NCBI GenBank assembly: GCA_015178975.1
Contig: WHVD01000007.1
Coordinates: 1,054,001-1,118,000 of the forward strand
Origin: Hysterangium stoloniferum
Lineage: Eukaryota > Basidiomycota > Agaricomycetes > Hysterangiales > Hysterangiaceae
DNA length: 64,000 nt
Direction: 5' to 3'
Shown here piece after piece: positions 1-64,000 of this stretch (position 1 is its first letter; each line of letters begins with the position of its first letter). The notes below the pieces were generated by a model. That model was given only the letters and a program-made list of their open reading frames with translations. It searched no databases and was not told the DNA's origin. A program made the translations under genes and the position numbers.

Positions 1-155
1 GCTCGTCTTCTTCCACATTGTGACACAATGCGCCGCTCAATCAACGATCAAAGTTGCAGTAGCTGCCTAAATTTTGTAAATGAGATTGTACACTCCTTCC
101 TTTCCGTGATCGCCTCTATATCTGTGTCAATTAGAGAGTGGCTGGTTGCCCAATT
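1..155 (+). pseudogene. Family A fragment, start of last exon
   Basis: The first frame reads ARLLPHCDTMRRSINDQ, the conserved start of the last exon of family A (compare PHCDAMRGSINDQ in other copies). The text then drifts and stops matching after about position 150. It is a truncated 3' piece whose remainder lies outside the window. No function is known for the family. Confidence 0.75.
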
Positions 156-179
156 TGGAGTATAGTTACTTGAACCTCA

Positions 180-430
180 CGTGAGGAGTCCTACTAACCT
201 TAGATACATAATGATGAAAACTATGAATCTCCAGGAATCGTGAAATTGTCGGTGCGAGATGGCAAAAGGTGCTCGGACGCGGACAAACGCACTCACCCGG
301 ATAATGGCGACAGGATGACTCACTCTGTTGCTTGTGTGTGGAAATAGGAGCATAACCCCATCCACGTGCTGAAAGAGGTTCCGTTTAAATAGAACAAACG
401 ACTTATACCAATTGAAGACTCATCACTACA
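180..430. repeat. A/B intergenic module
   Basis: This DNA matches the region between divergent A and B genes seen elsewhere (about 14,290-14,600, 850-1,190 and 17,100-17,220). It is marked by a stretch reading like CCGGATAATGGCGACA and its complement. It sits directly upstream of a B start at 431. No reading frame is supported; it probably contains promoter DNA of the B unit. Confidence 0.5.
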
Positions 431-850
431 ATGGTTTTAGCCCTGGGAGGAAGAACGGCTCTCTGGGATGCTCCAGGCTGTTCCAGACGGTACACCATGT
501 CCTGGGGCACATTCTAGATTACGGGGACTTCCTTCCGTGAGCCACCCGGATCAAATACCAATTTACTGATGCTTCGTCTTCTTCAAGACATCCCGTGTCT
601 TTGCTGCTTCTTCATCTTCAGTTTCCTCCCTCAAGCTGTGGTCACAAATTCTCGGCCATATACAGGTGTGTCACCCGGTCAGCTGTGTTATCTTTAATTT
701 AGACTCGTTTGCTTTTAAGTGGCCATGGAATCTGGCTTCCTCGCACCTCTCTTGTATCTCTAAGCATCAGCTATACATTATACTGGTCTTAAAACTGCCT
801 TGGGGTGCTCGCTTGACCTTCTTTGCCATATTCGCGATGGTCGTTTGAGT
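431..850 (+). pseudogene. Family B gene, 5' half
   Basis: The ATG at 431 is followed by text matching the B first exon of the copy at 46,528 (MVLSAVRKSGYLGC-like start), then a short intron-like gap and the second-exon block with the 'TGGAATCTGGCTTCCTCGCA' segment. The similarity breaks at about 850, where an intergenic module in the opposite orientation begins, so the C-terminal half is missing. Function unknown. Confidence 0.55.
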
Positions 851-1799
851 GAGACAATGAAGTCGTCATTATCCGGGCGAATACGTTCCTCGGCGTCCGA
901 GCACCTTTTACCATCTCTCACGGACAAGCGTATGATTCCCGGCAATTCGGATTTCTCCCCATTATATATCTAAGACTCTTAGGCCTCATCAGGTGGGTTC
1001 AAGTGGGTATCGTTTAAGGTATAATTACGGGGGAAGCATAAGGCTGATAGGATGCAGTTCTTCTACGACCATTGATTGGGTGCTGGCCTTGTGTAATCAC
1101 ATCTTGGCGCTGCAGATGTTCATTTCCAAACTTCCACGCTCGGCGCCTTTTCCGTTTCATAGGGGCTTTGCCCTTGTTAGCTGACACAAATCACTTCGCT
1201 GAGAAGGAGGGTGAAATAATAGTAGCGTGTGATTAGTTATGACTGAATATTTGATTACATGAACAATTTCTTCATGAAAACCTGACCGGCTCCCCACAAA
1301 CAGGCATATTCACGACAGACGCCAATTAGCCTAAGTAAAGAATTATTGCAATTGAAATTTCGAAAGAATTGAACACGAAGCGCATATTTCTGTCATGGAT
1401 AGCATTCACTGCATTTACAACATATTCTATCAATCGAGATGTTCTCAGCTAACGTAAAAGCTGAATTGCCCAAAGATATGGCGCCCAGAAGTTGGAAGTT
1501 GCCATAGCATTGTGGCGGTGATTTATACAGGATGCACAGCGTGTCATCCCTTCCTTTTAAATACCGTGACGCCCCGCCACCTCTTGATTCGTATAGCCTC
1601 TAGGATACTCTCAGGTTCCCTCACTACTAATTCCTGACTCTGCATGAGATCGTCTACAGTAGAGAGCACATATGGCAGCCACAAAAGGTTTGATAAGCCT
1701 TCATTGCATCATAATGTAGCTGGAAATTCCGTCACCTGATATCTGCACCTTAAAAGCACAGAATCCCCTTCCTGTATCACAATAACCCGCTACCCACCA
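851..1799. repeat. Divergent intergenic module and A 5' flank
   Basis: Positions 851-1,190 repeat the B upstream module in inverted orientation. From about 1,200 to 1,799 the sequence matches the 5' flank of other A copies, for example before 18,228 and 26,670. Short ORFs here are chance. The last 50 bases carry the conserved A leader: a TTAAAAGC box, a CCCCTTCC block and CTACCCACCA-type text touching the ATG. Confidence 0.6.
1750..1799 (+). promoter_or_regulatory. Conserved family A leader and TATA-like box
   Basis: About 50 bases before the ATG are shared by the A copies at 1,800, 18,228, 26,670 and, in reverse, 13,432: TTAAAAGC, then a CCCCTTCC-containing block, ATCACAA, and ACCCACCAATG. 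Conservation across otherwise drifting flanks suggests a core promoter or 5' UTR. The role is inferred. Confidence 0.45.
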
Positions 1800-3838
1800 A
1801 TGTCAACTTCAAACGAAACGACTCTGAGCGGCCACGATATCGGACGGGCTGAAGGCCTCCTACAAGAGGTTGAGTGGTTAAGATGCGTCTCCCCAGCTAC
1901 ATTGAGCTCAGAAGAACGGGAGGAGATCATTGACGCGGGGATAAGGGAAAGATTGCGGGGAAAGCTTCGAGAGCGATGGAGCTGTGTAGAACATGGGGAC
2001 GGTGTGTGTTATCGAGTTCCCGAAGACGATGAGCATATATCACTGTCTGAAGACGATGTGGAAGTTTGGGTTGAGGAATGGGTGCGCAAAATGAGATTGC
2101 CTTTCATGTACACAGTTGAAAAACTGGACGCTTTCAGTGGCTAGGGGAGACAACTTGTCATGATCCACCGACGATTATTAATATGCGTGGTAGATCCACC
2201 AACGTCACATCCAACCTCGGCCCACATGACAGTCATGACGTGGACTGGGGAGCGGTCTCACTGTATGAAAGCTCATCGACATGTTCAAGTATTACTATTG
2301 AGCCGGGGTATTACTGTAGAGTCGGTTTGGAAAGGGTTGGGAGGAAAGTGCTTTACAAGGCAAAGACAGTTGCACTGATGGTAAAGTTGATGATATACGA
2401 TCGAATAGTGTGGGGAGGCGACAAGGCCTGTAATAAGTTCCTACGCAAGCATCTCACTCTGCCAAGACTCGGAATAGTAATTCAAGAGACCATTGATTTA
2501 ATGAGGTGGGGAGGCCATCATTCAATAAACTCAAAATACTCACGTCTTGTTAGACCCACTTACCCGCGTCGAATTCGAGAACAGGCGTCGGTGGTCTTAA
2601 AGGGGTTCAGGTTAAGGGGTATACAGCGGAGGAACGAAGATCGCAGTGCCAAGCTTATGGAATATTTGGGTTCGGCCTTCTACTGGTGTCCCGGTGCAGA
2701 TGTTGATCAGACACCAACCGCAATGACGTCATCGCTTTATAATGCTATCATGAAATCACCCTTACACACCAACGCGGATGAGGTTGCGTCGAAATTTATT
2801 CTACAAATCGCACGATACTTGTCGTGCCATCAATATCCCTCCTTCTTTGGCCAACTTATGGATATCGTGGAAAACATCTACGAAGTGCGTCAATTGTGTG
2901 TAGAGGAGCTCACTGCGATCAGAGGTTCCATTGAATTCTGGTTAAAACCGTGCGTCGCGACATTATACCATGTCATTCTGCCCACGAAAACCACAACAGA
3001 CAAACTTACCCATACCGACCTGCCTTGTACGACACTCCCGTACGGCTTCTCGTGTGTTGCATGGACCAAGATACCTGGTTTCGAGATATTGCTGGAGATG
3101 TATTGCAGGTTATAATGGACGACACAAAACTCCAGATAGCGTCATTCACACTTCATATCGATGAGGACATGTCATTTTCACTTTGGAATAGGACCAGTGC
3201 CCTGGAAACATTCTTCAACGACAGCACGCTTTGCACGGATCATATAAACCAGCTTAATGTGGTTTCATCGCTCATTGACCCCCTCCTAAGGTATGTTTCA
3301 AATGTTTTACCTTCCAGCATGATCTCATATCCACCCATTCAAATATTGTACCAGTCTGATTCTGACACACCCGAGTCCAAGTTACTGGCTCTTCTGGTCA
3401 GGGGTGGGACTAATTGAGGTTACACTGAAGCTGATAGCTGCATCTTCCGACATCGACTCCGCGTGTACCACAGTGCACAGCCTGAATATAATCTCCATTT
3501 TCGCTCGTTTTCTTCCCCATTGTGGCTCAATGCGTGGCTCAATGCGTGGCTCAATGCGTGGCTCAATGCGTGGCTCAATGCGTGGCTCAATGCGTGGCTC
3601 AATGCGTGGCTCAATGCGTGGCTCAATGCGTGGCGCAATGCGTGGCTCAATCAACCATCATATTACCCGTATTTCCTTTGAGCTATTAAACCTCGTGGCT
3701 CGTTCCCTCCTTCGCGTCATCGCTACACCTTTTACCGGTGTGTCGGTAACTTCTAATTTGAACTCCACATCAGCGTTAGAGGATCATTGGCGACCTTCTG
3801 ATGCTGTTGTTGCATCCATGTGGCACGATATATCATAA
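1800..3838 (+). CDS. Family A gene copy 1 (near-complete, unknown function)
   Basis: Proposed exons are 1800-2081, 2138-2505, 2554-2949 and 3000-3290, with a last exon from about 3,402 to the TAA at 3,838. Introns of 56, 48 and 50 nt have GT..AG ends, and phases agree through exon 4, giving about 445 codons without a stop. The final junction does not keep frame as I read it; without splicing there the protein would end at 3,417. The exon 1 end is acidic; exon 2 has LTLPRLGIVIQETIDLM; exon 4 has DTWFRDIAGDVL. The leucine-rich helices in exons 4-5 resemble ARM/HEAT-type repeats only loosely. No signal peptide or membrane segment is seen. The last exon carries an in-frame MRGS tandem expansion absent from other copies. 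Function unknown. Confidence 0.6.
3523..3650 (+). repeat. 12-bp minisatellite coding (MRGS)n
   Basis: The unit TGGCTCAATGCG is repeated about 10.7 times, almost without change (one unit has GGCGC). It lies inside the last exon of A copy 1 and keeps frame, turning the single MRGS of other copies into a run of about ten tetrapeptides. The ORFs called on the opposite strand here are repeat artefacts. Confidence 0.95.
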
Positions 3839-3949
3839 CCTTTCTCGGACAACACAGACACATTATCCGAACCACCAGGCAGGATACTACTATTTTTCTT
3901 TAGTTAACTCCCCTTTTGGGAATATGGATGGTTTATGTAAAGCCACATA

Positions 3950-4270
3950 GTTTTCAGGAATTCAAGAGCGCATAGAGTCACTTTTTACCGCCTTTGTGTC
4001 CTTGGCAGCTTCTCGTTGATGATATACACACATTGCATATATTGGTGGGCCACGATAGTGGCTAGAATCACTTTAAATAGACTACTACTCGGAGGTTTCA
4101 AAGAAAGCCGCGTGTCGGTTAGTTGGGATAGCATGAAACAAGTCATTGAAGAGCAGCAACAACACCAAAAACTCACTAATCCATGCCGACGGTTATCTCG
4201 CTCATATTCACCTAATCTTCCAAATATATGTTCAATATCCGGAGTAGCTATCATGAAGCACAAACTCTGT
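3950..4270 (-). pseudogene. Family B 3' fragment
   Basis: The minus strand reads a B C-terminus: IEHIFGRLGEYERDNRRHG, then CSSMTCFMLSQLTDT, and ending INEKLPRTQRR. It faces A copy 1 tail to tail, as in the other units. The 5' half is absent; past about 4,280 the sequence belongs to family C. Function unknown. Confidence 0.6.
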
Positions 4271-4274
4271 CATA

Positions 4275-4760
4275 AAATGCGATAACTTCCCATTTAAACC
4301 ACGATCGGGACCAAGTACACAAGTGAGTCTGACGCTGGTCTTCAGCTCCATAACTAACAATACGCCCGAGAACAGTACGCCAAATCCTTCAAATCTCATG
4401 CATTTGATGTGAAGTTAGGCCCGAATACGTCTGGACAAATATAATGACCTGGATGTCACGAATGTGTGCACGCACAGGATTGGCGCTCCGTGCCAGTCGA
4501 GAGGATACGTTCAGGCCGGCCTTCGTGCCTTGGCTTTGTATGAAGGCAATACGACATAATTAATGAGATTGAAATTCACGGAACACGTGCACAGGTGCCG
4601 AATGAGCTATCGAGAAGTCAACACCTACATCGCTTTATCTTGGTGCGAACAATGGTGAATAATCTGCTATGACCACCTTTTCTGTTCTTGTTATGTGACC
4701 CGTCGTATGTTCAGAATATTATTGAGAATATTGTCTGGGGAGAGACAACGCGAAGGCTCA
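4275..4760 (-). repeat. Family C repeat, degenerate copy
   Basis: The text matches the better copy at 5,044-5,732: both share the 'GTGAGTC(T/C)GAC' stretch, the CGTCTGGACAAATATAATGA segment and the CTTCGTGCCTTGG segment. No long open frame survives. The next 280 bases (4,760-5,040) contain a piece also found at 7,145-7,240, the distal A flank, and nothing else I recognise. Confidence 0.6.
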
Positions 4761-5043
4761 CTAATGCCTAATGCTATTCTTAGGCAGGTTTGAAGATAAC
4801 TTTGAATTGCACGTGTTTTCGCAGGATGCCATAAGATGACTATTGGAAACACGAGGGGATGAATTGCCACTTGTGATTACTATCCTCATAATAAAAGGGG
4901 GGAGGTGGAATGGGTGGTCAGGACGGAGTGTAAGACCCTGGTGAGACGCTGTAATGATATTAGCGACCTTGGCTGTTACTTATATGATATCACCGACCTC
5001 CATTTAATACTGCCTCGGGTAGGAATCAGTTGCGGGGTCGGCC

Positions 5044-6085
5044 TCACGTGATTCTTCTGAAAAATAACTTCCCAATTAAATCATGATGCGGACCGAGTGC
5101 ACAAGTGAGTCCGACGATGGTCTTCACCTCTATGAATAACAATCCGGTCGAGAATAGCACCCCAAAGTATTCAAATTTCATGCCTTTAATGTGAAGATAG
5201 GCCCGAATACCGTCTGGACAAATATAATGAGCTTGTGACATCGCGATAGATTTAACCAACTTAAAAATTGTGAGTTGCGAGACTTAGAGGAAGTACTCAC
5301 TCAAAGAAATCTTGTGGGTCGTCAAACTCTCCATCAAAGCATACAAGATTCAAGAGTTCTCCCTGATAGCCAGACCATATATGGCACGATCGTGTGGACC
5401 CACGGGAGTGGCGCTCCTCGAGGCTACTTTCGGGCTGGACTTCGTGCCTTGGCTATGTATGACTTCAATACGACGTAATTGATGAGAGTGGGATCCATGG
5501 AAGACGTGCACTGGTGCCGGATGAGACGTCGAGCAGTCAACACCTATATCTCTTCATATCGGTTGGAGCCATGGTGAATGATCTGCTATAACCACGGTTT
5601 TGGCTCTTGTACTGTGAGTCGCCGTATGTTACGAATATTATTGAATATTATCTGGGTGGGGAAGGCGAGCGGTCCCGCATGTGGAAATCCGAAAAACAAG
5701 TATCCTTTAGTACTAATTCAATTGAAGTCGGTTGTAAGCCTGGCGCCCAGTCTCACACTTTCACTCATTGTTCCCGTTATGTGTTCACTCCTTGTTATGT
5801 GTTCACCCTTTGTTTCTTGTTTCCTTTGTTCCACTCCTTTTGTTCTGGCACATGACCACAGCATACATGTATATAGCCTAGGTAGTTTTCTCTCTCTTTC
5901 CTTACCGTACGCTGTAACCTCCTGTATCCCGTCTCAGTTCTAGACAATACACCGTGGTCTTGTCAACTCGTGTAACCACCAGTGATCCCATTGACAACAG
6001 GATTCCATCGGTTCAACCTTGATGTCCGCGTGAAGAACCCTGAACGGGCGTTTAGAACCTTGACAGGAAATAGTCCGTTGTGGAA
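5044..6085 (-). pseudogene. Family C gene-like sequence, interrupted by a solo LTR
   Basis: The minus-strand frame at 5,259-5,044 reads ICPDGIRAYLHIKGMKFEYF and continues VLFSTGLLF. It matches the plus-strand reading at 50,915-51,199 (LDGIPAYLNMKCMKFECF). Homology extends rightward to 5,732 and resumes at 6,008-6,085, with a 275-bp insert between. I do not recognise the protein. Copies differ in frame, so this one is probably not functional. Confidence 0.55.
5733..6007. mobile_element. Solo LTR (275 bp, fossil)
   Basis: The element begins TGTAAGCC and ends GGATTCCA (TG..CA) and is flanked by the 5-bp duplication TCGGT at 5,728-5,732 and 6,008-6,012. Removing it restores the family C sequence as seen at 50,677-50,800. 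It contains a TATA-like GTATATAG and pyrimidine-rich DNA. The retrotransposon family is not assigned. Identical flanking duplications suggest a fairly recent insertion. Confidence 0.85.
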
Positions 6086-6720
6086 ATCAAGTTACTAATG
6101 AGGAAAAAGACGATGGCCAAAATGAATGCACAGATGAAGCTCTAATTATTGCACGGATGGAGACCTTTTGCTCTCCATACAGGCTTTGCCCTCGTCAGTT
6201 AACCCATTAACCCATTAATCTTCCGCCGGGATCCAGCTTGCACAGGCTCTGAGGTTTCGTGTATTCCTGACACACACTCTGCCTCCAATATCAGAGAAGA
6301 ATCGTTATTGCCCGCGATACCGACAAGCTCATTTTCTGTGTTGTCACTCCTTGTGCTGCTCACGACTGCCCAGGACTCTGATATAGGTGGGCCCAATCTG
6401 AACCTCGGTAGGATCTGAACTCCAGAAGACTGGAATACTTATCGAATACCGACATACATAGGTGGATCGTTCAGTGTCCAAACCTGGGTCTCATTCTGGA
6501 CAGGGCTAATAAATTTAGACAACTCCATGAGGTTAATGTGAAGGAGGACTTATTAATGAATTCCATCTCGACACTCACTCTCACTTATATCCATCCTGGT
6601 CATAGGAAAAAGTTACACGCCGGCGACCAAACACCCATTTAGGTGGTCTTTCCTCCTCTATTGAATAAAGTTATAGTCAATTTACCACTCCTATATCCTT
6701 CCACATCTAACGGCATCAGC
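6086..6720. other. Unassigned intergenic DNA
   Basis: No supported gene. Short ORFs (about 65 codons at 6,396-6,199, minus) have no family support. Positions 6,150-6,210 loosely echo the A/B intergenic module ('CCTTTTGCTCTCCAT..GGCTTTGCCCT', as at 14,670 and 1,145). Nothing else is recognisable. Confidence 0.4.
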
Positions 6721-7776
6721 TGTAAAGCCACACGAGGTCAACCCGCTCCGATGCATGACTACCCGCCACGCTTGAATTGTTAAATAAGTAGATACAAAAT
6801 ACGGGTCAGCAATGCCAGCTGAGATACCCAGCTGTCCACTTCCCAATTTGCATATAATAACCTATGTAATCATGCACTACTATACACACACCCACAGTCT
6901 TCTTCAAACCATTAAAATATATCGACTTTGAAAAATATATTAAAAAGCTTAGGGCGATAGAAAAATGTCAGGAAAAATATATGCCACGCAGGCAGGATAT
7001 TACATATGCTTTTCCTTATGTTTTTCGCATCATGAAGCGTGATGGTCCAGGGAGGGAAGCAAGTAGCATAACAATGATCAAATTCAATAATATCAGGGCT
7101 TTCGTCGCGATCGATGTCTAGGACACGACAAGACTATTGCTAGTCAATTTTGAAGATAGATTTGAATTGCAAGTGTACTCGTCGGTTGCCACGGGATGAC
7201 TAGTGAAAACAAGAGAAGACAAATTGCAACTTGCTATCCTTAATATTGATTACAAGCACAATTTGTTGATAAAACGCTGATGGACTCGCCACCAAGAAGG
7301 ATATTCAGTGTCGACACCATTTAGCATTACTGGATTATTGGAATGGATTGTTCGTTGGAACTATGAAAGGATTGAACACGAAGAGGATGTTTCCGTTAGA
7401 TATGGCCGGAGTCGAAAGCGCGCTGTACCGAATGAGGACTGTTGTGGATAGCATCCACGGCACTTACATATTCTATCCATGAAGATGTCACTTCTAACGG
7501 AAAAGAACTGGATTTCCCTGAAATATATCTCCCATGTATGTTTTCTGCGGGAGGTGATCTGATGATGTCAAGATGGTAAAGTAACTTGAGAGTATCCTGC
7601 TTGGTTTGTGAAGGAGGGATAAATGGGCCTTCAAACTGCTCAAAAGGAAAGGATGGAACGGTGGGTGTCCTGTAGGAGCACCGCCAAAACGCTATACCTG
7701 GAAATTGACTCTCGCCCTAAATTCTGCATAAAAGCGTAGCCTTACCTTCCGGTATGAGTAAGAGTTCTACCCCCCA
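6721..7776. repeat. Distal and proximal 5' flank of A copy 2
   Basis: This region is similar to 17,230-18,227 (flank of A at 18,228) and, CpG-depleted, to 55,920-56,100. Shared marks include CAGCTGTCCACTT / CACCTGTCAACTT, ATTAAAATAT and a GATATTACATATGCT segment. It therefore belongs to the repeating unit and not to unique sequence. No coding frame is supported. Confidence 0.55.
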
Positions 7777-9050
7777 ATGTCGCCTTCCAACGAGATAATT
7801 CCGAGCAGGCAGGATATCCCATCCCTCATACAAGAGGTTGAATGGCTCCAAGCCTGGGTTTCCCCGGCTGTATTGAGATTGGAACGGCAAGAGATCGATG
7901 GCACGGGAACGAAGGAAAGATCCGGGTTGAAGCTTCGAGAGAAATGTAGCTGTCTCGAACATGGGCTCTGTGCATGCTACCGAGAACACCATGACGACCA
8001 GCACTTACCATTGTCTGAAGAAGCAGCGGAAGTGTGTACGGAGGACTGGTTGCGAAAAACGATAGATACTTTGTATGGACACTGTTCACAGACCGGATGG
8101 TTTCCAGCGCCAAGGTGACAGAAATGACCATGACCCACCGAATAATATTCAGATATGAGGGATATCCACCAATTACACATCCAAATTCAGCCCATATCGG
8201 AGGCGTGAAGTAGACTGGGGAGTCGTCTCATCGCCGGTTAGTTCATCTTCAAGTGTTGAAATTAGCCCCGGGTATTACTGTGGAGTCGGTTTGGAAAGGG
8301 TTAGGATGAAAGTACTTTACAGCGCCAGGAAAACTTCACTAATGGCATATGGAGACAGGGTTTCCCACGAAAACCACAACAGACAAACTTACCCATACCG
8401 ACCTGCCTTGTACGACACTCCCGTACGGCTTTTCGTGTGTTGCATGGACCAAGATACCTGGTTTCGAGATATTTCTGGAGATGTATTGCAGGTTATAATG
8501 GACGACACAAAACTCCAGATAGCGTCATTCACACTTCATATCGATGAGGACATGTCATTTTCACTTTGGAATAGGACCAGTGCCCTGGAAACATTCTTCG
8601 ACGACAGTACGCTTTGCACGGATCATATTAACCAGCTTAATGTGGTTTCATCGCTCATTGACCCCCTCCTAAGGTATGTTTCAAATGTTTTACCTTCCAG
8701 CATGATCTCATATCCACCCATTCAAATATCGTACCAGTCTGATTCTGACACACCCGAGTCCAAGTGACTGGCTCTTCCGGTCAGGGGCGGGGGACTAATT
8801 GAGGTTACACTGAAGCTGATAGCTGCATCTTCCGACATCGACTCCGCGTGTACCACAGTGCACAGCCTGAATATAATCTCCATTTTCGCTCGTCTTCTTC
8901 CCCATTGTGACGCAATGCGTGGCTCAACCCGGATTTGCTTTGAGCTATTAAACCTCGTGGCTCATTCCCTCCTTGCGTCATCGCCACACCTTTTACCGGT
9001 ATGTCGGTCACTTCTAATTCGAACTGGGTCCGTGGGCGCTGCTTAGCCAC
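7777..9050 (+). pseudogene. Family A copy 2, chimeric
   Basis: Exon 1 (from ATG 7,777, PSLIQEVEWLQAWVSPA) and the beginning of exon 2 are diverged. At about 8,363 the text jumps, without exon 3, into intron 3/exon 4 sequence that is about 98% identical by eye to copy 1 (8,367-8,905 against 2,982-3,520). The exon 4 frame carries DTWFRDISGDVLQVI and ends at a stop at 8,767. The last exon is cut off near 9,020 by unrelated GC-rich repeats. A deletion or gene-conversion chimera; not expected to make a normal protein. Confidence 0.65.
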
Positions 9051-9059
9051 TATTTGTCA

Positions 9060-10140
9060 GCATTAGGTCAGCATCTGCGAGGGAAGTGAGCAGCCAAGTT
9101 CCCACAGTCACCTGCGAGCGAAGCGAGCCTTGGGTTTCCCACACCCACAATGGCACACCGGATTTTCACGTGCATTGCTGTCACACATTGCCAGGCATAA
9201 CTCATGTGCATTGCCAGGCCGACGCAGTGACAATGCACTGCATCGGTTCGGGTGCGTGTTCAAATGCAATGTGCCCATTCATCGCATGTGGGCGTGCACA
9301 TGGGTGCTGGCAGGCACAATAGGCCCTCATGCGCCACCGGGCATGTATGTCACAAACACGCATGTGGGTGTGTGCATTGGTGCTGGCGTGCACGACGGGC
9401 CCTCCACCGCCTCACTCGTGTGTTCATGTGGCAGCACATGAGGGCCTATCATGCCTGCCAGCACCCACGCACAACGGACCCTCCCACACCGCCTCACTTA
9501 CATCGTGCAACCAGGTGCGTTGCCTCACAAACATGCACGTGGGCACGATGGGCCCTCCCACACTGTTCTAAACCTGCCATCTATTTTAGTTCTTGGAGTC
9601 ATGGAAATCTCAGTGTCTCAGGGATCCAGCAGTGCCTTTTCTCTGCAGTTGCATGACTGCTCATTGCAACAAGCATGGCTGGAAGTGTTAGGTGTGTTTT
9701 CATGCATCAATAACCATCTCTCACACTTGAACACCATCCATAGCCCACACAGTCCATACAGCCCCTTATGCTTCATATTGCTTCATCCAACCAAATCTCA
9801 CCCAGCTGCACTGCTTCTTTAGCACTCATGATCAAAAACTACACCAATTCTCTTTCAAGTTTCACGACACTGCCAGGACTACAACCAGCATCATGGACTG
9901 TCTCCCACATGTCTCTACAGCCTTTCATCCCGCCACCCACTGCCCTGCTACCCTTAAGTCTCAGTGTAATGCTGGCCTCACTTGCATCGTGTGACCAGGT
10001 GTGTTATGTCACAAACATGCACATGTGGATGTTCCGTGAGAGTTCTGGCAGATGTGATGGGCCCTCATGCCACCTCACTCGCGTCGCACAACCGGGCACA
10101 AATGTCACAAACACAGCACCTGTAGTGCTCATGAGATGTC
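9060..10140. repeat. Diverged ~75-80-bp tandem repeat, interrupted
   Basis: Degenerate units share GGGCCCTC, CACC(G)CCTCACT, a CGTGCAACCAGG-like stretch and TCACAAACA(C/T)GCA. They occupy about 9,280-9,570 and again 9,960-10,130, separated by about 390 bp of unrelated DNA. Open frames on both strands (for example 9,252-9,656) are by-products of the repeat. A GCGAGCGAAGCGAGC hairpin-like piece lies near 9,113. Confidence 0.55.
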
Positions 10141-10700
10141 CATGAAGGAAAGGAATGTTGTTGGATATGATGCTTGTGGGGATGATAGAAGGAAGATGCT
10201 GGAAATGTGAAAATAATTGGATGGTGCATTAGCAAGGTCATATCCAGAAAAATGATCCAAAAAGGATTATTTGCATGGTTAGATGGAGATGAATAGTTGT
10301 AATGCTCATCAAAAATTCCATCAGAAACTGATTGTGGCACTCTCCACAAGGTCTACAATATTCTGGATGATGATGCCCACAGAGTGTGATGATACATGAC
10401 ATTGGTGTCATGTATCTAGATATTGGGGGCTGCACAGAGGCAACAACAGCTCATGGCAATACAAAACTTGATGGAGTTGTGGATGGATTTAATAAGATTA
10501 TGCTGTGAGCAGTGGAAATAAATTGGTGAAGTGCATCCCACAGAGATCAAAGAATAATAGAGGATGTTGCCAGGGCATTTCTGGGGCCCATAACCTGTTA
10601 GAGTGAAAAGATGGAAGGGGATAAGGACAAGGACTAGTGACCCTACTGGACAAATATGTTGGATATGGTTGGTTTGACAGCCCAGACTCAGCTTTAGAGC
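10140..10700. other. CpG-free unassigned block
   Basis: This stretch contains almost no CG dinucleotides, unlike the B sequence that begins at 10,705. Minus-strand ORFs of 65-100 codons are present but match nothing I know. It is probably an old, methylation-decayed mobile-element fragment of unknown type. Confidence 0.4.
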
Positions 10701-10704
10701 AGTG

Positions 10705-11334
10705 CGAATGTGTGTCACCCCGAAAGCTTTGTTATCGCTAATTTAGACCAGTTGCCATCAAGTGGTCATGGAATCTGGCTTCCTCGAACTTCTCCTGTAT
10801 CGCTAAGTATCAGTTATACACTATATGGGTCTCAAACGTGCTTTGTGGTTCTCGTTTTCCCTTCCTTGCAATATTCGCGATGGTCGTTTTTCTCACATCG
10901 GATCCCATGGGAGCGAGGCGCTCCATCATCAGGTCAAGGTTTCGAATGGAGAGAAATACTTGATTGAATCGGCCCAACACCCTTTCAAAGGCCTTTCCTT
11001 TTATTCCAGATCTTGTGCTTCATGGTAGCCAATCAGGAGATTAAACATAGATTTTAAATATTAGGTGAATCGGACCGAGATAACTATCGGCATGGATTAG
11101 GGAGTTACGGGTGGTGGTTGCTGCTCTTCAATGACTTGCTTCCTGCTATCTCAACTAACGGATACGCTGCATTCTTTGAGAGCTCCGAGTCGTATTCTAT
11201 TTGAAGTGATTCTCGTTGATAAATTGGATGTGATTCTAGCCACCACTAACGCCCACCAATATATGCAACGTATGTATAGAATCAACGAGAAACTGCGAAG
11301 CACACAAAATAAAAGTGACTACATGCGCTCTTGA
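10705..11334 (+). pseudogene. Family B copy facing A copy 3, 5' end missing
   Basis: It starts inside the B second exon (GTGTGTCACCCCGAAAGC) and runs through the middle block (frame reading HRIPWERGAP) to the C-terminus ILFEVILVDKLDVILATTNA..RINEKLRSTQNKSDYMRS at 11,334. The parts lie in different frames, consistent with introns, frame damage or both. The B first exon is replaced by the CpG-free block. It is convergent with the intact A gene 122 bp away. Function unknown. Confidence 0.5.
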
Positions 11335-11455
11335 ATGCCCTCAAACTATGTAGCTTTACATAAATTAGAAATATTGCCAAAGTGGAGTTAACTGAAGACT
11401 AATAGTAGTATCCTCCCTCCTGGGTGGATAATGGGTCGGTGTTACCAAGGAGAAA

Positions 11456-13432
11456 TTATGATATATTGTGCGTAATGGATGGAACAAGAGCATCGGGAGA
11501 CCAACCATCATTCTCCAACACGGATCGGGAGCTTGAATGAGATGCCACGCACATACCGGTGAAAGGTGTGGCGATGACACAAAGGAAGGAATACGACGCG
11601 AGGGAAAATTGTTCAACGTGGGCACCGAAGTATTGACCGTTGATTGAGTTATGAATTGGGTTACAATGTGAAAGAAGACGAGCGAGAATGTCGATCATAT
11701 TGAGGCTGCGCACTATGGTACACGCGGATTCGATGTCGGGAGATGCAGCTATCAGCTTCAGAGTAACCTCGATTATTTTCCTGCCTGAAAAGAGGAGAGA
11801 AAAGGGGTCACTTGTGTGTGTCATACTCAGACTGGTAGGATATTTGAATGGGCGGATATGAGATTATGCTTGAAGGTCAAACATTGTCAACATACCTTAG
11901 GAGGGGTTCAATGAGCGAAGAAACCAAATTCAGCCGGTTGATATGATCCGTGCGAAGCGTGCTATGGTCGAAGAAGGTTTCTAGGTCGCAGATACGGTGA
12001 AAAAGTGAAAAAGACATGTTCTCATCGATATGAAGTGTCAATGTTGCTATATGGAGGCTTGCGTCGTCTAAAATCAGCTTCAATGCATCTCCAGCAACAT
12101 TTCGAAACCAGGCATCTTGGTGGATGCAACACACGAGAAGGATTATAGGAGATTCGAACAAGGAAATTCTGTGTGAGTAATTTTGTCTGTTCTGGTTTTG
12201 GTGGGCAGGATGAAATAATGTGATGTCGCGACGCACGGTTTTAACCAGAATTCAATGTAAACCCTGATCGCAGCGAGCTTCACTGCAGACAGTTGACGCA
12301 CGTGGGAGATGTGTTCCACGATATCCCCAAGGCGACTGGGGAGGAAATTGAGAGCAGGAAAAGATGATGAATGATATTCGGCGATTTGTACAATTAATGT
12401 GGACGCAGCCTCATCCACGTTGGTGTGTAGTGGTGATCTGATGACAGCCTTGTAAAGGGAAGACGTAATTGAAGTTGATCGCGGATCTACATCTGACCAT
12501 CGAGCGCCGGGACACCAGAGGAAGGCCCAAGCCAAATATATCATAAGCTTGGCAGTGTGAACTCCGTTTCTCCGCTGTATACCACTTGAATAACATATGT
12601 GTAAGGACGCCCACTCCGCTAAGACCACCCACGCCTGTTGTCCAATTCGAAGGGGATAGGTGGGGCTAGAAAGACGGGAGTATGTTGAGTAATCAATGGT
12701 TGACGCGGTTGTATCCCTACTTCATCAAATCGATGGTCTCTTGAATTACCATTCCCAGTCTTGGCAGAGTGAGATACTTCTGTAGACACTTGTCAAAGGC
12801 CTTGTTCCCTTCATATCCACGGGCTATTCCCCTGTATATCATCAACTTTACCATCAGCGAAGCTCTCTGTGCGCTGTGAAGCACGCCCATCCCAATCCTG
12901 TCCATTCCAACACCTGGGTAATACCCGGGGCTAATATCAAGAATTGAAGACGAGCTATCAGCCCGTGAAATCACTCCCCAGTCGATCTTCTGATGATTGC
13001 AATATGGGTTCATGTTTGATGTTGTGTTGGTGGATCTACTTCGCGTTTTAATAATAGTCGGTGGGTCACGACAATGTGCTTCTCCTAGGCACTGAAAGCG
13101 TCCAGTTTGTCAACAATGTACACGAAAAGCTAATGTATTTTGCGCACCCATTCCTCAATCCAAACTTTTACGTCTTCTTCAGACAGTGGTATATGCTGGT
13201 CGTCTTCGGGACCTCGATCACACACACCGTCCCTATGTTCGATACAGCTCCATCGCTCTCGAAGCTTTACCCGGAATCTTTCCCTTCTCACCGCGTCAAC
13301 TCTCTTCTCCCGTTCTTCTGCGCTCCATGCAGCTGGGGAGACAAAGGGTTGTAGCCACTGAACTTCTTGTAGGAGGCTTTCAGCCCGTACGAGATCGTTG
13401 CTGCTCAGAGTCCTCTCGTTTGAAGTCGACAT
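11456..13432 (-). CDS. Family A gene copy 3, intact five-exon gene, unknown function
   Basis: Exons (minus strand) are 13432-13148, 13091-12721, 12665-12237, 12186-11896 and 11780-11456. Introns are 56, 55, 50 and 115 nt, all GT..AG; phases are 0, 2, 2, 2. Total coding length is 1,701 nt, or 566 residues plus stop, with no internal stop. Exon 1 starts MSTSNERTLSS and ends in an acidic stretch (PEDDQHIPLSEEDVKVW). Exon 2 has LTLPRLGMVIQETIDLM; exon 3 has CPGARWSD and SPLHTNVDEAAS; exon 4 has DAWFRNVAGDAL; exon 5 has CVIATPFTGMCVAS. Leucine-rich helices near residues 440-510 (SLIEPLLR, IIEVTLKLIA, DILARLLSH) suggest an ARM-like fold, a weak inference. No signal peptide, membrane segment or catalytic motif is recognised. 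The conserved leader precedes the ATG. It is the best reference copy for the family. Confidence 0.8.
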
Positions 13433-13680
13433 TGGTGGGTAGCAGGCAGTTGTGATACCGGAAGGGGATGCTGCGCTTTTAAGTTACAGTTATCAAGGGA
13501 ATAAATTTCAAGGTATCGCATTGTGGCGGTGCTTTGTACAGGATACCCAGCTATTCATCCCTTCCTTTTACACAACCTCAAACCTCAACCTCCTTCATTC
13601 ATACATGCTCCAGGATTGTCTCATGTTCTCTCACTATGGTATAAACCAATTCCTTGGTCTTCAACAGATTGTCTACGGTC
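13433..13680 (-). promoter_or_regulatory. 5' flank of A copy 3
   Basis: The complement carries the family leader (TTAAAAGC, CCCCTTCC, ACCCACCAATG) at 13,483-13,433 and then the GCATTGTGGCGGTGC segment shared with the other A flanks. It ends abruptly at about 13,682, where a B fragment is joined. Confidence 0.5.
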
Positions 13681-13682
13681 TT

Positions 13683-14279
13683 TTAAGTCTATCTTCAATC
13701 TCGGGATCGGCTATCACGAGGCACAAAAGAGTGGGCATTAGCACATACAGGGATGGCGTTGAGCGGATTCCAGCAGGTATTTCTCTCTAATCCAAACGTT
13801 CCCATGGGATCCAAGTTTCAAAGCTGACAGTCGTGAATATTGCACTGAGGGTCAACCGAGCAGCCGGAGGCGCTTTTGAGACGGGTATAATCTATCACTG
13901 ATGCTTGGCGATACGGGAGAAGTGCGAGGAATCTGGATGCCATGACCACTTGATAGAAAACGGTTCTAAAATAGATATAACTAAGCCTGCCGGGTCCCAC
14001 ACCTGCATCTGACCGATATTCTGTGACCGCGGCTTCAATATCTTTGATGACAAGTGGAGTTGATTGGTCGTCCGAAATTCTTGAGGGATGGAAATAAAGA
14101 GGAAGAAGCACCAAGGACACCGGATGTATTGAAGAAGATGAGGCATCTGTAAATTAGTATTTGATCCGGACGGTTCACGCGGAGAAGTCCCGGCAATCTA
14201 GAATGCGCTCGAACTGGAATGCCTTGGATCATCCCAGATAGCCGGACGTCCTCACAGCCCTTAAAGCCATTTTACTCAT
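13683..14279 (-). pseudogene. Family B copy, 5' and middle parts
   Basis: On the minus strand an ATG at 14,279 (MSKMALRAVRTSGYLG) begins the B first exon. The second-exon block includes LVIKDIEAAVTEYRSD, FYQVVMASRFLALLPYRQAS and VIDYTRLKSASGC. The reading has a stop soon after SGYLG, so this copy looks inactive. It ends near 13,683, fused to the A flank; the C-terminal block is missing. Function unknown. Confidence 0.55.
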
Positions 14280-14289
14280 GAGTTTTCAA

Positions 14290-14905
14290 TTTGACCCACT
14301 GTTTTATTTTTTTTAAACGGAAAATTTTTGAGCACCTGCCTGGATTCGTGCTCCGAGCAAACGAGGACCAGAGTGAGACATGTTGTCGCTATTATCCGGG
14401 AGCATATGTCCCTCGGCGTCTGCGCACCTTGTGCCATCTCCAACCGACCATTTCACGAGTTCTGGCGATCAAGAGTTCTTGTCATTATGTCTCTAAGGGT
14501 TTTAGGCGTAATCAGGTCGGATTCGGGTAACTATCGTCCAAGTTATCATTACGGGAGGCATAAGGTTCATAGCGTGAAGTGTCCCCACCACTCTCACTTT
14601 GGATCCTAGCTTTGTGGAATCATATCTCGGTGCTGCAGACTTTGATTTCCACACTTTGCCGCTCGGAGCCTTTTGCTTTCCATCCGGGCTTTACCTGTGT
14701 TAGTTGATGCAAATTGCTGTACTTAGAAGGACGGTGTAATAATAGTAGCATGTAATTAGTTACCACTGAATATAGATTACGCGCACAATTTGTTAATGAA
14801 GAGCTGTGGGATTCCCGATAAACAGGCATATTCACGATGGACGCCAATTAACCTAAGTAAAGAATTATCGGAATTGGAATTCCGAAAGAATTGAACACGA
14901 AGGGC
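14290..14905. repeat. Divergent B/A intergenic module
   Basis: This is the clearest copy of the module that links the B 5' end to the A 5' flank. The left half (14,320-14,600) matches 240-330 inverted and 870-1,190; the right half (14,700-14,905) matches 1,200-1,390 and 17,590-17,760. ORFs at 14,291-14,609 are not conserved between copies. Confidence 0.55.
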
Positions 14906-14909
14906 ATAT

Positions 14910-15065
14910 GTCACTTATCCCCTGGAATTCGAAAAAAGGCGTCCGTAGTTTGTATGAGCTTGTGGCATTCACAGGAAAGAAGGTCACACTGCCAAGCTGA
15001 AGGTTGGGCCTTCATTTGGTGTCCCGGCGCTCGATGGTCAGATGTAGATCGGCCATCAAGTGATT
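14910..15065 (+). pseudogene. Family A exon 3 fragment
   Basis: A short piece of exon 3 is recognisable from the CACACTGCCAAGCT and GGTGTCCCGGCGCTCGATGG segments. Exons 1, 2, 4 and 5 are missing: the A flank runs straight into it, and it runs straight into a B fragment. An internal deletion product. Confidence 0.65.
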
Positions 15066-15067
15066 GT

Positions 15068-15300
15068 AATGGATATTTCTTTGCTGTTCTTCAATGACTT
15101 GCTTTATGCTATCCCAACTAACTAACACATTGCTTTCTTTGACACCTTCGACTGGTATTCTATTTGAGTTGATTCTCGTTGATATATCGGATATGATTAT
15201 TGCCACTACCACCGCCGACGAATATATGCAACGTGTATATAGCATCGACGAGAAGCTGCCAAGCACACAAAGGCGGAAAGGGGTGGCTATATGCGCTCTT
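15068..15300 (+). pseudogene. Family B 3' fragment
   Basis: The frame reads MTCFMLSQLTNTLLSL, ILFELILVDISDMIIATT and YSIDEKLPSTQRR, the B C-terminal block. It faces the A fragment at 16,323-15,414 in the usual tail-to-tail arrangement. Only about 75 codons remain. Confidence 0.6.
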
Positions 15301-15413
15301 TAAAATGTCTCAAATTATGTCGCTTTACATAAATTAGAAATATTTCCAAAGGCGAGTAATATTACTATCCCTCCACTTGATTCGGATAATGTGTCAGTGT
15401 TATCCAACAGAAA

Positions 15414-16323
15414 TTATGAAATATCGGACGGAATGGATGGTGCAAGAGAATTGGAAGGCCATCCATGGTCCTCCAACACTGATCTGGAGTTTGAATTAGA
15501 TGTTCCGCACACACCGGTGAAAGGTGTGGCGATGACACAAAGTAAGGACTGAGCCGTGAGGGGTAATTCTTCAAGAAAACCGAGGTATTGATCGTCGAGT
15601 GAGCCACGGATTGCCTCACAATGTGGGAGAAGACGAGGGAAAATGGCAATTATATCCAGGTTGCGCACTGTGCTAGAAGCGGATTCGATGTCGGAAGATG
15701 CAGCGATCAGGTTCAGAGTGATCTCAATTAGTTTGCCTCCTGACGAGAGGAGGTACACATTTGGACTTGGGTGTGTCAGAATCAGACTGGTATGATATTT
15801 TCAAGGGCGGATATTAGATGATGCTGGAAGGTAAACCACTCTCAACATACCGTAGGAGGGGCCCAATGAGTGAATGGACCACAATCAGTTGTTTGATGTG
15901 ATGCGTGTGAAGCGCGCTGTTGCCGAAGAAGGTTTCCAGATCCGAGATACCATACGACAATGAATACGTTGTGTCCATATCCATAATAAGAGTCAAGGAC
16001 GCTATATGGTGGGTTATGTCAGTCACTATAACCTTTAATACATCTCCAGCAATATTTCGAAACCAGGGATCTTGGTGCATGCAACACACTAGAAGCGGTA
16101 TAGGAGTGGCATACAAGGAAAATCGGTGTGAGTAATTGTGTCTGTTGTGGTTTTGGTGGGCAGAATGAAATGATGTGATGTTGCGACGCACGGTTGTAAC
16201 CAGAATTGAATTCAACCACTGATTGCAGTGAGCTCCTCTCCAGACAATTGACGCACGTGGCAAGTTTGTTCCACGATATCCCCAAGCTCGGCGAGGAGGT
16301 AGGTACGTGAATGGCATGGGCAT
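15414..16323 (-). pseudogene. Family A copy 4, exons 3(end)-5
   Basis: The minus strand carries the exon 3 end, the GTGCGTCGCAAC-type intron 3, exon 4 (DPWFRNIAGDVLKVI, TDITHHIASLTLIMD) and exon 5 (KLIEITLNLIAASSDIESA ... SLAPSIPSDIS, stop at 15,414). Exons 1-2 are absent; at about 16,350 the text switches to A 5'-flank DNA. A 3' fragment, otherwise well preserved. Confidence 0.6.
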
Positions 16324-16504
16324 GATAAATATCCGGCGATTTGTAGAATGAATACCGACTTCCAGGCTTAGTATTGTGGCCGTGCTCCTACAGGATACAC
16401 ACTATTCCATCCTTTCCTTTTAACCAACTTGAAGGCCGACTAATCCTTCTTGTATAATACAGGCAGGATATTCTCATGTCACTTTACCATTTTGACACGT
16501 ATTC

Positions 16505-16890
16505 CTTGGACTTCATCAGATCGTTTTAAAGGCCTCTAATTTTGTTCCAAGTTCTGTGCCTCATGATAACCAATCCGGGAATTGAACACAGATTTTGAAG
16601 ATTAGATGAATCTCACCGATTAATGTCAGCATGCATTAGTGAATGTTTGTTACGGGTGTCTTTTGCTACTCTTCAAGCACTTGCTTCATCTATCCCAGCT
16701 ACCTGATATGCTGCTTCTCATCTCTCAGTGGTAATATATTTGAAGTGATTCTCGTTGATAAATAGGCCGTGATTCTAACCAATACTAGCGCCGACCAGCA
16801 TGCAAAATGGTGTCTAGCATCAACGAGGCGCTTCCAAGCACACACAGGCGATACAAAGTCAACATATGCGGTCTTGAATGGGCTCAAACT
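16505..16890 (+). pseudogene. Family B 3' fragment
   Basis: The nucleotide text matches the B middle and C-terminal block (GAACACAGATTTTGAAGATTAGATGAATC, partially; GAAGTGATTCTCGTTGATAAATAGG). Several stops interrupt the frame. It faces an A 3' fragment at 16,925-17,108. Confidence 0.5.
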
Positions 16891-16924
16891 ATGTAGCATT
16901 ACATAAATTATATATATTGCCAAA

Positions 16925-17108
16925 AGGCGAGTTAAGTAAAACGTCATGGTATTATCCCTCCTCCTGGTTCGGATTGTGTATTGGTAGTATCCAACAGAAA
17001 TTGGGCTGGCGCAATGGATGAAACAAGATCATCGGCACGCCAATCATGGTTCTCCAACACTGACCTGCAGTTTGAATTAAATGTTACGCACACACCAGTG
17101 AAAGGTGT
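16925..17108 (-). pseudogene. Family A 3' end fragment
   Basis: The minus-strand reading TPFTGVCVTFNSNCRSVLEN is the end of family A exon 5. At about 17,108 it is fused to the A/B intergenic module (CGAGCACCTTTTGCCATCTC). Less than 60 residues remain. Confidence 0.55.
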
Positions 17109-17229
17109 CCGAGCACCTTTTGCCATCTCTCACCCACCTTTGAACGATTCCTGGCGATTCAGTTTTCTCGTTAGTATGTATCTAAGGTTCGTTGAACTCA
17201 TTACGTGGGTTTAAAATGACTATACTCCA

Positions 17230-18227
17230 GGTTAGACCACCAGCCACTCTTGCATTGACAAAGATATATGTACAAAATGCCGGTCAGGCACGTACCCACC
17301 TGTCAACTTCTGAACTTCCATATAATAATCAAGTTAATTATGTACTAATACACATACATCAGCAAGTTTCAAAGCATTAAATATGTCCTCTTTACACAAT
17401 ATATTAATAAAAATAGGGTGATAGAAATATAAAATAGCATGATAAGTCACACGAGTAGGATATTACATATGCTGTTTTCATCATGAACCTTGCAGGTCCA
17501 GGACGGGAAAGGAGGAGCAAAACCATGATACCATTCAATCATGAGGGGTTCCCCATTACTCCACTCACAAGGACCGGGTAATACTAATTCTGGCGTGTAC
17601 TTAATTATGACTGAATATAGACTACATGTACAATTTGTTAATGAAAATCTGACAGACTTGCCACAAACAGGCATATTTACTTTCTACACCAATTAGCCCA
17701 AGTAAAGAATTATTAAAATGGGATGCTCGTTTGAATTCTGAAAGAATTGAACACGGAGCAGATGCGGCTAGATATAGCCGGAGTGACGGGGCTGTCCCTG
17801 AGAAGCGCTGTCATGGATAGCATCCACTGCATTTACATATTCTATCAATTGAGATATCACTTCTCAACTAACGTAAGAGATTAATTCCCAAAACTCTAGC
17901 GCTCGAGAAGTCGGAAGTTGCCACATTACATTATGCGGTGAAGGTTCATCGAACTATTCATAACTGCCATATCTGCTCTCTGCCGTAGACAATCTGTTGA
18001 AGACCAAGGAATTGGTGTATACCATCATGAGAGAAATTGAGGCAACCTGCAGCATGTATGAATAAAGGAGGTTGAGGCATGAGGTTGTGTAAAAGGAAGG
18101 GATGAATAGCTGGGTATCCTGTATAAAGCACCGCCACAATGCGATACCTTGAAATTTATCCCCTTGATAACTGTAACTTAAAAGCGCAGCATCCCCTTCC
18201 GGTATCACAACCACCTACTACCCACCA
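17230..18227 (+). repeat. Full 5' flank of A copy 6
   Basis: This is the most complete example of the A upstream region: distal part 17,230-17,690, proximal part 17,700-18,178, and the conserved 50-base leader at 18,178-18,227. Mirror-image versions lie at 33,830-34,640 and 49,431-50,130. No supported gene. Confidence 0.55.
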
Positions 18228-19533
18228 ATGTCGACTTCAAACGAGAGGACTCTGAGCAGCAACGATGTCGTACGGGCTGAAAGCCTCCTACAAGAAGTTC
18301 AGTGGCTACAACCCTTGGTCTCCCCAGCTGCATTGAGCGCAGAAGAATGGGAGGAGATATTTGATGCGGTGAGAAGGGAAAGATTCCGGGAAAAGCTTCG
18401 AGACCGATGGAGCTGTATTGAACATGGGCACAGTGTGTGTTATCGAGGTCCTGAAGACGACGAGCATATACCACTGTCTGAAGAAGATCTGGAAGTTTGG
18501 GTTGAGGAATGGGTGCACAAAATTCAACAGCCTTTCATGTACACTGTTGACAAACTGGACGCTTTTAGTGCCTAAGAGAGCCACATTGTCAAGACCCACC
18601 GACTATTATTAAAATGCGAGGTAGATCCACTAACACGACATCGAACATGAGTCCATGTCGCAGTCATAATAACATCGACTGGGGAGTGGTTTCACTGGCT
18701 GATAGCTCGTCTTCAAGTGTTGAAATTAGCCCCGGGTATTACCTAGGAGTTGGCATGGACAGGATTGGGATGGGCATGCTTCACAGTACACAGAGAGCTT
18801 CTCTGATGGCAAAGTTGATGATATACAAGAGAATAGCCCGTGGATATGGATGCAACAAGGCCTTTAACAAGTGTCTACAGAAGTATCTCACTCTGCCAAG
18901 ACTGGGAATGGTGATTCAAGAGACCATCAATTTGATGAAGTAGGGATACAACCGCGTCAACCATTGATTACTCAACATACTCACGTCTTTCTAGACCCAC
19001 CTATCCCCTTCGAATTAGACAACAGGCGTGGGTGGTCTTATGGGAGTGGATGTACTTACACCAGATATGTTATTCAAGTGTTAAACAGCGGAGAAACAGA
19101 GCTCACACTGCCAAGCTTATGACAGGTTTGGCTTGGGCCTTCCTCTGGTGTCACGGCACTCAATGGTCAGATGTAGATCGGCGGTCAACTTCAATTACGT
19201 CTTCCCTGTACAAGGCTGTCATCAGATCACCACTACACACCAACGTGGATGAGACTGCATCCACATTCATTGTACAAATCGCTGAATATCATTCATCATC
19301 TTTTCCTTCTCCAGGTTTCCTCGTCAGTCACCTTGGGTATATCGTGGAAGACATCTCCCACGTGCGTCAACGGTCTGCAGTGGAGTTCGCTGCGATCAGA
19401 GTTTACATTGAATTCTGGTTAAAACCGTGCGTCGCAACATCACATTTTTGCATCCTGCCCACCAAACCAGAACAGACAAAATTACTCACACCGAATTTCC
19501 TCGGTTGAATCACCTATAAGGATTCTCATGTGG
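18228..19533 (+). pseudogene. Family A copy 6, exons 1-3 intact, cut in exon 4
   Basis: Exon 1 is 18228-18512 (95 codons), exon 2 18569-18939, exon 3 18995-19426, and exon 4 begins at 19,476. Introns are 56, 55 and 49 nt with correct phases. The reading is open and close to copy 3 (MSTSNERTLSSNDVVRAE; ITSSLYKAVIRSPLHTN). At about 19,533 exon 4 is broken by the 70-bp satellite, so about 380 residues remain. Possibly still transcribed, but it lacks the C-terminal helical part. Confidence 0.65.
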
Positions 19534-20170
19534 GCCATAGACTATAAGTCATCTTAAGATTCTGTGTATTAACTGATGGAAATGGGTCAGTATATAGGGA
19601 GCTCACACAGATGTGATTCCTTAGATTCTTAGGGTAGATACATAGGATGTAATATGCAGATTATAGCAGTATTCACACAGAGGTGATTCTTAAGATTCTG
19701 GGTGTACATACACAAACCATGATATACAGACTATATGGGTATCCACACTGAGGTGATTCTTAAGATTTTGGGTGTACATATACAAACCATGATATACAGA
19801 CTATATAGGTACCCACACTGAGGTGATTCTTAAGATTCTAGGTGTACATACACAAACCATGATATACAGACTATATGGGTACCCACACTGAGATGATTCT
19901 TAAGATTCCTGGGGTAAATACCTCCTACATGCTATGCAGAAAATGGATGTACTCACACAGAAGTGATTCTTGAGATTTTTAGGATAGATACATACACAGC
20001 AAGTGATATACAGATTATAAGATAATTCACAAAGGTATGTAATTCTTGAGATTCTTAATGTACATACACAGAACATGATATACAGATTATATGGGTGTCT
20101 ACACTGAGGTGATTCTCAATATTCCTAGGGTGAATCAAATACAGCTGATCTGGAGATATTTAGGCAAATA
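19534..20170. repeat. 70-bp satellite, about 9 units
   Basis: A unit of 70 bp recurs with AGGTGATTCTTAAGATTCT and CATGATATACAGACTATAT as landmarks. Unit starts fall at 19,611, 19,681, 19,751, 19,821, 19,891 and 19,961, exactly 70 bp apart, then at about 20,035 and 20,107. The array begins where A copy 6 is broken and leads into the G-rich array. Confidence 0.9.
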
Positions 20171-20186
20171 CATAAAGTAAAGCCTT

Positions 20187-20672
20187 ATGGGAATTAGGGG
20201 ATTAGGGGAATTGGGGGAATTGGGGGATTAGGGGGATTAGGGGGATTGGGAGGATTGGGGGGATTAGGGGGATTAGGGGGATTAGGGGGATTGGGGGGAT
20301 TGGGGGGATTAGGGGGATTGGGGGGATTAGGGGGATTAGGGGGATTAGGGGGATTAGGGAGATTAGGGAGATTGGGGGGATTAGGGGGATTAGGGGGATT
20401 GGGGGGATTGGGGGGATTGGGGGGATTGAGGGCATTGGGGGGATTGGGGGGATTGGGAGGATTGGGGGGATTGGGGGGATTGGGAGGATTGGGGGGATTG
20501 GGGGGATTGGGGGATTAGGAGGATTAGGAGGATTAGGAGGATCAGGAGGATTAGGAGGATTAGGGAGATTAGGGGGATTGGGAGGATTGGGGAGATTGGG
20601 GAGATTGGGGGGATTGGGAGGATTGGGAGGATTGGAAGGATTGGGAGGATTGGGGGGATTGGGAGAATTAGA
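20187..20672. repeat. G-rich 9-bp minisatellite
   Basis: Tandem GGGGGATTA/GGGGGATTG units, with GGAGGATTA variants at the right end. The unbroken frames on both strands (poly LGG / NPP / IPP readings) come from the 9-bp period and are not genes. The + strand has runs of four or more G at short spacing, a strong G-quadruplex pattern. Confidence 0.95.
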
Positions 20673-20770
20673 GGTGTCTACACTGAGGTGATTCTCATGA
20701 TTCCTAAGGTAAATCAAATACAGCTTATCTGGAGATCTTTAAGCAAATACATAGAGTAAAGCTTTATGGG
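20673..20770. repeat. Spacer repeating the 20,096-20,190 segment
   Basis: The segment GTCTACACTGAGGTGATTCT ... TCTGGAGAT ... AAGCAAATACATA ... AGTAAAGC occurs at about 20,096-20,190 and again here. The satellite end plus G-rich array is therefore itself a tandem unit of about 580 bp. Confidence 0.8.
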
Positions 20771-20950
20771 AGTTTGGGGGATTGGGGAGATTGGGAAGAT
20801 TGGGGGGATTGAGGGGATTGGGGGGATTGGGAGGATTGGGAGATTGGAGGGATTGGGATTGGAGGGCTTGGGGGCATTGGGAGGATTGGGGAGATTGGGG
20901 AGACTGAGGAGATTTGGGTGATTGGGAGGATCAGAGAGATTGGAGGAATT
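20771..20950. repeat. Second G-rich array, start of left foldback arm
   Basis: GGGGGATTGG-type units like those at 20,187-20,672, degenerating rightward into GGAGAGAGTTGAGG. Its counterpart in inverted orientation is the C-rich array beginning near 22,870. Confidence 0.85.
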
Positions 20951-21100
20951 GGAGAGAGTTGAGGAATAATTCAACTCAATCCTAAACTTAAACCCTCTGT
21001 CCAACTCCTTGATATATTTCCCTCCATCTCTCTTCCAATACTCCCATCCCAATGTCCTCAATCACTCTCACAATACCTCCAATATCTCTTCTAATGCCTT
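20940..21100. repeat. Left inverted arm of foldback-like element
   Basis: This 160-bp non-tandem segment is the reverse complement, at about 90% by eye, of 22,705-22,870. Shared landmarks (one strand each) are GAGGAATAATTCAACT, TCCAACTCCTTGATATATTT and CCCAATGTCCTCAATCACTC. The similarity continues weakly to about 21,190 through ATACCTCC-type repeats. Confidence 0.85.
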
Positions 21101-21189
21101 CCATCTCTCTCTCCATATACCTCTAATTCTCCTGCCAATACCTCCAATGTCTTCCCAATACTCCCAACCTCTCTCCCAATATCCCCTGT

Positions 21190-22560
21190 TTATTCTCTCT
21201 GAGATTTATAGGGAGTTTCAAATAGGGTCTCATTATTTTTCTCTATAACAAATAGCATTACTACCAATTAAAAATTAGTATGCTAATGTAACAAATAGAC
21301 TAAGTTGTGAATAATGTACCGTAGTCCACATGATGGGAAAAATTGACTGAGGTACATATGAAAGATTAAAAGGGGGTAATCATAGGAAAAAAAACAATTG
21401 AAGTAAAGATTAAGTGGTGGTAAGATGTGGAATAAAGGAAGATTGATAAATGATGTGATACATGATCAAGGGTTTTCTTATTATTTTCAGGGACACTCCA
21501 ACTCCACCACTCTCTCAGGTACATTTAAATCTCAGTTCACAACAAGTTCACATGTGGCTGCACAAAAGCTGTGGTTTTTTCTCTCTCAGTACTCAATCTA
21601 TTAGTCGTTTGCATCTCCTGCAGATATTAGTTCTACACTGTTTAACTGGTCTGGCTGTAGAACTACTACACCATTGAAACAGTTCTAAATAAATGAACAT
21701 GTCATACAAGTAAGGAAGAAATGTTATTCCACTGGAAACAAGGTTTGCCTTGCACTAACACTTTTTATATATTATCCTACTGCCACAAAGACTATAAAGA
21801 TCATGACTGGAATTCTGAATTATTGTAATGGAGTATACCAGAAGTTCTATAAGCCAATGAAACATATATCAAGAGAAGGAAATATCATTCTAATAGTAAT
21901 AGGAATTTATCTTATTACAATAGTTTACATTTATTCTACACAACTAAAGAGAATGGTGATAACCATTATAAGATTATGATACAGATCATCACAAAAATGA
22001 TATTGTTTATAACAGAACCTTCTGCACATTCATTCCTCAGATAGCAATTATTCTAGCTGTTATGCAGTTGCTATTTGAGTCACATTGGTAGCAATTTTTA
22101 GTTTGGCTGTGCTTTGCCATGTTTCAACAGTGCAACAGTTGAATAGTGTAGGACTAATATCTGTTGCAAATAAAAACAGCTAATAGATTGAGTGATAAGG
22201 GGGAATAAACCACTACTTTATGCAAACCACATGTAAAGTACATATACATTTGGAGAATAATGGAAAGAGAAGAATGATGAGAGTCTATTATCACCTCACA
22301 GTGTATGGTGTGTCACTACCTTATACATTCTGGGTATTCAAATATTGACTGCTTTTAGTGAAACTTCTAGATGTATAATGCATTTGATACTAAGGAGGAC
22401 AATACAGAGGAACAGAATAGATGTCACTAAGGATGTTGAGTATACAGTGGGATACTATGAGTATAATGGAACAGATAGAATTATGTATGCAATTGGTGAA
22501 ATGTGGATAGACATGATTACACATTACAGCATTATTGATATGAAAGTATTGGGAGGAAAT
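21190..22560. mobile_element. AT-rich core of foldback-like element
   Basis: The loop between the inverted arms. It is AT-rich and nearly CpG-free, and has no ORF above about 72 codons and no transposase motif that I can see. Together with the arms and arrays it resembles a non-autonomous foldback element, an interpretation and not a proven family. Confidence 0.5.
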
Positions 22561-22870
22561 TAGAAGTCTGGGAGGAGATTGAGAGTGTTGGGAGAGAGGT
22601 CGGGAGTATTAAAAGGGAGGTTAGACATTGGAAAAGAGATTGGAGGTACTGGCAGCGAGAGATAGAAGGCATTAGAAGAGGTATTGAGGTATTGGAGGTT
22701 GATTGAATGGTTTGGAAGGCATTAGAAGAGATATTGAAGGTATTGGGAGAGTGATTGAGGACATTGGGATGGGAGAAAGATGGAGGGAAATATATCAAGG
22801 AGTTGGACAGAGGAATTAGGTTTAGGATTCAGTTGAATTATTCCTCAACTCTCTCCAATTCCTCCAATCT
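22560..22870. repeat. Right inverted arm of foldback-like element
   Basis: Inverted partner of 20,940-21,190. The left part is a degenerate array of GG(A)AGG.ATT.GAGG text with internal copies of GGCATTAGAAGAG (22,660-22,740). The right part is the strongly matching 160-bp segment. Confidence 0.8.
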
Positions 22871-23340
22871 CTCTGATCTCTCTAATTTCCCTAATCCCCC
22901 CAATCCCCCAATCCCCCCAATCCCCCCAATCCCCCCAATCCCCCCAATCCCTCCAATCCCCCCAATCCTCCCAATCCCCCTTTCCAACTCACTCCTAGGA
23001 CTCAGTGAAATATACGAATCCCCCCAATCCCTCTAATCTCCCTAATCTCCTTAATCCCCCCAATTCCTCTAATCCCTCCAATCCCCCTAATCCCCCCAAT
23101 CCCTCCAATCTCCCCAATCTCCCCAATCCCCCTAATCCTCCCAATCCTCCCAATCCCCCTAATCCTCCCAATCCCCTTAATCCTCCCAATCCCCGCAATC
23201 CCCGCAATCCCCCTAATTCCCCCATCCCCCCAATCCCCCCAATCCCCCCAATCCCCCCAATCCCCCCATCCCCCTAATCCTTCCAATCCCCCAAACTCCT
23301 CTAATCCCCCTAATCCCCCTAATCCCCCTAATCCCCCTAG
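22870..23340. repeat. C-rich 9-bp minisatellite, inverted partner of the G-rich arrays
   Basis: Tandem AATCCCCCC/AATCCCCCT units, interrupted near 22,985-23,010 by TCACTCCTAGGACTCAGTG. The G-rich strand is now the minus strand, so the two arrays could pair across the element. It ends sharply at 23,340 against A-flank-like DNA. Frames such as 23,005-23,277 are artefacts. Confidence 0.95.
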
Positions 23341-23349
23341 AACGAACGC

Positions 23350-23990
23350 CAGTCGGCCTGTTCTGATGTTTGAGAAGTGGCATCACCATGCATAATACGT
23401 ATGAATGCAGTGTATGCTATCCTGAGCGATACTCAAAGGCTACTTTAACCATATTTGTATTCAATTCTTTCTATATTTTCACCGTACAAAATCAAGGTTA
23501 AATTATCCCCATCCGCCCAATGCGAATGCGGTGCTTCGTGAACTCTTATCAAATTATGCGCACAGGGCCTATTAAAATGACTCACAGTCTCGAACCTGTA
23601 TTGGCCCACGACCTCGTCGATATGATTTACGGCATGGAAAAAATATATATGGGACCACGAGCAGTCGATATCAGGGACACCGTCATGCAAAGAACAGTGG
23701 CGTGGCTGTCATTGATGCATTCCAGTGGTTTTCTATTTAAAGTAATTGTCTCTCATACATCGGATGTCAAACTAACGCTCAATATTATTCCATATGTAAT
23801 GCATATAGTCACTTTTGACCACCTTCGGTTGCTTGGCAGCTTCTCGTTCATGCTACACACACGTGGCATATATTTTTTAGGCCGTAGTAGTGGCTAGAAT
23901 CACATCCGATTTATCCACGAGAATCACTTAAATGGGATACCACTCGGAGGTCTCAAATAAAGTAGCGTGTCAGTTAGTTAGGATAACATG
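23350..23990 (-). pseudogene. A-flank remnant and degraded family B 3' fragment
   Basis: Positions 23,370-23,480 match the proximal A flank in reverse (GAATGCAGTGTATGCTATCC). From about 23,740 to 23,990 the minus strand matches the B C-terminal block (CACGTGGCATATATT, GAGAATCACTTAAATGGGAT). The 125-codon plus ORF at 23,520-23,897 crosses this fragment and is not supported as a gene. Confidence 0.45.
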
Positions 23991-23999
23991 AAGCAAATA

Positions 24000-25320
24000 T
24001 TTCCATGGCAGATAGCTTGGAATGACAAGCATTCAATGATCCAGAAATGAGGTCCGGGTGAAGCCTCGAGAACTATGGAGTTGACTCCAACATGCGCACG
24101 GTTTATGTGACCGAGCACCTGAAGACGACCAGTAAAACTGTTTGAAGAAGTTGTGGCAGTTTGGGGGGAAGAATGGATGCATAAAAACGAAATATCCTTT
24201 TTATGTCCACTGTTCACATACCGGATGTTTTCAGTGCCCAGGAGACAGAAATTACCATGGCACCCCAACGATTATTAAGATGCGAGGGATATCAACTAAC
24301 AACACATCCAACCTCAGTCTACATGAAAGATATAACATAGACTGGGGAGCGGCCTCATTGAATGAGAGCTCATCTTTAAGTATTGAAATTGGCCGGGTGT
24401 ATTACTGTGGAGTCGGTCGGAAAAGGTTCGGATGAATGTCTTTACAACGCCAAGGGCACTTCGCATACGGCACAATTGACGATATCAGAGCGAATTGCGC
24501 GTGGACCAGGGCGAGACCAGAAGGTCATCGACAAGCTTCTACACAAGTATCTCACTCTGTAAGACTGGGAATACTAATTCAAGAGACCATGCATTTCACG
24601 GGGAAAGGATACAACAGTGTCACTCATTAAACGCGCAGAATATACTTAATGTTTGTAGACCCATATACTTTCCGAATTCGACAACAGGCGTCAATGGTCT
24701 TAAGGGGGATGTCTGCATTCCAGGCGGAGGAACGAGGGACACATTGCCAAGCTTTATGACAGCTTGGGGCTTTGCCTTGAATTGGTGCTCGATAGTCAGA
24801 TAGAGATCGGCCATCAACTGCAATTACGACATTACTTAATAACACTAGAATCAAGTCACGGCTACACACCAGGTTACATCAAGATTTATCATACAAATCG
24901 TTGGGGATTTGTCATTCAATAAATCCTTTTCTCGTTGACGAACTTGTGTATATCGTGAGAAACATCTGCCATGTGCGTCAGCTGTCTGGGGAGGAGCGAG
25001 GGGCTAATCGAGGTCGCTCTGAAGCTGATAACCGTATCTTCTAACATCGAACCTGCATGTGCCACAGTGAGCAGTTTTAATGTCATCGCCCTCTCGCTCG
25101 TCTTCCGCATTGTGTCCCAATGTGTGGCTTAATCAATGATCAATCCCTCGGTGTCGACTTTGACAAATTACACCTCATGGTGCATTGCGTCATCGCTACA
25201 CCTTCTACTGGTGTGACGGTTACATCTAATTCGGACTCCACATCAGTGTTGGAGGCACATGCATGGTTGGACTGCAGAGGGGTTGCACCAGCCATTCGGC
25301 ACAATATGTAATCATTTCTT
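24000..25320 (+). pseudogene. Family A copy 7, strongly degraded
   Basis: Pieces of exon 1 (24,030-24,180), exon 2 (24,280-24,600, MRGISTNNTSNLSLH), exon 3 (24,680-24,990) and exon 5 (25,010-25,320) occur in order. Exon 4 is missing, and frames are broken in every exon. A jump at about 24,990 joins exon 3 to exon 5. An old dead copy. Confidence 0.6.
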
Positions 25321-25429
25321 TTGGATCACGCAGGCACATCTCATCCAAACTAGAAGGAGGAATAGTATTATTGCTCTTCAATTAACTCGGTTTGTCACAG
25401 GATCTGTCTAACCACATAACTTGAGCCAA

Positions 25430-25645
25430 TTTAAGAGCGCACACAGTCACATTTTATCGTCACCCCATTCTTTCAGCTTCTCGAATAATATTGACGAGGG
25501 TTAGTTTAACTCCCGATTTATTAACAACAATTATTTCAAATAGAACACCGCTGGAAAGTCTCAAGACAGCCACGCCACTGTTATGCACATGTGACTTAGT
25601 TAGGATAGCACCAAGCAAGCCATTGAATAAAAACGCAGGACGTCG
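25430..25645 (-). pseudogene. Family B 3' fragment
   Basis: Minus-strand similarity to the B C-terminal block (AGCAAGCCATTG, GAGCGCACACAGTCAC), facing the degraded A copy 7. The frame is lost. Confidence 0.4.
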
Positions 25646-26669
25646 GGCATAATCATTCCAATCCAACTACCAATAACCGGGCTCTGTCATCGAAGAATCA
25701 TTCGGCTCTGCTCTCTTCCCCCGTCACGCCTTCTTCATCCTATCCTTCTAAAAGCCGCCACTGGGTTTAAATCTCATTAAGCCCCAATAAATGACTTCCT
25801 GGAGAGGGTCCCTATTTTGAAGATACCGGGGGAAACTATAGCTGCGATCAAATGTCAGGCTTAGTGCAGGAAATTCACCACGTGTCGAGGCGCCAGAGGA
25901 GGCTGCCATAATGACAATCCATGATCTGTCGTGACATCTTCGTGTCATGCACACGAGTCCCGAATAAATAAGGTGAGCCTGGGGCGAATTGCTCTACTCA
26001 TAAGGACCGGGTAATAAAAATACTGGCCTGTATTTATTATGACGGAATATAGATTACATGCATGATTTCTTAATGAAGATTTGACGGGCTCGCCACAGAA
26101 AAGCATCTTCACTTTCGATGCCAATTAGCCTAAGTGAAGACTTATTAAAATGGGATGCTGGTTAAAATTTTGAAAGAATTGAATACGAAGCGGATGTTTC
26201 CGTGAGATATAGCCCGAATGGAGAGCCGCCGGAGGCTGTACCTGAGAAGCACTGTCATGGATAACATCCACTGCATTTTCACATTCTATCAATGGAGATG
26301 TCACTTCTCAACTAACGTAGAAGCTGAACTGCACAAATATCTAGCGCTCAAGAACTCATAAGTTGCCACATTATGCGGTGAAGGTCATCAAGCTATTCGT
26401 AGGTGTCATATGTGCGCTCTGCCGTAGATGATCGGTTGAAGAGTAGGAAATTAGAGTATAACATAGTGAGTGAACTTGAGAGTATCCTGGAGCGTGTGTA
26501 CATCAAGGAGGTTGAACGGCTTCAAGTTGTGTAACAGGAAGGGAAGAAACGCTGGGCATGCTGCATAAAGCACCGCCACAATGCTATACCATGAAATTCA
26601 TGACCCTGATAACTGAAAATTAAAAGCGCAGCATCCCCTTCCGGTATCACAACAACCTGCTACCCACCA
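25646..26669. repeat. Unassigned DNA, then 5' flank of A copy 8
   Basis: Positions 25,646-25,980 hold nothing I recognise. From about 25,990 the sequence is the A flank (GGACCGGGTAATA, then GAATATAGATTACATG), with the conserved leader at 26,620-26,669. Confidence 0.5.
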
Positions 26670-28623
26670 ATGTCAACTTCAAACGAAACGACTCTGAGCA
26701 GCGACGATGTCGAACAGGCTGAAATCCTCCTACAAGAGGTTGAGTGGCTACAACCCTTGGTTTCCCCAGCTGCAATGAGCTCAGTAGAACGGGAGGAGTT
26801 AGTTGATGCGGCGATAAGGGAAAGATTCCGGGTAAGGCTTCGAGAGCGATGGAGCTGTATCGAACATGAACACGGTGTGTGTTATCGAGTTCCCGAAGAC
26901 GACCAGCATATACCACTGTCTGCAGAAGATGTGGAGGTTTGGGCTGAGAAATGGGTGCGCAAAATGGGATAGCCTTTAATGCATACTGTTGACAAACTGG
27001 ACGCTTTCAGTGGCTAGGAGAGACAAATTGTCATGATCCACCGATTATTATTAAAATGCGAGGTAGATCCACCACCGCCACATCCAACCTCAGTCCGCAT
27101 TATAGTCATGACGTGGACTGGGGAGTGGGTTCACTGTATGAGAGCTCATCGACATTTTCAAGTATTAAAATTGAGCCGGGGTATTGCTGTGCAGTCGTGA
27201 TGGAAAGCGTTGGGAAGACTGTGCATTACAGTGCAAAGACAGCTGCACTGATGGCAAAGTTGATGCTATACAAGCGAATGGTGTATGCAAACGACAGGAC
27301 CGTTAACAGGTTCTTACGCAAGCCTCTCACTCTGCCAAGACTCGGAATCATAATTCAAGAGACCATTGACTTAATGAGGTGGGTATATCACAGCGCCGAT
27401 CATTGCATACACTCAACATACTCACGTCTATCTAGATCCACTTACCCGCGTCGAATTCAAAAACAGGCGTGGGTGGTCACAATTAATCTCTGTGATTCAA
27501 CTCATATGACGTGGAGCAACCGAGGTGACACTGAGAAGCTTATGGTGCGTTTGAGTGGGGCCTTCTCCCAGTGTACCGGCGCTCGATGGTCAGATAGAGA
27601 TCTGCCACCAACTGAATTTACATCATCCCTTTACAATGCTATAATCAAATCACCGCTACACACCAACGTGGATGAGGTGGCGTCGGCATTCATTCTCCAG
27701 ATCGCCCGATATTTATCATCCTTTTGTAAACGTACCTTCCTCCTCGTCGACCTTGAGTATATCGTGGAAACCATTTGCCACGTGCGGAAACTGTCTGTAG
27801 AGGAGGTCACTGCCATCAGGGGTTGCATTGAATTCTGGGTACAACCGTGCGTCCCGACATCACATCATTTCATCCTGCCCACCAAAACTAGAACAGACAG
27901 AATTACCCACACCGACATTCCTTGCATGTCCTATAACTGGTCTCGTGTCTTGCATCCACGAAGATGATCGGTTTCAAGATCTTGCTGGAGATGTATTGAA
28001 GGTTATAATGGATGACACAAACCACCATATAGCGTCCTTGACTCTTATGATGGATGAGGACACAGCATATTCATTGTTGGATGGTATGTTGGCTCTGAAC
28101 ACCTTCTTTGACGACAGCACGCTTCGCACGCATCATATCAAACAACTAAGTGTGGTCCCTCGGTTAATTGAGCCACTCCTATGGTATGTTGAGAGTGTTT
28201 TACCTGCCAGCATCACCTAATATTCCCCCTTGAAAATACCATACCAGTCTGATTCTGACACACCCGAGCCCAAATTACGGTTTCATCTCGTCAGGCGAGG
28301 AAATAATTGAGTTTACTCTGAAGCTGATAGCTGCATCTTCCGACATCGAATCCGCGTGTACCGCAATGCGCAGGCTCAATATAATCCCCATTATCCCTCG
28401 TCTTATCCCCCATTGTGACACAATGCGTGGCTCGCTCAACAATAAATTCCTCGTTTCCCAGCTTGAAGCATTAACCCTCGCGGCTCAGTCCTTCCTTTGT
28501 GTCATCGCCACACCTTTCACCGGTGTTTGCGCAACATCTAATTCAAACACCAGATCAGTGTTGGAGGGCCATGGCTGGTCTCCCGATGCTCTTGCTCCAT
28601 CCATTCCGTCCGATATGTCATAA
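26670..28623 (+). pseudogene. Family A copy 8, full length with a frame break in exon 4
   Basis: Exons 26670-26954, 27011-27378 and 27436-27846 are open with correct phases (introns 56, 57 and 50 nt). Exon 4 (27,897-28,180; DDRFQDLAGDVLKVI, TNHHIASLTLMMDED) requires a one-base frame change near its start relative to copy 3. The last exon ends SIPSDMS at 28,623. The conserved leader is present. The break is small, so sequencing error or an alternative junction cannot be excluded. Unknown function. Confidence 0.6.
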
Positions 28624-28735
28624 TTTCTCTTGGATAATCCTGACACATTATCCGAACCAAGAGGAGGGATAGTAATAATACTCTCGTCTTTGATAAATAC
28701 TTCTAATGTATGTAAAGCAACATAGTTTGAGCGAT

Positions 28736-29335
28736 TTAAAGAGCGCATATAGTCACCCTGTTCCGTCTTTGTATGCTTGGCAACTTCTCGCTGATGCTAT
28801 ATACACGTTGCATATATTCGTCGGCCTTGGTAGTGGCTATAATCACATCAGATATATCAACGAGAATCACCTCACATAGAATACCACTCGAAGGTGTCAA
28901 AGAAAGCAATGTGTTAGTTAGTTGGGATAGCATGGAACAAGCCACCGAAGAACAGCAAAAAAAACACCGGTAACAATCACTCATTAAGCCATGCCGATTA
29001 TCTCCGTCAAATTAATTTAATATTTCAAATGTATGTTCAATCTCCTGATTGGCCATCATGAGACACGAAACTCTAGAATGCAAGGAGACGCCTTGAAAGC
29101 GTTCAGGGACGGCGTTGAGGGGATTCACAAAGTATGTCTTTCCATTTGAAACCTTGACCAGAGGATGGAGCGCCTCGCTCCCATGGCATCCGACTTGAAA
29201 AAAAAAGGACAATAGCGAATATTGCAAAGAAGGTCAAATAAGCACCCGAAGGCGCTTTTGAGACCAATACACATACAAGCACAGTTGGAGTGGGTGATTT
29301 TGTACGTTGTGGGTTTGGTGGCAGGATGAAATAAT
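28736..29335 (-). pseudogene. Family B copy facing A copy 8
   Basis: The C-terminal frame 28,984-28,736 reads LSQLTNTLLSLTPSSGI, DVIIATTKADEYMQR and SEKLPSIQRR. Further right, 29,227-29,012 reads GSEALHPLVKVSNG and IANQEIEHTFEI from the middle block. The sequence joins A exon 3 text in reverse at about 29,290, so the B 5' exon is missing. Confidence 0.55.
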
Positions 29336-30753
29336 GTCATGTCACGGTTGTACCCAGAATTTAATGCAACCTCTGATCGCAGTGAGCTCCACTACAGACA
29401 GTTGACGCACGTGGTAGATGATTTTCACGATATACCCGAGGTAGGCGAGTGTTGAGGAAGAGAGACACCTCATATACTTCTATATGCAATAGGGATGATC
29501 GAATTCGAAATCAGGCAAACGAATATTTCTTTTGCCCCCATCACATCCTCTGTTCTAAATCACAGTCACATTGACTGTCACACACATATATATTGGGCGT
29601 CAATTATAGTTTTGCCTCAGTCCGTTATACTACGAATATACGAGACTGAGGTGAGCTGTCTATTTATCAAGTAGACAATTTCCTTAACTAACCTCACGTG
29701 TACTAGAACTATATTCTAGGTACCTATTGTAGAGTCCGTTATACTACGAATATACGAGACTGAGAACTATATTCTAGGGTATCATTTTTAACAGCGAGGA
29801 GGCTGGGACTTTCACAAAAGGATGATAAATATCGGGCGATTTGTGGAATAAACATCGACGAAACCTCATCCAGGTTGGTGGGTAGCGGTGATTTGATTAC
29901 AGCATTGTAAAGCGATGACGTAATTGCAGTTGATAGTCGATGTCTATCTGCCCCCTCTAAGATCATTGACGCCTGTTTTCGAATTCGGGGGGGATAGGTG
30001 TCTCTAGAAGGACGTGATGATTTTTAATAATTGACACTGTTGTATCCCTACCTCATCAAATCAATAGTCTCTTGAATTATTATTCCCAGTCTTGGCACTG
30101 TGAGATACCTGAGTAGAAACTTGTCAATGACGTTCTGGCCTTCCCACGGTCCGTGTCATTCGCTCGTATGTCATCAACTTGTCATCAAGGAACATTTTTT
30201 GCGCTGTAAAGCACTTTCTTCCCAACCTTTTCCAGACCGACTCTATATTAGTACCCGGGGCGAATTTCCACACTTGGCGACGAGCTATCGGGCGATGACA
30301 CGACTCCCCAGTCTATGTCATACCGACGATATGGACTGACGTTGGATGTGGCGTTGGTGGATCTCCCTCGTATCTTAATATTATTCGGTGGGTGATCTCC
30401 AGTTCTCTCTCCTTGACTCTCAAAACATTCTGTCTGTAAATAGTGTGCAGAAAAATATTTCCTCTTACGCACCCATTACTCCACCCAACCTTCCACGTCG
30501 TCTTCAGACAGTGGTATGTGTTGGTGTTCATCGGGTGCTCAGTAACATAAACAGTCCCCGTGTTGAAGACAGTTACAACATTCTCGCAGCTTCATCCGGA
30601 ATCTTTCCCTCATTCGCGTGTGATTTATCTCCAGGCGTTCCAACTCAATATAGCCGGGCGAACCCAAGGTTGCAGCCACTGAACCCCTTGTAGGAGGCGT
30701 TCAGCCCGTCCGATATCGTGGCTGCTCAGGGTCGTCTGATTTGAAGTGGATAT
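29285..30753 (-). pseudogene. Family A copy 9, interrupted by a solo LTR
   Basis: Exon 1 lies at 30,753-30,470; the expected ATG reads ATA, so the start is lost. Exon 2 is at about 30,420-30,055 and exon 3 at about 30,000-29,794 and 29,444-29,360. Exons 4-5 are missing. A 344-bp LTR splits exon 3 at 29,450. Frames are broken in several exons. Confidence 0.65.
29450..29793. mobile_element. Solo LTR (344 bp, fossil)
   Basis: It begins TGTTGAGGAA and ends TTTTTAACA, flanked by the 5-bp duplication GCGAG at 29,445-29,449 and 29,794-29,798. Removing it restores A exon 3. Inside, a 32-bp segment (CCGTTATACTACGAATATAC plus flanks) and AACTATATTCTAGG are each present twice, and CCTCAGTC / GACTGAGG can form a hairpin. 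It has a TATA-like CATATATATT. Ends of the TGTTG..AACA type are common in Copia-like elements; the family is inferred. Confidence 0.9.
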
Positions 30754-31500
30754 TGGTGGCCTACAGATTGATGTAATACGGAAGGGGACAGTGCGTTTTT
30801 TAAGGTGCAGTGATGAGAGGAATGATTTCCCAGTTATAGCATTGTGGCAGTGCTTTATACAGGATACCCGCCGTTTCATGCCTTCCTTTTAAATCACTTG
30901 AAGGCCTATTCGTCCCTTTCAAAGAATACAACCATAATACTCTCAAGTTACGTTACCATTTTATTTGTCCCCTATTCCTTACCTTCATCAGATCGCATAC
31001 TGCAGACGACACATGTGGCGGCTGGGAATACATTGACAACCTCTCACCGCATAATGTGGTAACTTCTCGATTCATGAGCGCTGCATTTCATGGAAATCCA
31101 GCTTTTCCGTTGATTGAGAAGTGACATCTCCATGCATGGAATATGTAAATGCAGTAAATGGTATCACGACCTTAGGCACTTCCGACTCCGGCTATATCCG
31201 ACGGAAATATGCGGTCCGTGTTCAATTCTTTCAGAATTTCAACGATCAATCCATGTCAATAATTCCTTAGTTATGCTAATTGGGGTCAAAACTGAATATT
31301 CTTGGTTGCGGCGAGTCCATCAGTGTTTGACTTACAAAGTATGTGTAATCCATATAGATACCTGGTTTCATTGTTCCCTGTCCCGCTGAGTGAACTTATT
31401 CTCCCCGGGATCTAGTTATTTATCAGGGACTTGCATTTTCGGCGCGAACATGTCAAGGCAGATCAAGGATTGTGAGCCACTGTAGCGTGGGCTCTTTCTG
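30754..31500. repeat. 5' flank of A copy 9
   Basis: Reverse-oriented A flank: proximal part to about 31,000, distal part (AAATGCAGTAAATGG, CGGCTATATCCGACGGAAAT) to about 31,340. The tail at 31,390-31,480 resembles 50,110-50,170 (CCCCGGG, then TTATCA(G/A)(G)GACTTG). No gene is supported. Confidence 0.5.
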
Positions 31501-31529
31501 ACGGAGCTCTTCGGGAGTGTAATCCCAAC

Positions 31530-31720
31530 CAACTGACACGCTGCTAGCTTTGAGACCTCCGAGTGGTATTCTACTTGAAGTGATTCTCGTTGATAAATAG
31601 GATATCATTCTAATTGCTACTATGGCCCACCAATATATGCGACGGCTCTATACTATCAAAGAGAAGCTGCCAAGCATACAAAGGCGGTAAAAAGTGACTA
31701 TATGCGCTCTTGAATTGGCT
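31530..31720 (+). pseudogene. Family B 3' fragment facing A copy 10
   Basis: This matches the B C-terminal block (GAAGTGATTCTCGTTGATAA, CACCAATATATGCGACG, AAGCTGCCAAGCATACAAAG). The frame contains a stop. Tail-to-tail with the A copy starting at 33,823. Confidence 0.5.
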
Positions 31721-31849
31721 CAAACTATTGTAGCTTTACATAAATTAGCAATATTTCCGAAAGGCGACTCAAGTATAGAGTAATAGTACTATCCTTCCTC
31801 CTGGTTCGGATAATGTATCGCTGTTATCCGAGAGAAATCAAGATATATT

Positions 31850-33823
31850 GTGTGGAATGGATGGCGCAAGCGCATCGGCAGGCCAACCATGATACTCTAA
31901 CACAGATGTGCAGTTCAAATTAAATGTTACCAAAATTCCGGTGAAGGTGTGGCGATGACGGAAAGGAGGGAATGACCCATGAGGTGTAATCTCTCAGAGC
32001 GGACACGGTGGAATTGATCGTTGATGGAGCCATGCATTGTGTCACAATGTGGGAGAAGACGATCGAGAATTGCGATTATATCGAGGTTGCGCACTGTTGT
32101 ACACGCGGATTCGATGTCAGAAGATCCAGCTATCAGCTTCAGAGTGAGGTCAAGTAGATATTCGCCTGAATGGAGGAGCCAAACATTTGGACGCTTGTGT
32201 GTCAGAATAAGACTAGTAGGATGTTTGAATGGGCAGATATGAGATGATGCTGGAAGGTAAAGCATTGTCAACATACCGTAAGAGGGGCTCAATGAAGGAA
32301 GAAACCACGTTCAGCTGGTTGATATGATCCGTGCGGAGCATGCTGTCGTCTAAGAAGGTTTTCATGGCCCTTATATCACACCACAGTGAATACAGTGTGT
32401 CCTCATCGATATGAAGAGTCAAGGACGCTATAAGGAGTTGGTGTTATCCACTAGAATCTTCAATACATCTCCAGCGATATCTCGAAACCAGGCATCTTCG
32501 TGCGTGCAACACACCAGAAGCTGTATAGGAGATCCATACAAGGAACATCGATGTGAGTAATTTTGTCTGTTGTGGTTTTGGTGGGCCAGATGAAACGATG
32601 TGATGTCGCGACGCACGGTTGTACCCAGAATTCAATGCAACGTCTAATCGCACTGAGCTCCTCTACAGACAGTTGACACACGTGGAAAGTTTGTTCCACG
32701 ATATGCCCAAGCTCGCCGAGGAGGAAGGTACGTTTACAAAAGGATGATAAATATCCGGCGATTTGTAGAATGAATGCCGACGTAACCTCATTCAGGTTGG
32801 TGTGTAGCGGTGATTTGATGACGGCATTGTTAAGCGATGACGGCATTGTAAAGCGATGACGGCATTGTAAAGCGATGACAGCATTGCAGTTGATGGCAGA
32901 TCTCTATCTTGCCATCCAGCGCCGGGACACCAGAGGAAGGCCGAACCCAAAGATGCCATAAGCTTGGCAGTGTGACCTTCGTTCCTCCGCTGTATAACAC
33001 TTGAATGATAGAGCCTCTGTAAGACCACCCACGCCTGATGTCGAATTCGAAGGGGATAGGTGGTTCTAGAAAGACGTGAGTATGTTCAGCAGTGTAATCA
33101 ATGATTGACGCTGTTGTATCCCTACTTCATCAAATCGATAGTCTCTTGAATTACCATTCCCAGTCTTGGCAGAGTGAGATACTTCTTTAAACACTTGTTA
33201 ACGGCCTTGTTGCGTTCATATCCATGGGCTATTCCCTCGTATATCGTCAGTTTTACTATGAGCGAACCCCTCTGTGCGCTGTAAAGCACTTTCATCCCAA
33301 TCCTGTCCATTCCAACTCCTAGGTAATACCCGGGGCTAATTTCAACACGTGAAGACGAGCTACCAGCCAGTGAAACCACTCCCCAGTCCATGTTATGATG
33401 ACTGCGATATGGCTCATGTTCGATGTCGTGTTGGTGGATCTACCTTGCGTTTTAATAATAGTCGGTGGGTCACGACAATGTGCTTCTCCTAGGCAGTGAA
33501 AGCGCCCAGTTTGTCAACAGTGTACATGAAAGGCTATTGTATTTTGCGCACCCATCCCTCAACCCAAAATTCCACATCTTCTTCAGACAGTGGGATATGC
33601 TCGTCGTCTTCGGGACCTCGATAACACACACCATGCCCATCTTCGATACAGTTCCATCGGACTCGAAGCTTTACCCGGAATCTTTCCCTTCTCACCGCGT
33701 CAACTCTCTCTTCCCGTTCTTCTGCGCTCCATGCAGCTGGGGAGACCAAGGGTTGTAGCCATTCAACTTCTTGTAGGAGGCTTCCCGCACGACATCATTG
33801 CTGCTCAGAGTCGTCTCGTTTGA
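31850..33823 (-). pseudogene. Family A copy 10, full length but damaged
   Basis: All five exons can be followed: exon 1 33,823-33,540 (a short deletion near its start breaks the frame), exon 2 to about 33,125, exon 3 33,060-32,617, exon 4 to about 32,275, exon 5 to about 31,850. Exon 3 contains a local 19-bp tandem expansion at 32,812-32,890 that also disturbs the frame. Exon 4 (DAWFRDIAGDVLKIL) and exon 5 (KLIAGSSDIESACTTV) are well preserved. Confidence 0.65.
32812..32890 (-). repeat. 19-bp tandem expansion in A exon 3
   Basis: The unit GATGACGGCATTGTAAAGC is present about four times in a row, whereas other copies have one. The length is not a multiple of three overall, so it shifts the exon 3 frame of copy 10. 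Confidence 0.9.
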
Positions 33824-33829
33824 AGTTGA

Positions 33830-34645
33830 CATTGGTGGTTGTCAGGTGGTTATAATACCGGAAGGGGATGCTGGGCCTTTAAGTTACAGTTATCAAGGGA
33901 ATAAATTTCAAGGAATCGCATTGTGGCGGTGCTTTATACAGAATACCCAGCGATTCATCCCTTCTTTTCCACAACCTCAAGCCTAATCTCCTTCATTAAT
34001 ACATGCTCCAGGATTGTCTCAAGTTCTCTCACTATGGTATACACCAATTCCTTTGTCTTCATCAGCTTGTCTATGGCAGAGAGCAGATATGGCAGTTTTA
34101 AATAGTTCGATGAACCTTCACCGCATACTGTGGCAACTTCCGACTTCTGGAGCGCTAGAGCATTGGGAATTGATCTCTTACATTAGTTGAGAAGTGACAT
34201 GTCAATTGATAGAATATGTAAATGCAGTGGATGCTATCCATGACAGCGCTTCTCAGGTACAGCCCCGCCACTCCGGCTATATTTAGCGGAAGCCGAATTC
34301 TTTCAGAATTCCAACGAGCATCCCATTTTAATAATTCTTTACTTGGGCCAATTGGCGTAGAAAGTAAATATGCCTGTTTGTGGCGAGTCCGTCAGGTTTT
34401 CATTGACAAATTGTGTAATCTAAATTCAGTCAGAATTAAGTACACGCTAGAATTAGTATTACCTGGTCCTTGTGAGCGGAGTAATGGTGAACCCCTCATA
34501 CGATTGAATTGTATCATGGTTTTGCTCCTCATTTCCCGTCCTGGACCTGCAAGTTTCATGGTGAAAACAGCATATGTAATATCCTGCTCGTGTGACTTAT
34601 CGTGCTATTTTATATTTCCATCTCCCTATTCTTGTTAATATATAG
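33830..34645 (-). repeat. 5' flank of A copy 10
   Basis: Mirror image of 17,390-18,227, including the leader (33,835-33,885 reversed) and the distal GGTCCTTGTGAG and GTCCTGGACCTGCAAG segments. The match fades at about 34,645. The 138-codon plus ORF at 34,222-34,638 is not conserved in the other flanks. Confidence 0.5.
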
Positions 34646-34649
34646 GTAG

Positions 34650-35010
34650 AGTAAATAGTTAGTGTCCATATGTAAGCTGTCATTCTATTTGTAGAGACCC
34701 CATATTTCAAAGCACCTAGCAGAGCGCCCCCCCCTTATCTTTTTCTCTTTGAATATCCTTCTGCTAGCCTTGTGTGAGTACAATAGGCCCTGTTTGAGGT
34801 GGCCTTTACAGGTTCTGAACCATATATTCCAACACTCCCACCTGGTGAGAGATCAAAAAGAACAAAACTCCCACCAGATTGAATAATCCACCAATAGTCC
34901 AAATTATGTAACTGCTCCCACCAAATCTTGCCATGACAATTCAAACAAAAGATGACAAGAAAATTCTCCACATCAAACAAAGTCTGAATAGAAGTTGGGA
35001 GTCCCATACA
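34650..35010 (-). mobile_element. Possible Copia-like 3' end fossil
   Basis: On the minus strand a purine-rich GGTGGGAG tract is followed directly by TGTTGGAATATA at 34,834, the arrangement of a polypurine tract and LTR start in many Copia elements. The far end of the LTR is unclear because similarity to A-flank DNA overlaps. No pol domain is recognisable in the 91-codon frame 35,007-34,735. Broken; a tentative call. Confidence 0.35.
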
Positions 35011-36017
35011 TCTCAGATGGGTGAGACATCATTTTCCATTCTTTGGTTTCCCATTGTTTTGATTTACTATAATTACTAGCTAAGCACTATACTACCATCA
35101 GTCGACTTTGTATCGGCTGAGGTATGTTATTAACAGCTCTTCTTTCATGATACTCGATTACTCATCTCCATGGTTGATATTATACTTGTTATACTGGAAT
35201 GCCCTGTAATGATACTATGCATTCTAACATAGATTATTGTCCCTTCAGTGACTCATGATTTAGGTTTTTCACAGAATATTACACCAGACAACGGACTGTG
35301 CCTATGGCAGAAAGTAGGTTTATCCGTGCCACACTTGCCATGATTTAAAGTAAAAATATCACCAGTGGTTGAATAATTAAAATAATTTATAGCAGGCCTT
35401 GAGAATTTAATCGATAGAAAAGAAGTTAGTAGAAATACTTGGCATATAACTCAATCACTGGGGAACCCAAAGATATGTAAGTGTCAAATCCGGAAATATT
35501 TAGGACCTTTAACGATACTAATGAGTTAAACTGCTTAGGGATTCGAATAGAGGTTATTTCTTGACGTCTGCTTCGCATTCAGAGGACATTCCTTACATAC
35601 ACTAAAAATTTAGTACGATGCCCCAGTTGATTCATTGCAAACCTCAGGCAGCGACTGACATAACCCCTCTCACTACATAGCGTGTGTAAATAGCTCGGGC
35701 AGTTCGTGCCTTATTATAGTTGTTGTCAAGTACATATAACAGTGATTCAAAGAGATCCAAAAAAAGACGGATTCTTCTCGTAACAGGTGACAGATCTGGT
35801 GGGAGCGTGCCAACAGGCGTGCTTTTATTTTAGAGTGTCATATCGCTTAATGTGGTGCACCCCGGATTAGGACATTTGAAAAACCAACCTTAAACTCTGA
35901 ACGTTCAAATGAGATTGAATTCAAGGAAGGCTGTTCTTACTATCTATATAATTAGGGTGTTGGCTGCCGGCAGCTGCAACCCCTCATTCGTCATCCTACG
36001 ACCCCCAGTATATATAA
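35010..36017. other. Intergenic region upstream of the membrane-protein gene
   Basis: AT-rich with no convincing gene. About 35,180-35,310 is a diverged direct copy of 37,440-37,570 (TGGAATGC..TAATG..ACTATGCA and TTCATGATTT.GGTT). TATA-like boxes occur at 35,944 (CTATATAATTAG) and 36,008 (AGTATATATAAATG); the latter almost touches the ATG. Confidence 0.45.
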
Positions 36018-37388
36018 ATGCATGTTCCCCTTGTCTCATTCTCTTTACTGTGCTTTATCACCCAGGTCACCGCGCAATTCGAATTTCCATCTCCAGCTAT
36101 CGAATATGACGCACCACCTCTCGAAACCGGCGTCTTAGGAGTAACAGCATTTTTCACCCTGACAACGCTCATACAATTGATCATTGTCTCGACCTATCTA
36201 TTCCGAGGTCGTTCACCCCATATCCTACCGGCTGTAGTAGTACTATTAGGAATGCTCTTTATGATCGTTTCGAATGTACTGTTTATATTGCAGCTTCTTA
36301 CCTTTTATGTCTCTTTTGATCCGTTGTTGCCGGATAAGTTGAATCCACGATTCCATGCAGGTCAGTACAACTTGATGCAAAATATTAGGGTGCATACTTA
36401 TCAGTTGGCAGGAGAGGCGTTATTCTATGATTGGGCCGATCCGCTCATCTTTGTAGCCGTCGCACTCATTGTTCGGGACAGATATCGAACTCATACACAG
36501 AAAGCAAACTCAGATAAAACACTCACAAAACCACTACCTATAGAACTATTTATGATCCCATTTTATGTCTTCGCAGCATTCATAGTAATATTTTCCTCTT
36601 CATTCACTCGCGTATTCCAGACGTTACCGACCTTCGATGCTGGCCTTTCTGAGGCCCAGTACGAGGCCCAACTGGCCAAGTATGAGGCCAGACTAAATAT
36701 CGGAAATGACTTGGTCTATACGTCGGACGCGATATCTTTTTTTGCGACGCTTTTGTTAGTCCCACTTGTGGCATTGGTCAGATCGAGAATTGGAAGGGAC
36801 GAGGTGAGTGTGTTGTCTTTAGGATTTGGTATTTGATTGGTCTTATACGTGGATTTGGGTTAGCTTATGAACTGGACCTCGTTCGCAATAATCCCTTCCT
36901 TATGCTTCCGCATCATACCCTCAATCGTCATTACTGTCATGGACACCAACACCAAATTAGACACATTTACCAGTGAACAACTTGACCTCGCCAACATCAT
37001 CACCAACCTCGTATTTTACTTCATCGTGTTCTGCTTTTTTTGCCATATTTTCGTGTGGACGCGATTGTGGTATGGCCCTGGCGAACAATCCAACAACTCG
37101 AACAATTCGTATGGATACATAGGGGGACAGATGCCTCTGGCACAATTTCCGGGTCAGTGGGGGTATCCTCAAGGGGGTACGTACATGTATGTACAGACCA
37201 CGCCTGGCATGCAGTACCCTCCTGCACAGGGGCAGTTCCAAGGTGTACATGGACAGGTTCAGCAGTATCCTTTACCACAGGATAATGGACAGAATCCAAG
37301 TTCTGGACAGGTCACGCAGCATCCGTTACCGCAGACGCAACAGGTTTCTGGACCAGAGAAAGCGCTGCCTGCACAGCCTACCCAGTGA
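36018..37388 (+). CDS. Seven-segment membrane protein with Q/P/G-rich tail
   Basis: Two exons, 36018-36803 and 36864-37388, are joined by a 60-nt GTGAGT..TTAG intron in phase 0, giving 436 residues. Residues 1-20 look like a signal peptide (MHVPLVSFSLLCFITQVTAQ). About seven hydrophobic segments follow, near residues 39-62, 71-98, 139-152, 177-196, 234-254, 267-288 and 307-327. The last 100 residues are rich in Q, P and G with repeated QYPLPQ/QHPLPQ motifs and are probably cytosolic. The layout is receptor-like, but I see no motif that names a GPCR family; an orphan 7TM or other fungal membrane protein is equally possible. The gene is not part of the A/B repeats and looks intact. Confidence 0.8.
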
Positions 37389-37439
37389 CATCTTGTCATA
37401 TGCAACGGAGATAATCGGTTTGGACGGATACGACATGAT

Positions 37440-37570
37440 TTTTTTAGTATTTCTCACTGGAATGCAGCTCTAATGGCACTATGCACCCTAATATCTATAC
37501 GGTCTCCTCAGTCGTTCATGATTTTGGGTTATTCAGATAATGTTACACGTTCATACACACCCTGGGAAGC
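37440..37570. repeat. 3' flank duplicated upstream of the gene
   Basis: About 65-70% similar by eye to 35,180-35,310, same orientation. Both contain CTGGAATGC, a (C/G)ACTATGCA segment and a CAG(T)..TTCATGATTT stretch. It may be the relic of a tandem copy of the membrane-protein gene. Confidence 0.5.
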
Positions 37571-37749
37571 CATTGAGTCGCTTGCAAGACTGTATGTAGT
37601 TAAGAAGAGAAACCTAGTTAACCAACATGTATGGAGGACCACTCAGAAACCGGTAGCTAACTACTTACAAAATCGGTACATACTCCACTGTGGGTGTGGG
37701 AAAGTCTCCTTAGTGTTTACTTTCCTCACACTCACAGAGTGTTTTTCAA

Positions 37750-37815
37750 GAGTTATTCAACTGTTTCAACACCTCTGATCACAGTGAGCTCCACTACAGA
37801 CAGTTGATGCACATT
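37750..37815 (-). pseudogene. Family A exon 3 fragment (left piece)
   Basis: CCTCTGATCACAGTGAGCTC and CACTACAGACAGTTGATGCA are the reverse of A exon 3 (LTAIRG and QLSVVEL region). The exon seems to resume at 39,265, so about 1.45 kb including the gene at 37,845 lies within it. Confidence 0.65.
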
Positions 37816-37844
37816 GTAGAGAGTTCAATCGGAAAGTAACCTAT

Positions 37845-38432
37845 TTGGCAATAGTTCCAAGTCACGTCACAGCACAAATTCTTATATATACTTTGGCACT
37901 CAAGACGACTTCTACACAGCCAAATCAGTTTCATCAAACAGATGACCAAAACTCCATCATGTTCAACAATGCATCATCCTCCAAAGTAACCCTCAGTTCC
38001 TACTCAAAACCGACTCTTCACTCCCAAATAGAACTCCAGCCAATAACATCTCGCTTCTCCTCATCCTCAGACATCATTCCCAAGCCCCTACCAGCCCACG
38101 CATGCTCCTCCAAGAAATACCATCGTTTCCTCCGTCGACAAGGTATTCGACTCCCATATGCGCCAGACGATCCTGTCTTCATTCGTATAGAGCACTATGA
38201 TGGCTCCTCCGAAATCCTCCACTATCGATTCGATCGAGTGTTCCAACGAGATTGTTCCCCACCGTCATCGGGAATCCGTTACATGGCAACGTTCACTCCA
38301 GTAGGAGATCACGGAGGACCCAAGTTATTCAGGACCCCAGTTCCAGAGGGAAGTCAAGTAGAGCCTCATCAAGGTCGTCGTCGATTTGTGTTCCTTGCGT
38401 GGTTGTGGAGCCTACTCACCACCTGGTTCTAA
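37845..38432 (+). CDS. Hypothetical protein, 195 residues
   Basis: A single open frame with a non-repetitive composition. The start may be 37,845 (MAIVPSHVTAQ) or, more likely, the internal ATG at 37,959 (MFNNASSSKVTLSSY), which would give 157 residues. A Ser/Thr-rich N-terminus precedes a basic, aromatic-rich core (RRQGIRLPYAPDDPVF, IRIEHYDGSSEILHYRF) and a hydrophobic C-terminus (FVFLAWLWSLLTTWF) that could be a tail anchor. I do not recognise the family. Expression is not shown by the sequence. Confidence 0.5.
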   Translation: MAIVPSHVTAQILIYTLALKTTSTQPNQFHQTDDQNSIMFNNASSSKVTLSSYSKPTLHSQIELQPITSRFSSSSDIIPKPLPAHACSSKKYHRFLRRQGIRLPYAPDDPVFIRIEHYDGSSEILHYRFDRVFQRDCSPPSSGIRYMATFTPVGDHGGPKLFRTPVPEGSQVEPHQGRRRFVFLAWLWSLLTTWF

Positions 38433-38439
38433 AATGGTG

Positions 38440-39264
38440 ATTGATTGTGTCCCCTCCTTATACTGCAAAACTAGGAACAGAACACGTCTAATCTCAGTTC
38501 ATCGATTAGCAGTGTTGTCAAGGTTTCAAAATCAAGCATAGCATTTGAGGGTGACGCATTATCATGGGATTCTTGAGTGTTTCTGACTCATATCATCGAT
38601 GCTTCATCAGCCATCACTTCTATTACTCCATCATCCCTATTGTCTGACTCACTTCCCCTATTGTTCTATTGTATTTCCCCATTTATCCGTGTCACATGTC
38701 TGATCTCATCTTTTGTTTGTCATTCTCTTATTGTTCAGCACAGCCTCCCCCTATTATTGTTCACAGCTTTAGTAACACTCCTATTGTGATGACTCAGAGA
38801 TGACTCACACCATATCGCATCGTTATTGTGTCGCTGTTTGTAGATGTTTGATTTGACCTGTGCTCTCTCATGTATATAAGGGCCTCTCTTTTGCCCACTA
38901 TTGAACAAGCAATTTCGTTGTATCTCATTTCGAAGCTCATTCTTAAGGACAATCTCTTAAGTCTTACTCACAATCTCACTCCTATGGCCAGTAAGGGATA
39001 CTGTTGTGTCTCTTATTGTTGAAGTTCTTCGCTCTACGACATTGGGCTTACGTCAGCCTTTTGTATCCATATCCAATTACATAATACAAGGTCCGATCTC
39101 TAGCCTCTCGCTCTGAGTGTGTTTGGTTATAGACTGGTTTCACGAACGACTGTGTTAGTGACCGTCATAAAGACTTGACCGTTGCACGCAGGTTATTAGG
39201 TCTTTTCCTAGTAACGAACTTACAACGTGACAAGTCATGTTCATGATAACTGCAAGGTGCTTAA
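38440..39264. other. Pyrimidine-rich region with TATA box, possible LTR remnant
   Basis: It contains ATGTATATAAGGGCCTCTC near 38,870, downstream pyrimidine-rich DNA and CTTAAGGACAATCTCTTAAG. This resembles the promoter part of a fungal LTR, but I found no convincing TG..CA ends with a 5-bp duplication. No gene is supported. Confidence 0.35.
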
Positions 39265-39503
39265 GGAGGAAGGGAGGTGGATTGCAGGGGGATGACAAAT
39301 ATTGGTGATTTGAAGAATAAATGACGATGCAACCTCATTGATGTTCATGTGTAGTGGTGATTTTATGACAGCATTGTAAAGTGAAGATGTAATTGAAGCT
39401 GATCACCGATCTACTGTACATCTGATGATCGAGTGCCGGGACACCAGAGGAAGGCCAAACCCAAAGATACTATCAGTTTGTCAGTGTGTCCTCCCTTCCT
39501 CCA
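39265..39503 (-). pseudogene. Family A exon 3 fragment (right piece)
   Basis: Reverse of A exon 3 (ACAGCATTGTAAAG, GAGTGCCGGGACACCAGAGG, CCAAACCCAAAGAT). At 39,503 it meets exon 4 in the opposite orientation, so two A copies are joined here as an inverted junction. Confidence 0.7.
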
Positions 39504-39529
39504 TTCTGTGTTTCATCCACCAATCTGCC

Positions 39530-40200
39530 TTGTTTTGACATATTGCTGGAGATGCATTGAAGGTTATAGTGGATGACACAAATCTCCATATAACATCCTT
39601 GACTGTTCATATCGATCTGGACACACACATTGTTTTTGCTGTGACGTGATATCTTTACCCTGAAAACCTTCTTCAACGACAGCATGCTCCGTACTGATTA
39701 TATCAACCAGCTGAACATGGTTTCTTCGCTCATTGAGCCCCCCCCTATGGTATGTTGACAATGTTTTACCTTCCAGCATCATCTCATATCCGTGCATTCA
39801 AATATCCCACCAGTATGATCCCGACACACATGCATCCACATTTCTGGCTCCTCTTGTCAAGCAGGAAACTCATTGAGGTTATTCTGATGCTGATGGCTGC
39901 ACCTTCCCACATCAACTCTGCATGTACCACAGTGGGCAGCAGAAATATAACTGCCATTCTCACTCATCTTAGTCGACATTGTGACTCAATGCGTGGATCA
40001 ATCAACGATCCATCCACCCATCTGCTTTGAGAAATTAGACATCATGGCTCATTCCCTCCTTTGAGTTATCACCACACCTTTTACCGGTGTGTTGGTAACC
40101 TCTAATTAGAACTCCACATCAGTGTTAAAAGATAATTTTTGGCCTGCTGATGCTCTTGTTCCATCCATTCCGCACAATATATCATAATTTCTCTTGGCTA
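39530..40200 (+). pseudogene. Family A exons 4-5 fragment
   Basis: Exon 4 (TATTGCTGGAGATGCATTGA, then VDDTNLHI-type text) and exon 5 (GGTTATTCTGATGCTGATGG, CGACATTGTGACTCAATGCG) are present with broken frames. Several CG sites of other copies read TG or CA here, so CpG decay has begun. Confidence 0.6.
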
Positions 40201-40254
40201 ACACAGACACATTATGCAAACCAGGAGGAAGAATAGTACTATTACTCTTTACTT

Positions 40255-40370
40255 AGCTTCCCTTTTGGAAATATTTATAATCTATGTAAAGCTACATACT
40301 TTGAGTGAATTCAGGAGTGCTTACATATAGTCACCTTTTACCACATATGTGTGGTTGGCAGCTTCTCATT
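40255..40370 (-). pseudogene. Family B 3' fragment, left of an insert
   Basis: Minus-strand B C-terminal block (GCTACATACTTTGAG, then TTGGCAGCTTCTCATT). It is cut at 40,370 by an 864-bp insert and resumes briefly at about 41,235-41,268 (CACACATTGCATATATT). Confidence 0.55.
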
Positions 40371-41234
40371 AAAAATTACGTGAATCATGTTAAAACAGTG
40401 CTACAAAAATATATCTTCAAATTCATAAGCATTGAGGAAGTGTATTCAAGATGTGGCAGTTGAGTGCTTGTGACGGTGATCTGGTCCAATATACTAACTA
40501 ACAAACATAAGAAAGACTAACACCTGTAAGAATTACATAAGCAGGGTGAAAATATTGACCTGAGCTGGATTTGAACCAGTGACCACTAAGTTTGGATTAA
40601 ATGTCTAGTGCTCTTAACCCCTGAGCTATCAGGTCATTAAGAGTAGTTCTATTAAGAACCAGTTACTACTGAGATGATTAGTCATCAGTAAGATATTAAT
40701 ATATCCAGGTCAGCCATTACTCATTCAATAACGCCAACTATAAAAAGTCCAGAACTGCACAATACTGATAGCCAGTATCAATGCTGAAACAGCATTGTAA
40801 ACGAGAACTTTGGCAGTTCCGAATATGGTAACTTGCAATTTCTTGGCTCAGCTCATCCAATAAACCAGTGTTCCAGGGCTATTATACTCTAAATGCAGAA
40901 AAGTTGATGGAGTGTGACAGAAATAACCCCTTGTCACAAAGCTTGCACGTGGCCATAATAATGTGTGGCTTGGCTTCTGTTATCTAACTGTCAATGACAG
41001 AGGTGCTTCTTTCATCTTCATATGACCCAAATACACTCTTCCTTACACACCTTAACAAGTTACAAGGGGTAAACCCATGGGGGCAAGTCCCCATATATAT
41101 ATGTACATCACAACTTTTCTGTGTCAACAATTCTAAGTATTTATCAGAGTATGTGATCTATGTAACTCAGAATCAGAACCTTACTTTAAAATGATCATTA
41201 ATTATATTTTATACTTTTATATGCTTTTGAAATT
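40371..41234. mobile_element. 864-bp insert with tRNA-like sequence
   Basis: The B text on either side (CTTCTCATT | CATTGA) is continuous when this block is removed; CATT(A/G)A may be the target duplication. It is AT-rich and has no long ORF. A tRNA-like segment lies near one end on the minus strand. A tRNA-derived SINE or another non-autonomous element are both possible. Confidence 0.5.
40557..40635 (-). other. tRNA-like sequence (pseudo-tRNA or SINE head)
   Basis: On the minus strand the ends GACCTGA and TCAGGTC pair perfectly over 7 bp. An A-box-like TAGCTCAGGGG and a B-box-like GGTTCAAATCC are present, and the D stem GCTC/GAGC and T stem CTGG/CCAG form. The anticodon stem (ACTAG/TTAGT) closes a 15-nt loop with no U at the position before any anticodon, so this is not a normal tRNA. 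The boxes could still drive RNA polymerase III. Confidence 0.6.
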
Positions 41235-41269
41235 CATTGAACCCTATCCACACATTGCATATATTTGTG

Positions 41270-41765
41270 ACTCCGACGATGGTTTTCATTTCCATAGGGA
41301 ACCACATGGTCGAAAAAATGCCCCAAAGCATTCAAATTTCATGTATTTCATGTGGAGAACATATGCCCGCATATCGTCTGGACAAATAATATCTCCCTAT
41401 GACATCGGGCTAGATTTAACCAAGTTAAGAATTGTGAGCTGCGAGACTTAGACCCAGCACTCAATAAAAGAATCCTTGTGTCTGGTCAAACTCTCGATCA
41501 ATATTGAAGAGTTCTTGCCAATAGCTGGACTATGCATAGCACAAACGAGTTCATAAACAAGAATGGCGCTCAGTGCAAACCGAGTGGATATCTCCTTTCA
41601 GCTCAGTTGGAGCATGTTGCATGATGTACTATAACCACCTTTTTTGCCAAAGGTGAGCGGTCCTGAATGTGAAAACGAGACCAGAAGGTATACTGCAGCA
41701 TGATTTCAATTTAAGTTAGTTCAACCCTGATGTGAGCCATAAGAACGTTCAAAAGGGGTTTAGCC
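41270..41765 (-). pseudogene. Family C repeat copy
   Basis: Matches 5,100-5,732: CGTCTGGACAAATAATATC, GAATTGTGAGCTGCGAGACT, and CCTTTTTTGCCAAAGGTGAGCGG. The minus frame is broken. Joined on the left to a B fragment and on the right to an A exon 3 fragment. Confidence 0.55.
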
Positions 41766-41769
41766 TCCT

Positions 41770-42340
41770 GGAAAAACACTAGCCTTTGGAGAAAATGATG
41801 TGATGTCGCGACACACGTTTGTAACCAGAATTCAATGCAACCTCTGATTGCAGTGAGCTCCTCTACAGACAATTGACACACATGGCAGATGTTTTGCACG
41901 ATATCCGCAGGTTCGTCGAAGAGGAAGGGGTGTTGATGACATGACAAATATCGTGCGATGTGTATGTTGAAGCAACACACGCAGTGGATCAAGAACACGT
42001 CTCTGACTGATTATGTAAGCAACTGTACAGTACATATGTATGAGATCACATGTATGTTAACAGTGTAGAATGAATGTCGACGCAACCTCATCCACGTTGG
42101 TGTGTAACGGTGATTTTATGACAGCATTGTAAAGCGATGACGTAATTATGGCCGAGCTCTATCGTACGATTGAGCGCCGGGACACCAGTAGAATGCCGAA
42201 CCCAACGATGCCATAACATTGGCAGTGTGTCCTCCGCCCCTCCTCTGTTCAAGACTTGAATCACAGAAACGCTCTAAGACCACCCGCGCCTGTTCTCGAA
42301 TTCGACGTGGGTAAGTGGGTCCAATCACACTTCTCATAAA
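41770..42340 (-). pseudogene. Family A exon 3 fragment, interrupted
   Basis: Reverse of exon 3 from RTYPRRIREQ-type text at 42,320 down to the VEELTAIRGCIEFW region at 41,830 and the first bases of intron 3. A 98-bp insert splits it at 41,965-42,062. Exons 1, 2, 4 and 5 are absent. Confidence 0.65.
41965..42062 (-). mobile_element. 98-bp solo LTR-like fossil
   Basis: It starts TGTTGAAGC and ends ATGTTAACA, flanked by the 5-bp duplication GTGTA at 41,960-41,964 and 42,063-42,067. Excision restores A exon 3. In reverse orientation it shares TACAGTTGCT(T/C)AC and ATCCACTG(C/T)GTGT with the 164-bp LTR at 56,200-56,363, so both belong to one family; the very short length suggests a TRIM-like or internally shortened LTR. 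Confidence 0.85.
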
Positions 42341-42344
42341 GGGC

Positions 42345-42620
42345 CTTGGGATTGATTGGGAATGGAAGTTGCAGTGAGGGAGCTTGGGCTGGGAGGCTTT
42401 CTATTCACAGTAGAGGCATTTTGGTTTGGATTCAGAGTTGCTGAACCTCAAGGAGTGTCATCGACGTTTCGATTAAAGGAGTGTGTTGAAATTTTGGCCA
42501 TTCGGTAATAATCTCAACAAGATGACACTTGTGGGTCCTAATATATTTCTCGATGACACTACATAGTAGCTTAGTAATATCAACGCTTTTTGCTCGCTAC
42601 CCCCCCCCCCTTTGCGTCAA
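42345..42620. other. Unassigned DNA with poly-C run
   Basis: Between two opposed A fragments. It contains a run of C at 42,601-42,610 and no supported gene. It does not match the A or B flanks by eye. Confidence 0.35.
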
Positions 42621-42624
42621 CATA

Positions 42625-43420
42625 TCTCCCTCCTCTTCAACCTTGAATATACTGTGGAAAATACCTGCCATATGCGTCAGCTATCTATGGAGGAGTTCAC
42701 TGCGATCAGAGATTGCATTGAATTCTGAGTACAACCGTGCGTCGCGACATCACATCTGTCCACTAAATCCACAACAGACAAAATGACCGACTTTCCTTGT
42801 ATACTTCTCCTATACAGCTTCTCATATGTTTCATCCACCAAGACGCCCGGTTTCGGGATATTGCTGGAGATGTATTAAAGGTTATAGTGGAAGAAACAAA
42901 CCTCCATACAGCGTCCTTGACTCTTCATATCGATGACGACAAATTGTACTCACTGTGGCAGGACATATGCGGCTTGAAAACTTTCTTAGACGACAGCGCG
43001 CTTCGCAACGATCATATCAACCAGCTGAATGTGGTTTTTTAGCTCATGGAGCCGCTGCTATGGTATGTGAGAATGCTTTATCTTCCAGCATTATCTCATA
43101 TCCGCCCGTGAAATATCCTACCAGTCTGACTCTAAGACGCACGAGATCAAAATGGAGGATCCTCTGGGCAGGCGAGCGACTAATCGAGGTCACTCTGAAC
43201 CTGATAGCTGGATCTTCGGACATCGAATATGCGTGTACCACAGTCGGCAGAATATAATCCCCATTCTCCCTCCCATTCTTCCACATTGTGATCCAATGTC
43301 CCGCTTAATCAACGATCATGTCCTCGGGTACTGCTGTGACCAATTAAACCTCATGGCTCATTCCTTCCTTTGCGTCATTGCCACCCCTTTCAGTGTGTGT
43401 GCCTAACATCTAATTTAAAC
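42625..43420 (+). pseudogene. Family A fragment, exon 3 end to exon 5
   Basis: Exon 3 end (ACTGCGATCAGAGATTGCAT), intron 3, exon 4 (DARFRDIAGDVLKVI; HTASLTLHIDDDKLYSLW) and exon 5 (LIEVTLNLIAGSSDIEYA) follow in order. Stops occur inside exon 4 and exon 5 is shortened. A short piece of exon 3 text (GGACACACTGCCAAGCTTAT) repeats at 43,440-43,500 before the next copy. Confidence 0.6.
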
Positions 43421-43529
43421 TCAGGGGGGTCTGGATTTCACATGGTATACAGGGGAAGAACGAGGGACACACTGCCAAGCTTATGACAGCTTATGGGCTT
43501 TTGAATTGATGTCGATAACTGCGCCTTAA

Positions 43530-43904
43530 AAGCACACCCTTTATTTCCCATATGAGTAAAAATCGCCACCCACCAATACCAACTTCAAACGAGACGACTC
43601 AAAACACTGAAATTCCCACATTATGCGGTGACAGGTTCCATTTGTGTTCCTGGGGTAGACGATCTCATGAGGGGGAAGGAATTAGTGTAGAAAATAGTAA
43701 GGCCCTGGAGACTATCCTAGATTCTTCAATATTGAAGGAGGGTGAGTCGGCTTCCAAGTCATTAAAAAGGAAGGAATGAAACGCTGGGTATCCTGTATGA
43801 AGCACCGCGACAATGCTATAGCTGGAAATTCACACCCCTGATAACTGCGCCTTAAAAGCACACCATTCATTTCCCATATCAGTAAAAATTGCTACCCACC
43901 AATA
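43530..43904 (+). repeat. Duplicated A leader region
   Basis: The leader GCGCCTTAAAAGCACACC with CATATGAGTAAAAATCGC / CATATCAGTAAAAATTGC occurs twice (43,520-43,590 and 43,846-43,915), each followed by ACCAAC/ATCAACTTCAAACGAGA-type text from the A start. The second precedes A copy 12. The expected ATG reads ATA/ATAC in both. Confidence 0.55.
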
Positions 43905-45447
43905 TCAACTTCAAACGAGAAGACTCAAAACAGGCACGATATAATGCCTGCTGAAACCCTGTTACAAGGCATTGAGTCTCTACAACCCTTGCTTTCCCCG
44001 GCTGTATTGAGTTTGGAACAACAGGAGATAAATGACACGGGACTGAGGGAAAGAGAAAGAAAGCTGCGCTGATGGCAAAGTTGACGACATACGAGGGAAT
44101 AGCACGTGCATATGGAAACGACAAGCACTTTAGCAAGTTTTTACAGAAGTATCTTACGCCGCCAAGACTGGGAAGAATAATTCAAGAGATCGTTGATTTA
44201 ATGAGGTAGGGATAAAGCACCGTAAATAATTGAATACACTCAAAACACTCACGTTTTTGTAGACCAACTTATCCGTCTCGGATTCGACACCAGGCGTCAG
44301 TGGTCTTAGATGGGTTCTGGTTTTCAAGTGTTGAACAGTGGAGGGGGGACGGTCACACTGCAAAACTGATGACTTGTTTATGTTTTGCCTTCCTATTTTG
44401 TCCTGGAGCTCGATTGTCAGATGTAGATCGACCATCAACTGCAATTACGTCATCGCTTTACAATGTGCTCATCGAATCACCGTTACACACCAACCTGGAT
44501 GACGTTGCGTCGACATTTATCGTACAAATCGTCAGATATTCATCATCCTTGTTTAAAAGTACCGTTCTCCTCGGCGACCTTGGGGATATTGTGGAATTGG
44601 TCAGCCACGTGCGTCAATTGTCTGTAGAGGAGCTCACTGCGATCAGAGGTTGTATTGAATTTTGGTTACAACCGTGCGTCGCGATATCACATCCTTTTAT
44701 CCTGCCCACCAAACCACAACAGACAAAATCCTCCCCACCGAGGTCTTTTGTATGAATCTCCGACACAGCTTCTCCTGTGTTGTATGCACCAAGATCCCTG
44801 GTTTCGAGACATTGCTGGAGATGTTTTGAAGGGTATAGTGGACGAAACAGCCCTCCATACAACGTCCTTGAGTATGAATATCGATGAGGACACATCGTAT
44901 TCACTGCGGCATGATATCTAGGCCCTGCAAACCTTCTTCGAGGACAGCACGCTCAGCAGCGATCACATAAACCAGCTGAATGTTGTTTCTTCTTTCATTG
45001 AGCTGCTCCGATGGTATGTTGAAAATGGTTTACCTTCCAGAATCGTCTCCTATATGCCCTTGAAACTATCCAATCAGTCTGATTCTGACGCACACGAGTC
45101 CAAATTCGTGGCTCCTCTGGTCAGGCGAGCAACTTATCAAGATCACTCTGAACCTGATAGGTGGATCTTCCGACATCGAATCGGCATGTACCACAGTGCG
45201 CAGCCTCGATATGATCACCATGTTCTCTCGTCTTCTTCCACATTGTGACGCAATGCGCTGCTCAATCAACGATCAACCCCTCGGTCGCTACCTTGAAAGA
45301 CTAACCATCGTGGCTCATTCCTTCCTTCATGTCATCGCCACACCTTTACCCGGTGTGTGCGCAACATCTAATTCAAAGTTTCTATCCGTGTTAGAGCATC
45401 ATGACTGGCCTGCCGATGCTCTTCTTCCGTCTCTTCCGTACGCATAA
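43905..45447 (+). pseudogene. Family A copy 12
   Basis: The exon 1 text is short and broken and its start codon is lost. Much of exon 2 is missing (text resumes at CTGCGCTGATGGCAAAGTTG, 44,065). Exon 3 (44,300-44,670; AITSSLYNVLIESPLHTN), exon 4 (44,740-45,010; DPWFRDIAGDVLKGI) and exon 5 (45,130-45,447) are fairly well kept with at least one stop. Not functional as a whole. Confidence 0.6.
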
Positions 45448-45479
45448 TTTCTCTTGAATAACACCGATAGACAGGAGGA

Positions 45480-46365
45480 AGGATATGTAAAGCTACACTG
45501 TTTCGGCCAATTCAAGAGCCCATATAGTCACTCTTTACCGCCTTTGTGTGCTTGGCAGCTTCTCGTTAATGCTATACACGCGTATTTATTGGTGGCCCCA
45601 TGTAGTGTCTGGAATTAGATCCGATCCGTCAACGAGAATCACGTAAATTAGAATCCCACTGGACGGTCTCAAAGAAAGCATCCTGTCAGTCAGTTAGGTG
45701 ATAGCATGAACCAAGACATTGAAGACCACCAAACAACACCCGCAACAATCACCCACTAATCCATGCCGATGTTTATCTCGATTAGATTCATCTAATATTC
45801 GAAATCTACGTTCAATCTCCGGATCAGCGATCATGAGGCGCCAAACTCTAAAATCAAAGGAGGGCTTTTGAGAATGGACATGGACGGTGCTGGGTGGATT
45901 CCATAAAATATTTCTGTCCATTCGAAACCTTGCCCTGACTCCGGAGCGCCTCGTTCCCATGGGATCCGACTTTGAAAAAAAAAAATCGACAATTACAAAT
46001 ATTGAACAGAAGGTCAACCGAGCAGCTCAAGGCACTTCGGAGATCGGTATAATGTATGACTGATGGTTAGCGATGCAGGAGAAGTCAGCGGAGAGGTGCG
46101 ATGAATCTAGATGTCATGACCACTCGATAACAAACGTCTAAATTAGATATCGCAAAGCCTGTGGGGTGACACCCCTGTATATGACTGATATTTTGTGAGC
46201 GCGGCTGGAATATATTTGATCACAAGAGTAGTTGATTTTTTATCAGGTAGTTCTTGAGGAAGGAAAATGAAGAGGAGGAAGACCAACGACACAGGATGCC
46301 TTGATGGAGACGAAGTCTCCGTTACTTGGAATTTGATTTGTCCGGGTCCCGGAGGGAAGTCCCCG
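45480..46365 (-). pseudogene. Family B copy facing A copy 12
   Basis: The longest continuous B frame on the minus strand (46,017-45,694) reads SDPMGTRRSGVRARFRM, LMIADPEIERRFRILDES and NRDKHRHGLVGDCC. The C-terminal block continues to about 45,490 in another frame. The first exon is cut at about 46,365, where the B upstream module begins. Function unknown. Confidence 0.55.
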
Positions 46366-46527
46366 TATTACAAGGTTCTTGGACGCCGAGGAACGTATTC
46401 TCCCGGATAATAGCGACAACATATCTCACTCTGGTCCTTGTTTGCGATACTCGGAACACGAATCCCGGCAGGTGCTCACAAATTTTCCGTTTAAAGAAAA
46501 TCATTCAGTTCGTCAAATTGAAAACTC

Positions 46528-47390
46528 ATGAGTAAAATGGTTTTAAGCGCTGTGAGGAAGTCCGGCTATCTGGGATGCTCCAAGGTGTTCCAATCCAGGC
46601 GCACTCTAGATTGCCGGGATTTCCCTCCGTAAACCCTCCGGATCAAGTACCAATGTACTCATGATTCATCTTCTTCAAGACATCCCGTGTCCGTGGTGCT
46701 TCGTCCTCTTTTTCGTATATCAAGAATTATCCGACAAAACTCAACTACACTTGTTATGACCGACATTCTAGCCACTCTCACAGAATATCGATCATATACA
46801 TCTGTGTATTCCAATTTAGAAACTGTTTTCTATCACGTGGTCATGGAACCTAGATTTCTCGCAGTTACCCATTATACCGATCTTCAAAGTGCCATGCGGT
46901 ACTCGTTCGACCTTCTGAGACATATTCGCCATTATGGGAAGGAGGTGCTCTGGCGTTGGGTTAAGCTTTCTAACGGATGTATGGAATCCTCCCAATGCCG
47001 TCGCTGTACGTTTTAAAGCCCCTCCGTGTATTCCAGCGTATTGTGCCTCATGGTAGCCGATCCCGTAATTGAACATAGATTTTGAAGATTAGACGAATTT
47101 GACCAGAATAAATGTCGGCATGGATTAACAAGTGATTGTTGCGGGAGTTTCTTTCTGTTCTTCAATGACCGGCTTCATGGTATCCCAACTAACGGACACG
47201 CTGCTTTCTTTGAGACCTCCGAGTGGTATTCTATTTGACGTGATTCTCGTTGATACATCGGATGTGATTCTGGCTACTACCTAGGCCCACCAATATATGA
47301 AACGTGTTAATAGCATCAAAGAGAAGCTTCCACGCACCAAAGATGGTAAAAGTGACTATATGCGCTCTTAATTGGCTCAAACTATGCAGC
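46528..47390 (+). pseudogene. Family B copy 13, best 5' end
   Basis: Start ATG 46,528 (MSKMVLSAVRKSGYLGCSK). Exon 1 ends at 46,628; a 51-nt GT..AG intron (46,629-46,679) leads in phase 2 to exon 2, which reads HPVSVVLRPLFRISRI, LVMTDILATLTEYRSY, FYHVVMEPRFLAV and SFDLLRHIRHYGK to about 47,010. The middle and C-terminal blocks (47,040-47,390) contain in-frame stops as read. It faces A copy 13. No known domain; the hydrophobic helices do not form a clear membrane protein. Confidence 0.5.
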
Positions 47391-47562
47391 TTAAATAATT
47401 TGGAAATATTGCCAAAAGGCGAGTGAAGAACAGAGTAATAGTACTATCCTTCCTCTTGGTTTGGATAGTATATCGGGTTTATCCAAGAGAAATTATGCGT
47501 GGGGAATGGATGGAACAAGCGCATCGGCAGGCCAGTCATGGTCCTCCAAACTGATCTGGATT

Positions 47563-49430
47563 TTAATTAGTTGTTACGCACACACGGGTGAAAGGTGTGG
47601 CGATAACACAAAGGAAGGAATGAGCGGCAAGGGTTAATCGTTCAAGCTCAGCACCGCGGTATTGATCATTGGTTGAGCCGCCCATTGCGTCCCAATGTAG
47701 AAGAAGACGAGCGATAATGGGGATGATATTGAGGCTGAGCACTGTGGTACATGCGGATTCGACGTCGGAAGAGGCAGCTAACAGCTTCAGAGTAACCTCA
47801 ATTAGTTCCCTGCCTGACCAGAGGAGCCAGAAATTCAGATTTGTGTGTGTCTGCATCAGACTGGGAGGATATTTAAATAGTCCGATATGAGAGTATGCTT
47901 TAAAGTAAAACGTTGTCAACATACCTTAGGAGGGGCTCAATGAGCGAGGCTACCGCATTCACCTGGTTGATATGATCCGTGGGAAGCGTGCTGTCATCGA
48001 AAAGGGTTTTCAGGTCGCAGATGTAACACCATATTGAATGGGACGTGACCTCATCCATTTGAAGCGTCAAAGACGCTATGTTGAGATTTGTGTCCTCCAC
48101 TACAACATTAAATACATCTCCAGCAAAATCTCGAAGGCAGGCATCTTGGTGCATGCAGCACACGAGAAGCTGTACATACAGCGAATGTCGGCGTGGATAA
48201 TTCTGTCTGTTGTGGTTTTGGTGAGCAGGATGAAATGGTGTGATCTCGCGACGCACGGTTGTACCCAGAATTCAATGCAACCTCTAATTGCAGTCAGCTC
48301 CTCTACAGACAGTTGACGCACGTGGCAGATGTTTTCTACAATATTCCGAAGGTTGCCGAGGAGGACGGTCGGCTGAGAAAAGGATGATAAATATCCGGCG
48401 ATTTGTAGAATGAATGTCTATGCAACCTGATCCACGTTGGTGTGTAGCGGTGATTTCATAACAGCATTGTAAAGCGATGACGTCATTGTCGTCGATGCCT
48501 GATCTACATCTGACGATCGAACGCCAGGACACCAGTAGAAGGCCGAACCCAAATTTGCCATAAGCTTGGCAGTGTGTCCTCCGTTCCCCCGCTGTATGAC
48601 ACTTGAATACCCGAGCCGCTCCAGGACCACCCACGCCTGTTCTCGAATTTGACGGGGGTAAACGGGTCTAGAAATACGTAAGTATTTTACGTGTATTCAA
48701 TGATTGGCTCTGAAGTATTCCCACCTCAATAAGTCAATGGTCTCTTGAATTACTATTCCGAGTCTTGGCAGAGTGATATGTTTGTGTATGAATTTGTTGA
48801 AGGCCCTGTTCGCTCCATATGCCATTCTCTTGTATATCATTAACTTTGCCATCAGTGAAGCTTTATTTGCGTTGAAAAGCACACTCATCCCAACCCTTTC
48901 CAAACCGACTCCACAATAATCCGGGGCTAATTTCAACACTTGAAGATGTCGATGAGCCCCCATGGGGTGAGATCACTCCCCAGTCCACGTCATGACTGTA
49001 ATATGGACTGAGGTTGGATGTAGCTTTGGTAAATCTACATCGCATGGTAATAACAGTCGGTGGATCATGACAATTTGTCTCTCCTAGTCCCTGAAAGCGT
49101 CCAGTTTGTCAACAGTAGGCATTAAAGGGTATTCAATTTGCGCACCCATGCCTTAGCCCAAACTTCCACTTCTTCTGCAGACAGTCGTATATGCTGGTCG
49201 TCTTCGGGAACTCGAAAACACACACCCTGTCTATGTTCGATACAATTCCATCGGTCTCGAAGCTTTACCCGGAATCGTTCCCTTATCGCCGCGTCAATTC
49301 TCTCATCCCGTCCTCCTGAGCTCAATTCAGTTGGGGCGACCAAAGGTTGTAGACACTCTACCTCGTATAGGAGGCTTTCAGCCCGTACGCTATCGTGGCT
49401 GCTCAGAGTCGTTTCGTTTGAAGTGGACAT
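47563..49430 (-). pseudogene. Family A copy 13, full length with frame damage
   Basis: Exon 1 is 49430-49146 (95 codons, MSTSNETTLSSHDSVRAES), followed by a 55-nt intron and exon 2 from 49,090. A short deletion in exon 2 after VEISPG shifts the frame. Exon 3 (48,640-48,266), exon 4 (48,200-47,930; DACLRDFAGDVFNVV) and exon 5 (47,870-47,563; RELIEVTLKLLAASSDVES) remain recognisable, and the last acceptor (GGCAG) is in phase as in copy 3. Probably inactive, but recently so. Confidence 0.65.
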
Positions 49431-50148
49431 TGGTGGAGTAGCAGGTTCTTGTGATACCGGAAGGGGACCTGCGCTTTTAACGTGCATCTATCAGGAGCAA
49501 TAATTTCAACGCATATCATTGTGGCTGTGCTTTATATAGGATACCCAGCGTTTGATCCCTTCTCTTTAAACAACTTGAGGCCCCTCAACTTCTTTCATGT
49601 ATCTGGGCTCTAGGATACTCTCAAGTTCCCTCACTTATACTCTAATATCTTACTATTCAACAGATCGTCTGCGGTAGAGCGCACATATGGCACCAACGAA
49701 TAGTTTGATGAGCCTTCACCGCATAATTATAATGTGACAACTTACGACTTCTTGAGCGCTAGATTTTTGGGCAATTCAGCTTTTACGTTAGTTGAGAAGT
49801 GACGTCTCCATTCATAGAATATTGAAATGCAGTCGATGTTATCCATGACAGTGCTTCTCAGGTACAGCCTCGCGTACTTCCCACTAGGGCTATATTCAAC
49901 GGAACCATCCGCTTCGTGTCCAATTCTTTCAGAATTCGAACGAGCCTCCCATTTTTATAATTCTTTACTTTACTTCGTTTAATTGGCGTCGGCCGTGAAT
50001 ATGCCTGTTGTTGGTGACTCCGTCGGTTTTCATTAACAACTTGTGAATGTAATCTATATTCAGTCATGATTAAGTACGCTTGTATTAGTCTTACCCGGTC
50101 CTTCTGAGTGGAGAAATTCGCCCCGGGCAGAGGTTACTTATCAATGAC
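49431..50148 (-). repeat. 5' flank of A copy 13
   Basis: Reverse-oriented A flank with the leader next to the ATG and the distal part to about 50,105 (GGTCCTTCTGAGTGG). A TTCTTTACTTTACTTCGTTT stretch is specific to this copy. No gene is supported. Confidence 0.5.
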
Positions 50149-50671
50149 TTGTTTTTGCGACGCGGCAATGCGGAGCTCGTCCGGCTTGTAAAGGTTCAGC
50201 ATTCTCATTATGCTTTGCATGACCTTTTCCTGCCACCATGTCGACCTCTACGACGCTTCCCATTCCATTGTCCCCTGGAACTTCACAAAGTTGTTGTAGT
50301 AATCTTTATTCCTCACCACTATAGTGATTCGGTATCGTATCCGGGTTTGTTACCTCAGTTGAACCTTTCCATGTCAACGTTTTTCAAGAATCTGGATTTG
50401 GGATCAATGAGTAGCGTTACTCCGTATGAACGTCTATGCTCACATCTGCGGTGCCTCTTTAGCTAGAACCATTATGTGGGCTAAATTACCACCAGCATAT
50501 TTGATCGAAGGGGCGGAAACCATCATAGTATATTCCTGGAGCTCTCTTCTCAAAGTGATATCATACTTCTTCTTGCAGCATTTTCATACCCACTATCCCA
50601 CACGATCTATCCATGGAATAATTAGAGCTTCATTTGTGAATTCGTTGGAGATCGTCTCTTCTGCCCATTAA
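50149..50671 (+). CDS. Possible hypothetical gene, uncertain structure
   Basis: Two overlapping frames, 50,149-50,466 (DLFLPPCRPLRRFPFHCPL; MSTFFKNLDLGSMSSV) and 50,426-50,671 (RTIMWAKLPPAYLIEGAETI; IHGIIRASFVNSLEIVSSAH), have non-repetitive composition and could be joined by a small intron near 50,440-50,470. The start resembles a remnant at 31,400-31,480, so it may itself be part of a repeat. I do not recognise the protein. Confidence 0.3.
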
Positions 50672-50676
50672 CAACT

Positions 50677-51199
50677 TTATTTCCACAAAGGTTTATTTCT
50701 TCCCAAGGTTCTAAACCCCCGTTCTGGGTTCTTAACGCGGACATCAAAGTTGAACTGACTTGAATTGAATTGATGGTACGGAATACTTTCTGTTGGATTT
50801 ACACATGCAGGCCCACTCGACTTCGCTACCCAGAAGATATTTTCACTGATATTCGGAATATAGGGCGTCTTACAGTACAAGGGCAGAAGAGGTGATCATG
50901 GTAGATCTTTCGACATGGCTCCAACCGATATAAAAAGACATGTATGTGTTGACTTCTCTCATCCGGCACCCGTCCACTTGTTCCGTGGATTTCACTCTCA
51001 TGAATTATGTCGTATTGACTTCATACACAGCCAAGGCACGTATTCCATCACGAACATATCCTGTCGACTTGCAGGGAGCGCCACTCCTGTGCGTTATATT
51101 CGTTTAGACGGTATTCCGGCATATCTCAACATGAAATGCATGAAATTTGAATGCTTTAAGGTTTTTTTCTCCGGCGTTTTGTTATTTATGAAGGGCTAG
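50677..51199 (+). pseudogene. Family C copy, opposite orientation
   Basis: The open frame 50,915-51,199 reads MAPTDIKRHVCVDFSHPAP, VHLFRGFHSHELCRIDFIHS and LDGIPAYLNMKCMKFECF. The left part (50,677-50,880) matches the sequence on both sides of the LTR at 5,733-6,007, without the insertion. It is fused at about 51,185 to a B fragment. The longest readable piece of family C; the protein is unknown. Confidence 0.5.
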
Positions 51200-51537
51200 A
51201 ATCACACCCGATTTATAAACGAGAATCACTTCAAATAGAATACAACTCAGAAGTTTCAAAGAAAACAGTGTATCAGTTAGTTGGCATAGCATGAAATAAG
51301 TCATTGAAGAGCAGCAAACAACACCCGCAGCTCACTAATCCATTCCGACGGTTATCTCGGTCAGTATTTGGCCCATTCGAAACCTTGGGATTTCACATGA
51401 GAAAGACGACCATTGTGAATATGGCAAAGAAGGTCAAGCGAGCAGCCCAAGGCACTTTTAAGACCGGTATAATGGATAACTCATGCTTAGCGATACACGA
51501 GAAGTGCGAGGAAGACAGATTCCATGGCCACTGACCA
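51190..51537 (-). pseudogene. Family B fragment next to the Gypsy relic
   Basis: C-terminal text (51,190-51,360) and a piece of exon 2 (51,375-51,537: GTGCCTTGGGCTGCTCGCTT and TGGCCATGGAATCTGTCTTC, reversed) are present, with the middle deleted. It ends exactly where the Gypsy sequence begins. Confidence 0.5.
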
Positions 51538-51540
51538 TTG

Positions 51541-54500
51541 CAATCACCGATCTGTAATGTTAGGTTTTCCATGTTGCCGTCAGGAGATGTAAACAATTTC
51601 CTGTGGACATGCTCGGGCACCACCCATATCTGCTCGTATGCATCCTTCCCATTTATTAAACTATGATACTTATGCCACACAATGTTCCTCAGAATCCCCT
51701 CAATATCTGGCAAGGGAGTAGCTAACTTATGGGTGTTAGTGTTCTGCTCACGCTTATCCACTATGGTGTGTATTTGCACGGGACCATCAGCTTTTGGAGG
51801 ATTAGGGATGATGAGTATAGGACATGCATTGGTGCCCATGGCTACCTCCATCTCCCATTCCTCAGATGTGCCATTTTATTTTCATCCCATAGCTCCCTCA
51901 TTGCTTCTGGACATTTAGAGGGCCACCATGAATAAATTTCAGCCTCATCTATGATTGGAATGGAATGATTCACAGCTCGTAATGGTGGCAGCACTGTTAA
52001 CACAGTGTCTGGGTCTAGGTCTGCAGCTTTGGCTCATAGCTCAGCCTTTAAGCCTTCTAGCTCGTCATTGAAAAATTCAGCAACTGCAGACCTCAGAGTC
52101 TCGACGGTATCACCTTCCATAGGAAGTGGCTGTCCTGATCCAATGTTAACTCTTGTAGGATTCAACCCAAGTATCACTCGATGTTGGTAAATAAAAGGCA
52201 TCCCTCCAATCAAGTCATACAAGTTGAGGTTGGCTACATAAAACCGACATTAGCAACTGATATTTTGGTACACCAACTGCACTGTCACTGAATAGATCTT
52301 GACCTGTGAATAGCCAATTGAACGGTAAGTGGTTTTAGTAGTGGATCCTTAATGACTCCTAGCTGATTGACTAACATTGTCAACCTACCCACCATCAAAT
52401 AGGGTTTTCATTGGTTGTCTGTTAATGATTGCCTCAATGACAACTGGTTTAGGCAGCCACTGAGTAAAGTCCTTAGGCTGCATTGATGTATGCTTGACTG
52501 TCTCAAGACCTCCATCTTTCAATTAACTCTTTTTAGGCCTTGCTGCTTTCCTCCTAGTCATATGGGCAGCATTTACGAAAACAACAGTTTCCAATAAATC
52601 CTTCCTGGGTACTGCCTGATTTATTATTTGAGGTACAGTCCATTTATCCTGTTGCAGATGGTCCATTGTTAATGTGTAAGTCACAGCTAATTCCTGATCA
52701 TGAATCTCATATACCCCTGCAGTAGAACAAACATGGAATCACCGTTTCTCCACTCCATTTGCATCTGTAAAGAGACTTGTCTTATAAAAGACTCGGAAAC
52801 AGAGGTCCAGAAGCTTGCACATTACATCGCCTCTTGACAGTACCTTCAAAACATAGGCATCTCTTCAGTGAATCCAGGTATATGTATGTTCCTCATAAAC
52901 AGCTTGAATTTTGTCATCCATGTCCTTATCAAGCACAAACACAAACCAGGGCATAAACAGAGGCAAGTCAGTATTGGTTTCATCCTATATTAACAGTCCT
53001 GACTCTTTGGTATGTACTCTAAAACCAGCTTTGGGAGGAATCCCTTCCTGCAGTGATTCCTCAGGTGGGAAATATTCCTTTAAAGCTGCTAAAAGGTGCC
53101 ATGCTCTCCAATTCCCATCAGATCTTAGTGGGTCCTCCTCCTCTATCAGCTCCCATTGGTCAGTCCCACCTTCCATTGGTATAGCAATGCTAATTACTTG
53201 CACTATTGGCCAGTCACCCCTAAATAATGTTTGCTTTGTAATCACCATATATAAGTGGTGGTGTAATTGATCCACAATGTTGTACATCCAATGCATACTA
53301 TTGAATGACACCCAAAATCACTCTGTGTGTTGCATTCCCACAGCAATGGACTCAATATGTGAGAAATGAGTACAACAATGCTGTTGTATAATTGTTGCAA
53401 CTGCCACTTAGTCAGGACAGTCATCAGTGAGCCTTTTACCTGACCATCCAGAGTTGTTTAATATGCTTTGTTCCACATAATACCCTGGTTCCTTACAGGT
53501 GATTTTTCCAATTTGCAGAAGATCCCCAGGTATGACATTATCTCTCACCAGGAATTCTTCAACTGAATAGGATACCTCAAATCATGTCAGCAGATTTTTC
53601 CCCTCAGCTATGGCAATATCTGGTCCAAAATATTTAGTAACCAATTTCTGCAGCCAGGCAGAATAAATTCTATCATGTAAGTTATTAAAAGCCCAAATGA
53701 GGAGATGTGCAGTTGGATCTCCACTCACTCTTTCTTCCTTTCCAAATCTGTAAGTTGTTTCACTTGGACAGACCCAGAAGACACGACTGCATCCCATTTT
53801 TGAGCAGAAGTGAACTTCCCCTGAGGACAGTTGGTGAAACATCACCCCTCTTCATCTCACTCCAACTCAATTTGGGCTGTGGTTTGATATTGGTAGTCCC
53901 TGATCCAGAAGAATTGGGCTGGTAAGTTCTCACTCCCTTGATATTAGCCTTCAGTACCATCTGACTCACATGTTCCCTCTTTTGGAGCCAAGTTTGAGGT
54001 GATCTGAATGAGATGTTTTTCATTCACCCCTTTTCTGCCAGCCAGAATTCTTGAGTGGCCTCAAAGCAGGTAGCAGTTTTGATAAGTCTCTTCCATGACA
54101 TATTGTCATGATTGAATCCATTATCTAACCATTTCTCCTTAATATAGTCATAAACTCCATCCCACACAATTTGTTTCAGTTGTCGCTCCTGGATATCAGG
54201 AAATCTCTGTGCATTATTTTCAACATATCATGCAAATCATGAAAACACTTTCTACCCTGCCTGGAAGAAGTAAGTTGCTATCACTTTAATTGGCAGGAAA
54301 GTAATAATCGAAGAGGCCATTGTACACTGCCTTTAATGTCCACTTCCATTTGCTCAAGGCTACATGCTTCATATAGAAAGAACTGGCTTTTCCATCAAGG
54401 AAGTAAATAATCAATTTCACTGCCTAGTTACAATCTAACCCATTTATCTCTGCCCAGTGATCATAGACATATATGAATGCTTCAAGGACATCAATTTCAG

Positions 54501-55620
54501 CAGTGCTGGTGTATATCACAGCCTACTGAGTATTGACTCCAGCAAGCAGCTTTTTGGTACATTTCACATCCACCTTGGACCATTTACATTTTCATGTCTG
54601 ATTTGCTGAGAGGTAGGTGAGTTTTTCTTTCTATGTCTCTTCCTTCCTGTTTCAGGGCAGTATCCTCCAATCTCCCAGAATCAGGGGAGTCAGTGCTTCT
54701 TTCACTGGCTGATGAGTTGGACTCAGTAGATGGGCTATCTGATGAATCATCATCTCCATTACTAGAAGATGAACTGCTTGAATTTGATGATGGTCTGAAT
54801 TTCCCTTGCCCTCCTACAGCAAAGTACCCATCCTTGGGCACTTGTGAGGACTCCTGTACATAATGGCTAGTACCTTTCTTGGGATACTTCTCTTTTTGCA
54901 GCTAACTCTTCTTCTTTTCACTCACTTTGTGCAGGTTATTTAAGGAATGTTTGCCTTCCATTCTTTCCTTCCCTTTGTTGGACTGCATTGACAACTTGTC
55001 TTTAGATCCATCTGTTTTTGCAGGCTCTAATTTAGGGGTTGTTATTGGTTTATTTTCATTTACCTCAATGACAATGGTGCTGAGATTTAGGGAGGAACCA
55101 AGAAAGGGTACTGAACTTTCCAACCCTCTAATCCCTCCAGTTCTCACTTTGTTGGGTAACATCCATGTTTCTGGGTGTGAAGAGTTGCTGGATTCTGACC
55201 GCTCAATATACGAAGAATATTGAGTATTCAAGCACAATAACAAGTATTGACTATTTAGTACCATACTAGAGGTCACTAGACTAACACTAGTAAAGGAGTA
55301 TGATACATGTTACTGGAGCAACCGTATAGTTGCTCGTGATGGCTAGTGAAGAGAATAAGGGAGTTGACCATTCTGGTACAACTCACAGTTGTGAGAAGGG
55401 AAAGATAACCAATAAAGGTATTAGCTATCTAAGGAAGAGTATGAGCAGCATGAGTTGATAGGGGTATCAACGAGTGCAATAGTGTGAGTGAGGGACTTGA
55501 CCTTGGTGGTTTGAGTCCTGAAGCTAACAGTAAGTTAAGCAATGCTACCTCCTTGGTAGCTGAGATATTACTCTTGACACCTCTCGCTGTTTGAGAATTT
55601 TCGGACAACCAATTAATCAC
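51541..55620 (-). mobile_element. Ty3/Gypsy LTR retrotransposon fossil, 3'-truncated
   Basis: On the minus strand parts occur in the usual order: an N-terminal serine/acidic-rich region (about 55,280-54,580), a gag-like region (about 54,550-53,580 and beyond), a protease-like region (about 52,450-52,050) and the beginning of a reverse transcriptase (about 51,860-51,541). The rest of RT, RNase H and integrase are absent. A B fragment follows at 51,537, and a B-like piece at about 55,627 marks the other side. No clear LTR pair was found. It is heavily broken (more than ten interruptions) and CpG-poor, so it is old. Confidence 0.75.
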
Positions 55621-56119
55621 ACTTGTGATCACGGTCATGGCATCTAGATTTATCGCAAGTGAGATATGTTGGGATTGGTGATGAAACCACCCTTTTTCCT
55701 AGGGGGGGTTCACCCATTTCTTCACTTTTTATAGGAGGATGCTAATTGTGGACCATGTTTTATGAGGTTAATGCATGCCAGAACCAGTGTACACCTAAAT
55801 TAGCACCCTACCTATTATGTCAGAAGGTCATTCACTAACTGGCACATTGATTGACAAACAAGTACTTTTATTACAAGTCTATTACCCACTTGTAGATTGT
55901 GTATTACAATAAGTCAACTCATACTATTTTTAATAAGATACCCAGCTGTCAACTTCTGAACTTTCATGTAACAATGAATGTAATGATGGACTAATCCACA
56001 CACACCAGCAAGCTTCAAAGCATTAAAATATATCCATCAAAGTCCAGGGAGGGAAATGAGGAGCATAACCATGACAAAATACAATCATACCAAGGTGCCC
56101 ATATCAAATTTGACAGCTG
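55621..56119. repeat. B and A-flank remnants, CpG-depleted
   Basis: At 55,627-55,665 a short B exon 2 match occurs (ATCACGGTCATGGCATCTAG). At 55,924-56,100 the distal A flank (CAGCTGTCAACTTCTGAACT, CAAAGCATTAAAATATATCC) appears with almost no CG left. The A/B unit therefore extends past the Gypsy relic. Confidence 0.55.
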
Positions 56120-56485
56120 TGTGTGGCCTTAAAGGGATTCCATTCAAGTGGTATATAGCAGAGGAATGAAGGTCACACTGTGAAGTGTATGGCATATTTT
56201 GTTGAATATGTTGATTTTTAGTTTATATTTTAACTTTCAGAAAACATTGATTGCAATGATATTTTACACATTTTTTGTGCTATACAGTTGCTCACTAATA
56301 CCTAAATGTTTTTTACCTGCATCCACTGTGTCTCAACATACTTCATGCTCTTCAATTCTAACATATTTGGCTTCAGCCTTCTACTGGTGTCCCAGCACTT
56401 GATGGGGAGATTGAGATCAGCCATCAACTGGAATTATGTCATTGCTTTACAATGGTCTCATAAAATCACCATTACACTGTCTGTA
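56120..56485 (+). pseudogene. Family A exon 3 fragment, CpG-depleted, split by an LTR
   Basis: Exon 3 text lies at 56,120-56,199 and 56,364-56,485. At sites where other copies have CG this one has TG or CA: GTCCCAGCACTTGATGG against GTCCCGGCGCTCGATGG, and TTATGTCATTGCTTTACA against TTACGTCATCGCTTTACA. Non-CpG positions are largely unchanged. A 164-bp LTR splits it. Confidence 0.75.
56200..56363 (+). mobile_element. 164-bp solo LTR (fossil)
   Basis: It begins TGTTGAATATG and ends CAATTCTAACA, flanked by TATTT at 56,195-56,199 and 56,364-56,368. Excision restores A exon 3. Related in reverse to the 98-bp element at 41,965-42,062. No CG remains inside. Confidence 0.85.
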
Positions 56486-57315
56486 ATGGAAGTAGACATG
56501 GTGGAAGACTTTGGATCAGGCAAGCCACTGCCCTAGTTTTAGATGATAAGGGGTAAGAGAGAAGGTAAGACGATATCTGAAAACTATTAAGTATACCAAA
56601 TTCTAATATACTCTAAAGGTCATTTAAACATCTGGGATGTCATTCAAGCATAATTTGGTTTTTAAAACTTTCAAAAAGTTTTAAACTCTTTTGTATATTA
56701 TAAATTAAAGAATCTTTCTGGACATGAGTAGACAATAAAAAAAATTTGTAGTTTGAAACACTAATACTTTTAAAAGATAGATACCTTTAGATAGTCTATT
56801 CCATACATATGTATATCATTGGCACCTCTAAATACATATGTATCACTTCGGAATGGATCTGTCAATCTGAACAGATTTCTACTTGATTCAACATACCCAG
56901 AATATATAGCTGATTTCACCCAACTAAGAAAGCCACAGGACAAAAAATTTCCAATGACATCTCACATATTTTACTAGGAAATAACTACAGTTTAGCTTTT
57001 AAAAAACAAATTATTAACAAAAGTATTAGCAAGTATTTACATAACTTGGAAAACTATATACAATAGGTTCTATTAATTGACTCTGAATTGTTTAGGATAT
57101 AATAGGGAGAATTGTTTCTCATGGTTGGTGGTTAACAATCTAATAGTCTCAGAATAGATACTGCTATTTAAAGATGAAGTTTTGTAGTAATATTGCTTTT
57201 ATTAGTAAACATTTGATATTATAATGATTACAGACAACCTCCATACTAGAAGTTTTCGATCATTACATGGTTTCAGTTGTTGTCAGGGGACTTAGCTTAC
57301 TATTGCTAGCATAAA
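56486..57315. other. AT-rich unassigned DNA
   Basis: Very AT-rich, with no ORF above background and no repeat structure that I can define. Probably decayed mobile-element sequence. Confidence 0.4.
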
Positions 57316-57317
57316 TA

Positions 57318-58010
57318 CAGTGACTCAAAAAATGCTTCGCATGTTTCACCCTTCAGACTTATATCCCTGATGCCTCAAAGAATAAAAATGCAAAAATATC
57401 AAGAATATTTGTGAATATGCATTATCATATCTAGATTATGGAGGTATGATGCCATTACATAAGCTCCAAATATGGAAATATTACAAATATTTATATACAA
57501 GAGACTCATGCAAAGGGTTTTTTTGCTGGCAACTTTGATGACTATAATGCTTACAGTCATGTGACCTTGTTGATTGTTTACCTCCAATTGGGTTATATTA
57601 ACAAAATAATGTGATGTCACATGACCATGTTGTACTGGAGTATAAATATATGGTCTTTAGCAACCAGCAATGCTCCAATTCCCAAACTGCACACTTTGTC
57701 TCTTGCCAGCCAGAATCATATCCTCTCATTGCTTGATGTTGGCCATTTAGCTAGCCACATTGCAGCTTTTACTGGTCATAGCATTTTCACAGTCTCTAAG
57801 TTTCACTCTAAGCATTGTTCTCATCTCTCTAAGTCCATTGGTGGTTATCCATCAAAGCTTTCCCCTACCAACATTCACTATGCACAGCACCTCATCAGCT
57901 CTGGGAAGGCTGACACTGCTGTTGATGTGGCCAAAGCTCTTAGGAGTGTCACCAACCAGTTCATCTGCACCCAAACTGTGTACAATAGTCTTAATATGGT
58001 TGGGAATGCC
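57318..58010 (+). mobile_element. Tc1/mariner-like element, left end and transposase N-terminus
   Basis: It begins at a TA with CAGTGACTCAAAAAATGC, a Tc1-type terminal sequence. The frame 57,621-58,055 reads PIPKLHTLSLASQNHILSLL, DVGHLASHIAAFTGHSIFTV and SKFHSKHCSHLSKSIGGYPS, the helix-turn-helix DNA-binding region of Tc1-like transposases. Some arginines expected in the family read as cysteine, histidine or tyrosine, consistent with CpG decay. The catalytic DDE part and the right terminal repeat are absent: at about 58,005 the text jumps to a second left end. A dead fragment. Confidence 0.75.
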
Positions 58011-58128
58011 TCAATAACCCTTCTAATGTTTGGTACTTCAGATTTACATCCCTGATAACTCAGAGAATAAAACTGCAAAAATATCAAAGATATTTGTGAA
58101 TATGCTCTATTATATCAATATATAGTAA
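58010..58128 (+). mobile_element. Second Tc1-like left end
   Basis: About 85 bp of 57,353-57,433 recur at 58,037-58,125 in the same orientation (CATCCCTGAT, GAGAATAAA, GCAAAAATATC, TTTGTGAATATGC). A true Tc1 right end would be inverted, so this is a second element head, cut off by GC-rich DNA at about 58,128. Confidence 0.7.
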
Positions 58129-58295
58129 AGTTGTACGGTGGGTGGTGGGCGTTTTTGGGCGTCGAAGGCGCCCCAATCCGTGAGGGCGCGGAGCGCCCGA
58201 ATTTTTCCTCAATTTGTGAGGGCGCGGAGCGCCCGAACGCTACCCCGATTAGGCCCCCCAGAAATGAGGGCGCGTTAGCGCCCGAATTCTTCAAT
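58129..58295. repeat. GC-rich phased hairpins
   Basis: Three short perfect palindromes with small loops recur: GGGCGCGGAGCGCCC at about 58,183 and 58,219, and GGGCGCGTTAGCGCCC at about 58,267, each preceded by GA and followed by GAA. Stems are conserved while loops differ. A further copy (GGGCACGGAGCGCCC) lies at about 60,917. Confidence 0.8.
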
Positions 58296-58810
58296 TAGTC
58301 AGCGCGGGTGCATTTTTGCACTCGCGGGAGTATTTAATGGCGCCGCGGGAGCTTTTCTGACAGCGCGGGAGCATTTGTGGCGCCGCGGGAGTATTTTGTG
58401 ACGCGAACGGAAGTATTTTCAACGCGCGGAGGTATTTTGTGACGCGCGGAAGTATTTGTCCCACGCGCGGGAGTATTTTGTCACGTGCGCGGAAGTATTA
58501 TGTCACATGCGCGGAGGTATTTTCCGATGCCGTGGGAGCATTTTTGAAACGCGCGGGAGTATTTGTCACATGCGCGGAACCATTTCATACGCCCTAATAA
58601 AAACATTTCCCACGCACCTCCAATAGAATTCTCCGCGCCCTTCATGTCAGCATTTCCCGCGCCGTTCACGTAAGCATTTTCGTACGAATTTCCCACGCCC
58701 TTCACCGGACTATTTCCCGCGCCCCTCAGGGACACATTTCCCACGACGTTTCCGGATGAAGTCCCCGCGCCGTTTTGGGGGAGTATTTCTCGCGCCCCTC
58801 ACGGAAGCAT
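58296..58810. repeat. ~20-bp GC-rich minisatellite
   Basis: Degenerate units of CGCGGGAGTATTTTGTGA (about 14 copies to 58,590), followed by a second series in roughly inverted sense (GCATTTCCCGCGCC, TATTTCCCGCGCC). CpG-rich, in contrast to its neighbours. The minus ORF at 58,744-58,481 is a by-product. Confidence 0.75.
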
Positions 58811-59040
58811 TCGATAAAATACAATAAATGAAAATAGAATGTTTAAAAATAAAATAACATAGAATAAATCGAAATAAAATACAGTAAATGAAAATAAAAT
58901 GCTTCAAAATTAAATAAAATCGGAAAAATCAAAATAAAATACAATAAATCAAAATAAAATATTTAAAAATAGAATAAAATAAATCAAAATAAAATGCAAT
59001 AAATTAAAATACAATAAATATGTCAAAATACAATACAATA
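58811..59040. repeat. AT-rich simple repeat
   Basis: Degenerate AAATAAAAT(A)CAATAAATC units over about 230 bp, with almost no G or C. No gene. Confidence 0.9.
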
Positions 59041-59194
59041 TATAATGTTTCTTCAATGCTTATCAATTCTCAATCAATGTTCCATGAATGCTTAATGAAT
59101 GTTCTCCTCTTCTCAATCAATGCTATATCATATCAATGCTGTGTCAATTGCACATCAATTCCAGTTGAATCAACTCAATTTCTATTCAGAACTG
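59041..59194. repeat. Degenerate CAAT-rich sequence
   Basis: Low-complexity text with repeated TCAAT(G) motifs (TTATCAATTCTCAATCAATG). No supported feature beyond this. Confidence 0.5.
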
Positions 59195-59880
59195 TACAGT
59201 TACTCCATCTGAAACCATTACTCCTTTTGAAACCATTACTCCTTTTGAAACTGTTGCTCCTTTTGTACCCATTGTTCCATTTGTGATATTTCTTTCTGTC
59301 TTTTGTAATATCTTTTGTAATGGTTTCTGTTCTTTAAACAGTTTCCATTCTTACACTTTTGTGACTGTTGTTTTCTTTTGTAACCGTTGTTTTCTTTTGT
59401 GACTGTTTGTTTTCTTTTGTGACCTTTGTTTTCTTTTGTGATCATTGTTTTCTTTTGTCATGGTTGTATTCCTTTGTAACTGTTGTTTTCTTTTGTAACC
59501 TTTGTTTCGTTCCTTTGTAACCAGTATGTTCTTTGTAACCTTTGTTCCGTTCCTTTGTAACTGGGATGTACTTTGTAATGGGTGTTTCCGTTGTAACGGG
59601 TGTTTCCATTGTAACGGGTGTTTCCATTGTAATGGGTGTTTCCTTTGTAATGGGTGTTTCCATTGTAACGGGTGTTTCCATTGTAACGGGTGTTTGCGTT
59701 GTAATAACAGGTGTTTCTGTTGTAATAATGGGTGCCATTCTAAGCTAACTTTCCTTTCTAAGGTGACTTTCCATTTTAATGTGACTTTCCATTCTAAAGT
59801 GACTTTCCATTCTAAAGTGACTTTCCATTCTAAAGTGACTTTCCATTCTAAAGTGACTTCCCATCCTTTAAAGACTTTCT
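59195..59880. repeat. Series of 18-19-bp minisatellites
   Basis: Four adjoining arrays: GAAACCATTACTCCTTTT (59,209-59,270), GTTGTTTTCTTTTGTAACC (about 59,360-59,510), GGGTGTTTCCATTGTAAC (about 59,577-59,735) and CTAAAGTGACTTTCCATT (about 59,755-59,860). Because most units are 18 bp, both strands stay open (for example 59,893-59,351, minus); I do not accept these as genes. Confidence 0.9.
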
Positions 59881-59901
59881 GAACACTTTCCATTCTTCTG
59901 T

Positions 59902-60697
59902 TCTACGAGACTTTACGTTCTACGAGACTTTACGTTCTACGAGACTTTACATTCTACGAGACTTTACGTTCTACGAGACTCTACGTTCTACGAGACTCTA
60001 CGTTCTACGAGACTCTACGTTCTACGAGACTCTACGTTCTACGAGACTCTACGTTCTACGAGACTCTACGTTCTACGAGACTCTACGTTCTACGAGACTC
60101 TACGTTCTACGAGACTCTACGTTCTACGAGACTCTACGTTCTACGAGACTCTACGTTCTACGAGACTCTACGTTCTACGAGACTCTACGTTCTACGAGAC
60201 TCTACGTTCTACGAGACTCTACGTTCTACGAGACTCTACGTTCTACGAGACTCTACGTTCTACGAGACTCTACGTTCTACGAGACTCTACGTTCTACGAG
60301 ACTCTACGTTCTACGAGACTCTACGTTCTACGAGACTCTACGTTCTACGAGACTCTACGTTCTACGAGACTCTACGTTCTACGAGACTCTACGTTCTACG
60401 AGACTCTACGTTCTACGAGACTCTACGTTCTACGAGACTCTACGTTCTACGAGACTCTACGTTCTACGAGACTCTACGTTCTACGAGACTCTACGTTCTA
60501 CGAGACTCTACGTTCTACGAGACTCTACGTTCTACGAGACTCTACGTTCTACGAGACTCTACGTTCTACGAGACTCTACGTTCTACGAGACTCTACGTTC
60601 TACGAGACTCTACGTTCTACGAGACTCTACGTTCTACGAGACTCTACGTTCTACGAGACTCTACGTTCTACGAGACTCTACGTTCTACGAGACTCTT
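59902..60697. repeat. 17-bp satellite, about 46 copies
   Basis: The unit GAGACTCTACGTTCTAC is repeated nearly without change for about 790 bp; only the first four or five units differ (CTTTACG in place of CTCTACG). Each unit keeps two CG sites, so the array has not suffered the CpG decay of its surroundings and is either young or homogenised. Confidence 0.97.
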
Positions 60698-60734
60698 AAT
60701 CTCTGACAATGAGGCTCAGAAATACTTAAGAGTT

Positions 60735-60870
60735 GTCGACGCGGGGGGGTTTGGGGGGCGAAGCCCCCCAACAAGCCGGAGCCCGCAGCGAAGTTGTGGG
60801 GCAGGTCACGAAGTGACCGCCCCGCAGCGTAGCAAGGGTTCCCAGGCTTGTCCAATAAGTGAAAGGAGCA
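60735..60870. repeat. GC-rich hairpin cluster
   Basis: Successive palindromes GGGGGGCGAAGCCCCCC (about 60,753) and GGTCACGAAGTGACC (about 60,806) sit among GCCCGCAGCGAAG and CCCCGCAGCGTAGC text. Loops are GAA-type. This resembles the hairpin-rich DNA at 58,129-58,295 and the GCGAGCGAAGCGAGC piece near 9,113. Confidence 0.75.
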
Positions 60871-61130
60871 TGGTGGGTCCGTGGGCGTTCTTGGGCGCCG
60901 CAGGCCGCATGCATGAGGGCACGGAGCGCCCGAACCCTCTTATTAGTCAGCACGGGAGCATTTTTGGACTCGCGGGAGTATTTCATGCTGCTGCGGGAGC
61001 TTTTGTGCAGTCGCAGGAGTATTTCTTTAGCGCCGTGGGAGTTTTTTGTCACAAACATGGAAGTACTTTCGTGACTGTAACGGTGCGGGAGCTTTTTCAA
61101 CGCCATGGGAGCATTCTCTTTGCCGGCGCG
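60871..61130. repeat. Second copy of the hairpin plus 20-bp minisatellite
   Basis: CCGTGGGCGTTCTTGGGCG.. and GGGCACGGAGCGCCCGAA, then CGGGAGCATTTTTGGAC-type units, repeat the layout of 58,140-58,590 in the same orientation. Several CG sites read CA or TG here, so this copy is more decayed. The two copies bracket 58,590-60,870. Confidence 0.75.
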
Positions 61131-61600
61131 AGAACACAGGAAGCCCATGGCCAAGCCTCAAGGCTGCCACTCTTATCTCCCTTCCCCCTCTCACCCAGCC
61201 GTCTTCTCCTCAAAGTTGCCACCTGCATTTATTTCTCAAGATATTAAGCCTTTGTCAAGGTGTGTTAAGACTCTATTCAATCCCATTTAATGTTGCTTCT
61301 TCTAATTAATATTTATTTATTATCATGTTATCCTGCAGACAGAATCTGCCTCCCTTCTGGCCCTCTCCTCCCCATATTATAGGGGGACCTTCTCTGAGGT
61401 ATCTCTGGGCTTTTGAGGCCATATCAAAGGTGTGGTGAGCTTCTACCTATTTTTGCTGTTTTTACTGAGAAAATTACTGATTAAATAATGTATTTGTAGT
61501 CAAATTGCCCTTTCCCAGCAGTTCTTCTTATTCATAATTTTCCCATACACAGTCTGAAGGCTACTCTATAATTTCAGGTGTGTTTTGTGCTTTCTTATGT
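61131..61600. other. Leader region, no supported gene
   Basis: Mixed text with pyrimidine tracts and TTTCAG/TTTTAG sites. It could include 5' untranslated exons or introns of the downstream Helitron gene, but no coding exon can be supported. Confidence 0.35.
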
Positions 61601-62235
61601 TGTTTTAAATTATTTATGCTTTATTCTTTGCATTTCTGGGCTATTTTAGATTGGATTGTCTGAACTATTTTTCTCTCACACTCTCTACTGCTGTTGTGAG
61701 TGCTCCCTGTGAGTATAGGTGGAGTGTTGAAGGTAAATCATGTCCCTGGGATTAATCTCACCTTTTTTGGCTTAAAGATAATTTATATAGTTGGCATTGA
61801 TTTCCATTCTCTGGCTTTGTGGCTTTGTTATTATTTCTATTCCTTCTGGGAGATATAGGACATCTCCAGGTTAGTATTGATACTCTCTCCTATGTTGTTA
61901 AAAAATATTTATGCATTATTGTTTGCATTTCTGGATGATTTTAGATCCATTTGTCTAATTTGGTTTGCCCTGACACTCTCCACTGTTTTTGTGAGTAGAG
62001 TGGAGTATTGAAGGTAGGTCCTATCCCTGTGTTTAATTTCACCTTTTCTTGCTTAATGATTATTCATATAGTGAACATTGACTCTTATTGGGTGGCTTCT
62101 TTGCTTTGTTGCTGTTTCTATTTCTATTCCCCCTGGATATTAGAAATTCCTCAAGGTTAGTATTGATACCTTCCCTCATTCTGTGAAAAATTATTTATGC
62201 TTTATTTTTCACATTGTTGACTTATTTTAGCTTAA
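61601..62235. repeat. ~290-bp direct repeats upstream of the Helitron ORF
   Basis: Unit starts at about 61,601, 61,893 and 62,182 share AA(A)TATTTATGC.TTATT, TTTGCATTTCTGG and ATTTTAGAT(T/C). The first two units continue through GTGAGT.G, TGGAGT(A/G)TTGAAGGTA, TTAATYTCACCTTTT and CAAGGTTAGTATTGATA; the third is partial. Each contains GTGAGT and TTTTAG, so they may act as repeated introns. Confidence 0.75.
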
Positions 62236-62382
62236 TTCATTTCAACTCACTCACTCATTCCTCTCCCCCTTTCTTTGACAGGTTTCTGTGTCTGCTACTG
62301 CTGTTTGGTTATAGATAAGCCATATAGCTCCCTTGGTGATACTGCATTGGCTTTTGTCTCTTGAGTGGATCTCTCCATTATT

Positions 62383-64000
62383 ATGGATCGAACACCTGAG
62401 TGTGATCGGGAGGAGGAGCGAATGCAGCATAGGGCACAGTTGCAAATGACATCTCCATCTAATCGTCATCGGTGTTTAGTTGTGAATTCTAATATACTAC
62501 TCCCTCCTCGACCACTTGGAGATCTCCCTGTTGGTAGAGGTCAACCTGATAATCCATTTTTGGTTGCTCAGCCAGGTGGCTCTGCTGCAGGTGGCTCTGC
62601 TGCAGGTGGCTCTGCTGCAAGTGGCTCTGCTGCAAGTGGCTCTACTGCAAGTCATTCCACTGCAAGTGACTCTACTGCAAGTCGTTCCACTGCAAGTGGC
62701 TCTACTGCAAGTCATTCCACTGCAAGTCGTTCTACTGCAAGTCGTTCTACTGCAAGTGGCTCTACTGCAAGTCGTTCCACTGCAAGTGGCTCTGCTGCAA
62801 GTGGCTCTGCTGCAGGTGGCTCTGATATAGTTGGCTCTGATGCAATGGCTCTCTTGCATAGGCAGTATGAAGATTTGCCACCATTACAACCTCTTAGGCG
62901 GGGTCGTGGACGAGGAAATCCAGCACCAATCCAGCATGGTCATCCACCTGTGAATGCCATGCCACACCTCCAGGCACAGGTACCCATTTTGCAGTTAGCC
63001 CCACCACAGCATCACCATCCACCTGGAAATCCAGCTGTACAACTACCACCACAACCAATTTTGCAGTGGGCCCCACCACAGCTTCACCAACCACCTGGAA
63101 ATCCAGTTCCACCACCACCACAACAACAACAACAACCAATTTTGCAGTGGGCACCACCACAGCTGCACCATGGTCATCCACCTGTGAATGCCATGCCACA
63201 ACTCCAAGCACAGGTACCTATTTTGCAGTTAGCCCCACCACAGCATCACCATCCACCTGGAAATCCACCTCAACAACAACAGGTACCCATGTTGCAGTTA
63301 GCACCACTACAGCATCACCATGCTCCTGTTTATCCAGCAGCAAATGCACAGCAAGAGCTACAGTTGGCCCTACCCCCAGCTATTCCTCCAGTTATTGTCC
63401 CACTTGCCCCACCCCCAGCTATTGCCCCACCTGCAGTCAATGTGCCACCCCCAGCCATTCCACATCCTGCAGCCATCCCTCCACTTCCACTTCCTGTTGC
63501 ACAATTACCCATTGGATGGCAGCCTGTTGTGGAGGCCAGGTTTCCAAGACATGATGTGGGACATATGAACATACAGTGTTCACACTGTGGAGCTTTACAC
63601 TGGATGGATGAGCGTCTATCAGCTAGCTCTCAGACAACACCAAAGTTTGGCAAGTGTTGCAAGCAAGGAAAGATCATCCTTCCAATACTTGAACCAGTCC
63701 CTCATACCTTAAAGTCTCTTCTTGAGGATAATACAGACAATGCCAAGGAATTTCGCAAAACTATTCGTGCATATAATAATGCATTTGCATTTATATCACT
63801 TGATGTCAAATTGGATGAGTCTGTCTTACAAGGTGGTCGGGGCCCATATGTTTTTAAAATACATGGTGGATTGTATCATGAGCATGGTTCCTTAATCCCA
63901 TACGGGGAAGATGTATCACCCAGTTATCCTCAGCTTTACATTCATGATCCTGCACTGGCACGTGAGGATGCACTGGGGAATGCATTGCAGATAAGGCAGA
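62383..64000 (+). CDS. Helitron replicase/helicase, N-terminal part (runs off the window)
   Basis: The ATG at 62,383 opens 539 codons without a stop to the right edge. Residues 1-65 are basic and non-repetitive. Residues 66-150 are an STAS/SAAS-type 5-residue repeat from a 15-bp minisatellite. Residues 185-385 are Pro/Gln/His-rich with duplicated segments (PPGNP, PILQLAPPQHHHPPGNP). From residue 393, CSHCGALHWMDER ... FGKCCKQGKIILP ... AYNNAFAFISL ... GPYVFKIHGGLYHEHGSLIP ... YPQLYIHDP is the cysteine-containing start and Helitron-like N-terminal domain of rolling-circle transposon Rep-helicases. The HUH nuclease and helicase lie outside the window. The reading looks intact and CpG-poor. Confidence 0.9.
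   Translation, partial: MDRTPECDREEERMQHRAQLQMTSPSNRHRCLVVNSNILLPPRPLGDLPVGRGQPDNPFLVAQPGGSAAGGSAAGGSAASGSAASGSTASHSTASDSTASRSTASGSTASHSTASRSTASRSTASGSTASRSTASGSAASGSAAGGSDIVGSDAMALLHRQYEDLPPLQPLRRGRGRGNPAPIQHGHPPVNAMPHLQAQVPILQLAPPQHHHPPGNPAVQLPPQPILQWAPPQLHQPPGNPVPPPPQQQQQPILQWAPPQLHHGHPPVNAMPQLQAQVPILQLAPPQHHHPPGNPPQQQQVPMLQLAPLQHHHAPVYPAANAQQELQLALPPAIPPVIVPLAPPPAIAPPAVNVPPPAIPHPAAIPPLPLPVAQLPIGWQPVVEARFPRHDVGHMNIQCSHCGALHWMDERLSASSQTTPKFGKCCKQGKIILPILEPVPHTLKSLLEDNTDNAKEFRKTIRAYNNAFAFISLDVKLDESVLQGGRGPYVFKIHGGLYHEHGSLIPYGEDVSPSYPQLYIHDPALAREDALGNALQIRQ
62581..62830 (+). repeat. 15-bp coding minisatellite in the Helitron gene
   Basis: Units of GGCTCTACTGCAAGT (variants CATTCC, CGTTCC, GACTCT) repeat about 16 times in frame, coding GSTAS, HSTAS, RSTAS and GSAAG. 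It lies in the low-complexity N-terminal extension, ahead of the conserved domain. Confidence 0.95.

Follow-up and report, generated by a model that had tools for sequence, protein, structure and literature searches.

The closest described systems come from three fungal settings. The het-d / het-e non-self recognition family of Podospora is described as having 10 members with a common WD-repeat domain (PMC1805685). The wtf killer meiotic drivers of Schizosaccharomyces are reported to have five or six exons, to include pseudogenes, to undergo nonallelic gene conversion and internal repeat-length change, and to evolve fast (PMC6526906). In Pseudocercospora fijiensis, histone H3 is carried by a hAT element and is reported to occur in hundreds of RIP-mutated copies (PMC6710886).

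The gene considered here, copy 3, lies on the minus strand at positions 11456-13432 of a 64-kb window, the whole stretch of DNA that was analysed (G000:C522:1054001-1118000), in an assembly of 111 Mb and 554 contigs. We favour, with moderate confidence, the reading that copy 3, which looks intact, belongs to a very large coding family subject to birth and death, in which gene conversion and the duplication of segments spread the copies. Provided that intact copies are expressed, the family would be one of several hundred coding copies without an assigned domain, and would offer a natural test of how gene conversion and segmental duplication create protein variety in a fungus.

Gene model of copy 3 and its relatives in the window

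Copy 3 has a five-exon frame on the minus strand. Rerunning the splice model of the initial annotation, with introns of 56, 55, 50 and 115 nt, reproduced its 566 residues, and the strand, the frame and introns 1-3 stand as proposed there. Intron 4 had to be revised to 64 nt (11832-11895, GTATGT..CTACCAG), giving a protein of 583 aa. The shorter intron is preferred because it fits the frame and because its place and length (61-64 nt) are kept family-wide. Its donor reads GTATGT or GTACGT in 17/17 rows of the diverged-family alignment and its terminal AG is present in 16/17 (the exception being L034); among 21 close copies the donor GT is found in 20 (exception L018) and the AG in all. In the frame of exon 5, the stretch first taken for intron 4 is conserved in the manner of coding sequence, with a dN/dS of 0.62 and 11 stops in 504 codons. 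The 115-nt version was ruled out, as the coding-type signal runs throughout it and its alternative acceptor, GGCAG, is unconserved. Arrays of this kind readily invite error: they may be taken for transposons, or their genes may be given a wrong splice site, which intron 4 illustrates.

Read in the direction of the gene, exon 1 (13148-13432) has 95 codons, with the start codon at 13430-13432 and a conserved RERWSC..E....C stretch. The W-S-C...C part of this stretch may resemble a short cysteine/histidine motif of other agaricomycete proteins. Intron 1 (13092-13147, 56 nt, GTGCGC..TTTCAG) is followed by exon 2 (12721-13091), which contains LTLPRLGMVIQETIDLM, and intron 2 (12666-12720, 55 nt, GTAGGG..TTCTAG) by exon 3 (12237-12665), which contains SPLHTN. 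Intron 3 (12187-12236, 50 nt, GTGCGT..AACAG) leads to exon 4 (11896-12186), and beyond the revised intron 4 lies exon 5 (11456-11831), with TPFTG and the stop codon at 11456-11458. The GT..AG pair is kept in 14/17, 17/17, 14/17 and 16/17 rows for introns 1 to 4, respectively. Around the gene, a block common to the close copies (10710-13678, minus strand, ~91-94% identity) breaks off at both sides in the window copy.

The window holds 21 segments that match the gene, five of them full length including copy 3. Copy 1 (1800-3838, plus strand) is open throughout: under the revised model it has no internal stops and encodes 606 aa, and its identity to copy 3 is 55%. Exon 5 of copy 1 carries a 12-nt unit (SMRG) tandemly repeated about 10 times, and the frame stays open across it. 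Copy 3 had been put forward as the one intact member among about a dozen damaged relatives, a contrast that was drawn too sharply because copy 1 is also open under the corrected model. The frame is broken in the full-length relatives at 26670-28623 (plus strand), 31842-33832 (minus) and 47499-49430 (minus), and a partial relative comprising exons 1-3 (18228-19532, plus) has 90.5% DNA identity.

Segments 2981-3542 and 8364-8927 are 97.5% identical over 564 nt while neighbouring parts are about 72% alike, a likeness such as might be left after recent gene conversion or partial duplication. Elsewhere in the window, a very regular tandem array occupies 59900-60696, with self-matches that step by 17 nt, and a low-complexity repeat at 20202-20738 is open on both strands, so that the long ORFs there are probably spurious. 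A membrane-protein-like ORF lies amid the family arrays at 36018-36836; its match to HisKA_7TM is weak (E 0.03, below the cut-off).

Family size, arrangement and ends of the shared blocks

Copies were counted over the whole assembly by pattern search with up to 3 mismatches and reversed-pattern controls. The exon 1 start pattern was found in 230 places, the pattern for the SPLHTN stretch of exon 3 in 485 and that for the TPFTG stretch of exon 5 in 253; each reversed control gave 0. The SPLHTN matches divide evenly between the strands (245 / 240) and occupy at least 22 contigs among the 100 listed of the 485. In 77 hand-picked matches of those 100, mismatches within the SPLHTN stretch comprised 67 synonymous, 16 nonsynonymous and 1 stop, counts that are indicative only. 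A protein search placed matches on at least 13 contigs, and in a DNA search, in which 40 of 1309 first-look candidates were scored, all 51 matches listed were on C522, C8, C106 and C201. The recent expansion may have been local, since motif matches are on many more contigs than DNA matches.

Two further observations concern other parts of the assembly. Matches to STE3-type receptors cluster on C553, where a stretch of about 10 kb contains four gene-like groups of them, which suggests that the genome is that of a basidiomycete. A mating-type receptor region near the gene was considered and rejected, as these matches are on C553 and not on C522. A fungal 5.8S rRNA probe matched six places at 80-94% identity, on C516, C15, C90, C246 and C477, which suggests divergent rDNA copies.

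Copies of the family occur in arrays. On C547 they stand about 3.4 and 2.9 kb apart on the same strand, and each of the three loci that were followed out to 10 kb (C547, C114, C524) had further same-strand copies a few kb off. Two 24-kb regions of C522 align with each other over about 10 kb and carry copies in both orientations, and one of the two contains two segments of about 2 kb repeated at a spacing of 13.2-13.5 kb. When 20 close copies were compared together with 3 kb of flank, identity of about 87-96% continued beyond the gene on both sides, for at least a few hundred bases and, in several pairs, as far as the retrieved 8 kb reached. The PHI statistic was 0.302 against 0.413 in permuted data, with 0/1000 permutations as low; informative sites that lie near each other are more compatible than distant ones, and short tracts are thus exchanged between copies. 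The pattern observed is one that duplication, both segmental and tandem, would leave in combination with gene conversion.

A possible, though rather unlikely, alternative is that a transposable element with unrecognised ends, for example a Helitron-like element, either encodes the gene as its own product or has captured it as cargo. The dispersal of the SPLHTN stretch over both strands and many contigs fits a mobile element, as do 0.8-1 kb of downstream non-coding sequence common to copies on C524, C28, C114 and C547 (~73-77%). Helitron-like elements are not known to make inverted repeats or target duplications, and tandem copies of them can occur. Against this alternative, there is no dominant single 5' or 3' end among 2269 and 1383 pairwise alignment ends, respectively; the largest cluster (487 of the 2269) falls within about 25 nt upstream of the start codon. 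The shared blocks are longer than a single gene and contain several copies, which lie in both orientations. No inverted repeat was found joining both ends of a full relative, and inspection by eye of copy 3 revealed no target-site duplication at 10710/13678. Constant ends marked by inverted repeats, LTRs or target-site duplications were thus absent from the copies compared, the target sites being those of copy 3. Copy 3, seven family ORFs and 10 of the 109 other ORFs in the window gave no match to a transposase, integrase or reverse transcriptase.

Two candidate sets of ends were rejected. Inverted repeats around copy 3, which could have passed for transposon ends, look like parts of other family copies in opposite orientation. 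The ends that seemed fixed at -757 and +2602 mark where the reference copy itself breaks off, similarity continuing past them in other copies.

Constraint on the reading frame in diverged and close copies

For deep divergence we aligned 15 copies: copy 3, the four other full-length copies of the window and ten loci on eight contigs (C179, C524, C149, C28, C388, C114, C162 and C547). The ten loci were drawn from the top protein matches, and the sample leans towards intact copies; at the DNA level the diverged rows are 68-81% identical to copy 3. In the predicted frames, dN/dS pooled over pairs of copies was 0.48, 0.53, 0.60, 0.70 and 0.73 for exons 1 to 5, the last taken over gene positions 1648-1977. 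Stops in the predicted frames of exons 1 to 4 numbered 6/1406, 2/1759, 3/1935 and 1/1426 codons, and 24/1577 in exon 5, where the natural stop codon is included; the other five frames of exons 1-4 had 35-149 stops each. As expected, antisense frames that share third positions also gave low deep dN/dS (0.52-0.64 in exons 1-3), and the frame is therefore fixed by the stops only. An alternative gene inside exon 3 was excluded by at least 72 stops in each of its other five frames.

As judged from these comparisons, the five-exon frame has been kept by purifying selection across deep divergence, and the diverged copies combine frame-specific purifying selection with conserved splice sites. In the close copies the coding signal comprises stop depletion and constraint on exon 1 only. 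The proposal of an expanded coding family that was once under selection is well supported by the deep dN/dS, the stop depletion and the motif counts, and the range of 0.48-0.73 in the diverged copies speaks against a neutral dN/dS in all copies.

The close-copy set comprises 21 copies including copy 3, with a mean pairwise difference of about 8%. Seven are open from start to stop; L016, which lacks the first 51 nt in the aligned block, is an eighth open copy, and in the remaining 13/21 the frame is broken. Overall dN/dS among them is close to 1 (0.97), with shifted-frame controls at 0.87 and 0.93. The close-copy value is thus not below those of the controls and gives no sign of recent purifying selection acting on the protein as a whole. 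By exon, pairwise dN/dS was 0.46 in exon 1 and 1.66 in exon 3, and a codon model on a fixed tree departed from omega=1 in both (2dlnL=21 and 2dlnL=25, respectively). The codon model gave likelihoods only, and the direction of the departures, low in exon 1 and high in exon 3, was judged from pairwise dN/dS. Recombination among copies weakens such a tree-based test, and since the copies recombine, we relied on a tree-free count of variants.

In that count, 19 of 877 distinct variants make a stop, against 37.7 expected (P=0.0005). Exon 3 has 181 nonsynonymous variants against 153.6 expected (P=0.001, uncorrected for five exons) and 3 stops against 13.0, and exons 1, 2, 4 and 5 show no departure from neutrality, the constraint on exon 1 appearing as a ratio of 0.76 (P=0.11). 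Private variants account for 14 of the 19 stops, and taken by themselves they show a weaker deficit (14 against 23.9 expected, P about 0.02) than the shared variants (5 against 13.7). Such a difference is what would be seen if only source copies were under selection, and it speaks for the transposable-element alternative. In exon 3 the private variants include 1 stop against 8.4 expected. An occurrence-weighted stop count (13 against 68) was discarded in favour of distinct variants, as it counted shared variants many times and overstated the deficit. RIP was likewise rejected, the close copies having no strong C-to-T bias. In this recent subfamily, then, fewer frames are lost than would be expected by chance, and amino-acid change keeps pace with or outruns silent change, above all in exon 3.

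An unlikely explanation is that this is an ordinary host gene family in decay, in which the apparent diversification of exon 3 would be a by-product of relaxed selection and recombination. The broken frames of 13/21 close copies, the truncated start of L016 and an overall dN/dS like that of the shifted-frame controls would fit such a family. The stops, however, are still depleted, including among the private variants of exon 3, and nonsynonymous change in exon 3 is above the neutral count. On our preferred reading of a coding family in birth and death, the family would expand and contract through duplication, both tandem and segmental, accompanied by ectopic gene conversion; many copies would die, and the surviving ones would encode an intracellular protein, helical for the most part, that would be under pressure to diversify in its exon 3 part.

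Protein features and comparison with known systems

No Pfam model matched copy 3, seven window ORFs or seven family members over the cut-off. No PDB sequence matched at E<=10, PHROGs gave no convincing match (best E 0.014), and two short peptide patterns yielded 49 stretches in viral contigs, none confirmed, and no confirmed relative in prokaryote genomes. There was thus no relative in viral sequence, among the viral contigs and PHROGs searched, that would mark an endogenous viral gene. In a search of open-licence papers, none of the listed titles and abstract openings indicated a described family with these properties. The initial annotation had called the family unrecognised, which holds in the sense of no convincing match in these collections; that is the sole meaning we give to "undescribed". 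Searches with the translation gave no confident match to a known transposon or host family in Pfam, PDB sequences or PHROGs.

An ARM/HEAT fold, which had been suggested for this protein, is not supported. The family recalls ARM/HEAT proteins in that the predicted model of exon 3 has six consecutive helices, with low confidence (mean pLDDT 55.5), and in the closest match in kind of copy 3, to HAT_PRP39_C, which lies below threshold (E 0.053, 14 bits against a cut-off of 33). It differs from them in that no ARM/HEAT Pfam model matched copy 3 at E<=10, or the seven window ORFs and seven family members at E<=5, and no PDB sequence matched. Foldseek returned 134 matches for the exon 3 model at E<=10, the top ones being globins, and 0 at E<=0.001. 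A model of a piece spanning exons 2-3 was also helical and of low confidence (mean pLDDT 40.4). The N terminus is polar, and no clear membrane helix was seen in copies 3 and 1 by simple 19-residue hydropathy, the top values being 1.59 (copy 3, borderline) and 1.45 (copy 1).

The likeliest role, offered as a tentative guess, may be recognition of a variable partner, whether self or non-self, a parasite or a mobile element; the fold and domain searches of family proteins gave it no support.

The wtf proteins have membrane helices, and wtf copy numbers are far below several hundred. That the family is a selfish one of spore killers or meiotic drivers acting like the fission-yeast wtf genes is improbable, even though five exons, the exon 5 tandem repeat of copy 1, sequence exchange, many broken copies and a frame kept amid fast amino-acid change would all suit it, since inspection by eye of copies 3 and 1 revealed no evident second start near exon 2 (the first methionine of that exon lies about 27 residues in for copy 3 and is absent in copy 1), no 19-residue stretch is clearly membrane-spanning, and copies are far more numerous here. 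The likeness to wtf genes extends to exon number, broken copies, sequence exchange, an internal repeat and fast change (PMC6526906).

Our preferred reading, a large coding family in birth and death, also meets a partial parallel in histone H3 of P. fijiensis, likewise a coding sequence reported in hundreds of copies, of which many or most are dead (PMC6710886). Unlike that case, no carrier ends were found here, and the close copies show no strong C-to-T excess. The het-d / het-e family is likewise a fungal multi-gene family with pseudogenes whose members exchange sequence, and its variable part is under positive diversifying selection (PMC1805685), to which the exon 3 excess may be compared; it differs from the present family, which has hundreds of copies and no recognisable domain. 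It is conceivable, if rather speculative, that the family represents a class of recognition or selfish gene not previously known in fungi, one that is domainless, probably helical and present in several hundred copies, with copy-to-copy exchange and positive selection on one exon. Such a class might, just as tentatively, be comparable in logic, without sequence likeness, to the NLR/HET or wtf repertoires.
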